Of a stretch of DNA of 40,713 nucleotides, positions 1 to 40,713 are shown piece after piece. The stretch spans positions 1 through 40,713 of the forward strand of contig JAEULQ010000010.1 in NCBI GenBank assembly GCA_016792685.1, in the 5' to 3' direction. The notes under the pieces were generated by a model. The model was given only the letters and a program-made list of their open reading frames with translations, had not been told where the DNA came from and did no database searches. This stretch comes from Tabrizicola sp. (lineage in GTDB: Bacteria; Pseudomonadota; Alphaproteobacteria; Rhodobacterales; Rhodobacteraceae). The translations under genes and the position numbers were made by a program. Numbering within the stretch: position 1 is the first letter of the stretch; each line of letters begins with the position of its first letter.

Positions 1-187
1 AGTTGAAGTCTTCCGGCAGCGCCCGGTCCTGCGTGATCTTGAGGTACTCGGGCACGGCAGCGATGACACCGGCCTTCTGAAGCAGGAAGCCGACGAGGTT
101 CACACCGATGAGGGTCAGGTCGATTGCGACCAGGCAAATCAATACTGCCTGAAAGGTCGCGTAGATCAGGGGAAAGGGACGGTTCAA
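1..187 (-). CDS. N-terminal part of an unrecognised membrane protein (runs off left edge)
   Basis: An open frame enters from the left edge and begins on the minus strand at a TTG codon (185-187). An in-frame TGA lies immediately upstream (188-190), so no longer N-terminus is possible. A GAGGA ribosome-binding motif sits a few bases before the TTG. The visible 62 residues begin MNRPFPLIYATFQAV, followed by about 25 hydrophobic residues rich in Ile, Leu and Val, which suggests one or two membrane passes near the N-terminus, then a more polar stretch ending in a Pro-Glu-Asp-Phe-Asn segment. I do not recognise the family. It is read in the same direction as ilvE but is separated from it by 240 bp with a terminator-like hairpin, so it is probably a separate transcript. 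Confidence 0.5.
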   Translation of the reverse strand, partial: MNRPFPLIYATFQAVLICLVAIDLTLIGVNLVGFLLQKAGVIAAVPEYLKITQDRALPEDFN

Positions 188-390
188 TCAATCCTCGTCA
201 ACCGGCAAAACCGTCGAACTCCCATGCCATAATCTGAAAGGCTCGCCAAGGTCAGACGAAAAGAATTGGAAGAGGATGGCCGAACTTGCGCGCAAATCCG
301 GGGATACTGTTCAAACTTTCGAAACAGTAATTCTTCGCGGCGGGAACCGGCGCCCACCGCGAAAAAATGCCACCTGGGACATGCTCATGA

Positions 391-421
391 AACCGGCAGA
401 TGTCCGCTGGACACGCCGGTT
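391..421 (-). terminator. Hairpin terminator downstream of ilvE
   Basis: An inverted repeat of AACCGGC (391-397) and GCCGGTT (415-421) encloses a second perfect one, TGTCC-gct-GGACA (401-413). Together they form a strong nested hairpin seven bases after the ilvE stop. On the minus strand it is followed by TTTCATG, so the U-tract is short. Intrinsic termination is an inference from position and stem strength. Confidence 0.5.
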
Positions 422-427
422 CCGGGG

Positions 428-1294
428 TCAGGCCCGAACCAGACGCTCGTATTCCGTCGAGACGCGCTTGGTCAGTTCGCCCACTTCGAAGGTGTAATCG
501 CCGATCTGGCCGACCGGGGTCACTTCGGCAGCGGTGCCGGTGAGCCAGCACTGCTCGAAGCTTTCCAGCTCCTCAGGCATGATGTGCCGCTCATGGACCT
601 TGATCTGCATGTCCCGCAGCATCCCGATCACGGTCTGACGGGTGATGCCATTCAGGATGCAGTCGGGCTTGGGCGTATGCACTTCGCCGTCCTTGACGAA
701 GAAGATGTTCGCCCCGGTCGCCTCGGCCACATAGCCGCGATAGTCGAACATCATCGCGTCCGAGCAGCCCTTGGCCTCGGCCGCGTGCTTGGACATCGTG
801 CAGATCATGTAAAGACCGGCGGCCTTGGCGGCGAAGGGGATGGTCTCGGGCGAGGGACGCTTCCACTTGGCGATGTCGAGCTTGGCACCCTTCATTTTGG
901 CGTCACCATAGTAGTTGCCCCAGGACCAGCAGGCCACGGCCATGCGGATCGGGTTGCGCTTGGAGGCGACGCCCATGTCTTCGCCCGCGCCGCGCCAGGC
1001 GATGGCACGGACATAGGCATCGGTCAGGTTGTTGGCCTTGAGCACAGCCTCTTTCGCGGCGTTGATCTCGGCCACGCTGTAGGGCAGCGGCATGTCCAGA
1101 AGCTCGCCCGACATGCGCAGACGTTCGGAATGCTCGGTCGACTTGAAGATCTTGCCATTGTAGCAGCGTTCACCCTCGAAGACGGACGAGGCGTAGTGGA
1201 GCGCGTGGGTCAGGATATGGACATTGGCCTGACGCCATTCCACCAGTTTCCCGTCCATCCAGATGAACCCGTCACGATCGTCATAGCCTGCCAT
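428..1294 (-). CDS. ilvE: Branched-chain amino acid aminotransferase (class IV, PLP)
   Basis: Catalyses the last step of Leu, Ile and Val synthesis, transamination of branched 2-oxo acids with glutamate, in the cytoplasm. The 288-residue product starts MAGYDDRDGF; the ATG at 1292-1294 is preceded by a near-perfect GGAGG (about 1300-1304). Class IV aminotransferase features are visible: the AAKAAGLY segment with the predicted PLP lysine (Lys157), the GYVAEATGANIF cofactor-binding segment (about 188-198) and the TGTAAEVTPV loop near the C-terminus that binds the cofactor phosphate. Length is close to the family norm of about 290-310. The open frame extends about 100 codons upstream but has no ribosome-binding site or family resemblance there. 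It is transcribed divergently from petP, with a hairpin terminator just downstream. Confidence 0.93.
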   Translation of the reverse strand: MAGYDDRDGFIWMDGKLVEWRQANVHILTHALHYASSVFEGERCYNGKIFKSTEHSERLRMSGELLDMPLPYSVAEINAAKEAVLKANNLTDAYVRAIAWRGAGEDMGVASKRNPIRMAVACWSWGNYYGDAKMKGAKLDIAKWKRPSPETIPFAAKAAGLYMICTMSKHAAEAKGCSDAMMFDYRGYVAEATGANIFFVKDGEVHTPKPDCILNGITRQTVIGMLRDMQIKVHERHIMPEELESFEQCWLTGTAAEVTPVGQIGDYTFEVGELTKRVSTEYERLVRA

Positions 1295-1317
1295 CTCAAC
1301 CTCCGCTTTTCCGAATG

Positions 1318-1358
1318 TTGCGCAAGTTAGGTCCGCTTCGGACAGATTCTTGCGCCAA
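1318..1358. promoter_or_regulatory. Symmetric elements in the ilvE/petP divergent promoter region
   Basis: The 138-bp spacer between the divergent ilvE and petP starts holds the palindrome TTGCGCAA (1318-1325), a small perfect hairpin GTCCG-ctt-CGGAC (1331-1343) and a related copy TTGCGCCAA (1350-1358). Two similar half-site words about 32 bp apart, next to a MarR-family gene, are compatible with an autoregulatory operator. The assignment to PetP is inference. Confidence 0.3.
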
Positions 1359-1432
1359 ATCGGCGGAGTGTTACGGGTTCGTGCTTGGAAAGTCAACAAG
1401 GCTGACGTAAATTCGCCGGAAAGGAGAAAGCC

Positions 1433-1927
1433 ATGGCCGAGACACCGGGCGGCGAAAGCCTCTTGTTCCTGACGGATGAACAGCTGCGAAAGGGCATCGA
1501 AGCGATGTTCTTTGCCTATCGCGGCTTCACGGCCGATCCGGACCGGATTCTGGGGGGGATGGACTATGGCCGGGCGCATCACCGGGCGATCCACTTCATT
1601 CATCGCTCTCCGGGGACGACGGTCTCGAACCTGCTATTGATCCTCGGTGTTACAAAGCAGTCGTTGAATCGTGTGTTGCGCACCTTGATTGAGGATGGTC
1701 TCGTCCGCAGCGAGAAGGGCAAGGTGGATGCGCGGGAACGGCATCTGCATTTGACGGACAAGGGACAGATGCTGGAACGGGAATTGTCAGACGCGCAAAG
1801 GGCGCGGATGCGGGCGGCGTACCGGGCAGCGGGACCGCAGGCGGTGCAGGGCTTTCGGCAAGTGCTGGAGGCGATGATGGACCCGGAAATGCGGCGTCAG
1901 TACAACCGTCTGAAGGAGGGCGGCTGA
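1433..1927 (+). CDS. petP: MarR-family transcriptional regulator, PetP-like
   Basis: A 164-residue DNA-binding protein. The winged helix-turn-helix lies at about residues 60-110: TVSNLLLILGVTKQSLNRVL as the recognition region, then LVRSEKGKVDARERHLHLT as the MarR wing containing the conserved DxRxxxLxLT pattern. Flanking helices should form the dimer interface. The ATG is preceded by AAGGAGA. Its stop overlaps the start of the following response regulator by one base (TGATG), implying translational coupling. A MarR-type gene coupled to an OmpR-type response regulator is the arrangement of petP-petR described in Rhodobacter capsulatus, where PetR was linked to photosynthetic and respiratory growth. 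The symbol rests on family and gene order, and the cytochrome bc1 genes are not adjacent here. Confidence 0.75.
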   Translation: MAETPGGESLLFLTDEQLRKGIEAMFFAYRGFTADPDRILGGMDYGRAHHRAIHFIHRSPGTTVSNLLLILGVTKQSLNRVLRTLIEDGLVRSEKGKVDARERHLHLTDKGQMLERELSDAQRARMRAAYRAAGPQAVQGFRQVLEAMMDPEMRRQYNRLKEGG

Positions 1928-2619
1928 TGGTGCCCGACGCGCATCTCCTGATCGTCGATGATGACGAACGTATCCGGGGGCTGTTGCAGAAGTTCCTGAT
2001 CCGGAATGGCTTTCTGGTATCGGTCGCGCGCGATGCAGTCCAGGCGCGGAAGATTCTGGGCGGGCTGGAGTTCGACCTCATCGTGATGGACGTGATGATG
2101 CCGGGCGAGGATGGCGTGACCCTGACGCGCGACCTGCGCAAACGGATGCAGACGCCGATCCTGCTGCTCACGGCACGAGGCGAGGCGGCGAACCGGATCG
2201 AGGGGCTGGAAGCGGGGGCGGATGACTATCTGGTCAAGCCGTTCGAGCCGAAGGAGCTCTTGTTGCGGATCAATGCGATCCTGCGCCGGGTACCGCAGGC
2301 CAAGGCGGCTGAACCCGTGCGGCAGGTGATCCATCTGGGTGCCGTGCGCTATGACGTGGACCGGGGCGAGATGTGGCGCGGCGAGGTGCCCGTGCGGCTG
2401 ACGGCGACCGAGGCGGCGCTGATGCGCATCTTCGCGGCACAGCCCGGTGTCGCGCTGAGCCGCGAGAGGCTGGTCGCCGAACAGGGCGAGGACGCGGCGC
2501 AGGAAAGGGCGGTCGATGTGCAGATCACCCGGCTCCGGCGGAAGATCGAGGACGACCCGAAGGTGCCGCGCTACCTGCAAACGGTGCGGGGCGAGGGCTA
2601 TATGCTGCAGCCGGATTGA
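1927..2619 (+). CDS. petR: OmpR-family response regulator, PetR-like
   Basis: A 230-residue two-domain response regulator. The receiver domain (about 1-120) has the acidic pair Asp11-Asp12, the phospho-acceptor Asp55 in the VMDVMMPGEDG motif, Thr82 in the LLLTARGE segment, and Lys104 followed by Pro. The C-terminal winged helix (about 135-230) ends in DVQITRLRRKIEDDP and TVRGEGYML, typical of OmpR/PhoB DNA-binding domains. All phosphorylation residues are present, so it should be phosphorylatable, yet no histidine kinase lies in the neighbourhood. It is translationally coupled to petP and followed by hairpins that probably end the transcript. The symbol petR is by analogy with R. capsulatus. 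Confidence 0.8.
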   Translation: MVPDAHLLIVDDDERIRGLLQKFLIRNGFLVSVARDAVQARKILGGLEFDLIVMDVMMPGEDGVTLTRDLRKRMQTPILLLTARGEAANRIEGLEAGADDYLVKPFEPKELLLRINAILRRVPQAKAAEPVRQVIHLGAVRYDVDRGEMWRGEVPVRLTATEAALMRIFAAQPGVALSRERLVAEQGEDAAQERAVDVQITRLRRKIEDDPKVPRYLQTVRGEGYMLQPD

Positions 2620-2640
2620 GCTGAGGCTGGTCGCTGGACC

Positions 2641-2697
2641 GGGGGCCAGCCCCCTAGCCACTCGGTTTCTCGAACCGATGGCGAAACCGAATGGCTA
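2641..2697. terminator. Two consecutive hairpins after petR
   Basis: A compact GC hairpin (GGGGGC-CA-GCCCCC, 2641-2654) is followed at once by a long stem: TAGCCA-C-TCGGTTTC (2655-2669) pairs with GAAACCGA-A-TGGCTA (2683-2697), 14 of 15 positions matching around a 13-nt loop. Neither has a U-tract. They lie between petR and the next gene and probably end or process the petPR transcript. Confidence 0.5.
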
Positions 2698-2733
2698 CCC
2701 GGGATATTTGGGCAAAGATGAAAGGGCTTGTGA

Positions 2734-3642
2734 GTGCTCGTCTTCACGCATGACGCTTTTCTTGGCCATGTGACCCCGCCGGGACATCCGGAGCGGGTGG
2801 AGCGATTGGCGGCGGTGGAGCTGGGGCTTCACGGGATTGCCGTGGAGCGACGGGAGTGTCCCCAGGGTGATGAGGCCGAGGTGCTGCGCTGTCATCCGGC
2901 GTCCTATCTGGCGCGGGTGAAGGCGGCGGTGCCGGACGAGGGCTGGGCCCAGTTGGACGGGGATACGTTCCTGTCGCCGGGGTCATTTGAGGCGGCACTG
3001 CGGGCGGTCGGGGGAATCTGCGCTGCCGTTGATGCGGTCGTAAGCGGGGAGGCAAAGACGGCATTCGTGGCCGGGCGACCCCCCGGGCACCATGCCGAGC
3101 GTCAGACGGCGATGGGGTTCTGTCTGTTCGGGACAGTCGCCATCGGCGCAAAGCGGGCGCTGGACCATCACGGGCTTTCGCGCGTCGCGATTGTGGATTT
3201 CGACGTGCATCATGGCAACGGGACGCAGGACCTTTTGTGGGACGAGGGACGGTGTCTCTACGTCTCCAGCCATCAGATGCCGCTTTATCCGGGCACCGGG
3301 CGGCCAGAGGAGCGGGGCGCGCATGGGCAGATCCTGAACGTGCCGCTGCGGTCGGGCTCGGGCGGGCGGGCGATGCGGGAGGTCTATGAGCGCGTGGTCT
3401 TCCCCGCCCTGGATGCGTGGAAACCCGAGCTCTTGCTCATTTCGGCGGGGTTCGATGCCCATGCGGATGATCCGCTGGCCGGGCTGGAATGGCAGGCCGA
3501 GGACTATCACTGGCTGACCGACCGGCTTTGCGATTTTGCCGGGGGGCGGGTGGTCTCGACACTTGAGGGCGGCTATGATCTGGATGCGCTGGCGGCCTGC
3601 GTGGCCGCGCATGTGGGCGTGCTGGAGGAGCGGGGCCGATGA
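2734..3642 (+). CDS. Histone deacetylase-fold amidohydrolase (acetylpolyamine/AcuC-like)
   Basis: A 302-residue arginase/deacetylase-fold, zinc-dependent amide hydrolase of the bacterial class II HDAC type, likely removing acyl groups from small amines or lysine side chains. The active site is intact: the catalytic His pair in RPPGHHAE (119-120), zinc ligands Asp157 and His159 in [10 protein letters not shown], Asp241 in [11 protein letters not shown], and the transition-state Tyr281 in EGGYDL. The start is GTG at 2734; no ATG fits the conserved N-terminal [18 protein letters not shown] segment. The last four bases overlap the xseB start (ATGA), so it heads the xseB-ispA-dxs operon. The substrate cannot be told from sequence. 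Confidence 0.88.
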
Positions 3643-3878
3643 GCGACAAAGCCATTGAAACGATGAGCTTCGAGGAGGCGATGGCCGCGCTGGAGCAGGT
3701 CGTGGGCGCGCTGGAACGGGGCGAAGTGCCGCTGGAACAGTCGATTGCGCTTTATGAGCGCGGGGCGGCCCTGAAGACGCATTGCGCGAAGAAGCTGGCC
3801 GAGGCCGAGGAAAAGGTCGAGCTGATCCGGGCCCAGGAAGGCCGCGCAGTGGGGACGACTCCGGCGGAGGGGATGTGA
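3639..3878 (+). CDS. xseB: Exodeoxyribonuclease VII small subunit
   Basis: A 79-residue small subunit of exonuclease VII, which with XseA degrades single-stranded DNA to oligonucleotides. The family signature is clear: [33 protein letters not shown], then a second helix [13 protein letters not shown], the usual two-helix layout and length. It overlaps the upstream deacetylase-like gene by four bases and the downstream ispA by four bases (GTGA). This gene is commonly placed before ispA and dxs in alphaproteobacteria. No xseA is present in the window. Confidence 0.93.
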
Positions 3879-4744
3879 GATTTCCGGAACGGCTGGCGGC
3901 GGATGCTGCCCTGTGCGAGGCGCGATTGCTGCGCGCCTTGGAAGACCGCGCGGACCAGCCGGTGACCCATGCGATGCGCTACGCCCTGCGCGGCGGCAAG
4001 CGGCTGCGGGCCTTCCTGGTGCTGGAAGGCGCGCGGCTGCATGGGGTACCCGAGGCAAGGGCGCTGAGTGCGGCGGCGGCGGTCGAGGCACTGCATGCCT
4101 ATTCGCTGGTGCATGACGATCTGCCCGCGATGGACGACGACGACCTGCGGCGGGGCCAGCCGACAGTGCATGTGAAATGGGACGAGGCCACCGCAGTCCT
4201 GGCCGGGGATGCCCTGCAGACCCTGGCCTTCGAGCTCTTGACCGACCCGGCGCTCGGTTCGGCCGAGGTGCGGGTGGCGCTGGTCGCGGGGCTTGCCAAG
4301 GCCTCGGGTATCGACGGGATGGTGCTGGGCCAGGCGCTGGACATCGCGGCCGAGACGGCGGGGCGGAGCCTGACGCTGGAAGAGATCACCGCGTTGCAGG
4401 CGGGCAAGACCGGGGCTCTGATCAGCTTTGCGGCCGAGGCCGGGGCGGTGATCGCGGGTGCGGACCCGGCACCTTTGCGCCGCTATGCCGCGGCACTGGG
4501 ACTTGCCTTCCAGATTGCAGATGACATTCTGGACGTGACGGGCGACGAAGCCGTGACCGGCAAGCGCGTAGGCAAGGATGCGGATGCGGGCAAGGCCACC
4601 TTCGTCTCGCTTCTGGGGCTGGAAGGCGCGCGGGTTCGGGCGGCAGATCTGGTGCGTGAGGCCGAGGCGGCGCTTGCCGGGTATGGAAATGGCACCGCCA
4701 ACTTGATCGCCGCCGCACGCTTCGTTATCGCGCGGGACAACTGA
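3875..4744 (+). CDS. ispA: Short-chain polyprenyl diphosphate synthase (geranyl/farnesyl diphosphate synthase)
   Basis: Condenses isopentenyl diphosphate with allylic diphosphates to make C10-C15 prenyl diphosphates for quinones, carotenoids and undecaprenol. With the GTG start at 3875 it has 289 residues. That GTG overlaps the xseB stop, has GGAGGGG just upstream, and fits the family N-terminus. Visible motifs are GGKRLR (40-45), the first aspartate-rich motif [10 protein letters not shown] (81-90), KTG (178-180) for substrate binding, and the second aspartate-rich motif DDILD (216-220). The two-residue insertion in the first motif (DDxxxxD) is typical of bacterial FPP synthases. An in-frame ATG upstream lies inside xseB and adds only low-complexity sequence, so it was rejected. 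Confidence 0.92.
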
Positions 4745-4760
4745 TGCGCCAAAGGCAGGC

Positions 4761-6677
4761 ATGATGACCGACCGACCCGCTACCCCTTTGCTTGACCGGG
4801 TGACCCTGCCCTCGGACCTCAAGGGTCTGTCGGACCGCGAGTTGCACCAGTTGGCCGCCGAGTTGCGGGCCGAGACGATCTCGGCCGTGTCGGTGACGGG
4901 CGGGCATCTGGGGGCGGGCCTGGGCGTGGTGGAGCTGACGGTGGCGTTGCATGCCGTCTTCGACTGCCCGCGCGACAAGCTGATCTGGGATGTCGGCCAC
5001 CAATGCTATCCGCACAAGATCCTGACCGGGCGGCGGGACCGCATCCGGACGCTGCGGATGGAAGGCGGGCTTTCGGGGTTCACCAAGCGGTCGGAAAGTC
5101 CCTACGATCCGTTCGGCGCTGCGCATAGCTCGACCTCGATCTCGGCAGCACTGGGCTTTGCCATGGCGGCCGAGCTTGGCGGCGACCCGGGCGATGCGAT
5201 TGCGGTCATCGGCGACGGGGCGATGTCGGCAGGCATGGCCTTTGAGGCGATGAACAACGCCGGCCACCTGGGCAAGCGGTTGTTCGTGGTGCTGAACGAC
5301 AACGAGATGTCGATTGCGCCTCCGGTGGGGGCGCTGTCCTCGTACCTCTCGAAGCTTTACGCCGAAGCGCCGATGCAGGACCTCAAGCAGGTGGCGAAGG
5401 GGTTCGTGGGCCTTCTGCCGCAACCCTTCCAGGAGGGGGCGAAGCGGGCCAAGGACATGCTGAAGGGCATGGCCGTGGGCGGGACGCTGTTTGAATCGCT
5501 GGGGTTCGAATATGTCGGCCCCATCGACGGGCACGACCTGGATCAGCTTTTGCCGGTCCTGCGCACGGTCAAGGCGCGGGCGTCGGGGCCGGTCCTGATC
5601 CATGTGCTGACCAAGAAGGGCAAGGGCTATGCCCCGGCCGAGGCCGCGCGGGACAAGGGCCATGCGACGGGCAAGTTCGACGTGCTGACCGGCGTGCAGG
5701 TCAAAGCGGCGTCGAATGCGCCGTCCTATACCAAGGTCTTTGCGCAAAGCCTGATCGCCGAGGCAGAGCTTGATCCGAAGATCGTGGCCGTCACTGCGGC
5801 GATGCCGGACGGGACGGGGCTGGACCTGTTTGCAGGCCGCTTCCCGAAGCGGTGCTTCGATGTGGGGATAGCCGAGCAGCATGCGGTGACGTTCTCGGCC
5901 GGGCTGGCGGCGGGGGGGCTGAAGCCTTTCTGCGCGATCTATTCGACCTTCCTGCAGCGCGGGTATGATCAGGTGGTGCATGACGTGGCGATCCAGCGCC
6001 TGCCGGTCCGCTTTGCGATCGACCGGGCGGGGCTGGTGGGGGCCGACGGAGCGACCCATGCGGGGGCGTTCGACGTGGCCTTCATGGCGAATCTGCCGGG
6101 TATGGTGGTGATGGCCGCCGCAGACGAGGCGGAGCTGGTGCATATGGTGGCAACGGCCGCCGCGTATGACGAGGGGCCGATCGCCTTCCGTTATCCCAGG
6201 GGCGAGGGCGTTGGGGTCGAGAGGCCCGCGCGCGGCGTACCGCTGGAGATCGGCAAGGGGCGGATCATGCGGGAAGGGTCTCGTGTGGCGGTGCTGTCCT
6301 TCGGCACGCGGCTTGGCGAAAGCCTGAAAGCGGCGGAGGCTTTGGCGGCAAGGGGCGTGTCGGTGACGGTGGCCGATGCGCGGTTTGCCAAACCCCTGGA
6401 CCGCGACCTGATCCTGCAGCTGGCGCGGGGGCATGAGGCGCTGGTGACGGTCGAGGAAGGCGCGGTCGGGGGCTTCGGGTCGCAGGTCGCACAGCTGCTT
6501 GCCGAGGAAGGGGTGTTCGACCGGGGGCTCAAGTTCCGGTCGATGGTGCTGCCCGACATCTTCATCGACCAGGCGAGCCCCGAGGCGATGTACCGGGTCG
6601 CGGGGCTGGATGCGGCGCATATCGAGGCCAAGGCCCTGGAAGCGCTGGGCGTCGCAGTGGTGGGCAAACGGGCCTAA
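4761..6677 (+). CDS. dxs: 1-deoxy-D-xylulose-5-phosphate synthase
   Basis: The thiamine-diphosphate enzyme that makes DXP from pyruvate and glyceraldehyde 3-phosphate, the entry step of the MEP isoprenoid pathway that feeds the ispA product just upstream. It has 638 residues, within the family range. Features: His49 in the [11 protein letters not shown] segment, His80 in [16 protein letters not shown], the ThDP/Mg motif GDGAMSAG (151-158) with NDNEMS about 28 residues later, the catalytic glutamate in [15 protein letters not shown], and the pyrimidine-domain [16 protein letters not shown] segment. Two ATGs are adjacent at the start (4761 and 4764). It lies 16 bp after ispA on the same strand, consistent with an operon. 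Confidence 0.96.
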
Positions 6678-6757
6678 GACGCTTTGCTATAGAAATCGGA
6701 ATTGTCACGGCTTAGCTTTCGCTTGGGACGGAAGTAGGGGAAGTCGCGGCGGCATCG

Positions 6758-7813
6758 ATGGCAGGTCTTTCGAACCTTTTGCGCCGTGCGGCTGGGTCTG
6801 CAGGTCGGCGGCTTCGCGCAGCCTGGGAGCGGCTGGCCCTGCGTCGCGCGACGCGAGTTCTTTCCGGCAGGACCAGGATCGAGCTTGCCGAGGACGAATG
6901 CTGCGCGATCACGCTGTTGAAGAACGGGGCCTATTTCCTGCCCGAACTTCTGGCCCATCACCGCAGGATCGGCGTGCGGCATTTCCTGGTCATCGACAAT
7001 GGCTCGACAGATGGCACGCAGGAGCTTCTAGCCGTCGAGCCGGATGTGACGGTGGTCGAGAACCTGTTGCCGGTCGCCGACTACGAAGTTCTGATGCGGT
7101 CGCTTGTCCCGCGGCGGTTCGTCCGGGGTGGCTGGTTCCTGGTGGTGGATTCTGACGAGATGTTCGATCCTCCGCCCGGTTGCGGTGGGCAGATCCGGCC
7201 CCTGCTGCGCTATCTTTCTGCCTCGGGCCATACGGCGATGCTGGCCCATTGCTTGGACATGTTCAGCGATGCTCCTGCTCATGAGACGGCCCGCTGGACC
7301 TATGCTGAAGCGCTAGAGCGGCTGGACCTCTGTTCTATTGAGGGTCTGGAGCGAATTGCCTATCACGATCCGGATTTCGCCCTGAGCTTCTATCTGAAGG
7401 ACAATGTGACTGACGGTCCGCAGCATTTCTGGCGCGGCGGCATGCGCCAGCAGGTTTTTGGCGAGACGCCGCTCCTGACGCGGCACAATATCCTGCGGAA
7501 CACCCCCGGTGTGGCGCCGCCTGGCCATGTTCACGCGGTTTCGGGCGTCAGGGTGTCGGATGTCACGGCCTCTTTCCGGCACTACAAGTTCACGGGCGAC
7601 TACATTGTGCGCGACCGAAAACAGGTGGCTGCCCGGGTCTGGCAGCATGGCGAGGATGCCCGGCGATTGGCGATGTATGACCAGCCGGGCGGGTTCGCAA
7701 TCACGACCCCGGGACAGCGACACTATCCAGGGGTCGAGGGCCTGGAAGAGGCTGGCTTTATCCAAACAAGCGCTCGGTTTCGGGCCTTTGTGGCAGGTCT
7801 ACCGAAGGCGTGA
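6758..7813 (+). CDS. Glycosyltransferase family 2-like protein
   Basis: A 351-residue putative glycosyltransferase. After a basic N-terminal 45 residues comes a GT-A nucleotide-sugar-binding fold: CCAITLLKNGAYFLPELLAHHRRIGVRHFLVIDNGSTDGT (NGSTDGT is the hallmark), then GGWFLVVDSDEMFDPP with a DxD-type metal site (Asp-Ser-Asp). The C-terminal half has HYKFTGDY and repeated His/Arg segments. This arrangement fits the Glyco_tranf_2_4 type found in marine and phototrophic alphaproteobacteria, acting on surface polysaccharide or unknown acceptors. It starts 80 bp after dxs with only a weak ribosome-binding site. It is followed by about 500 bp of poorly coding DNA, so this may be an inserted segment. 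Confidence 0.78.
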   Translation: MAGLSNLLRRAAGSAGRRLRAAWERLALRRATRVLSGRTRIELAEDECCAITLLKNGAYFLPELLAHHRRIGVRHFLVIDNGSTDGTQELLAVEPDVTVVENLLPVADYEVLMRSLVPRRFVRGGWFLVVDSDEMFDPPPGCGGQIRPLLRYLSASGHTAMLAHCLDMFSDAPAHETARWTYAEALERLDLCSIEGLERIAYHDPDFALSFYLKDNVTDGPQHFWRGGMRQQVFGETPLLTRHNILRNTPGVAPPGHVHAVSGVRVSDVTASFRHYKFTGDYIVRDRKQVAARVWQHGEDARRLAMYDQPGGFAITTPGQRHYPGVEGLEEAGFIQTSARFRAFVAGLPKA

Positions 7814-7966
7814 TGTGGCCGTCGAGCCCCGAAGCCAGGCGACCAGAGCGGGCAGGCTGATCACGGTCGCAACCGCGATAGTGTTCAGGCAGTTCCGGTG
7901 AAAGGTCTGCTCGCCGACGTCGGCATTGGCTTCAAACCCTGGTCGCTGGCCCGGACGCTTCCTTTC
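7799..7966 (-). pseudogene. Possible remnant coding segment without a start codon
   Basis: Reading the minus strand from a TAA at 7967-7969 to a TAG at 7799-7801 gives 55 codons with no ATG, GTG or TTG near the start. The stretch nevertheless looks protein-like, with a polar part (FEANADVGEQTFHRNC) followed by a membrane-segment-like part (TIAVATVISLPALVAWL). It overlaps the 3' end of the glycosyltransferase gene by about 15 bp. It could be the eroded end of a lost membrane-protein gene, or chance. I do not recognise it. Confidence 0.2.
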
Positions 7967-8320
7967 TTACTGGACAGAATTCTTGCAACGATTCCGAAGC
8001 GAAACAGCGCAGCTACCCCCTTGGCAGAGGAAGGATAGCGCTCAGGCCTACTCACTTTTTCGGCTTCTTGATCGTCTCCACAAAATGCGTCCTGGGCGCT
8101 TGCCATGCTTTCTTGTCGGTCGTCAACCGACCGGTGCCGGCGTTTTGACCGATCTTGCTGGCGCCTTTCCACATGCGCATCAGTTCCTTCCCCGGGGCCG
8201 TTTCCCGCCATTTTCTGGCTACGGATTGGGGTCAGCCATGATTTCTCTGAAAAACAAGCGAATGTACCGAACTTCACAGAGTCAGGTGAGATGCTCTCAT
8301 TCTGTTCCGAAGCCCGGCAA
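7814..8320. other. Intergenic stretch of about 500 bp with little coding signal
   Basis: Between the convergent glycosyltransferase and pip genes there is no long gene with a ribosome-binding site. The base composition looks lower in GC than the flanks, with runs such as TTTCTTACTGGACAGAATTC. The only items I could single out are the start-less segment at its left end and a 42-codon reading frame at 8052-8180 on the minus strand. The remainder shows no clear terminator, repeat or RNA fold. Confidence 0.4.
8052..8180 (-). CDS. Candidate small basic protein (42 residues)
   Basis: An ATG at 8178-8180 is preceded by an AAGGA motif four bases upstream and opens a 42-codon frame ending in TGA at 8052-8054. 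The product starts MRMWKGASKIGQNAGTGRLT and ends with KKPKK. It has about eleven Lys/Arg and very few acidic residues, with no membrane segment or signal peptide. A second ATG (8172-8174) would give a 40-residue form. I do not recognise it. The ribosome-binding site and the charged, non-repetitive composition favour a real gene, but it is short and could be chance. Confidence 0.4.
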   Translation of the reverse strand: MRMWKGASKIGQNAGTGRLTTDKKAWQAPRTHFVETIKKPKK

Positions 8321-9292
8321 TCAGCCCCGCCGCAGCCCGTCCATCACCCGGACAAGCGCCTCGCTGATCCCGGGCTCGGACAGGGCGTGGCCGGCCATGG
8401 GGACCATCTTCAGTTCGCAATTCGACCAGCCTCGGGACAGGGCCCAGGCCGATTGGGGTGGGCAGATCATGTCGTAGCGGCCCTGGACGATCGTAGCCGG
8501 AACCTGTTCGATCCGTTTGCGTTCCCGCAGGATCCAGCCGTCGCAGTCAAGGAAGCCCGCGTTCTGGAAATAGTGGTTCTCGAGCCGGGCGAAGGCACGG
8601 GCGTAGTCGGAGGGGCTTTCGCCCAACGCGCCCTCGTTCTGGATCGAGGCGAGGGCGTTTTCCCAATTGGCCCAGATGCGGCCGAAGCGGGTTTCCTCGA
8701 CCAGGTTGCCGGAGAAGAGGCGGCGGTGGTAGGCTGCGATCAGGTCCTGGCGTTCGTCCTCGGGGATGACGTCGACAAAGCGCGCCCAGAGGTCGGGGAA
8801 GAAGGTCCCGGCGCCGCCGCCGTAGAACCATTTCAGTTCTGCCTGGGTCATCAGGAATACGCCGCGCAGGACCAGGTGGTTGACGCGGGTCGGATGGGTG
8901 ATCGCGTAGATCAGCGCAAGCGTCGCGCCCCAGCTGCCGCCGAAAGCGATGAAGCTGTCGATGCCGAGGGCGGTGCGGATCGCCTCGACATCCTCGACGA
9001 GGTGCCAGGTGGTATTGGCGGTGACCGAAGCATGGGGCCGGGAGCGGCCGCAGCCGCGCTGGTCGAACAGCACGATCCGGTAATGGCGCGGGTCGAAGTA
9101 GCGCCGCATCGCTGGAGAACAGCCCCCACCCGGACCGCCGTGGAAGACGAAGACAGGGACGCCATCGGGGCGGCCGCATTGTTCGACATAGACGCGGTGG
9201 CCATCGCCCATGTCGATCACGCGCTGATCGAAGGGCTCGATCGGCGGGTAAAGATACTCGACTGCGCGCTTTTGACCTGATCTCTGATCCAT
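8321..9292 (-). CDS. pip: Proline iminopeptidase (alpha/beta hydrolase, S33)
   Basis: A cytoplasmic serine peptidase that releases N-terminal proline from peptides, 323 residues. The S33 features are all visible: HGGPGGG oxyanion segment, DQRGCGRSRPH, the nucleophile elbow GGSWGATLAL, and the catalytic histidine in the MAGHAL segment near the C-terminus. The start chosen is the ATG at 9290-9292 (MDQRSGQKR), because the region further upstream does not resemble the family. It is divergent from ubiG with 55 bp between the starts. The CTATATAG palindrome at 9300-9307 lies so close to this ATG that the mRNA may have almost no leader if it serves as the -10. Confidence 0.93.
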   Translation of the reverse strand: MDQRSGQKRAVEYLYPPIEPFDQRVIDMGDGHRVYVEQCGRPDGVPVFVFHGGPGGGCSPAMRRYFDPRHYRIVLFDQRGCGRSRPHASVTANTTWHLVEDVEAIRTALGIDSFIAFGGSWGATLALIYAITHPTRVNHLVLRGVFLMTQAELKWFYGGGAGTFFPDLWARFVDVIPEDERQDLIAAYHRRLFSGNLVEETRFGRIWANWENALASIQNEGALGESPSDYARAFARLENHYFQNAGFLDCDGWILRERKRIEQVPATIVQGRYDMICPPQSAWALSRGWSNCELKMVPMAGHALSEPGISEALVRVMDGLRRG

Positions 9293-9299
9293 ATTCGCC

Positions 9300-9307
9300 C
9301 TATATAG
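9300..9307. promoter_or_regulatory. Symmetric -10-like element between pip and ubiG
   Basis: CTATATAG is an 8-bp palindrome containing a -10-like TATATA on both strands in the 55-bp divergent spacer. No good -35 at 16-18 bp is visible on either side, so this is only a suggestion. Confidence 0.25.
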
Positions 9308-9347
9308 CGCCGTGTAAGCCCGGAGTCGAAGGGCAAAGGAGGCGGTA

Positions 9348-10094
9348 ATGGCGGTCGATACGGTAGACCCTGCGGAAGTGGCCAAGTTCGAGGCGATGGC
9401 CGCCGAGTGGTGGGACCCGAACGGCAAGTTCAGGCCGCTGCACATGCTGAATCCGTGCCGGCTGGACTATATCTGTGCGCAGATCGCCGCCGAGTTCGGC
9501 CGTGACCTGACGGCGCCGCTGCCGTTCAAGGGTCTGCGGCTGCTGGATATCGGCTGCGGCGGGGGGCTCCTCTCGGAACCGATGGCGCGGCTGGGGGCGG
9601 ATGTGGTCGGCGCCGATGCGGCCGAGCGGAACATCCCGGTGGCAAAGGCACATGCCCGGCAGTCGGGGCTGGCGATCGACTATCGCCATACGACAGCCGA
9701 GGCGCTGGCTGCGGCGGGCGAGCGGTTCGATGTGGTCCTGAACATGGAAGTGGTCGAGCATGTGGCTGACCCGCAGGCCTATCTCACTGCCTGTCAGGAA
9801 TTGCTGAAGCCCGGCGGGCTGATGATCTGTTCCACGCTGAACCGGAATCCCAAGAGCTTCATGATGGCCATCGTCGGCGCGGAATGGGTGATGCGCTGGC
9901 TGCCCAAGGGCACGCATGACTGGGCGAAGTTCATCACGCCGGATGAGCTTTACGAGCTGATCCGCAAGGCTGACTTGCGGCCGGTCGACCGCAAGGGGAT
10001 GGTCTTCAACCCGGTAACCTGGCGCTGGAGCCTGTCAGACCGCGACCTGAGCTGCAACTACGTCACTGCCTCGGTCAAGACGACGACCGGTTAA
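9348..10094 (+). CDS. ubiG: Bifunctional ubiquinone biosynthesis O-methyltransferase
   Basis: Carries out the two SAM-dependent O-methylations of the ubiquinone ring. It has 248 residues, with AAAGGAGGCGG just before the ATG. The family N-terminus is evident ([36 protein letters not shown]), followed by the SAM-binding motif [21 protein letters not shown], and post-motif segments [13 protein letters not shown] and [15 protein letters not shown]. Its TAA shares bases with the stop codon of the convergent PLP enzyme gene (TTAA), leaving no room for a terminator. Confidence 0.95.
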
Positions 10095-11308
10095 TCGGAG
10101 CCCAGCGGTTCGGGAACCAGACCGGCCCGGGTGTCGCGGTCGAAGACGCGGGTGACGTCGCAGATCAGTTCGGCCAAATCGTCGATATCGGCGGCACCGT
10201 GATCGGCTGTCAGCTGGATCCTCCACCGCGGGGCATGGCCGGGTACGATGGGCGCCAGCAGAAGCGGGACCTGCGGACCGGCGCTGGCCAGAAGCCGGGT
10301 CCGGGCTTCGGCCGTCTGCAGCGGCAGGCGCACTGGCACCAGCGGCGAGACCTGGCCCATGACGCGCAGGCCGTCCGACATCAGGCGATTTCGCAGGCGC
10401 AGCGCGCAGCCATGCAGGCGACGACGACGGCGGCGGCCCTCGGGGCTGTCGACAAGGTCAAGGGCGGTCTGGATCACCGTGGCGTTGACCGGCGAAAGCG
10501 CTGCCCGATGCTTCTGGCCCGGGCGCAGGGCGTCGGCCAGTGCCGGATCCCGCAGGGCGACAAATCCACCGGTGGCCGCAAAGGTCTTGGCGAAGCTGCC
10601 GAGCACGACGTCGACCCGGCCAAGGCAACCCTGAAGCTCCAGAACGCCACGACCTTCCTGGCCGAGGGCGCCAAGGTCATGCGAGACATCGGCGATGAGA
10701 ACCGCCCCATGCTGCCGCGCAAGCTGGGTGAGTTCGGCCAGGTCGGCCATGCGCGAGCCATGGGCCGAAATCGCCGGCACCGCGATGAAGATCCGGCCCC
10801 GGTGCTGCTGCCGACCAAGCCGGGACAGTCGACGTTCCAGTCCTTCGAGTGACCCGGAGGGGCAGCGGTGCGGTCTGGCACCTGCGGCGATAGTGGTCTC
10901 GAACATTGCGGGATGGGCGCCGGCGTCGATGATCACGTCGTCCTGCGGGTGGAAGAGGCCAAGCAAGGTCGCGCAAATGGCATCGGTGCCGGAAGGAAAC
11001 ACCAGGGCAGCCGGAAGCTGCAGGAAGGCGGCGATCCTGGCTTGCAGCGCAAGGGCCGGGGCGCTGGGCGACGAGGCGGGATGGCTTTGGCCCAGAGCGG
11101 CAAGGACAGCGGAGCGTATCGCCGGATGGCTGGCGAGGGCGAGGTAATCCTGCGCGGTGAAGTCCAACCCAGGGCGTGGAAGGGCTCGGGCGGGTTCCGG
11201 GAAGGCGGACAGGAACGGCACGGCGTTTTCCGACAGACCGGGACGGGCGTGATTTGGGTGCTGGGCAACTCCGTCGGGGGACGAAATGGTCCGGGCGGGG
11301 CGGGGCAT
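10091..11308 (-). CDS. Alpha-oxoamine-synthase-like PLP enzyme, substrate unknown
   Basis: A 405-residue fold-type I PLP enzyme resembling the family of 8-amino-7-oxononanoate synthase, 5-aminolevulinate synthase and serine palmitoyltransferase. The start is the ATG at 11306-11308 with AGAGGT upstream; a longer open frame has no support. Family landmarks are the [11 protein letters not shown] segment, [14 protein letters not shown] (the usual NHAS block), the cofactor Asp in [17 protein letters not shown] (in place of DEAHS/TG), and the Schiff-base lysine in [15 protein letters not shown]. The canonical Glu-Ala between Asp and His is Val-Ser here, so the substrate may differ. No biotin or tetrapyrrole gene is adjacent. 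The acyl-CoA:amino-acid condensation is inferred from the family. Confidence 0.7.
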
Positions 11309-11503
11309 GGTGTGACCTCTTGCTGGGCCCCGATGCGCATTTGGGGCATCAAGGAGCCGTTGGCGGGCTTGGTCAGAACCTGCGCAGCGAGGGGGAAAAA
11401 TGCGCGTTAATTCCCCGTGAAAACCGCGAAACCGTCGCTGGCACCCCGCGAAATGCGGAAAACTCTGTGCCATGCTGCCGGAAATCGGCAGGGAGTCGCG
11501 GCC

Positions 11504-13501
11504 ATGACGCAATGGAAAGAGGTCACCTCGGGGCTGGAGCATGGGGGCTATGTCGCCTGGGAAGCGGCCGTCGACGCGGCGCTTGGCCATCTGGGGCATG
11601 ATCATGTGCCGCTGTTCGTAAAGCTTTCCCCACCGACCGGGATGACGCTGCTGCAGGCCATCGACCAGACCCTGGCACTGCCGGGACTGCGTCTCAGCCG
11701 ACATGAGCACGACCTCATGGCGACCGAACGCGCGCTTGTTGCGGCCGGAGGGACGCAGGAGATCCGGCTGGTGGTCTTCTGGAAGCGGGCGGATCTGGGC
11801 AGCCTGCCCGGCTTCTGGAAGGTGTTGCAGGTCGGCCCGGCGCTGTCGATCGCCGAGGATCAGGCATCGGCGCAGGGTACGGATCTGGTGACCCTGGCCG
11901 GGGATCTGGACCGGAACGTGCCGCTTGTGGCGGTGATCGACGACGGGATCGGTTATCTCAACGCCCGTTTCCGCAGGTCGCGGGATGAGACCCGAATCCG
12001 GGCGGTCTGGCTGCAGTCAACCGAGCGCGAAGGTGCGGCCGGGGGCGTGCTGAATGGCTGCGTCCTGGGTCAGGCCGAGATCGACAAGATGCTGGCTGAT
12101 GGCGGCGACGAGGTGGCACAGTACCGCGCCAGGAATAGGTCGCTCTTTCCCATGCCCGATGGGGTGCTGACCGACCGACATGTCGCGCATGGCACGCATG
12201 TGTTGGACCTTGCAGCAGGCGCGGCGCCCTGGGCAGGAGACGAGCTTTCGCGCTTGCCAATCCTCGCGGTCCAGTTGCCACCGGCCAGCATCCGCGAGAC
12301 GTCGGGGCGGCGGATGGAAACCCATCTGGTACAGGGCCTGCGCTGGATCCTGTCCGAGGTGCTGCGTCAGGCGGATCACAGCGATGTGCCGCCCGTCATC
12401 GTCAACATCAGCCTTGGGTCACTGGCCGGCCCCGGGGATCGTCATGCCTTCCTGGCGGACTGGCTGGCTTATGAGGTCGCCCGGCACGCCCGGGTCACCG
12501 GGGGCGGAGAGATCCGGCTGGTCGTGGCCTATGGCAATTCGCGGCTAGGTCGCCTGGTCGCGCGTGGCGAACTGCGCCAGTCGCAGGCAATGAAACTGAT
12601 CTGGCGGGTGCAGCCGGACGATCACAGCTCGAGTTTCCTTGAGCTGCGGGCCGACCAGAGCCAGGTTGCAGGGCTGAGCCTTCGGCTGAAGCCGCCGGAA
12701 GGTTCGGGTCTGCCGGGCCTGGACATCCCCTGGCCGGTGGCGGGCAAGGGCTGGCGTTTGCCCGGACCGATTGCCGCCGTGACCGCCAGCCACGAGGACG
12801 GAGGCCAGTCGCATGTGCATCTGGCGCTGGGCCCGACAGCCGGGACAGGCCCGATGCCTGCGGCGCCGTCCGGGGCCTGGCTGATCGAGGTCAGGACCGA
12901 AATGATCGAGCCGGTCCGGGTGACGGCGCGGGTGCAGCGAGATGATACGCCTCCGGGCTATCCGACGCTGGGGCGGCAAAGCTGGCTTGACCATCCGTTG
13001 GCCTGGGACTGGGATCCCGATCAGCGTGGCTTCCTTGCGCCGCGCCTGGCGCAGGATGCTCCGGGTTGCCCGGTTACCCGCGAGGGCAGCTTTGTCGCTT
13101 TTGCGGGCGCGGATGACCCGCGCATCCTGTTCGTCGGTGCCGGCCGGCCGGTGACGGGCCGACGCGGAGAGCTGCAGGCGACGGCCTATTCGTCCGAAGG
13201 TGTCCAGCATTTCGCCCGTCCAGGCGAATCGCGTGGCCCGACACTGATGGCGCAAGGTGACGGTGGTGTCCTGCTGCGCGGGATGCGGGCGACCGGTGTT
13301 CCAAGTGGATCGGTGGTCAGGATGTCGGGAACCAGCGTTGCGGCCCCGCAGGTGACGCGCGCGCTGGCCCGGTATTTCCTGACCGTTCCAGAAGGCGCAC
13401 GGACACCGGAAAAGGAGCGTCAGTTCCTGACCGGAACGCCGAACTGGACCACGATCGACCCGCGCGAAGGCTATGGCACCCTGATCGCCACGGGGTCGTG
13501 A
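11504..13501 (+). CDS. Subtilase (S8) family serine peptidase without signal peptide
   Basis: A 665-residue subtilisin-fold protease with a complete catalytic set: Asp146 in VAVIDDGIG, His229 in HVAHGTHVLDL, the oxyanion-hole Asn345 in VVAYGNS, and Ser611 in RMSGTSVAAPQV. The about 265 residues between Asn and Ser far exceed subtilisin's, implying an inserted beta-rich domain (about 370-560). The N-terminal 135 residues are not a signal peptide or an obvious propeptide, so the protein looks cytoplasmic. The start is the ATG at 11504 with GGGAG eight bases upstream. It converges on the PAP2-fold gene, with a perfect hairpin between them. The local cluster of protease, PAP2-like protein and regulator looks accessory. 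Substrate is unknown. Confidence 0.8.
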   Translation: MTQWKEVTSGLEHGGYVAWEAAVDAALGHLGHDHVPLFVKLSPPTGMTLLQAIDQTLALPGLRLSRHEHDLMATERALVAAGGTQEIRLVVFWKRADLGSLPGFWKVLQVGPALSIAEDQASAQGTDLVTLAGDLDRNVPLVAVIDDGIGYLNARFRRSRDETRIRAVWLQSTEREGAAGGVLNGCVLGQAEIDKMLADGGDEVAQYRARNRSLFPMPDGVLTDRHVAHGTHVLDLAAGAAPWAGDELSRLPILAVQLPPASIRETSGRRMETHLVQGLRWILSEVLRQADHSDVPPVIVNISLGSLAGPGDRHAFLADWLAYEVARHARVTGGGEIRLVVAYGNSRLGRLVARGELRQSQAMKLIWRVQPDDHSSSFLELRADQSQVAGLSLRLKPPEGSGLPGLDIPWPVAGKGWRLPGPIAAVTASHEDGGQSHVHLALGPTAGTGPMPAAPSGAWLIEVRTEMIEPVRVTARVQRDDTPPGYPTLGRQSWLDHPLAWDWDPDQRGFLAPRLAQDAPGCPVTREGSFVAFAGADDPRILFVGAGRPVTGRRGELQATAYSSEGVQHFARPGESRGPTLMAQGDGGVLLRGMRATGVPSGSVVRMSGTSVAAPQVTRALARYFLTVPEGARTPEKERQFLTGTPNWTTIDPREGYGTLIATGS

Positions 13502-13512
13502 CCGGTCAGAGA

Positions 13513-13545
13513 AACGCCCCCTGTCCGGGTCGGGAAGGGGGCGTT
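13513..13545. terminator. Hairpin between convergent subtilase and PAP2-fold genes
   Basis: Perfect 9-bp arms AACGCCCCC (13513-13521) and GGGGGCGTT (13537-13545) with a 15-nt loop. It sits midway between two convergent stop codons and can act in both directions. There is no long U-tract. Confidence 0.6.
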
Positions 13546-13576
13546 CGGTCGGATGCGAGGCGAAGTTCGCCCCGGG

Positions 13577-14731
13577 CTATCGCCATTCCGCCAGCGCTGC
13601 ACGCCAAAGCGGCGGCAGAACGTGCCAGTCCTTCGCTTCGGCGACCGTGGTGGTCCCGGCGTCCCAGTTCTCGCCGCCCGAACCATGCAGCGCCGCGCAC
13701 CACTTGCGCAGGGTGAAGTCGCCCGACCAGGCATTGGCATCGGCTTTCCATTCCCGCACGGCATGGTCGGACCCGCCACCCAGGCAGTGGCTGATAAAGG
13801 CCAGTGCGATCGAATGGCCAAGAAGCCCGCCATGCGCAGAGTCGACCGGATAATGCACCCCGGCCACGGTGCGGTTGTCGGCGATACGGGCCGCGAGGCG
13901 GAACAGAAGGATGACGGGATCGGTGACCGGCGCGGACTCGCTGGCGGGGGCCAGCTTTTCGTGCAGCGTCGCCACCAGCTTTGCCGGAGGTACACCGTCG
14001 GCATAGAGCCGGAAAGCGGCAAGCAGAGTGGCAAATGCAAAGGCCTCGGTCGCGTGGCCCGAGGGGTAAGCGGAATGGCCGGGAGTGGAAATCACCGGCT
14101 GGATCTGCGGCGAAAGGTCGACCGGTCGGCGGACCGAGCAGAGATGCTTCATCCGCTGTTCCTGTGCAACAACAGTGTCATGCAGTGCGGCCAGAAGCTG
14201 GGCGGTATGGGGCCGCCGTATCGCTCCGATTGGCATTTGAGCGGCAAAGAAACCAGTGAAATCCTCGGCCTGGGCCAGGATTTCGCCCAAGCGGTCGGCC
14301 CGCAAATCCATCGCGGCGCGCAGCTCCGGCATCTGTGCGGCAATGGTTTCCGAGGTCGGAGGCGTCAAGCTGATAAGGTCGCTTTCGGTGCGCACGAGCT
14401 TGGCCGGATCCGCCCCGGGTCGGACCGAGAAGAGCGACATGCCTTCATAGGCCAGCACCGAAGCCCGAGGATAGGCGTCAAGGCGCATTAGGCGCTGCAG
14501 TTCGTCTCCTGTCGTGGCCGGAGGGACGGGAACCGTGCCGTCCCAGAACCCCATCAGCGCTTCGGCAGTCTGGCCCAAGGCCGCTGCGCTTGCCGGAGAA
14601 GCGCCGCTGCCATGAATTCCATGAATTCCATGAATTCCGTGGATTCCGTGAATCCCGTGGATTCCGTGAATCCCATGAATCCCGTGGATTCCGTGGATCC
14701 CGTGGATCCCGCTTGTTGCGAGAATCGACAT
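13577..14731 (-). CDS. PAP2/vanadium-haloperoxidase-fold protein with an N-terminal (Gly-Ile-His)11 repeat
   Basis: A 384-residue protein starting MSILATS, with a strong GGGAGG five bases before the ATG at 14729-14731. Residues 8-40 are eleven exact Gly-Ile-His triplets. From about residue 90 the protein follows the PAP2/vanadium-dependent haloperoxidase signature in full: Lys195-X6-Arg202-Pro, Pro-Ser-Gly-His at 223-226, and Arg287-X5-His293-X3-Asp297, the residues that hold phosphate or vanadate with the catalytic histidine. No signal peptide is seen. It could be an acid phosphatase or a haloperoxidase; the signature does not decide. It is divergent from the SARP-like regulator, which probably controls it, and convergent with the subtilase. 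The histidine-rich leader is unusual for the family and might bind metal. Confidence 0.82.
   Translation of the reverse strand: MSILATSGIHGIHGIHGIHGIHGIHGIHGIHGIHGIHGIHGSGASPASAAALGQTAEALMGFWDGTVPVPPATTGDELQRLMRLDAYPRASVLAYEGMSLFSVRPGADPAKLVRTESDLISLTPPTSETIAAQMPELRAAMDLRADRLGEILAQAEDFTGFFAAQMPIGAIRRPHTAQLLAALHDTVVAQEQRMKHLCSVRRPVDLSPQIQPVISTPGHSAYPSGHATEAFAFATLLAAFRLYADGVPPAKLVATLHEKLAPASESAPVTDPVILLFRLAARIADNRTVAGVHYPVDSAHGGLLGHSIALAFISHCLGGGSDHAVREWKADANAWSGDFTLRKWCAALHGSGGENWDAGTTTVAEAKDWHVLPPLWRAALAEWR
14612..14710 (-). repeat. Eleven tandem 9-bp units encoding Gly-Ile-His
   Basis: Eleven head-to-tail 9-bp units on the minus strand read GGR-ATY-CAY. Units differ only at third codon positions (GGG/GGA, ATC/ATT, CAC/CAT), so every copy encodes the same tripeptide. 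Because the unit is three codons, copy-number changes would not shift the frame. Confidence 0.95.
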
Positions 14732-14769
14732 CAAACCCTCCCTTTTCAATCGACAAATCGTGCATCGGA

Positions 14770-14785
14770 TTTGCCATTTGGCAAA
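14770..14785. promoter_or_regulatory. Perfect palindrome in the divergent promoter of the PAP2-fold gene and its regulator
   Basis: TTTGCCA-TT-TGGCAAA is a perfect 7-bp inverted repeat with a 2-bp spacer, 39 bp upstream of the PAP2-fold start and 120 bp before the regulator start. A second palindrome, TCAATTGA, lies at 14808-14815. Either may be an operator. Binding by the adjacent regulator is an inference. Confidence 0.5.
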
Positions 14786-14904
14786 GTCCGCTTGCGGGTG
14801 CTTGGTATCAATTGACGCAGAATTCACGGTCTCGGCAGCCGCCAAGGAGTGTTGCACGAGCGTTCTCAACCGCTTAGCGTGGCGGCCGGGGACAGGGGAA
14901 GGTC

Positions 14905-16524
14905 ATGTTTATCCGCCTGGTTGGGGTTTTCGAAATCAAGGATGATGCCGGGCGCGACCGTACGCCGCGTGGCGCGAAAGCACGCGCGATCCTGGCGATG
15001 CTTTGCCAGACCCCGGATCGACGCCGGGCAAGGCGCTGGCTAGAAGCCCGGCTCTGGTCCGATCGGGGCGCTGAACAGGCCAGTGGCAGCCTGCGGCAGG
15101 CCCTGATGGAAATCCGCAAGGCGCTGGGACCGTATGCGGACTGGCTGCAGACTGACCGTGACACGGTGCGGCTCTCCGGGGTCACGATCGATCTGGAGCA
15201 TGACCCGGACGCTGCGGCAAAGGCCCTGCAATCAGGGAGGGAGTTCCTGGAAGGGATCGACATCATCGATCAGGCTTTCGAGGAATGGCTGCGTGAAGAG
15301 CGGTCCCGAGTTGAAGGGAAGATGGGTACGCGTCGGCCCGATCTGGCGCGGCTACCGGTTGCGCAGACTGCGCGGCTGCCATTCGTGATCCGACTTGGTG
15401 GCTTGCCCCAGGGCGTGGGCCTGTTTGCCGGGCGGGCACTTGCCGACGCGATCGGCCGCCTTGTAAGCGAGTTTGCCCATATTGATCTCTATGGCTCGGA
15501 TGGCACCACTATTCCGCCGGATCTTCCAAAGGAGGGCATGGTCCTGCAGGTCGAGGGCGCGGAAATCCAGAGTCGCGTCCATGTACTCGTCAGCTTGTCC
15601 TCGATTGCGAGTGGGCAAATCATTTGGAACCAGCGATCCGTCGTGCCGGTATCAGAGGCCGATTTCATTGGAGCAGGAGACCTACCGCCGCTGGTCTTCC
15701 AAGCAGCGGACGCGGCCCTATCCTATTTCCCGCGACTTCCTGAATGCCAGGAAGGTCCGCGCCGGGCAAATGCGCTGATCGCGGACGCGTTGGCCGCGAT
15801 GTTCACCTATGACGGCGAAAGTCTGCGGGCGGCCGACCGAATGCTTGCCGAGGCTGGAAGCATCGCAAACTCGGCTCGGATCTATGCCTGGCGGTGCCTG
15901 GTGCGGCAGATCATGGTGGTCGAGCGGACCGAGCGGGACCATAAACGCATCGAAGCGGAGATCGACGAATACTCACGCAAGGCGCTGGAGCTTTCCAAGG
16001 CCAATCCGCTTGTCCTTTCACTGGTCGGCCTCGCCCGCGTCATGATTGACGAGAATCCCGAGGCCGGCACAGTCTTGGCACGGGATGCCGTTGCACTGAG
16101 CCCTTACAACGCGCATGCATATTTCGCGCAGGCTGCTGCCCTGATCCGGCTTGAGGACAACAGCGCAGCCCTTGAGGCAGCCCGACGCGGCGCGGAAATC
16201 GCGGCCCGAACGGCGCATGTTCATTGGTTTGAGGCAATGTCGGGCCTGGCTGCAGTCCGCAGTGGCTCCTACGCAGCGGCTATCGCACACTTCGAGGCCG
16301 CACATTACCGTGCGCCCAATTTCCGCGTGGCGATGCGGCATCTGGTTTTTCTCTACCTTTGGGCCGCTGAACCCGAGAAGGCCGCCAGGGTTTACCGCGG
16401 CCTTTTGCGCGCCGAGCCCGACTTCACGCTTGAGCGCATAATGAGCGAGCCAGAGTATCCGGCCGTGACGCTGCGCCGAAGCGGCCTTCTGGAGAAATAC
16501 GGCGCGCAGATTGCCAGTCTTTAG
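14905..16524 (+). CDS. SARP-like transcriptional regulator (winged helix plus TPR)
   Basis: A 539-residue regulator. Residues 1-95 are an OmpR-type winged helix of the SARP kind: LVGVFEIKDDAG, then PRGAKARAILAMLCQTPDRR, LWSDRGAEQASGSLRQALMEIRKAL and a final beta-hairpin DRDTVRLSG. The middle (about 150-280) holds a domain like those linking DNA-binding and TPR parts in CadC- and SARP-like regulators. The C-terminal half (about 300-520) is helical with TPR-like repeats, for example NAHAYFAQAAALIRLEDNSAALEAARRG and GSYAAAIAHFEAAHYRAPNF. No receiver domain or transmembrane segment is present. The ATG follows CAGGGGAAGGTC. It is divergent from the PAP2-fold gene with palindromes between. Its stop overlaps that of the convergent reductase (TTAG). 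Confidence 0.8.
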   Translation: MFIRLVGVFEIKDDAGRDRTPRGAKARAILAMLCQTPDRRRARRWLEARLWSDRGAEQASGSLRQALMEIRKALGPYADWLQTDRDTVRLSGVTIDLEHDPDAAAKALQSGREFLEGIDIIDQAFEEWLREERSRVEGKMGTRRPDLARLPVAQTARLPFVIRLGGLPQGVGLFAGRALADAIGRLVSEFAHIDLYGSDGTTIPPDLPKEGMVLQVEGAEIQSRVHVLVSLSSIASGQIIWNQRSVVPVSEADFIGAGDLPPLVFQAADAALSYFPRLPECQEGPRRANALIADALAAMFTYDGESLRAADRMLAEAGSIANSARIYAWRCLVRQIMVVERTERDHKRIEAEIDEYSRKALELSKANPLVLSLVGLARVMIDENPEAGTVLARDAVALSPYNAHAYFAQAAALIRLEDNSAALEAARRGAEIAARTAHVHWFEAMSGLAAVRSGSYAAAIAHFEAAHYRAPNFRVAMRHLVFLYLWAAEPEKAARVYRGLLRAEPDFTLERIMSEPEYPAVTLRRSGLLEKYGAQIASL

Positions 16525-17549
16525 TCGTCGGACGACTTGGCCCAGAGGTTGATCTCTTTCTCTTCGGAAATCGAGTCGATCTGGGCAAGCTCCTCGGCGG
16601 TGAAGTCGAGGTTGCGGATCGCGCCCGCGCAATCTTCCACCTGTTCGGGCTTCGAGGCGCCAATCAGCGCACTGGTGATGCCGCCGTTCCGCAGGACCCA
16701 GGCCAGCGCCATCTTTGCCAGGGTCTGGCCGCGCGCTTCCGCCATCGCGTTCAGCTTGCGCAGCGAGGCGACGACGCGGTCGTTCAGCGTCGCGACGTCA
16801 AGCGACTTGCCCTGCGTTGCCCGGCTGCCCGCCGGGATCCCGTTCAGGTATTTCTTCGTCAGGATCCCCTGGGCGAGCGGCGTGAAGGCGATCGAGCCGA
16901 TGCCAAGCTCGGCCAGCGTGTCCTTCAGCCCGTCGGTCTCGACCCAGCGGTTCAGGATCGAATAGCTGGGCTGGTGGATCAGGCAGGGCGTGCCCAGATC
17001 TTTCAGGATCGCCGCCGCCTCGCGGGTGCGCTGGCTGTTGTAGCTGGAGATCCCCACATAAAGCGCACGGCCCGAGCGGACGATGTGGTCCAGCGCGGCC
17101 ATGGTTTCTTCAAGCGGCGTGTCCGGATCGAAGCGGTGCGAATAGAAGATATCGACGTAGTCGAGCCCCAGCCGCTTCAGCGACTGGTCGCAGGAGGCGA
17201 TCATGTATTTCCGGCTGCCCCATTCGCCATAGGGGCCGTTCCACATGTGGTACCCGGCCTTGGAGGAGATGATCAGCTCGTCGCGCAGATGGCGGAAGTC
17301 GGTCTTCAGGATATCGCCAAAGGCTTCCTCGGCGCTGCCGGCCGGAGGCCCGTAATTGTTGGCCAGGTCGAAATGGGTGATGCCGTGGTCGAAGGCGGTG
17401 CGGCAGATCGCCTGCTTGGTCTGGTGCGGCGTGTCGTGGCCGAAGTTATGCCAGAGGCCAAGGCTGATCGCCGGAAGCCGCAAGCCGGACTTGCCGCAGC
17501 GGTTGTAGACCATCCGGTCGTAGCGATCTTCGCGCGGGGTGTAGGTCAT
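16521..17549 (-). CDS. Aldo/keto reductase, YghZ/MgrA-like
   Basis: A 342-residue NADPH-dependent aldo/keto reductase (AKR14-like), reducing aldehydes such as L-glyceraldehyde 3-phosphate in the best-known relative. The start at 17547-17549 has AGGAGG upstream. Family marks: YNRCGKSGLRLPAISLGLWHNFG at the N-terminus, catalytic Asp and Tyr in THFDLANNYGPPAGSAEEAFG, SSKAGYHMWNGPYGEWGSRKY with the catalytic Lys, and the histidine in DIFYSHRFDPDTPLEETM; ALIGASKPEQVED contacts the cofactor phosphate. The order and spacing match YghZ closely. It is convergent with the SARP-like regulator and divergent from the YihY gene. Confidence 0.88.
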   Translation of the reverse strand: MTYTPREDRYDRMVYNRCGKSGLRLPAISLGLWHNFGHDTPHQTKQAICRTAFDHGITHFDLANNYGPPAGSAEEAFGDILKTDFRHLRDELIISSKAGYHMWNGPYGEWGSRKYMIASCDQSLKRLGLDYVDIFYSHRFDPDTPLEETMAALDHIVRSGRALYVGISSYNSQRTREAAAILKDLGTPCLIHQPSYSILNRWVETDGLKDTLAELGIGSIAFTPLAQGILTKKYLNGIPAGSRATQGKSLDVATLNDRVVASLRKLNAMAEARGQTLAKMALAWVLRNGGITSALIGASKPEQVEDCAGAIRNLDFTAEELAQIDSISEEKEINLWAKSSDD

Positions 17550-17634
17550 GGCATCCTCCTGTTGGCGCGACCATCCCACGCCGTGCTGGCGGCTTCAAGT
17601 TGCGCTGACCGGGTTTCCGGAGGAAGGTGGGTCC

Positions 17635-18489
17635 ATGACCTTGGTTCGCCAGTTCTGGGATTTCTGCGTGGCGGTCTGGCTGCGCGTGGGCGACGGCCAT
17701 TTCGGCCTGATCGCGGCAGGCGTCGCCTTCTATGCGATGTTCGCGGTCTTTCCGGGGCTTGGCGCGGCGGTGGCGCTTTGGGGGCTTGTGGCGGACCCTG
17801 CCGTGATCCAGGGCTATCTGACCGTGGCCGAGCGGTTCCTTCCCCCCGACGCCCGGACCCTGGTCCATGATCAGGTCATCGGGCTCATCGCGGCGCCCAA
17901 GGCGGCACTGCAATGGACGACCGTCCTTTCGCTGGGCATCGCACTTTATTCGGCGCGGGCCGGGGTGTCGGCGCTGATCCAGGGGCTGGATGTCGTGCAT
18001 CGGTCGCGTCCGCGAGGGTGGATTTGGGGCTGGGCGGTCGATTTCCTGCTGACCGTGGCCCTGATCGGCGCCCTGTTTGTCGCACTTGTCACTGTGGTCG
18101 TGGTCCCGCTTCTGCTGAGCTATGTCCAGTTCGGCACTTTCGAGGCCTGGCTTACCAAGGTCCTGCCCTGGGGGGCGATGTTCCTGCTGGTGGTCACCTG
18201 CCTGTCGATCCTCTATCGCTTTGGCCCCAATGTGCCGGGCGGGTTCCGCTCGCCCTGGATCTCGGTCGGCGTGCTGGTCGCGGCACTGACCTGGGCCGGG
18301 GTATCGATCGGCTTCTCGATCTATCTGGCCAATTTCAACAGCTACAACGCGATCTATGGCTCGATCGGAGCGGTGATCATCCTGATGATGTGGCTGTACC
18401 TTTCGGTCTGGGCCGTGCTTCTGGGCGGCGCGATCAATGCCGAGCTGGACGCGCGGCTGCGGTCGCCGGGGGCAGAGCGGCGCGGCTGA
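17635..18489 (+). CDS. YihY/BrkB-family inner-membrane protein
   Basis: A 284-residue integral membrane protein with about six hydrophobic segments, starting at the ATG at 17635 after CCGGAGGAAGG. Typical family segments are GHFGLIAAGVAFYAMFAVFPGL (first pass), ALYSARAGVSALIQGLDVVH, LSILYRFGPNVPGGFRSPWISVG, and NFNSYNAIYGSIGAVIILMMWLYLS near the C-terminus. The family was once called ribonuclease BN by mistake; its transport or structural role is unsettled. It ends 17 bp before the convergent lpxK stop. Confidence 0.9.
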   Translation: MTLVRQFWDFCVAVWLRVGDGHFGLIAAGVAFYAMFAVFPGLGAAVALWGLVADPAVIQGYLTVAERFLPPDARTLVHDQVIGLIAAPKAALQWTTVLSLGIALYSARAGVSALIQGLDVVHRSRPRGWIWGWAVDFLLTVALIGALFVALVTVVVVPLLLSYVQFGTFEAWLTKVLPWGAMFLLVVTCLSILYRFGPNVPGGFRSPWISVGVLVAALTWAGVSIGFSIYLANFNSYNAIYGSIGAVIILMMWLYLSVWAVLLGGAINAELDARLRSPGAERRG

Positions 18490-18491
18490 CG

Positions 18492-18521
18492 CGGCTGCGG
18501 CCGGGTCTAGAGGCCGAGCCG
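18492..18521. terminator. Hairpin between convergent YihY gene and lpxK
   Basis: CGGC-tg-CGGCC (18492-18502) pairs with GGCCG-a-GCCG (18512-18521) around a 9-nt loop. It overlaps the lpxK stop codon and can serve both genes. Confidence 0.4.
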
Positions 18522-19496
18522 GTCCAGCGCTGCGTCCATCGGGGACCAGTCCTCGATCTGCAGCCGAACGACGAGGGTCAGGACCCGCGACCGCCAGGCG
18601 GGCGGCAGGCGCGCGGCGTCCTTTTCGGTCGTTACCAGCTGTGCCCCGGCCGCGTTTGCTTCGGCCTGCAAGCGGCGAAGCAGCGTTTCCGAAAGGGCTT
18701 CGTGGTCGCCCAGGGCCTCTCCCCGCACCAGTTCGGCGCCCTCTGCCCGCAGGCTGGCAAAGAATCGCGACGGATCGGCGATGCCCGCAAATGCGAGCAC
18801 ACGCTCACCTTTCCAATCCATGCCCATGCGCAGCGGCACCAGTGCGCCGCGCAGGCGGGGGGTTGGGATCGCTGCTCCCCAGGCCTTCTGGAAGCGCGTC
18901 TGCGCTTCGTCGCCGCCGATGCTCAGCACAAGATCGGCACGGGCCAGGCCCGTGGCCACAGGTTCGCGCAGGGGCCCGGCCGGGATGCAGCGGCCGTTGC
19001 CGAACCCGCGGGCGGCATCAACCACGACCAGGGAAAGCGACGGTTTGACCGCAGGGCTTTGAAACCCGTCGTCCAGCAGGATGACCCTGGCCCCCGCCGC
19101 CTCGGCAGCGCGCGTCCCGGCAGCACGGTCCTTTGCCACCCAGACCGGCGCAAAGGCAGACAGAAGCAGCGGCTCGTCCCCGACCTCGGCGGCCGTGTGC
19201 CGGGCTTCATCGACCCGCACCGGCCCGGCAAGCGTGCCGCCGTAACCCCGGCTGACGATCTGCACGGCATGGCCACGGGCAGACAGGCGTTCGACCAAGG
19301 CGATGACTGTGGGCGTCTTTCCGGCCCCGCCAGCAGTCAGGTTGCCGACGCAGATGACCGGTACGCTTGGCGCATAACTCGGGCGCCGCAGCCGACGGGC
19401 GGTCCCTGCCGCATAGATCCAGCCAAGCGGGGCGAGAAGCCTTGGCAGAAAGCCCGGACGATCTGGAGGGCGGAACCAGAACCCCGGCGCGCGCAT
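18507..19496 (-). CDS. lpxK: Tetraacyldisaccharide 4'-kinase
   Basis: The inner-membrane-associated kinase that phosphorylates the 4' position of the lipid A disaccharide. It has 329 residues, and its ATG overlaps the waaA stop by one base. Features: APGFWFRPPDRPG near the N-terminus, VPVICVGNLTAGGAGKTP containing the Walker A loop (about 52-62), VSRGYGG, VGDEPLLLS, ILLDDGFQ, and VTTEKDAARLP near the C-terminus, all standard LpxK segments. It is last in the DUF4170-waaA-lpxK operon. Together with waaA it supports a lipid A and Kdo-containing outer membrane. Confidence 0.94.
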   Translation of the reverse strand: MRAPGFWFRPPDRPGFLPRLLAPLGWIYAAGTARRLRRPSYAPSVPVICVGNLTAGGAGKTPTVIALVERLSARGHAVQIVSRGYGGTLAGPVRVDEARHTAAEVGDEPLLLSAFAPVWVAKDRAAGTRAAEAAGARVILLDDGFQSPAVKPSLSLVVVDAARGFGNGRCIPAGPLREPVATGLARADLVLSIGGDEAQTRFQKAWGAAIPTPRLRGALVPLRMGMDWKGERVLAFAGIADPSRFFASLRAEGAELVRGEALGDHEALSETLLRRLQAEANAAGAQLVTTEKDAARLPPAWRSRVLTLVVRLQIEDWSPMDAALDRLGL

Positions 19497-20692
19497 CACT
19501 CTTCGCCGTCCATGACGGCGCGGATCCGGTCGACGACGATTGCGGTCACGTCGGCCCCTTCGCTGGCCACGGTCCAGGCGGCCTGTGCCAATCGCGCCGC
19601 GCGGTCCGGTGACAGGACATCGCCAAGCGCCTCGCCCAGTTCGGTGCCCGAGGCGACTGCCCGGGTGGCGCGTGCTGCACCCAGCCGCCCGAAGACGGGG
19701 CCAAGCTGGCCCGTGCGCGGGCCATGCAGGATGGCCGAACCAAGCGCCGCAGCCTCCATCGGATTGCGCACCGGACCCCGGCCATTCAGGCTGCCCCCAA
19801 GGTAGGTCACGGGCGCAAGCCGGTACCAAAGCCCGTAGTCGGCCGGATTGTCGACGACCATGACCTCGACCTCGGGTTCGGGGTCTTCGTCCAGCGCCCG
19901 CTGTGCGACGACCCAGCCGTCGGTCTCTTCCAGCCGTTGCGCCAGCGGGGCGGCGCGCGCCGGGTCCTCGGGCATCAGGATCAGGAGCAGGCGGTGCGAA
20001 TGCTGCTGCGCCATCCGGTGCGCCTGAAGGACGGCGGCTTCCTCGGCCTCAGGTACGCCTGCGGCAAACCAGACCGGACGACTGGCCAGTTCCCGCGCCA
20101 GCGCCGCCCGTTCGGATTCCGGGCAGGCCAGCGCCTCGCTTTCCTCTTCCATCCGGCCGATGACTGCCACCGAGGACAGCGCCGCGCCGCCCTTGCGGAA
20201 AGCCCGCGCCGCAGCTTCGTCCATTGCAAGGATTTCGCGGAACCGCGCCAGAGCCGAGCGCATCAGACCCGGATACCAGCCATCCCTCTCGCGCAGGAAG
20301 GCCGGGGCCTTGCCATTGACCACCAGCATCGGGATCTTGCGCTCGGCCGCTTCATGCATGACGGCGGGGCGCAACTGGCCACCGGCAAAGATCGCGATCT
20401 CGGGCCGCCAGTGATCCAGAAAACTGCGCGCATCGGCCGGGGTGTCGGACGGAGGCGGCTCGACCAGCACGCCCTCGCGCGGGCTGACGGGGACCGGCGC
20501 GGTCAGAAGCACCGGAAGGCCGTCTTCCTCGACCAGCCGACGGGCCAGGGCGAGCATCGGGCTGACCAGCCCCTCACCGGGCGCATGCAGCCAGACCAGG
20601 CGCCCGGTCGGCCGCGTTGGCCGGGGTGGCCCCTCGGGCTGCTCTCGCCTTTGCCCCAGATTGTAAAGCTTCAGACCAAGCGAGGCCGCCAT
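19496..20692 (-). CDS. waaA: 3-deoxy-D-manno-octulosonic acid (Kdo) transferase
   Basis: Adds Kdo to the lipid A precursor in the inner membrane. It has 398 residues and a GT-B fold. The N-terminal domain contains GRLVWLHAPGEGLVSPML (the family's WxHAxSxGE region), PEIAIFAGGQLRPAVM and KGKAPAFLRERDGWYPGLM-like acceptor segments. The C-terminal domain has the CMP-Kdo-binding segment VTYLGGSLNGRGPVRNPMEAAALGSAILHGP. The usual Ser-Val-Gly-Glu is Pro-Gly-Glu-Gly, but the glutamate is kept. It is three bases downstream of the DUF4170 gene and coupled to lpxK. Confidence 0.9.
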   Translation of the reverse strand: MAASLGLKLYNLGQRREQPEGPPRPTRPTGRLVWLHAPGEGLVSPMLALARRLVEEDGLPVLLTAPVPVSPREGVLVEPPPSDTPADARSFLDHWRPEIAIFAGGQLRPAVMHEAAERKIPMLVVNGKAPAFLRERDGWYPGLMRSALARFREILAMDEAAARAFRKGGAALSSVAVIGRMEEESEALACPESERAALARELASRPVWFAAGVPEAEEAAVLQAHRMAQQHSHRLLLILMPEDPARAAPLAQRLEETDGWVVAQRALDEDPEPEVEVMVVDNPADYGLWYRLAPVTYLGGSLNGRGPVRNPMEAAALGSAILHGPRTGQLGPVFGRLGAARATRAVASGTELGEALGDVLSPDRAARLAQAAWTVASEGADVTAIVVDRIRAVMDGEE

Positions 20693-20695
20693 GGG

Positions 20696-20941
20696 TCAGT
20701 GACCAAGCTCCTCGGTTGCGGAACCGGGCTTCGCCTCGTCGCGCAGGCGATGGATATGGGCGATGAAGTAGCGCATGTGGGCATTGTCGACCGTGCGCTG
20801 CGCCTCGCCCTTCCAGGCCCGGAAGGCGCTTTCGTAGTTCGGAAACATCCCGACGATATGAATCTGCGACACGTCGCGGAAGACGTTCGTCTGCGGGTCC
20901 ACCAGCTCGCCACCGAAGACGAGATGCAGGCGCTGGGTCAT
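20696..20941 (-). CDS. DUF4170 small protein
   Basis: An 81-residue conserved protein of unknown function: MTQRLHLVFGGELVDP, then FRDVSQIHIVGMFPNYESAFRAWKGEAQRTVDNAHMRYFIAHIHRL. This is the DUF4170 pattern, common in alphaproteobacteria and often next to lipid A genes. Two ATGs are adjacent (20941 and 20944); the inner one is six bases from GGAG and is preferred. It heads the waaA-lpxK operon with a gap of three bases to waaA, so a link to LPS assembly is plausible but not shown. Confidence 0.85.
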   Translation of the reverse strand: MTQRLHLVFGGELVDPQTNVFRDVSQIHIVGMFPNYESAFRAWKGEAQRTVDNAHMRYFIAHIHRLRDEAKPGSATEELGH

Positions 20942-21091
20942 CATGGGCTCCGTTCGGATCAGGCGCGCTGAACCTAGCCGGTTCCGGCCGAAGGGGGAAG
21001 TCTGTGCCGGGGACTTGCTTTGAGGGGCGCAACGGGTCACATAAAAGGGAAAGTGCGTCTTGCGCGCGCGGTTTTGCAATGGAGGTTTGTC

Positions 21092-21973
21092 GTGGATCTT
21101 TCGTTTTTGCTTGGCTGGCCGGGTGTCTATCTGGCGATAGCCGTCTTTATCATCCTTTGCATCTTCCTGGGCGTACGGATCGTACCGCAGTCGGAAAAGC
21201 ATGTCGTCGAACGCTTTGGCCGTCTGCGGGCGGTGCTTGGGCCGGGGATCAACTTTGTGGTGCCGTTCCTTGACCGCATCGCGCACAAGGTCTCGGTTCT
21301 GGAACGCCAGCTGCCGAACGCCAGCCAGGACGCGATCACGGCCGACAACGTGCTGGTCAAGGTCGAGACCTCGGTCTTCTATCGCGTGACAGAACCGGAA
21401 AAGACCGTCTACCGGATCCGCGATGTGGATGGGGCGATTGCCACCACGGTTGCCGGGATCGTGCGCAGCGAGATCGGCAAGCTGGAGCTTGACCAGGTCC
21501 AGTCCAACCGCGCCCAGCTGATCGAGCGGGTGCGCGAACAGGTCACAGCGATGGTTGATGATTGGGGGGTCGAGGTGACCCGGGCCGAGATCCTGGACGT
21601 GAACCTTGATGAGGCGACCCGGGCAGCCATGCTGCAGCAGCTGAACGCCGAACGCGCGCGGCGGGCGCAGGTGATGGAGGCCGAGGGCAAGAAGCGGTCG
21701 GTCGAGCTGGCTGCCGACGCCGACCTTTATGCTGCCGAACAGGCCGCCAAGGCGCGCCGGGTGACCGCAGATGCCGAAGCCTATGCGACGGGTGTCATCG
21801 CCGGGGCGATCAAGGAAAACGGGCTGGAAGCCGCGCAGTTCCAGGTGGCGCTGAAGCAGGTCGAGGCGCTGCAGGCCGTGGCCGTGGGCCAGGGCAAGCA
21901 GACGATCCTGGTGCCCGCGAACGCGCTGGAAGCCTTTGGCGATGCGTTCAAGATGCTGAAAGGACGGGCTTGA
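21092..21973 (+). CDS. qmcA: SPFH/Band 7 membrane protein, QmcA-like
   Basis: A 293-residue stomatin/prohibitin-family protein with one N-terminal membrane segment (about residues 10-28) and a cytoplasmic SPFH domain: GVRIVPQSEKHVVERFGRLRAVLGPGINFVVPFLDRIAHKVS, DAITADNVLVKVETSVFYRV, GKLELDQVQSNRAQLIERVREQV. A coiled-coil segment follows (LNAERARRAQVMEAEGKKRSVELAADADLYAAEQAAKARR). The GTG start at 21092 is chosen because GGAGG lies six bases upstream and homologues begin just before the membrane segment; the open frame extends 24 codons further without a ribosome-binding site. The NfeD-like gene follows after one base, the classical pairing for membrane microdomain proteins. Confidence 0.9.
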   Translation: MDLSFLLGWPGVYLAIAVFIILCIFLGVRIVPQSEKHVVERFGRLRAVLGPGINFVVPFLDRIAHKVSVLERQLPNASQDAITADNVLVKVETSVFYRVTEPEKTVYRIRDVDGAIATTVAGIVRSEIGKLELDQVQSNRAQLIERVREQVTAMVDDWGVEVTRAEILDVNLDEATRAAMLQQLNAERARRAQVMEAEGKKRSVELAADADLYAAEQAAKARRVTADAEAYATGVIAGAIKENGLEAAQFQVALKQVEALQAVAVGQGKQTILVPANALEAFGDAFKMLKGRA

Positions 21974-21974
21974 G

Positions 21975-22256
21975 ATGGTGGCGACACTTGCCGGAACCTG
22001 GTGGGCATGGGTGATCCTCGGCTTTGCGCTGGGCGTGCTTGAGGTCCTGGTCCCGGGGTTCATCTTCCTTGGCTTCGCGATCGGGGCCGTCGTGACGGGT
22101 ATTCTGGTCGGGCTTGGCGTGCCGGCAGGGCCGGCCGCCCTGATCCTGATCTTCGCGGTGGTGTCGGTGTTGTCCTGGCTGGTCCTCCGCCGTCTGGTCG
22201 GGGTGCGCGATGGCCAGGTAAAGGTCTGGGACCGCGACATCAACGACAACCCGTGA
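21975..22256 (+). CDS. NfeD-like membrane protein (short form)
   Basis: A 93-residue protein with three hydrophobic segments (WWAWVILGFALGVLEVLVPG, FIFLGFAIGAVVTGILVGLG, ALILIFAVVSVLSWLVLRRL) and a short polar tail VRDGQVKVWDRDINDNP. It lacks the C-terminal OB-fold of long NfeD proteins, matching the YbbK/NfeD1b-short type paired with QmcA. It starts one base after qmcA. The pair probably forms a complex organising membrane proteins. Confidence 0.88.
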   Translation: MVATLAGTWWAWVILGFALGVLEVLVPGFIFLGFAIGAVVTGILVGLGVPAGPAALILIFAVVSVLSWLVLRRLVGVRDGQVKVWDRDINDNP

Positions 22257-22266
22257 CTGCCCGGCC

Positions 22267-22719
22267 GTGACGGCGGACTTCGTCGGGGCCAAGGCGGCGT
22301 TCTTTTGCGGCGCGTCGGTCCTGACCTACCAGCGGGACGAAAAGCCCGCCCTGCGCTGGCCGGGCCTCTGGGACCTGCCCGGCGGTGGACGCGAGGGGCA
22401 GGAGAGCCCGGAGGAGTGCCTTCTGCGCGAGCTCTGGGAGGAATTCGGGCTGGTCCTGACCCCCGACCGGCTGGTCTGGCGGCGCGTCTTCCCCTCGATG
22501 CTGGACGCCGCCCGGGCCTCGGTCTTCTTCGGCGGCTGGATGACCCCGGACGAGATCGCCGCCGTCCGCTTCGGAGATGAGGGACAGCGCTGGGAACTGA
22601 TGCCGGTCGAAGGGTTCCTGGGCCACCCGCAAGCGGTCCCGGAAATGCAGCGGCGGGCGGGGATCGTGTGGGCAGAGCTTCGGGGTGTCCACAGTGGACA
22701 GAATTCGATAGTTGTGTGA
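22267..22719 (+). CDS. NUDIX hydrolase
   Basis: A 150-residue NUDIX-fold hydrolase that cleaves a nucleoside diphosphate linked to another moiety. The signature is complete: GGGREGQESPEECLLRELWEEFGL, fitting G-x5-E-x7-R-E-U-x-E-E-x-G-U at about residues 41-63. The LRWPGLWDLPGG lead-in is also typical. The start is a GTG (22267-22269), ten bases after the NfeD-like stop, with a weak ribosome-binding site, suggesting the end of the qmcA operon. The substrate is not predictable. Confidence 0.88.
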   Translation: MTADFVGAKAAFFCGASVLTYQRDEKPALRWPGLWDLPGGGREGQESPEECLLRELWEEFGLVLTPDRLVWRRVFPSMLDAARASVFFGGWMTPDEIAAVRFGDEGQRWELMPVEGFLGHPQAVPEMQRRAGIVWAELRGVHSGQNSIVV

Positions 22720-22943
22720 TTTCAAATGGTTGTGCGTGGCCGTTAACTGGATGTTAGGGGTTGGCGGCGGTGTAGCCCGAGACCATCTGCCTGGCCTAGG
22801 GTTGTGGTCGCGGTCGCCAGGCCAATTCCGTCTGGCGGCATGCCGATCGGGTTCCAGCGCCTGGTTCGCCGGGGCTTTCGTGCAAAGCGTGGCGCAGGGG
22901 CGCGCGGTTCCGAAGGCCGGCTGGAAGCTGCGTCGAAGGGCCT

Positions 22944-23972
22944 CTAGCCCCTGATCGTGTCGCCTGCCTGCAGTGTCGGGAAGAGTTCTTCCACCTGCGC
23001 CTCGGACGGGGCTTCGGCGATCAGCCTTGCGGCCTTGCGGCCGATTTCCAGGCGGCAGGCGTCCATCGTGGCGAGCTTGCGGGGGAGGCCGTCGAGAAGC
23101 TCGACCCCGTTGAACCCGGCAAGGCCGATGCGGCCGGGGACGTCGAGGCCCTGGGCGAGGCAGTAGAGAAGGCCCCCGGCGCCGATCATGTCGTTGGAAT
23201 AATAAAGGAAATCCACGTCCGGAGTACGGTCCAGGACGGCAGCGGTCATCTCACGGCCTTTCAAAAGCGCCGAGCCGCCGGAATAGAACTCGCGGTCGAC
23301 AAGCTTTAGCCCGGCCTTGGACAGCGCTTCCTCAAACCCCTCAAGCCGCTTCTTGGCGCGGAAGTCGTTCGGCATCTGGGTGCCGAGGAAGGCGATCTTG
23401 CGGTAGCCGGCGGCGATGATCGCCTCGGCCATCTGGCGCCCGGCGCGGCGGTGCGAGATGCCGACGGCGTGGTTTATGGGGTCGCCGTCGATATCCATGA
23501 TCTCGACGATGGGGATCCCCGCACGGGCCAGCATGGCACGGGAGGCGGGCGTGTGTTCAAGCCCGGCGATGATCATCCCCGAGGGCCGCCAGGAGAGCAT
23601 TTCGTAGATCACCGCTTCTTCCCGGTCCGGCAGATAGTTGGTGACGCCGACCACGGGCTGCAGTCCGGTGCCGTCCAGCACTTCGGAAATGCCGGTCATC
23701 ACTTCGGGAAAGACCATGTTCGACAGCGACGGAATGACGACGCCAACCAGGTTGACCCGCTGCGAGGCAAGCGCGCCGGCGATCTTGTTCGGGACATAGC
23801 CAAGCGCCCGGGCCGCTTCGAGCACCTTTTCCCGGGTGGGCGCAGAGACGTCGCCCCGGTTGCGCAGGACGCGGCTGACGGTCATCTCGGAGACGCCCGA
23901 TGCCTCGGACACGTCGCGAAGGGTAAGGGTGTGGCGCGGATCGGGCGAGGGCTTGTCGGAAGGTCTGGTCAA
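22944..23972 (-). CDS. LacI-family transcriptional regulator (GntR-like)
   Basis: A repressor of the LacI/GalR family. The DNA-binding headpiece TLTLRDVSEASGVSEMTVSRVLRNRGDVSAPTREKVLEAARALGYVPNKIAGALAS lies at the N-terminus, followed by a periplasmic-binding-protein-like effector domain (VNLVGVVIPSLSNMVFPEV through GFEEALSKAGL and SNDMIGAGGLLYCLAQGLDVPGRIGLAGFNG). The headpiece and length resemble regulators of gluconate use. No ATG is in frame; TTG at 23970-23972 (342 residues) or TTG at 24021-24023 (359 residues) are the options, and the shorter is nearer family length. No sugar transport or catabolic gene is adjacent, so its target is open. A LacI-type operator lies upstream. Confidence 0.85.
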   Translation of the reverse strand: MTRPSDKPSPDPRHTLTLRDVSEASGVSEMTVSRVLRNRGDVSAPTREKVLEAARALGYVPNKIAGALASQRVNLVGVVIPSLSNMVFPEVMTGISEVLDGTGLQPVVGVTNYLPDREEAVIYEMLSWRPSGMIIAGLEHTPASRAMLARAGIPIVEIMDIDGDPINHAVGISHRRAGRQMAEAIIAAGYRKIAFLGTQMPNDFRAKKRLEGFEEALSKAGLKLVDREFYSGGSALLKGREMTAAVLDRTPDVDFLYYSNDMIGAGGLLYCLAQGLDVPGRIGLAGFNGVELLDGLPRKLATMDACRLEIGRKAARLIAEAPSEAQVEELFPTLQAGDTIRG

Positions 23973-24026
23973 GGGGCGGTTCCGGCACGAGGCTGCGATA
24001 CCCCTTGTTACCGCCAAAGACAAAGC

Positions 24027-24066
24027 TTGTCCAAGCCGGTTTCATATGGTACTGATAGCGCTAACA
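24027..24066 (+). promoter_or_regulatory. LacI-type operator overlapping a possible plus-strand promoter
   Basis: TGATAGCGCTAACA (24053-24066) is a 14-bp near-palindrome, six of seven positions symmetric with the central CG typical of LacI-family operators. It lies about 80 bp upstream of the regulator's preferred start. On the plus strand TTGTCC (24027-24032), a 17-bp spacer and TACTGA (24050-24055) form a weak sigma-70-like promoter whose -10 overlaps the operator. Repression by the neighbouring LacI-family protein is inferred. Confidence 0.5.
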
Positions 24067-24182
24067 GCTCATGGCGTCTCCCTGAAGCTGGCCATATCCT
24101 GCGCGTCCACGCAAGCTCTCAACCCGGACGCGACGGACCATAGGGGGAGCGGTGGGCCAAAACATGCTCCCCCTTTTCTTTT
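24062..24182 (+). ncRNA. Candidate small RNA ending in an intrinsic terminator
   Basis: About 120 bases with no coding gene, preceded by the promoter/operator region and ended by a strong terminator. It can fold into three successive stems: ATGGC/GCCAT (24071-24075 with 24091-24095), CGCGTCC/GGACGCG (24102-24108 with 24126-24132), and the terminator stem. The longest ATG frame at the 5' end is only four codons (ATGGCGTCTCCCTGA). The nearest plus-strand gene upstream ends 1.4 kb away behind an opposite gene, so the terminator has no other obvious client. The 5' end is a guess from the promoter. Confidence 0.5.
24143..24182 (+). terminator. Strong rho-independent terminator
   Basis: GGGGGAGC (24143-24150) and GCTCCCCC (24166-24173) form a perfect 8-bp stem with a 15-nt loop, followed directly by TTTTCTTTT (24174-24182). 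This is the clearest intrinsic terminator in the window, and no gene lies before it on the plus strand. Confidence 0.85.
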
Positions 24183-24226
24183 GCACCCGTTGCCTTTGCG
24201 CAGAATTCGACGCATGACAGGCGCGT

Positions 24227-24302
24227 GGCCTCGTAGCTCAACGGATAGAGCGTCCCCCTCCTAAGGGGAAGGTTGCAGGTTCAAGTCCTGCCGGGGTCAC
24301 CA
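24227..24302 (+). tRNA. tRNA-Arg (anticodon CCT)
   Basis: A 76-base cloverleaf. The acceptor arms GGCCTCG and CGGGGTC pair with two G-T wobbles, followed by discriminator A and an encoded CCA. The D arm contains TAGCTCAACGGATAGAGC. The anticodon loop CTCCTAA carries CCT between stems of C and G runs. The T arm reads GCAGGTTCAAGTCCTGC. It decodes AGG. No integrase or att-like repeat was seen beside it. Confidence 0.95.
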
Positions 24303-24319
24303 CTTGCCCCGGAGGTGCG

Positions 24320-24895
24320 ATGGACCGTTCACCCGAAATGGACGCTTTTCTGGCCGCCTCGGCGCAAGCCCTGCGGAGCGCGACCAGGGGCGAAGCCGCA
24401 CGCGCCGCCGAAGCGGTCATCCAGCGCTGGGATAGTCGGGTGGGGACGGCTGGACCGGGCGGGCAAAAGCTTCCGGTCTGCGATTGGGTCGACAGGGCGT
24501 TAGTCGGGGCGCCAATACCGCGCCAGGAGCTTGCGACGGCCTTTGCCGGCCTCAAGGATCGACTGGCCTGGAAGCGCCGGGCCTCGGCCGATCCTGCCGA
24601 CACGCTTTTTTGGGACGGGCATGCGAATGCGGTGATCCTTGGGCCGGGCGGGATCGAGGTGCGCGATGACCTTTGGGTCGGTGTCACCGTCATGGCGCCC
24701 GGCATCCGCTATGTCGACCATGACCATCCGCCGGAAGAGGTCTATCTGGCGCTGACACCAGGCGAATGGTGGAATGCGGCGATGGACTGGACCGACCCGG
24801 GCCCGACCGGGTTCATCTACAATCCGCCGGGGATCGCCCACGCCATGCGGTCGGGCGCAGGTCCGTTTCTGGCGCTGTGGTATCTGCCGCTTTAG
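24320..24895 (+). CDS. DMSP-lyase-family cupin protein
   Basis: A 191-residue protein with a helical N-terminal half and a C-terminal cupin barrel. The metal site is visible: two histidines in YVDHDHPPEEVYLALTPGEWW with the Glu-Val-Tyr that follows, and the second-motif histidine in YNPPGIAHAMRSG. This layout matches the DMSP lyase cupins DddL/DddQ (Pfam DMSP_lyase), which release dimethyl sulfide from dimethylsulfoniopropionate and are frequent in Rhodobacterales. Whether this copy acts on DMSP cannot be told, since relatives with other activities exist. The ATG at 24320 has GGAGGTGCG upstream. It stands alone between the tRNA and the convergent gyrB. Confidence 0.7.
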   Translation: MDRSPEMDAFLAASAQALRSATRGEAARAAEAVIQRWDSRVGTAGPGGQKLPVCDWVDRALVGAPIPRQELATAFAGLKDRLAWKRRASADPADTLFWDGHANAVILGPGGIEVRDDLWVGVTVMAPGIRYVDHDHPPEEVYLALTPGEWWNAAMDWTDPGPTGFIYNPPGIAHAMRSGAGPFLALWYLPL

Positions 24896-24898
24896 CCA

Positions 24899-24912
24899 GG
24901 GCCTGACGGCCC
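24899..24912. terminator. Small GC hairpin between convergent cupin gene and gyrB
   Basis: GGGCC-TGAC-GGCCC is a perfect 5-bp stem with a 4-nt loop in the 36-bp gap between the two stop codons. Weak evidence for a shared terminator. Confidence 0.35.
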
Positions 24913-24931
24913 CGGCCGTGTTCAGCGGCGA

Positions 24932-27440
<2,509 letters not shown>

Positions 27441-27463
27441 CCCTTGGCCACAAGATTTGGTGG

Positions 27464-28084
27464 TCAGGTAAAGGGGATAACCAGCCCGACGCCGATGAGG
27501 AGGCAACCCGAGGCGATGTTCAACCGGCGCATGGCAGCGGGGCTGGACAGAAGCCTGCGGGCGCGGTCGAGGAACCAGGCCAGGGCAAGGTTTCCGAGCA
27601 TCGGGATCAGGGCCGAGATGAGCAGGATCGCGACGATATCCGGGGCGGTGATGCGCGACAGATCGAAGAAGCCGGGCAGCACGCCCATGTAGAACAGGAT
27701 GGCCTTGGGGTTGCCGATCACGGCGGCGACGCCCACCGCAAAGCCTGCCCAGGCGCCGGGGCGAGTCAGGCGGCTGTCGGCGTCGATGGGTGCGGCGGGC
27801 TTGCGGATCAGAAGCACGCCCATGATCAGGAAGACCCCCGCCGCGACCCAGCGCAGGACCGCAAGGAAATCGCCGTAAAGCGAGAGGATCCAGCTGAGGC
27901 CAAAGACTGCCGCGAGGGGCCAGATCAGGTCGCCCAGCGCGACGCCGATCGCCAGGGGCCAGGCACCGCGCATGCCGAAGGCAAGCGCCCGGGCAGTCAG
28001 GGCGACCCAGACCGGGCCGGGCACGGCCCAAAGGGCAGCCATGCCAAGCGCGTAAAGCCAGAGTTCCCAGAGCGTGACGGTCAT
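27464..28084 (-). CDS. LysE-family amino acid exporter
   Basis: A 206-residue inner-membrane protein with about six hydrophobic segments, of the LysE/RhtB translocator family that exports amino acids or related metabolites. Family features: an N-terminal helix ending in AVPGPVWVALTARALAFGMRGAW, GVALGDLIWPLAAVFGL, and FAVGVAAVIGNPKAILFYMGVLPGFFDL with the conserved NPKA motif. The ATG is at 28082-28084, seven bases after the acetyltransferase stop with GAGG near it, so the two are co-transcribed. Substrate unknown. Confidence 0.9.
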   Translation of the reverse strand: MTVTLWELWLYALGMAALWAVPGPVWVALTARALAFGMRGAWPLAIGVALGDLIWPLAAVFGLSWILSLYGDFLAVLRWVAAGVFLIMGVLLIRKPAAPIDADSRLTRPGAWAGFAVGVAAVIGNPKAILFYMGVLPGFFDLSRITAPDIVAILLISALIPMLGNLALAWFLDRARRLLSSPAAMRRLNIASGCLLIGVGLVIPFT

Positions 28085-28091
28085 GATGGCC

Positions 28092-28625
28092 TCAGAAAAG
28101 CTCGCCGAGAAGGTCGAGCGGCAGAGTGTCGTCCCAAAGGCGGTCGGAAAGTTCAAGTACCTGCAGGTGATCCGAACCCTCATTCCGGCGAAGCGAGCCG
28201 GTCCAGGCGCCTGTCAGGTCAAGATAGGTCAGCGGGTTGGCGACCTTGCGGAAGCCGGCGGCGGGATAAAGCGCGGCGGTGCCAAAAAGAAGCGCGTGGC
28301 TTGCGGGTGACTGGCGGGCCTCGGCCAGAGCGGCCTGCAGAAGGGTCGCGGCATGGCCTTTGCCGCGCGCCTCGGGGGCGGTGGCGACATCGGCGATGCC
28401 CGCGATGGTCAGTAGCTGGTCGCCCAAGCGGACGGCGCGCAGTTGCACGGCAAGATGGGCGGTGATCCTGTCCTGATCGCGGATCACATGGCGCCAGCTG
28501 TGCCGGGTCTGAAAGAAGCTCCGCCCCCCGAAATTGGTCTTGAAGCAGCGCGCCAGAAGGGTGGCAATGGCGGCGTCATCGGCGGCGGTGAGCGCCTGTT
28601 CGGCAATGGTTTCCGGCGCGGTCAT
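28092..28625 (-). CDS. GNAT-family N-acetyltransferase
   Basis: A 177-residue acetyltransferase. The acetyl-CoA-binding motif A is IAGIADVATAPEARGKGHAATLLQAAL (about 73-100), where the RGKGHA part matches the R/Q-x-x-G-x-G/A rule. Motif B follows with SHALLFGTAALYPAAGFRKVANP. A short region around NFGGRSFFQTRHSWRHVI precedes it. The ATG overlaps the recF stop by four bases (ATGA), indicating coupling in a recF-GNAT-lysE run. The acceptor substrate is unknown. Confidence 0.85.
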   Translation of the reverse strand: MTAPETIAEQALTAADDAAIATLLARCFKTNFGGRSFFQTRHSWRHVIRDQDRITAHLAVQLRAVRLGDQLLTIAGIADVATAPEARGKGHAATLLQAALAEARQSPASHALLFGTAALYPAAGFRKVANPLTYLDLTGAWTGSLRRNEGSDHLQVLELSDRLWDDTLPLDLLGELF

Positions 28626-29710
28626 TGCGTCACCTTCGAGGTCCCGTGGTCATCGGCGATCTGAAGCGTCTGGGCCCGGTTGCCGAGCGTGACGAAAAGC
28701 TCTGCCTCGGTCCCGGTCATCAGCGCCTGCGCGCCCAGGGCGCAGATCTCGTCATAAAGCGCGGCGCGGCGGTTCTCATCCAGATGGGCGGCGACCTCGT
28801 CGAGGAGGAGGATCGGCGCCTTCCCCAGGTCCTGCGCCAAGGCCCGGGCATTGGCGAGGATCAGGCTGATGAGAAGCGCCTTCTGTTCACCGGTCGAGCA
28901 TTGGTCGGCGGGCACATCCTTGGCGCTGTAGCGGGCCAGAAGGTCGGCGCGGTGGGGGCCTATCAAGGTCCGGCCCGCGGCGATGTCACGGCGGCGGCCT
29001 TCGGCAAGGGCGATGGCGAGGTCATCGGGTTCGGTTGTGCCCTCGGGCCCGGTCAGGGTCAGCTCGGCCGAGGGAAAGGCGCTGGCCGGGTCGGCGGCGG
29101 TCGCGATGCGGGCGATGGCCGCGCGGCGGTGGGCGGTGATTTTCTGCCCGGCCTCGGCCATCTGCGCCTCAAGTGCGGCATACCAATGCGCGTCGGTGAC
29201 CTGATCCTTGATCAGCCGATTCCGGTCGCGCATCGCCTTGTCATAAGCAAGCGAGTGTTCAGCATGGTCCGGGAAGAAGGACAGCGTCATCCGGTCGAGG
29301 AAACGGCGGCGGCCCTCGGCGGCCTCGATCCAGAGCCGGTCCATGGCGGGGACCAGCCAGAGAATACGGAGGACGCGGCCAAGGCTGGCTTGCGTGGCGG
29401 CCTTGCCGTCGATGCGGACCTGCCGGGCCTCGCCGGGTTCGGCCCAGGTCTCCAGCTCATGCGCGGCGGTCAGGCCCTGGACGCTGGCGCTGATCTTCCA
29501 GCCAAGCGCCTCGGGCCTGCGGGCCAGATCCTCGACGGCAGCGCGGCGGAGGCCCCGGCCGGGGGAGAGGAGCGAGACGGCTTCGAGAATATTGGTCTTG
29601 CCCGCCCCATTCGGGCCGACGATGGCGACAGGGCGGCCGTCAAACCCCAGCCGCCCGGCGCGGTGGCTGCGGAAATGCGACAGCTGAAGAGAAGCAACCA
29701 CAAGGCCCAT
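28622..29710 (-). CDS. recF: DNA replication and repair protein RecF
   Basis: An SMC-like ABC ATPase that works with RecO and RecR to load RecA on gapped DNA. Length is 362 residues from the ATG at 29708-29710 (MGLVVASLQLSHFRSH), the N-terminus usual for RecF; an in-frame GTG 33 bases upstream has no ribosome-binding site. Walker A is GPNGAGKT (32-39). The signature segment RTLIGPHRADL and CSTGEQKALLISLILA come later, followed by the Walker B ILLLDEVAAHLDENRR. A 181-bp gap with no clear gene separates it from the MazF-like gene. Confidence 0.95.
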   Translation of the reverse strand: MGLVVASLQLSHFRSHRAGRLGFDGRPVAIVGPNGAGKTNILEAVSLLSPGRGLRRAAVEDLARRPEALGWKISASVQGLTAAHELETWAEPGEARQVRIDGKAATQASLGRVLRILWLVPAMDRLWIEAAEGRRRFLDRMTLSFFPDHAEHSLAYDKAMRDRNRLIKDQVTDAHWYAALEAQMAEAGQKITAHRRAAIARIATAADPASAFPSAELTLTGPEGTTEPDDLAIALAEGRRRDIAAGRTLIGPHRADLLARYSAKDVPADQCSTGEQKALLISLILANARALAQDLGKAPILLLDEVAAHLDENRRAALYDEICALGAQALMTGTEAELFVTLGNRAQTLQIADDHGTSKVTQ

Positions 29711-29891
29711 GCGCAGTCGGTAGCGCGCAAAAGCCCTGATCACAAGGACAAGCCGATAGCATCATCGAAGCGGACTACACCAGGCCACAGCTTGGAATCG
29801 CTGGCGGGCCTGGCGGCCTCTCGCGAGGTCTTGAGACGGATGCCGAAGCAGAGCCGCAACGAGGTTTAAGTGGCCTCTTGGCCCGTTCTTG

Positions 29892-30302
29892 TCAAGGCCG
29901 CAGCCCCAGACCGGCCAAGATACAAGCCTGAACTTGGGCAAAGTTTGCAGGATCGAGCGTTTCGGTAAGGTAAACCCGCCGCCCATCCTTGCCGCGACCA
30001 AGGCGGAACAGGTCCGCACGATGCAGCCCAATCGCATAGATCATATCACCTTTGACCCAACATTTCCGCGAAGTCCATGGCGCCGGAAGATCAAAACCCA
30101 GCTCGATTTCGGCATGGAATGGCATGACCTGCGACGGCGCTGTCGTGCTAAGGGGCACAACGGTACAAAGCCCCGGGCGGGCTTTCATCTTTGGCGAGAC
30201 CACCACGCAGGGCCGCGGCTTCACCATCTCGGGTTCCTTGAAGGCCGCATCGAACCTTACAAGGACAACCGCGCCCTGTTTCGGATGGAACTGAAGCGGC
30301 AA
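29892..30302 (-). CDS. PemK/MazF-like toxin-family protein
   Basis: A 136-residue protein with the PemK/MazF beta-barrel pattern: PKQGAVVLVRFDAAFKEPEMVKPRPCVVVSP at the N-terminus (the usual GxVVxVxF...KxRPxVVVS), then CTVVPLSTTAP and a later YAIGLHRADLFRLG segment. MazF-type proteins are mRNA-cutting toxins. The start is TTG at 30300-30302, with GAGGG six bases upstream that overlaps the dnaN stop codon; no ATG is available. No antitoxin-like gene adjoins it, being only nine bases after dnaN and well before recF. It may be a solitary or repurposed member rather than an active toxin. Confidence 0.75.
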   Translation of the reverse strand: MPLQFHPKQGAVVLVRFDAAFKEPEMVKPRPCVVVSPKMKARPGLCTVVPLSTTAPSQVMPFHAEIELGFDLPAPWTSRKCWVKGDMIYAIGLHRADLFRLGRGKDGRRVYLTETLDPANFAQVQACILAGLGLRP

Positions 30303-30311
30303 ATTCTGCCC

Positions 30312-31430
30312 TCAGACCCGCATCGGCATGACGACATAGACAGCCGAAGTGTCATTGCCTTCGCGCATCAGCGTGGGGTCGGCGGCGGAGTTGAAGAGGA
30401 AGACGGCATTCTCGCGGTCGACCTGGCTGGCGATTTCCAAGAGGTACTTGGCGTTGAAGCCAATCTCCAGCCGCTCGTCGCCATAGGCCACGGCAAGCTC
30501 TTCTTCGGCGGCGCCAGAGTCGGGCGAGTTGACCGACAGGATCAGCCTATCCTCGTCGAGGCTGAGCTTCACGGCGCGGGAGCGTTCGGACGAGACCGTC
30601 GCCACCCGGTCGACGGCCTTGGCGAATTCCGTGGCATCGACTTCCAGCTTGCGGGTGTTCCCGGTCGGGATCACGCGGGTGTAGTCGGGGAACGTACCGT
30701 CGATGACCTTGGAGGTCAGCGTGATCGCCGGGGTGGCGAAGCGGACCTTGGTTTCCGAGACCGAGACGGCAATGGTCGCCTCGTCATCGTCGAGAAGCTT
30801 GCGCAGCTCACCCACCGTCTTGCGGGGCACGATCACGCCGGGCATGCCATCGGCGCCCTCGGGCAGCGGCGCATCGATCCGGGCCAGCCGGTGGCCGTCG
30901 GTGGCCACGCAGCGCAGGACCTTGCCGCCATCGCCTTGGCTGACATGCATGTAGACGCCGTTCAGGTAATACCGCGTCTCCTCGGTCGAGATCGCGAATT
31001 TCGCCTTGTCGAAGAGGCGGCGCAGGACCGGGGCGGGGGCGGAGAAATTCGAGGAATATTCGCTGGTCGCCATGACCGGGAAATCTTCCTTCGGCAGCGT
31101 GGCGAGGCTGAAGGTCGAGCGGCCCGCCGCAATCGTCAGGCGGCCTGCGGCGCTGTCTTCCGACAGGCTGACCAGCGCGCCATCGGGCAGCTTGCGGGTG
31201 ATCTCATGCAGCATCACGGCCGAAACCGTCGTCGCGCCGGCGCGTTCGACCATGGCGGGGGCACGGTCCACGACCTCGATGTCCAGATCGGTGGCGCGCA
31301 GCGAGACCTGGTTACCCTCGGCCTCGATCAGCACGTTGGCAAGGATCGGAATGGTGTTGCGGCGTTCAACGACCGACTGCGCCTGAGCAAGCGCCTTCAG
31401 AAGTGTGGCGCGTTCGATGCTGAGCTTCAT
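30312..31430 (-). CDS. dnaN: DNA polymerase III sliding clamp (beta subunit)
   Basis: The ring-shaped processivity clamp for DNA polymerase III. It has 372 residues in three repeated clamp domains. Typical segments are MKLSIERATLLKALAQAQSVVERRNTIPILANVLIEA at the start, VATDGHRLA in the middle domain, VDRVATVSSERSRAVKLSLDEDRLILSVNSPDSGAAEE, and a C-terminus VMPMRV matching the family's MP[M/L]R[V/L] that contacts partner proteins. It lies 115 bp after dnaA with its own promoter-like sequence in the gap. Confidence 0.98.
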   Translation of the reverse strand: MKLSIERATLLKALAQAQSVVERRNTIPILANVLIEAEGNQVSLRATDLDIEVVDRAPAMVERAGATTVSAVMLHEITRKLPDGALVSLSEDSAAGRLTIAAGRSTFSLATLPKEDFPVMATSEYSSNFSAPAPVLRRLFDKAKFAISTEETRYYLNGVYMHVSQGDGGKVLRCVATDGHRLARIDAPLPEGADGMPGVIVPRKTVGELRKLLDDDEATIAVSVSETKVRFATPAITLTSKVIDGTFPDYTRVIPTGNTRKLEVDATEFAKAVDRVATVSSERSRAVKLSLDEDRLILSVNSPDSGAAEEELAVAYGDERLEIGFNAKYLLEIASQVDRENAVFLFNSAADPTLMREGNDTSAVYVVMPMRV

Positions 31431-31463
31431 CTCTCTCCCCCTGCCGACCCGTTAGGGACAGCA

Positions 31464-31491
31464 AATCTATCCGGTTTCCACCGGTTCACAA
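31464..31491 (-). promoter_or_regulatory. Possible dnaN promoter with a palindrome in its spacer
   Basis: TTGTGA (31486-31491) and TAGATT (31464-31469) are 16 bp apart on the minus strand, upstream of dnaN. The spacer contains the perfect inverted repeat CCGGT-ttcc-ACCGG (31471-31484), a possible operator. Both hexamers match consensus only moderately. Confidence 0.4.
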
Positions 31492-31518
31492 GTGCTTGCC
31501 GGGACTGTGCGGAGCTTT

Positions 31519-31543
31519 CCGGGGCCCGTCAAGGGCGCCCCGG
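31519..31543 (-). terminator. GC-rich hairpin just after dnaA
   Basis: On the minus strand CCGGGG-cg-CCC-ttgac-GGG-CCCCGG, with only a two-base bulge, sits three bases after the dnaA stop. There is no U-tract. It probably ends or attenuates the dnaA message before dnaN. Confidence 0.5.
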
Positions 31544-31545
31544 CT

Positions 31546-32904
31546 TCAACCCTGCAGCAAGCGGCGCAGAAGCTGCAGATCGTCGGAAAGCTGGCTGTCG
31601 ATGGTCATCAACTCTTCGATCTTGCGCACGCCATGCATGATCGTGGTGTGGTCGCGGCCCCCGAAGCGGCGGCCGATTTCCGGCAGGCTGCGCGGGGTCA
31701 GCTGCTTGGAGAGATACATCGCCACCTGCCGGGGCCGGGCGATATTGCGCAGCCGCTTTGGCCCGATCATGTCGGAGAGGCGGATGTTGTAATGCTCGGC
31801 CACCTTGCGCTGGATCTCCTCGATGGAAAGCTTGCGGTCGGAGGAGCGCAGGATATCGGCCAGGCAGTCCTGGGCGAGGTCGAGGGTGATTTCGCGGCCG
31901 ACCAGCGAGGCGAAGGCGAAAAGCCGGGTCAGCGCGCCTTCAAGTACGCGGACGTTGGTGGTGATGCGATGGGCGAGGAACTCCAGCACACCATCGGCCA
32001 GGACAAGGCCGCGGTACTGGCTGCGGTAATGATCGACCTTCTGCTGCAGGATGCCGAGGCGAAGCTCGTAGTCGGTCGGGTGCAGGTCGACCACCAGGCC
32101 GCATTGCAGGCGCGACTTGATGCGCTCCTCAAGGTCCTTGATTTCCCCCGGCGCGCGGTCGGCCGAAATGACGATCTGTTTGTTCTGATCCACAAGGGCG
32201 TTGAAGGTGTGGAAGAACTCCTCCTGGGTCGAATCCTTTCCGGCGATGAACTGGACATCATCGACCATCAGGACGTCGACCGAGCGGAAGAGCTCCTTGA
32301 AATCCATGACCTGGCGCTCGCGGAGCGCCTGCACAAAGCGGTACATGAACTGCTCGGCCGAAAGATAAAGGACGCGCAGGTCGGGGCGGCGGGCCTGCAG
32401 CTCATGCGCGATGGCATGCATCAGGTGGGTCTTGCCGAGTCCGACGCCGCCGTAAAGGAAAAGCGGGTTGAAGGTGACAGGGCCCCCTTCGGCCACCCGG
32501 CGGGCGGCGGCATGGGCCAGTTCGTTCGGCTTGCCGACGACGAAACTGTCAAAGGTGAAGCGGGCGTCCAGGGGCGCGCCTGGCAGCTCATCCTCGGAAA
32601 CGCGCGGACGGGCAACCGGTTTGGCAGCCGACTTGGCCGCGGCAACGGCGCGCGGCTTGGCGGGTTCGCCCACGGCGAATTCGACCCGGTCCACAAGCTC
32701 TCCGGCGCTGGCCAGCTGCGAGCGGATATGGTCGGCGTAATTGCGCTGTACCCAGTCGCCAAAGAAGATCGTCGGCACCTCGAAACGCGCAACGCCGTTC
32801 TTCAAGGTCGAGAGTTTGAGCGGTTCGATCCAGGTCACGTAGTTGTTCTTGCCCACGCGCTTGATCAGTTCTTCCCGCACCTGCCCCCAGGTTTCGTTTG
32901 TCAT
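31546..32904 (-). CDS. dnaA: Chromosomal replication initiator protein DnaA
   Basis: The AAA+ initiator that binds oriC and opens DNA. It has 452 residues from the ATG at 32902-32904 (MTNETWGQVREEL). Domain I contains WIEPL and FFGDWVQRNY; domain II is a short Ala/Pro/Lys linker (80-105). Domain III starts TFDSFVVGKPNELA with Walker A GGVGLGKT (152-159), Walker B VLMVDDVQF and sensor segment VISADRAPGEI. Domain IV has IGRRFGGRDHTTIMHGVRKIEEL, the DnaA-box-binding signature. The frame stays open about 60 codons upstream, but that part does not resemble DnaA. Confidence 0.97.
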   Translation of the reverse strand: MTNETWGQVREELIKRVGKNNYVTWIEPLKLSTLKNGVARFEVPTIFFGDWVQRNYADHIRSQLASAGELVDRVEFAVGEPAKPRAVAAAKSAAKPVARPRVSEDELPGAPLDARFTFDSFVVGKPNELAHAAARRVAEGGPVTFNPLFLYGGVGLGKTHLMHAIAHELQARRPDLRVLYLSAEQFMYRFVQALRERQVMDFKELFRSVDVLMVDDVQFIAGKDSTQEEFFHTFNALVDQNKQIVISADRAPGEIKDLEERIKSRLQCGLVVDLHPTDYELRLGILQQKVDHYRSQYRGLVLADGVLEFLAHRITTNVRVLEGALTRLFAFASLVGREITLDLAQDCLADILRSSDRKLSIEEIQRKVAEHYNIRLSDMIGPKRLRNIARPRQVAMYLSKQLTPRSLPEIGRRFGGRDHTTIMHGVRKIEELMTIDSQLSDDLQLLRRLLQG

Positions 32905-33429
32905 TCTTTGACCTGCCAAGTTCCCCGAGTCGCTGGCAAGATGCCGCGCCCGCCCTGTTCCTTCCGCTACAAGACACTTCGACAGGCTCACCCCGGTCGC
33001 GATGCGACCGTTGGAGGAACCGACTCTCTTAGGGGACAGAACACCATGCAACCGCGCTGCCGGGCGTCCGGCAGCCATTGCCACATGCGTCTGGGCAGCT
33101 TGTGCGCTGCCTTCAAATCATTGATCGCAAACGGAAAACCCAGATAAAACGGCGCAGACAGCGCCCAATCCGTGCAGCAGCTTTCCCTTTGCGACCCGTT
33201 CTTGTCCCCCAAGACGAAGTGAATCGCAGGGGCACGCTAACAAGGCCCGCGCAAGCTCTGCAACCGAACAACGCGCTTGACAGAGATTCCCGAAACCCGA
33301 ATCCGGGGCCTCTGGCAAATCGGCAACGGAGGGGCGGAATTCGGGGGCTGCGGAGGGTCGGAAAGCCAAAGGGCGCAACCCTTGCGGGTGCGCCCCAGAC
33401 TGTTCCGGATTCGGTCCGTTCTGGCCCGA
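32905..33429. promoter_or_regulatory. rpsT-dnaA spacer rich in GANTC sites
   Basis: A 525-bp non-coding stretch between the rpsT stop and the dnaA start. It holds six GANTC sequences, the site of the alphaproteobacterial CcrM methylase, at 32927, 33022, 33221, 33285, 33299 and 33408. It also holds a perfect inverted repeat GGTCGC-gat-GCGACC (32995-33009) and the rpsT terminator. I found no TTATCCACA-like DnaA box, so oriC is not assigned here. The dnaA promoter must lie in it, but no clear -35/-10 pair stands out. Confidence 0.45.
33371..33395 (-). terminator. Rho-independent terminator of rpsT
   Basis: On the minus strand GGGCGCA-CCC-gcaa-GGG-t-TGCGCCC forms a 10-bp stem with one bulged base, followed by TTTGGCTTTCC. 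It lies 35 bases after the rpsT stop. Confidence 0.75.
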
Positions 33430-33699
33430 TCAGGCCTTGACGACGGCCTTCACGCGCGAGGCGAGGCGCGACATCTTGCGCGCAACGGTGTTCTTGTGCA
33501 GCACGCCCTTGGTCACGCCACGGGCCAGTTCCGGCTGGGCGGCCTTCAGCGCGGCAGCGGCAGCTTCGCCATTGCCCGAAGCGATGGCTTCTTCGACCTT
33601 GCGCAGGAAGGTGCGGATGCGCGAACGGCGGGCCTTGTTGACGGCATAGCGGGCGTCGGCCTGACGGGCGCGCTTCTTGGACTGGGCGGTATTTGCCAT
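33430..33699 (-). CDS. rpsT: 30S ribosomal protein S20
   Basis: An 89-residue basic helical ribosomal protein that binds 16S rRNA. The N-terminus [39 protein letters not shown] and the C-terminal [22 protein letters not shown] are typical of S20. AGGAAG precedes the ATG. Location just upstream of dnaA, on the same strand, is common in alphaproteobacteria. It has a clear downstream terminator, so dnaA is probably not read from its promoter. Confidence 0.97.
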
Positions 33700-33757
33700 G
33701 GGTGGCTTCCTTGCGGTCTATCGGTTTCAAATCTGTCGCACGAAAGACCAGAAGGCC

Positions 33758-33773
33758 CCATCCCGAAGGATGG
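33758..33773 (-). promoter_or_regulatory. UUCG-tetraloop hairpin in the rpsT leader
   Basis: On the minus strand CCATCC-TTCG-GGATGG is a perfect 6-bp stem closed by C-UUCG-G, an exceptionally stable tetraloop, about 60 bases upstream of the rpsT ATG. It probably belongs to the rpsT 5' leader, if the -10-like TATAGG (33817-33822) marks the promoter. S20 regulates its own synthesis in E. coli; a similar role here is speculative. Confidence 0.35.
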
Positions 33774-33921
33774 ATCTGATTCTTGCCTAAGCGGGCCCAC
33801 GCGCATGTGGGGCTGGCCTATAGGGCAAGTCACAGGGAAAGGAAAGCCCCTGCCCGCCGGTAACTGCGTCACGCATCGCTGACGCCCTGCCGAGACGACG
33901 ACGGCGCTCGCGGCGGACGGG

Positions 33922-34698
33922 CTAGCGGTCGCGGAACTGCGGTTGGCGTTTTTCCAGGAAGGCGGCCATGCCTTCCTTCTGGTCTTCGGTCGCGAAGGCC
34001 GCGTGGAACATCCGCCGCTCGAACAGAAGCCCTTCGGCCAGCGAGCCTTCCTGCGCGCGGTTCACGCATTCCTTCACGATCATTGCCGTGACGGTGGATT
34101 TCTCGACGATCTTGGCTGCTGATTTGAGCGCCTCTTCGATCAGCGCCTTTGCCGGCACGATCCGCGAGACGAGGCCGCAGCGTTCGGCTTCGGCGGCTTC
34201 CATGAAACGGCCGGTCAGATGCATGTCCATCGACTTGGACTTGCCGACCGCCCGGGTCAGGCGTTGGGTGCCGCCGAGGCCCGCGACGATGCCGAGGTTG
34301 ATCTCGGGTTGGCCGAACTTGGCTGTGTCGGAAGCGATGATGAAATCGCACATCATCGCCAGCTCGCAGCCGCCACCGAGGCAATAGCCCGAGACGGCCG
34401 CAATGATCGGCTTGCGCACGCGGTTGATCGCCGCGACTTCCGCGCCGAAGAGGTCATCGAAGTAGACATCGATGAAGGACTTCTCGGACATCTCGCGCAC
34501 ATCGGCCCCGGCGGCGAAGGCCTTTTCCGAACCGGTCAGAACGATGCAGCGGATCTTGTCATTCGCTTCCGCCGCCGTCATGGCCGCCGCAAGTTCCCGC
34601 ATCAGCGTGGAATTCAGCGCGTTCATGGCATCGGGGCGGTTGAGTCGGATCAGGGCGACATAGTCCTCGATCTCGACGATCAGCGTTTCATAGGCCAT
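33922..34698 (-). CDS. Enoyl-CoA hydratase (crotonase family)
   Basis: A 258-residue crotonase-fold enzyme that hydrates trans-2-enoyl-CoA in fatty acid oxidation. Features: [12 protein letters not shown] near the N-terminus, [15 protein letters not shown] forming the first oxyanion-hole and CoA pocket, [18 protein letters not shown] with one catalytic glutamate, and [20 protein letters not shown] with the second. The start has GGAGGCCACCT just upstream. Both catalytic glutamates are present, so true hydratase activity is likely. It stands alone between mutM and rpsT. Confidence 0.93.
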
Positions 34699-34757
34699 AG
34701 GTGGCCTCCTTCGTGGCAGTCGGGGAGACTCCTAGCAGCAAACGGCGGCTTGGCAAG

Positions 34758-35609
34758 TCACCTCTGGCAGGTCGGGCACCAGAAGGAGGACCGTCCGGAC
34801 TGCACGGTGCGGGTTACAGTGCCGGTGCACCCTGGGGTCTCGCAAGATTCGCCCTCGCGGTCATAGACCTGAAAATGCTTGGAAAAATAGCCAAGCTCGC
34901 CATTGGCCTGCCGGAAGTCCCGCAGGCTTGAGCCCCCGGCCTCGATCGCCTCGGCCAGAACTTCGCGGATCACGGGGACAAGGCCAAGTACCTCGGCCTC
35001 GGACAGATCGCCCGCCAGCCGCAGGGGGCTGATCCGGGCCCGGTACAGAGTTTCGGCGACATAGATGTTGCCCAGACCCGCCACGATCCGCTGGTCAAGC
35101 AGGGCAGACTTGATCGGAGTCCTGCGGCCCTTCAGGCGCCCCAAAAGGTATGGTTCGTTGAAATCATTGCCGAAAGGCTCTGGTCCAAGCCCGGCCAGGA
35201 GCATGTGCTGGTCCGCCCGGTCGGTGGGAATCAGGTCCATCGCCCCGAAGCGGCGCGCATCGTTGAACGTGACCCGCGCGCCACCGGCCATGTGCAGCAC
35301 GACATGGTCATGTTTCTGCGGAGCCGGGTGGTCGTGATAGAATTCGCCGATCTGCGCGCCCGAGATCAGCATCCGCCCCGACATGCCCAGATGCACCAGC
35401 AGCGATTCCCCGCTGTCGAGGTCGGCCAGAATATATTTCGACCGCCGCCGAAGGGCGGTGACCCGTTTGCCGGTCAGCCGATCGGCCATCCGTTCGGGCA
35501 GTGGCCAGCGCAGGTCGGGGCGATTGACCTCGGCCTGGGCAATCACGGCCCCCTCCATCACCGGCAGAAGGCCCCGACGGACGGTTTCGACTTCGGGAAG
35601 TTCAGGCAT
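34758..35609 (-). CDS. mutM: Formamidopyrimidine-DNA glycosylase
   Basis: A base-excision repair glycosylase/lyase removing 8-oxoguanine and Fapy lesions. It has 283 residues. The N-terminal catalytic Pro2-Glu3 in [14 protein letters not shown] is intact, Lys59 in RRSKYI matches the family lysine, and NIYVAE with the helix-two-turn-helix precedes the C-terminal zinc finger CETPGCTG...SFWCPTCQ. The ATG lies directly after the TGA of the small membrane protein gene, so the two are coupled. Confidence 0.96.
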
Positions 35610-36197
35610 TCAGACCTCGCGCAGGACGGCTTCTGCCTTTTCCCGCAATGCGGCGTAACCCACAACGTACTTGTGCGCTTGCACCGCGGTCCCGTCGCGA
35701 AAGTGAAAGTCCAGATACCAGCCCCGTCGCTCGACCACAGCATCCAGATCGCGCCATTTGCGCGTCGTGCGCCCGAACCACCAGCGAGGCAGCGTGACGG
35801 TGTCGCGGTCATAGCTGATTTCGTAGAGGGATGTGTGCAGGGCAAGATAGGCCATCAAGAGAATGAGGCCGGTCTCGACACCGAGGAGCGGCGGGCGAAC
35901 CGAAAGGGCGGCCACAGTGATGACCGCAAAGACGACCCACAGGACCAGCCGCAGGCCAAGGGTTGCACGCAACCGTCTGAGACCCAGCGTTTCGGCCGGG
36001 GTGGCGGCATGACCGATCAGCGACAGGAGACGCGACATGGAGTCGGGTCGGGAAAGCTCGTGCCTGTCAGGCACCAGCCCCTTCGGGAGCCGTTTGCGCA
36101 GTCGCCAGGCGACGAGATGTCTGAGAAGAAAGAGCCCGACCGCCGCCGCCAGGGCCAGCGCAACGGTCCACAGCATTTGCGCAACCTCGGCCTCCAT
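35610..36197 (-). CDS. Small membrane protein with a PH-like C-terminal domain (uncharacterised)
   Basis: A 195-residue protein. The N-terminus has a hydrophobic helix ([24 protein letters not shown], from about residue 8). Two more follow at the middle ([17 protein letters not shown] and [17 protein letters not shown]). The rest is a soluble segment with beta-rich, PH-domain-like order: [53 protein letters not shown] do not recognise a named family. The start ATG at 36195-36197 is preceded by GGGGAT; a nearby internal ATG is also possible. It is directly upstream of mutM and divergent from ubiE. Confidence 0.7.
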
Positions 36198-36283
36198 CGC
36201 ATCCCCTGCGGCAGTTTGCGGTTTCCCTTGGCGGGTCGGCAGCGCTATATCCCCCGCACATGGCAATTTTCTGGCGAGCAGAA

Positions 36284-37030
36284 ATGACCGAGGACAAGAC
36301 CACCCATTTCGGCTTCCAGGACGTGCCCGAGGCCGACAAGGCCGGGATGGTGCATGGGGTCTTCTCCCGGGTGGCCTCCAAGTATGACGTGATGAACGAC
36401 CTGATGTCGGTAGGCATCCACCGCATCTGGAAGGACGCGATGATGGATTGGCTCGCCCCTCGGCGGGGTCAGCGGTTGCTGGACGTGGCGGGGGGGACGG
36501 GGGATGTGGCTTTCCGCTTCCTGAAGCGCGCGCCCGGGGCAAGTGCCGTCGTCTGCGACATGACCGAGCCGATGCTGATCGAGGGCCGCAAGCGGGCCGA
36601 GGCAGAAAGCATGGCGGCCAGTCTCGACTGGGTGGTCGGCGATGCGATGGCGCTGCCGTTTCCCGACAACAGCTTTGATGTCTACACCATCTCGTTCGGC
36701 ATCCGGAACGTGACCCGCATCCCCGATGCCCTGGCCGAAGCCTACCGCGTCCTGCGGCCCGGCGGGCGGCTGATGGTGCTGGAGTTCAGCCAGATCCCGA
36801 ACGACCTGATGCAGAAGGCCTATGACCTTTACTCCTTCAACGTCATTCCGGTGATGGGCCAGATCGTGGCGGGGGATCGCGCGAGTTATCAGTATCTCGT
36901 GGAATCGATCCGCAAGTTTCCCGACCAGGAAACCTTCGCGGGCATGATCCGCACTGCCGGTTTCGGCCAGGTCAAGTACCGCAACCTGTCGCTGGGCATA
37001 GCGGCGCTTCATTCCGGCTGGAAACTGTGA
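36284..37030 (+). CDS. ubiE: Ubiquinone/menaquinone C-methyltransferase
   Basis: A SAM-dependent C-methylase of quinone synthesis, 248 residues from the ATG at 36284 ([11 protein letters not shown]). An in-frame ATG eight codons earlier has no ribosome-binding site, while GAGCAG precedes this one. Features: [28 protein letters not shown] motif [27 protein letters not shown], and the family motif [36 protein letters not shown]. Its stop overlaps the GTG start of ubiB (GTGA), an operon also common elsewhere. Confidence 0.95.
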
Positions 37031-38559
37031 GGGGTCCGCACAACATCATCCGGTTGATCCGGACCGGCGCGACCTTCGAGCGGACCGGAGCGATGGATGT
37101 CGTGCTTGAGGCCTACAAGGCCCCGCCGCGCCTGCGCTTTGCCGCGCGGATGCTGGGCTGGCCGTTCAAATGGCTGGGCCTCAAGGGCGACCCCGCACTG
37201 CCGCCCGCAACCCGGGCGCTGACCGCGCTGGGGCCTGCCTACATCAAGTTCGGCCAGGTGCTCTCGACCCGCCCGGACATCGTCGGCGACGAATTGGCCC
37301 AGCAGCTGAAATACCTGCAGGACAAGCTGCCGCCCTTCCCGACCGAAACCGCAAAGGCGATGATCGAGGCCGAGCTTGAGCTGCCGGTCACGACGATGTT
37401 CAGCGAATTCTCCGAACCCGTTGCGGCCGCCTCGATCGCCCAGGTCCATCGCGCGCGGCTGGCCGATACCGGCGAGGATGTCGCGGTCAAGGTCCTGCGT
37501 CCGGGGATCGAGCGCGCCTTCCGCAAGGACATCGACGCCTTCTACTTCGCCGCACGCTGGATCGAACGGCTGGCCCCCTTTTCCCGCCGCCTGCGCCCGC
37601 TTGATGTGATCGAGCATTTCGAAGGCGTGGTATTGGGCGAGCTTGACCTGCGGCTGGAATCGTCTGCCGCCGCCGAGTTTGCCGCCAATACCGCGAAGGA
37701 CGAAGGCTTCCAGGTGCCGAAGCCGCACTGGTTCCTCTCCAGCCGCAACGTCATGACCCTGGGCTGGGCTGAAGGGGTCGGGCTTAACGACATCGCCGAT
37801 CTCGATGCGGCGGGCCATGACCGGAAGGTGCTTGGCGCGCGCGTTTTGCAGCTCTTCCTGAACCATGCGCTCCGCGACGGGTTCTTCCATGCCGACATGC
37901 ATCAGGGCAACCTCAAGGTCGCGGGCAACGGTGATATCATCGCCTATGACTTCGGGATCATGGGCCGGATCGACGAATACACCCGCCGGGTCTACGCCGA
38001 GATCCTGATGGGCTTCATCCGCAAGGACTACCGCCGGGTGGCCGAGGTACATTTCGAGGCAGGCTATGTGCCCGCCGACCGCGACATCGACGAATTCGCC
38101 CGGGCCCTGCGGGCGGTGGGCGAGCCGATCTTCGGGATGGAGGCGAGCCGGATTTCGATGGCCCGGCTCTTGGCCTATCTTTTCGAGGTGACCGAGCGCT
38201 TCGGGATGGAGACGCGGACCGAGCTCATCCTTCTGCAGCGCACCATGGTCGTGGTCGAAGGCGTGGCGCGGTCGCTGGATCCGCACATCAACATCTGGGA
38301 AGTCGCCCGGCCCATCGTCGAGCGCTATATCAAGGAAAACGTCGGCCCGAAGGCGGTGCTGCGCGATTTGCTGAAAACCGCCCGGGTGCTTGCCCGGTTC
38401 GGCCCGAAACTTCCCGCCCTGGTCGAAGCGCAGCTTATCCGCGCCGGCAATCCCGCAACGCCACCCGTCCGCAGGCGTCGGGGCCTTGCGCCGGTTCTCT
38501 GGATCGCGCTTGCCGCCGCTGCCTTTGCAGCGGGATTCCTCCTGCGCGATTTCATTTGA
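37027..38559 (+). CDS. ubiB: Ubiquinone biosynthesis ATPase/kinase-like protein UbiB
   Basis: A 510-residue atypical kinase-like protein (ABC1/ADCK family) needed for ubiquinone synthesis and membrane-linked. Features: the family motif [36 protein letters not shown] (KxGQ), the alanine-rich loop [13 protein letters not shown] replacing the usual glycine-rich loop, [11 protein letters not shown] with the kinase lysine, [12 protein letters not shown] (HxDxHxGN), and [10 protein letters not shown] (DFG). The last residues ([23 protein letters not shown]) form a C-terminal membrane segment. The start is a GTG coupled to ubiE. Two tandem palindromes follow after 14 bases. Confidence 0.94.
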
Positions 38560-38573
38560 CGGCGGGGCAGGGC

Positions 38574-38618
38574 CAAATTCCTTCGAAGGAATTTGCAAAA
38601 GTTTTCGAAAACTTTTGC
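38574..38618. repeat. Two tandem perfect palindromes sharing a TTCGAA core
   Basis: CAAATTCC-TTCGAA-GGAATTTG (22 bp, 38574-38595) and CAAAAGTT-TTCGAA-AACTTTTG (22 bp, 38596-38617, extendable to 24 by the flanking G and C) are directly adjacent. They sit between the convergent ubiB and flgD genes, 14 bases from each stop or less, and probably act as a bidirectional terminator; the T- and A-tracts in the second support this. Confidence 0.85.
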
Positions 38619-38631
38619 CCTTCCCCGGTTG

Positions 38632-39288
38632 TCAGCCCCTTGGTGCCCGCAGGGCAGTGACATCGCTTGCCGGCACTTCGATCCCGCCTTCCAGGACCAG
38701 CTTCGTGCCGCCCGTGCCGCCCCGCGCCTCGATCACGCGGGCATAGTGTTCGACCGGACGGCTGTCGATCACCTTGCCGGCCTTCAGGCTTTCCAGCGAG
38801 ATCGCGTAGTTCCCGGGCGGCAGGGGAGATCCATTCGCCCCTGCGCCGAGCCAGCTGTACGGGGCGGCGCTGACCGGGATCTCTTCACGCGACACCAGAT
38901 TGCCCTGCGCGTCCTTGACCACAAGGACCGTCCGATCCGCCCCGACAGCCGGGTTCGGCGACAGCTCCACCGGAGAGCCGGTATAGCGCACCGGCGCATT
39001 CGACCGGGCTTCCTTGCCGATCCAGCTTGCCATCTCGGCCATGCCAAGCTGCTGGAACCGGCCTTGCAGGTCGGCAAGAAGCTGGTTGGTGCGCACCTGC
39101 TGCTCGACCCCGGAGAAGGTTGCAAGCTGCACGGCATAATCCGCCGAATCGATCGGTTTCAGCGGGTCCTGGTTCTGCATCTGGACCGTCAGCATCCGCA
39201 GGAAGGTGTTGAAATCCGACGTGATCTTGGCCGGCGGCGGGGCGGAAGCCGGTGTCGAAGCGGTGGAGGAAAGCGAAGCAACGTCCAT
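38632..39288 (-). CDS. flgD: Flagellar hook assembly (capping) protein FlgD
   Basis: The cap needed to polymerise the flagellar hook. It has 218 residues from the ATG at 39286-39288 (MDVASLSS). The N-terminal conserved part FNTFLRMLTVQMQNQDPLKPIDSADYAVQLATFSGVEQQVRTN is unmistakable; the C-terminal part has the Ig-like/tudor sandwich, for example GNYAISLESLKAG. It starts seven bases after the fliK stop, as in many flagellar operons. Confidence 0.95.
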   Translation of the reverse strand: MDVASLSSTASTPASAPPPAKITSDFNTFLRMLTVQMQNQDPLKPIDSADYAVQLATFSGVEQQVRTNQLLADLQGRFQQLGMAEMASWIGKEARSNAPVRYTGSPVELSPNPAVGADRTVLVVKDAQGNLVSREEIPVSAAPYSWLGAGANGSPLPPGNYAISLESLKAGKVIDSRPVEHYARVIEARGGTGGTKLVLEGGIEVPASDVTALRAPRG

Positions 39289-39295
39289 TTCGGTC

Positions 39296-40713
39296 TCACA
39301 ATCTGAGGTCAAGGGATCCCGCGCCGGGAGAGCGCCCGGGCGGTGGCGGGGGTGGGGTGAAATCGGCCACTGCGGTCTGGGCGGATTCGGGGCAGGCATT
39401 GGACCGGTCCGAACCTTCGCCGCCCGCGTGCTGGCCAAAGCCGATATCGGCTCCGGAATACCCGGCGGCGCGCAGCGCCTCGGCCAGGTCGACCGCATGA
39501 CGACGGAACAGGTCCAGCGTCTCGGGCCGCTCGAAGCTGATCATCACCACCATCCGGTCGGGGTTGGCGGCATCCGGCTCCAAACTGAGCCGGACATGGC
39601 CAAGCTCCTCCGGGGCAAGGGCGAGTTCGGTCACGCCGGACTTGCCCTGGCTCAGCGCAGCGACAATCTGCGGGGCGACCTGGGCGACCTGGGCGACAGG
39701 CGGCAGAGTGGCCGGACCTGTCGGCCCCGATGCGGGTGTTGCGCCGGGCGGGAGGGGACCGGGCGCCCCGATGACCCCGTCCTCCGGCACCTCGGCAAAC
39801 TGCTCTGGCAGTGCGGTCAGGACAGCGAGGTCCGAAGCGGCCGCAACTGGAGGTGCGACGGTTGTCATTGGTTCCGTCGGGCGCACCTGCTGCGGAAGTG
39901 CACCCAGCGCGGCCTCGTCGGGCAAGCTGCGCGTAGACGGTGGCACCTCGACCGAAATGGACAGCGCTTCATCCGCCGACCCTTGCCAGCCAGGCGCGAC
40001 CAGAGTCACGACAACCGAACGGTCGGCCGCATCCGCAAGCACGGCAGTACCGGTGAAGAATCGTTCCCAGAACCCGGGGGCAGGCGGCTGAGGGGCGGTT
40101 TCAGGGCTTTCAGAAGTGACCGCCGCCTGCGTGCCAGCCGGGCCTGAGGCGGGCCGCGTCATCATCGGCAACACAGCTTCGCCGGTGACCTTTTCGCCGC
40201 TGACCTTCAGCGCCTTTCCGGCAACCGGATCACTTGCGGCCGCTGATCCGGCTGCAGGTGTCATCCGTGCGTGACCTACCCCCTCTGGCACCGTGACTTC
40301 AGTCGTTGCACGGGCCGAAGCCATCGGCCGGACCGGCGCGTCCGCCTGGGCCTGAGGGGCCGGTTCTGATCTTGCCAGGCCCAATGTGAAAGGAGCCGGC
40401 TCGGCCTTCGGACCTTCGCCCGGCACCGTCACTGGAGTGGGTGACGCAGCCTCGACCAAGATAGTGGCGCCGAGCGTGGGTGGTGCCGGGCGGGCTTTGG
40501 CAACCGGATACGCCTCGGCGCGGCCCGCCGGTCCTTGCGTATCTGCGGCGGTTCTTACTGTCCCGGCCTGCACTTCGGCCACGTGATTTGCTTTCGCAGG
40601 TTCCGTTCCTGCAATGTCCGGACCCGTGCGGGCTGGGACTGCGGGGCGATCGACCGCAACGGGTACAGGATCGGCCGGAGTGGCGGCGTCCGGCTTCCCC
40701 ACGGGCATTGGAT
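39296..40713 (-). CDS. fliK: Flagellar hook-length control protein FliK (C-terminal part, runs off right edge)
   Basis: At least 472 residues of a longer protein; the frame is open to the edge. The N-terminal part is low in order and rich in Pro, Ala, Val and Thr, as in FliK proteins, whose length helps set hook length. The C-terminal 110 residues carry the conserved Flg_hook domain: SGVTELALAPEELGHVRLSLEPDAANPDRMVVMISFERPETLDLFRRHAVDLAEALRAAGYS, which switches export specificity. It ends PPPPPPGRSPGAGSLDLRL. Coupled to flgD. Confidence 0.9.
   Translation of the reverse strand, partial: PMPVGKPDAATPADPVPVAVDRPAVPARTGPDIAGTEPAKANHVAEVQAGTVRTAADTQGPAGRAEAYPVAKARPAPPTLGATILVEAASPTPVTVPGEGPKAEPAPFTLGLARSEPAPQAQADAPVRPMASARATTEVTVPEGVGHARMTPAAGSAAASDPVAGKALKVSGEKVTGEAVLPMMTRPASGPAGTQAAVTSESPETAPQPPAPGFWERFFTGTAVLADAADRSVVVTLVAPGWQGSADEALSISVEVPPSTRSLPDEAALGALPQQVRPTEPMTTVAPPVAAASDLAVLTALPEQFAEVPEDGVIGAPGPLPPGATPASGPTGPATLPPVAQVAQVAPQIVAALSQGKSGVTELALAPEELGHVRLSLEPDAANPDRMVVMISFERPETLDLFRRHAVDLAEALRAAGYSGADIGFGQHAGGEGSDRSNACPESAQTAVADFTPPPPPPGRSPGAGSLDLRL

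Follow-up and report, generated by a model that had tools for sequence, protein, structure and literature searches.

The window, which is the whole stretch of DNA analysed here (40,713 nucleotides; contig JAEULQ010000010.1 of the Tabrizicola sp. assembly GCA_016792685.1), contains a PAP2-fold enzyme gene that carries a tandem tripeptide array near its start and lies between a convergent S8 peptidase gene and a divergent regulator gene (Table 1).

Table 1. Features of the enzyme, regulator and protease locus in the window.
Feature	Positions	Strand	Basis or remark
S8 (subtilisin-type) peptidase, convergent with the PAP2 gene	11417-13501	plus	PF00082
PAP2-fold enzyme (acid phosphatase / vanadium haloperoxidase superfamily), 384 aa	13577-14731	minus	PF01569, invariant columns, structure and fold search
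15 residues downstream of the array	14567-14611	minus	opposite charge tends to occur here in relatives with charged arrays
(Gly-Ile-His)11 array, PAP2 residues 8-40	14612-14710	minus	five distinct synonymous 9-mers
Divergent intergenic region between enzyme and regulator, 173 bp	14732-14904	none	
GGGAGGG, likely ribosome-binding site, spaced 4 nt from the ATG at 14731	14736-14742	minus	read from the sequence
Regulator: winged-helix/SARP-like N-terminal part, alpha/beta segment and TPR repeats; divergent from the PAP2 gene	14905-16524	plus	

The enzyme matches PF01569 at 35.2 bits (Pfam cut-off 27.2) and retains the complete active-site pattern K-x6-RP, PSGH and R-x5-H-x3-D, which is the hallmark of the PAP2 superfamily. 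In alignments of 66 and 63 sequences, K195, R202, P223-S224-G225-H226, R287, H293 and D297 are invariant and P203 is nearly so. The AlphaFold model of the window protein is confident overall (mean pLDDT 87), with a pLDDT below 50 for residues 1-42, so that the array is predicted to be disordered. A fold search placed class A acid phosphatases at the top and haloperoxidases lower, and a sequence search matched both. No signal peptide was seen by eye.

On the minus strand, the array reads as eleven consecutive GGR-ATY-CAY units encoding (GIH)11. The sequence-only reading had stated that these eleven 9-bp units differ only synonymously and only at third codon positions, which our count bears out, as 14 codons deviate from the majority codon, all differences between units are third-position transitions, and no residue is changed. 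Tandem Repeats Finder scored the array at 107 with a period of 9 and at 130 with a period of 27. A two-unit GIH pattern gave ten overlapping matches in the 3.58-Mb assembly (~89% complete), all of them inside the window array and none outside it. Three of the ten adjacent unit pairs are identical in DNA, and the 13 adjacent codon differences compare with 16.0 (sd 2.9) after shuffling, indicating no DNA anti-repetition in the window copy. Because its neighbouring units are not unusually different, slippage in this copy has probably been recent, and the 14 codon differences would not all represent independent events. The His-Xaa-Ser system protein HxsA (NF038313) was rejected as an identity for the array, which scored 26.6 bits against a cut-off of 55 and contains no His-x-Ser, and no radical SAM match was found among the scanned window neighbours.

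The regulator gave weak Pfam matches to TPR_19 and Trans_reg_C, both just under the cut-off, and its predicted structure is a TPR superhelix, for which a fold search returned TPR superhelices and the CadC periplasmic domain at the top. A consensus scan found no sigma-70-like promoter in the region between the enzyme and regulator genes. The S8 peptidase keeps D175, H258, S640 and N374, which are invariant columns in an alignment of 27, and no signal peptide was seen in it by eye. Two small frames (217 and 180 aa) with no Pfam match lie at positions 10199-11410 of the plus strand, flanked by a methyltransferase gene and the S8 gene; a relative of one of them lies near the module at L004, L005, L006 and L019. 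PADLOC 2.0.0, run for anti-phage defence on seven proteins, matched neither the enzyme nor the regulator, and only the S8 peptidase matched, to a subtilase model at 21.1 bits.

Searching genome contigs yielded 18 first relatives, a profile was built from the first members, and the family set came to 154 distinct ORFs, strain records included. Arrays in this family are far above chance: under a strict threshold (at least 4 copies and at least 12 residues), 147 of the 154 family ORFs carry one, against 1 of the 1874 other ORFs (stop to stop, ≥200 aa) at the same loci, and under a looser threshold (at least 2.5 copies and at least 9 residues) the counts are 150 of 154 and 5 of the 1874. The sequence-only reading, which knew of no such leader in this enzyme family, is overturned on this point, as nearly the whole examined family has one. 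The four family ORFs without an exact array comprise one in which it lies in another frame (L094), one cut by a contig end (L014), one that is degenerate (L148) and one with none (L190). L190 is the only module member without an array; its S8 match is spread over two open frames, and PSGH is absent; at L190:1951-4658, the array, PSGH and an intact S8 frame are all missing, as if the module decays together. The sole background array of at least four copies is a (DPV) tract, 53 residues long, that lies in a different open frame close to a family member (L144:7248-8501).

The position of the array is common to the relatives, usually the N-terminus, and its unit peptide differs: GTH, GVH, NVH, GAH, GNQ, GHE, NSQ, GYD, GRS, GKM, AVE, GQ, GGTH, SGAG and NSF all occur, with the His-containing GTH, GVH and NVH in the nearest relatives of the window protein. 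Arrays persist in members only ~30% identical to the window protein. Their length is ~30 residues, and the period ranges from 2 to 6 residues, being 3 in 107 of 135 members; for periods 2, 3 and 4, the median array length is 35, 27 and 32 residues and the median copy number 17.5, 9 and 8, array length varying somewhat with the period (Kruskal p 0.03). The residues most often found in units are Gly, Ala, Ser and Asn, and the unit chemistry spans GS or GGA through ENW, DAR and LQS. The GIH array exemplifies a family-wide, nearly pure short-unit array in which the repetition is kept and the unit is not.

PAP2 matches occurred in 125 of 394 sampled genomes of the host family, nearly all of different genera, and loci from 103 of the genomes with a match were read. 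A phylum-wide search matched 24 of 398 genomes at E ≤1e-15, 13 of them outside the host family; members outside the host family carry arrays as well, except the distant matches L240-L242, and arrays are also found in plasmid records of Rhizobium, Bosea, Microvirga, Paraburkholderia and Caballeronia. Among distant PAP2 proteins beside a regulator, searched over the whole protein, internal (NR)12 arrays are present in L200, L209 and L244; NK runs occur in L238 and L239, and imperfect GLG-type repeats in L243. L240, L241 and L242 have neither a regulator nor a protease match and no array anywhere in the protein, and by eye their N-termini start like those of exported acid phosphatases. Viral contigs contain 26 PAP2 relatives, at a best-segment identity of no more than 32%.

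The gene setting is conserved together with the array. A regulator with a homologous C-terminal sensor half lies within 4.5 kb of the enzyme at all 147 judged loci, and an S8 peptidase lies within 2.5 kb at 140 of 143 judged loci, both counts being lenient in that a match is accepted at any flank length and a miss is scored only where both flanks reach 3.5 kb, which leaves loci such as L176, L183, L186 and L191 outside the S8 count. The sensor half of the regulator is kept and its output part varies among SARP-like, OmpR-type winged-helix and class III cyclase forms. Regulator identity between the window and the four GTH loci L002, L003, L004 and L006 is 78-81%. The S8 peptidase was rejected as a necessary partner, since arrays occur at loci with papain-like or A4 peptidases and no S8 match: a papain-like (C1) peptidase is the next gene at L186, L189 and L192 (Pfam, only L192 above the cut-off) and, by eye, at L183, and an A4 peptidase is found at L246 and L247. 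With papain-like or A4 enzymes replacing S8, the partner protease appears exchangeable. No protease was recognised by eye at L173 and L176, a deacetylase-like gene (by eye) lies just downstream at L191, and the array is kept at L191 and L173, where the S8 profile and inspection by eye recognised no adjacent protease. An S8-led search for array carriers other than PAP2 found none (8 of 337 genomes with a match), and two S8 matches, L264 and, close to the end of a contig, L263, lacked both a PAP2 and a regulator match. At the four papain-like loci L183, L186, L189 and L192, which may be one clade, the units are tetrapeptides that follow the pattern [ND]G[GA][LMIV]. Papain-like proteases favour a hydrophobic residue two before the cut, and the hydrophobic residue of these units, standing two before a possible cut, would suit such a protease. 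In Phaeobacter (L110-L120, L132), the module is carried on large plasmids, several of those read being typed conjugative, and a winged-helix regulator stands upstream of the enzyme gene.

The peptide of the arrays is nearly invariant while its codons are not. Across 150 extended arrays (1361 units; 4273 codons), we counted 1928 synonymous and 9 residue differences from the majority codon. As the delineation of extended arrays favours purity, the count was redone with every interruption between the first and the last unit, which gave 1926 synonymous and 57 amino-acid differences (one out-of-phase span left out), against a synonymous share of 27% expected from random change. The synonymous drift under a kept peptide that had been described for the window copy thus holds family-wide. 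Arrays are uninterrupted in 123 of 144 cases, and 98.0% of residues lie in exact units; an orthologue in the GHT genus, L248, also has an interrupted array, and the Paracoccus locus L009 mixes GNH, GNN and GNQ units. Repeat-free homologues and residue changes between units, which the sequence-only reading had named as signs of neutral expansion, do exist but are rare, being confined to L190 without an array, the degenerate L148 and the 21 of 144 interrupted arrays. We conclude from these codon counts that the array peptide is under strong purifying selection.

In addition, neighbouring units are unusually dissimilar in DNA. None of the 150 arrays has all its units identical in DNA. In the 142 arrays tested for adjacency (those with fewer than 4 exact units left out), the codon difference is 0.712 between adjacent units and 0.57-0.60 at lags 2-6, and the adjacent-unit differences sum to 819.8 against 707.5 (sd 8.0) after shuffling, ~14 sd above; with one array per distinct unit, the effect is still seen at z = 10.2 (97 arrays). 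Identical adjacent DNA units number 38 of 1152, against 83.6 (sd 7.6) after shuffling. The control within the enzyme core, equal residues 3 codons apart, showed no effect (0.600 observed, 0.607 expected). Such dissimilarity is expected if a repetitive peptide must be kept without a slippage-prone DNA repeat, and the family-wide codon alternation is the pattern that would result from selection, or survivorship, against slippage. Slippage nevertheless still happens: copy number in the Phaeobacter (NSF)n arrays is 5 in one, 6 in nine and 7 in two of the 12 records read from 21 matched, in agreement with the earlier suggestion that a three-codon unit could vary in number between strains without a frameshift. 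In the tree, charge and permutation tests, 10-12 near-identical strain loci (11 Phaeobacter, 1 Rhizobium) were excluded.

On a tree of 135 members (those below 150 bits left out), there are 92 distinct units. Unit changes number at least 102, compared with 125.5 when labels are shuffled, and period changes number 10, compared with 26.9 expected, so the period is inherited, and the unit letters change freely between lineages. Sister pairs (n = 43) share the unit in 13 cases and differ in 30; in the 24 pairs that differ and have period 3, the difference involves one residue in 11, two in 11 and three in 2, and in random pairs one-residue differences make up 12%. A change of unit extends over the entire array and often alters a single residue position at each step. 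Unit sharing falls with core identity, from 46 of 48 pairs at ≥80% to 7 of 14 at 70-79%, 8 of 52 at 60-69%, 10 of 230 at 50-59% and 16 of 7651 at 30-39%, these pair counts still including pairs of strains and a small number of loci counted twice. Hydrogenophaga has both (SGGI)6 and (SGGL)6 or 8 at a core identity of 92-94%, with synonymous codons largely reshuffled in the arrays (by eye) and core four-fold sites differing by only 0.14-0.18. In the GHT genus, four orthologues keep GHT in 19, 19, 17 and 12 copies, and their paralogues within those genomes carry NAY or NSS units.

As the window array contains no D, E, K or R, the relation of array charge to the rest of the module was assessed in relatives. 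In phylogenetic contrasts over 125 loci, total array charge correlates negatively with that of the enzyme core (r = -0.29, p 0.001; partial -0.295), but not with that of the S8 peptidase or the regulator (-0.02 and 0.00). The relation resides in the first 170 post-array residues, the catalytic half giving +0.13 (p 0.09), and dropping the 5 largest contrasts reduces it to r = -0.14 (p 0.04). Next to the array, the 15 residues that follow are net negative after 11 of 11 basic arrays (mean -3.0), net positive after 8 of 10 acidic arrays (mean +1.9) and close to neutral after neutral arrays (mean -0.56, n = 123); the Mann-Whitney p is 1.2e-4 with kinship ignored, several of the 21 charged arrays being related. 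These correlations indicate that array charge is compensated in cis, by residues after the array. Among unit-core residue classes, none but charge survived contrasts (the aromatic correlation fell from a raw 0.32 to 0.05), and no clear co-variation of charge or identity was found between the unit and the protease or regulator. The post-array segment often reads HAGG or DHAGG (L034, L037, L038, L044, L079, L084, L096, L103), a possible conserved boundary between array and enzyme.

Taking these observations together, we tentatively favour, as possible but some way short of probable, a reading in which the array is a disordered low-complexity tail through which the enzyme associates with itself into assemblies or condensates. 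The array would bind other copies of the array and the segment beside it. Activation of the module would fall to the regulator, and trimming or clearance of the tail or assembly to the partner protease of whichever type (S8, papain-like or A4), whose role is a guess. Any unit would suffice provided that all copies match, because the binding partner is the same molecule, and such self-matching would explain the purity within a molecule, the differences between lineages and paralogues, and the compensation of charge in cis. A broader formulation, which we hold to be rather doubtful, is that self-similarity itself is the conserved trait, a lineage-specific homotypic code that jumps between pure units while synonymous codons prevent a DNA repeat, on the tail of an undescribed sensor-enzyme-protease module of Proteobacteria. 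Several points weigh against self-association. Identical molecules could assemble in register without all their units being alike, so strict purity is not fully explained; the compensating charge could mean solubility instead of contact; and the unit chemistry is unusually wide for one assembly mode. The mechanism may yet prove a known one.

The strongest rival of self-association, in our view unlikely, is that the array is a many-copy peptide precursor, from which the protease cuts identical peptides that the TPR regulator reads. Cytosolic peptide signals are familiar from the RRNPP systems of Gram-positives, and repeated pheromone precursors from fungi. The protease and TPR regulator genes accompany the enzyme, the protease may be of type S8, papain-like C1 or A4 as if proteolysis itself were needed, the lineage-specific units and the different units in paralogues of one genome resemble signal types, and purity is expected if every copy is a product; yet units as short and featureless as GQ, GS and GGA, the lack of an export signal by eye, the co-variation of charge with residues in cis and not with protease or regulator, and the arrays kept without a recognised adjacent protease all speak against it. 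A docking ligand or bait is less likely again: the intact array would fill the groove of the TPR regulator, or the protease, and hold it inactive until the state of the enzyme changes. Consistent with this are the homologous-sensor regulator near every judged locus, the swapping of its output part with the sensor half kept, its TPR superhelix by structure, and the lack of an array in the three PAP2 matches without a regulator. Against it, the regulator differs so little across GIH and GTH loci, does not co-vary in charge with the array, and would have to accommodate periods of 2-6 residues, which is awkward for one groove. Still more doubtful is the view of the array as a flexible bristle or spacer whose length is set and which simply tends to originate by tandem repetition. 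This would account for the prevalence of Gly, Ala, Ser and Asn, the predicted disorder and the roughly constant total length; a spacer, however, would tolerate unit substitutions, at odds with the 57 amino-acid against 1926 synonymous differences, and DAR, ENW, LQS, TPH, AVE and GKM are not spacer-like.

Two further readings are very improbable. Neutral microsatellite expansion, or a contingency locus switched by slippage in copy number, draws on the whole-unit copy differences in Phaeobacter and the identical neighbouring units in the window array, but amino-acid change is nearly absent, arrays persist in such distant members, and synonymous alternation lowers DNA repetition. Neutral expansion is therefore largely refuted and close to excluded, and a slippage contingency locus was rejected, as no array is DNA-identical throughout, adjacent identical units are rarer than in shuffled arrays, and the frame is kept, unit lengths being multiples of 3 nucleotides such that a change in copy number cannot switch it. 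A His-rich leader that binds metal or vanadate had been proposed from the 11 His in 33 residues of the window array, and the GTH, GVH and NVH units of the nearest relatives would agree with it. However, His is present in 22 of 100 distinct family units and absent from the other 78 while the active site is invariant, as in relatives with NSF, GNQ, GKM, AVE or GQ units, and this proposal is likewise close to excluded.

The regulator-enzyme-protease module is common in the host family, with a PAP2 match in about a third of the genomes sampled, and some ninety repeat peptides on one enzyme scaffold amount to a natural experiment. It could be used to ask what repetition does independently of sequence, how the unit changes across a whole array, and how genes that encode repeats avoid slippage. 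Persi, Wolf and Koonin 2016 (PMC5120217) report that repeats in proteins evolve horizontally, diverging from each other faster than from orthologues, with purifying selection strongly relaxed. The arrays described here do the opposite, in that copies within a molecule are near-identical and more distant orthologues are completely different. We found no description of the module or of such arrays in the open-access literature, and a term search of PMC8195603 and PMC7159879 found no haloperoxidase, PAP2 or tripeptide.

Known systems resemble parts of this picture. The window enzyme shares its fold and complete active-site pattern with class A acid phosphatases and vanadium haloperoxidases (PF01569), but compared with the known soluble PAP2 enzymes on fold and active site, it bears an array, has no signal peptide by eye, and is tied to a regulator and usually to a protease too. 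RRNPP systems likewise place a TPR sensor with a DNA-binding output beside a possible peptide source and a protease, whereas the present module is proteobacterial, and its regulator has TPR superhelices and the CadC periplasmic domain as its top fold matches. Hypervariable repeats of contingency loci are also tandem units whose number differs between strains; by contrast, the DNA units of the family are dissimilar, their period is a multiple of 3, and the peptide is under strong purifying selection. Collagen-like Gly-X-Y tracts occur in bacteria, and many family units are also Gly-x-x with period 3, but the arrays include periods of 2, 4, 5 and 6 and Gly-free units, and a collagen-like protein was rejected since Gly, although at every third residue in the window, is absent from 28 of the 92 distinct units on the tree. 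Low-complexity sticker-and-spacer or silk-like domains are a self-associating class, and the family arrays resemble them in short pure units such as GAGS, GGY, NSF and GNQ and in predicted disorder; unlike such domains, the family swaps its unit wholesale between genera with purity kept, and its arrays are all attached to a single type of enzyme core, the gene setting of which is conserved.
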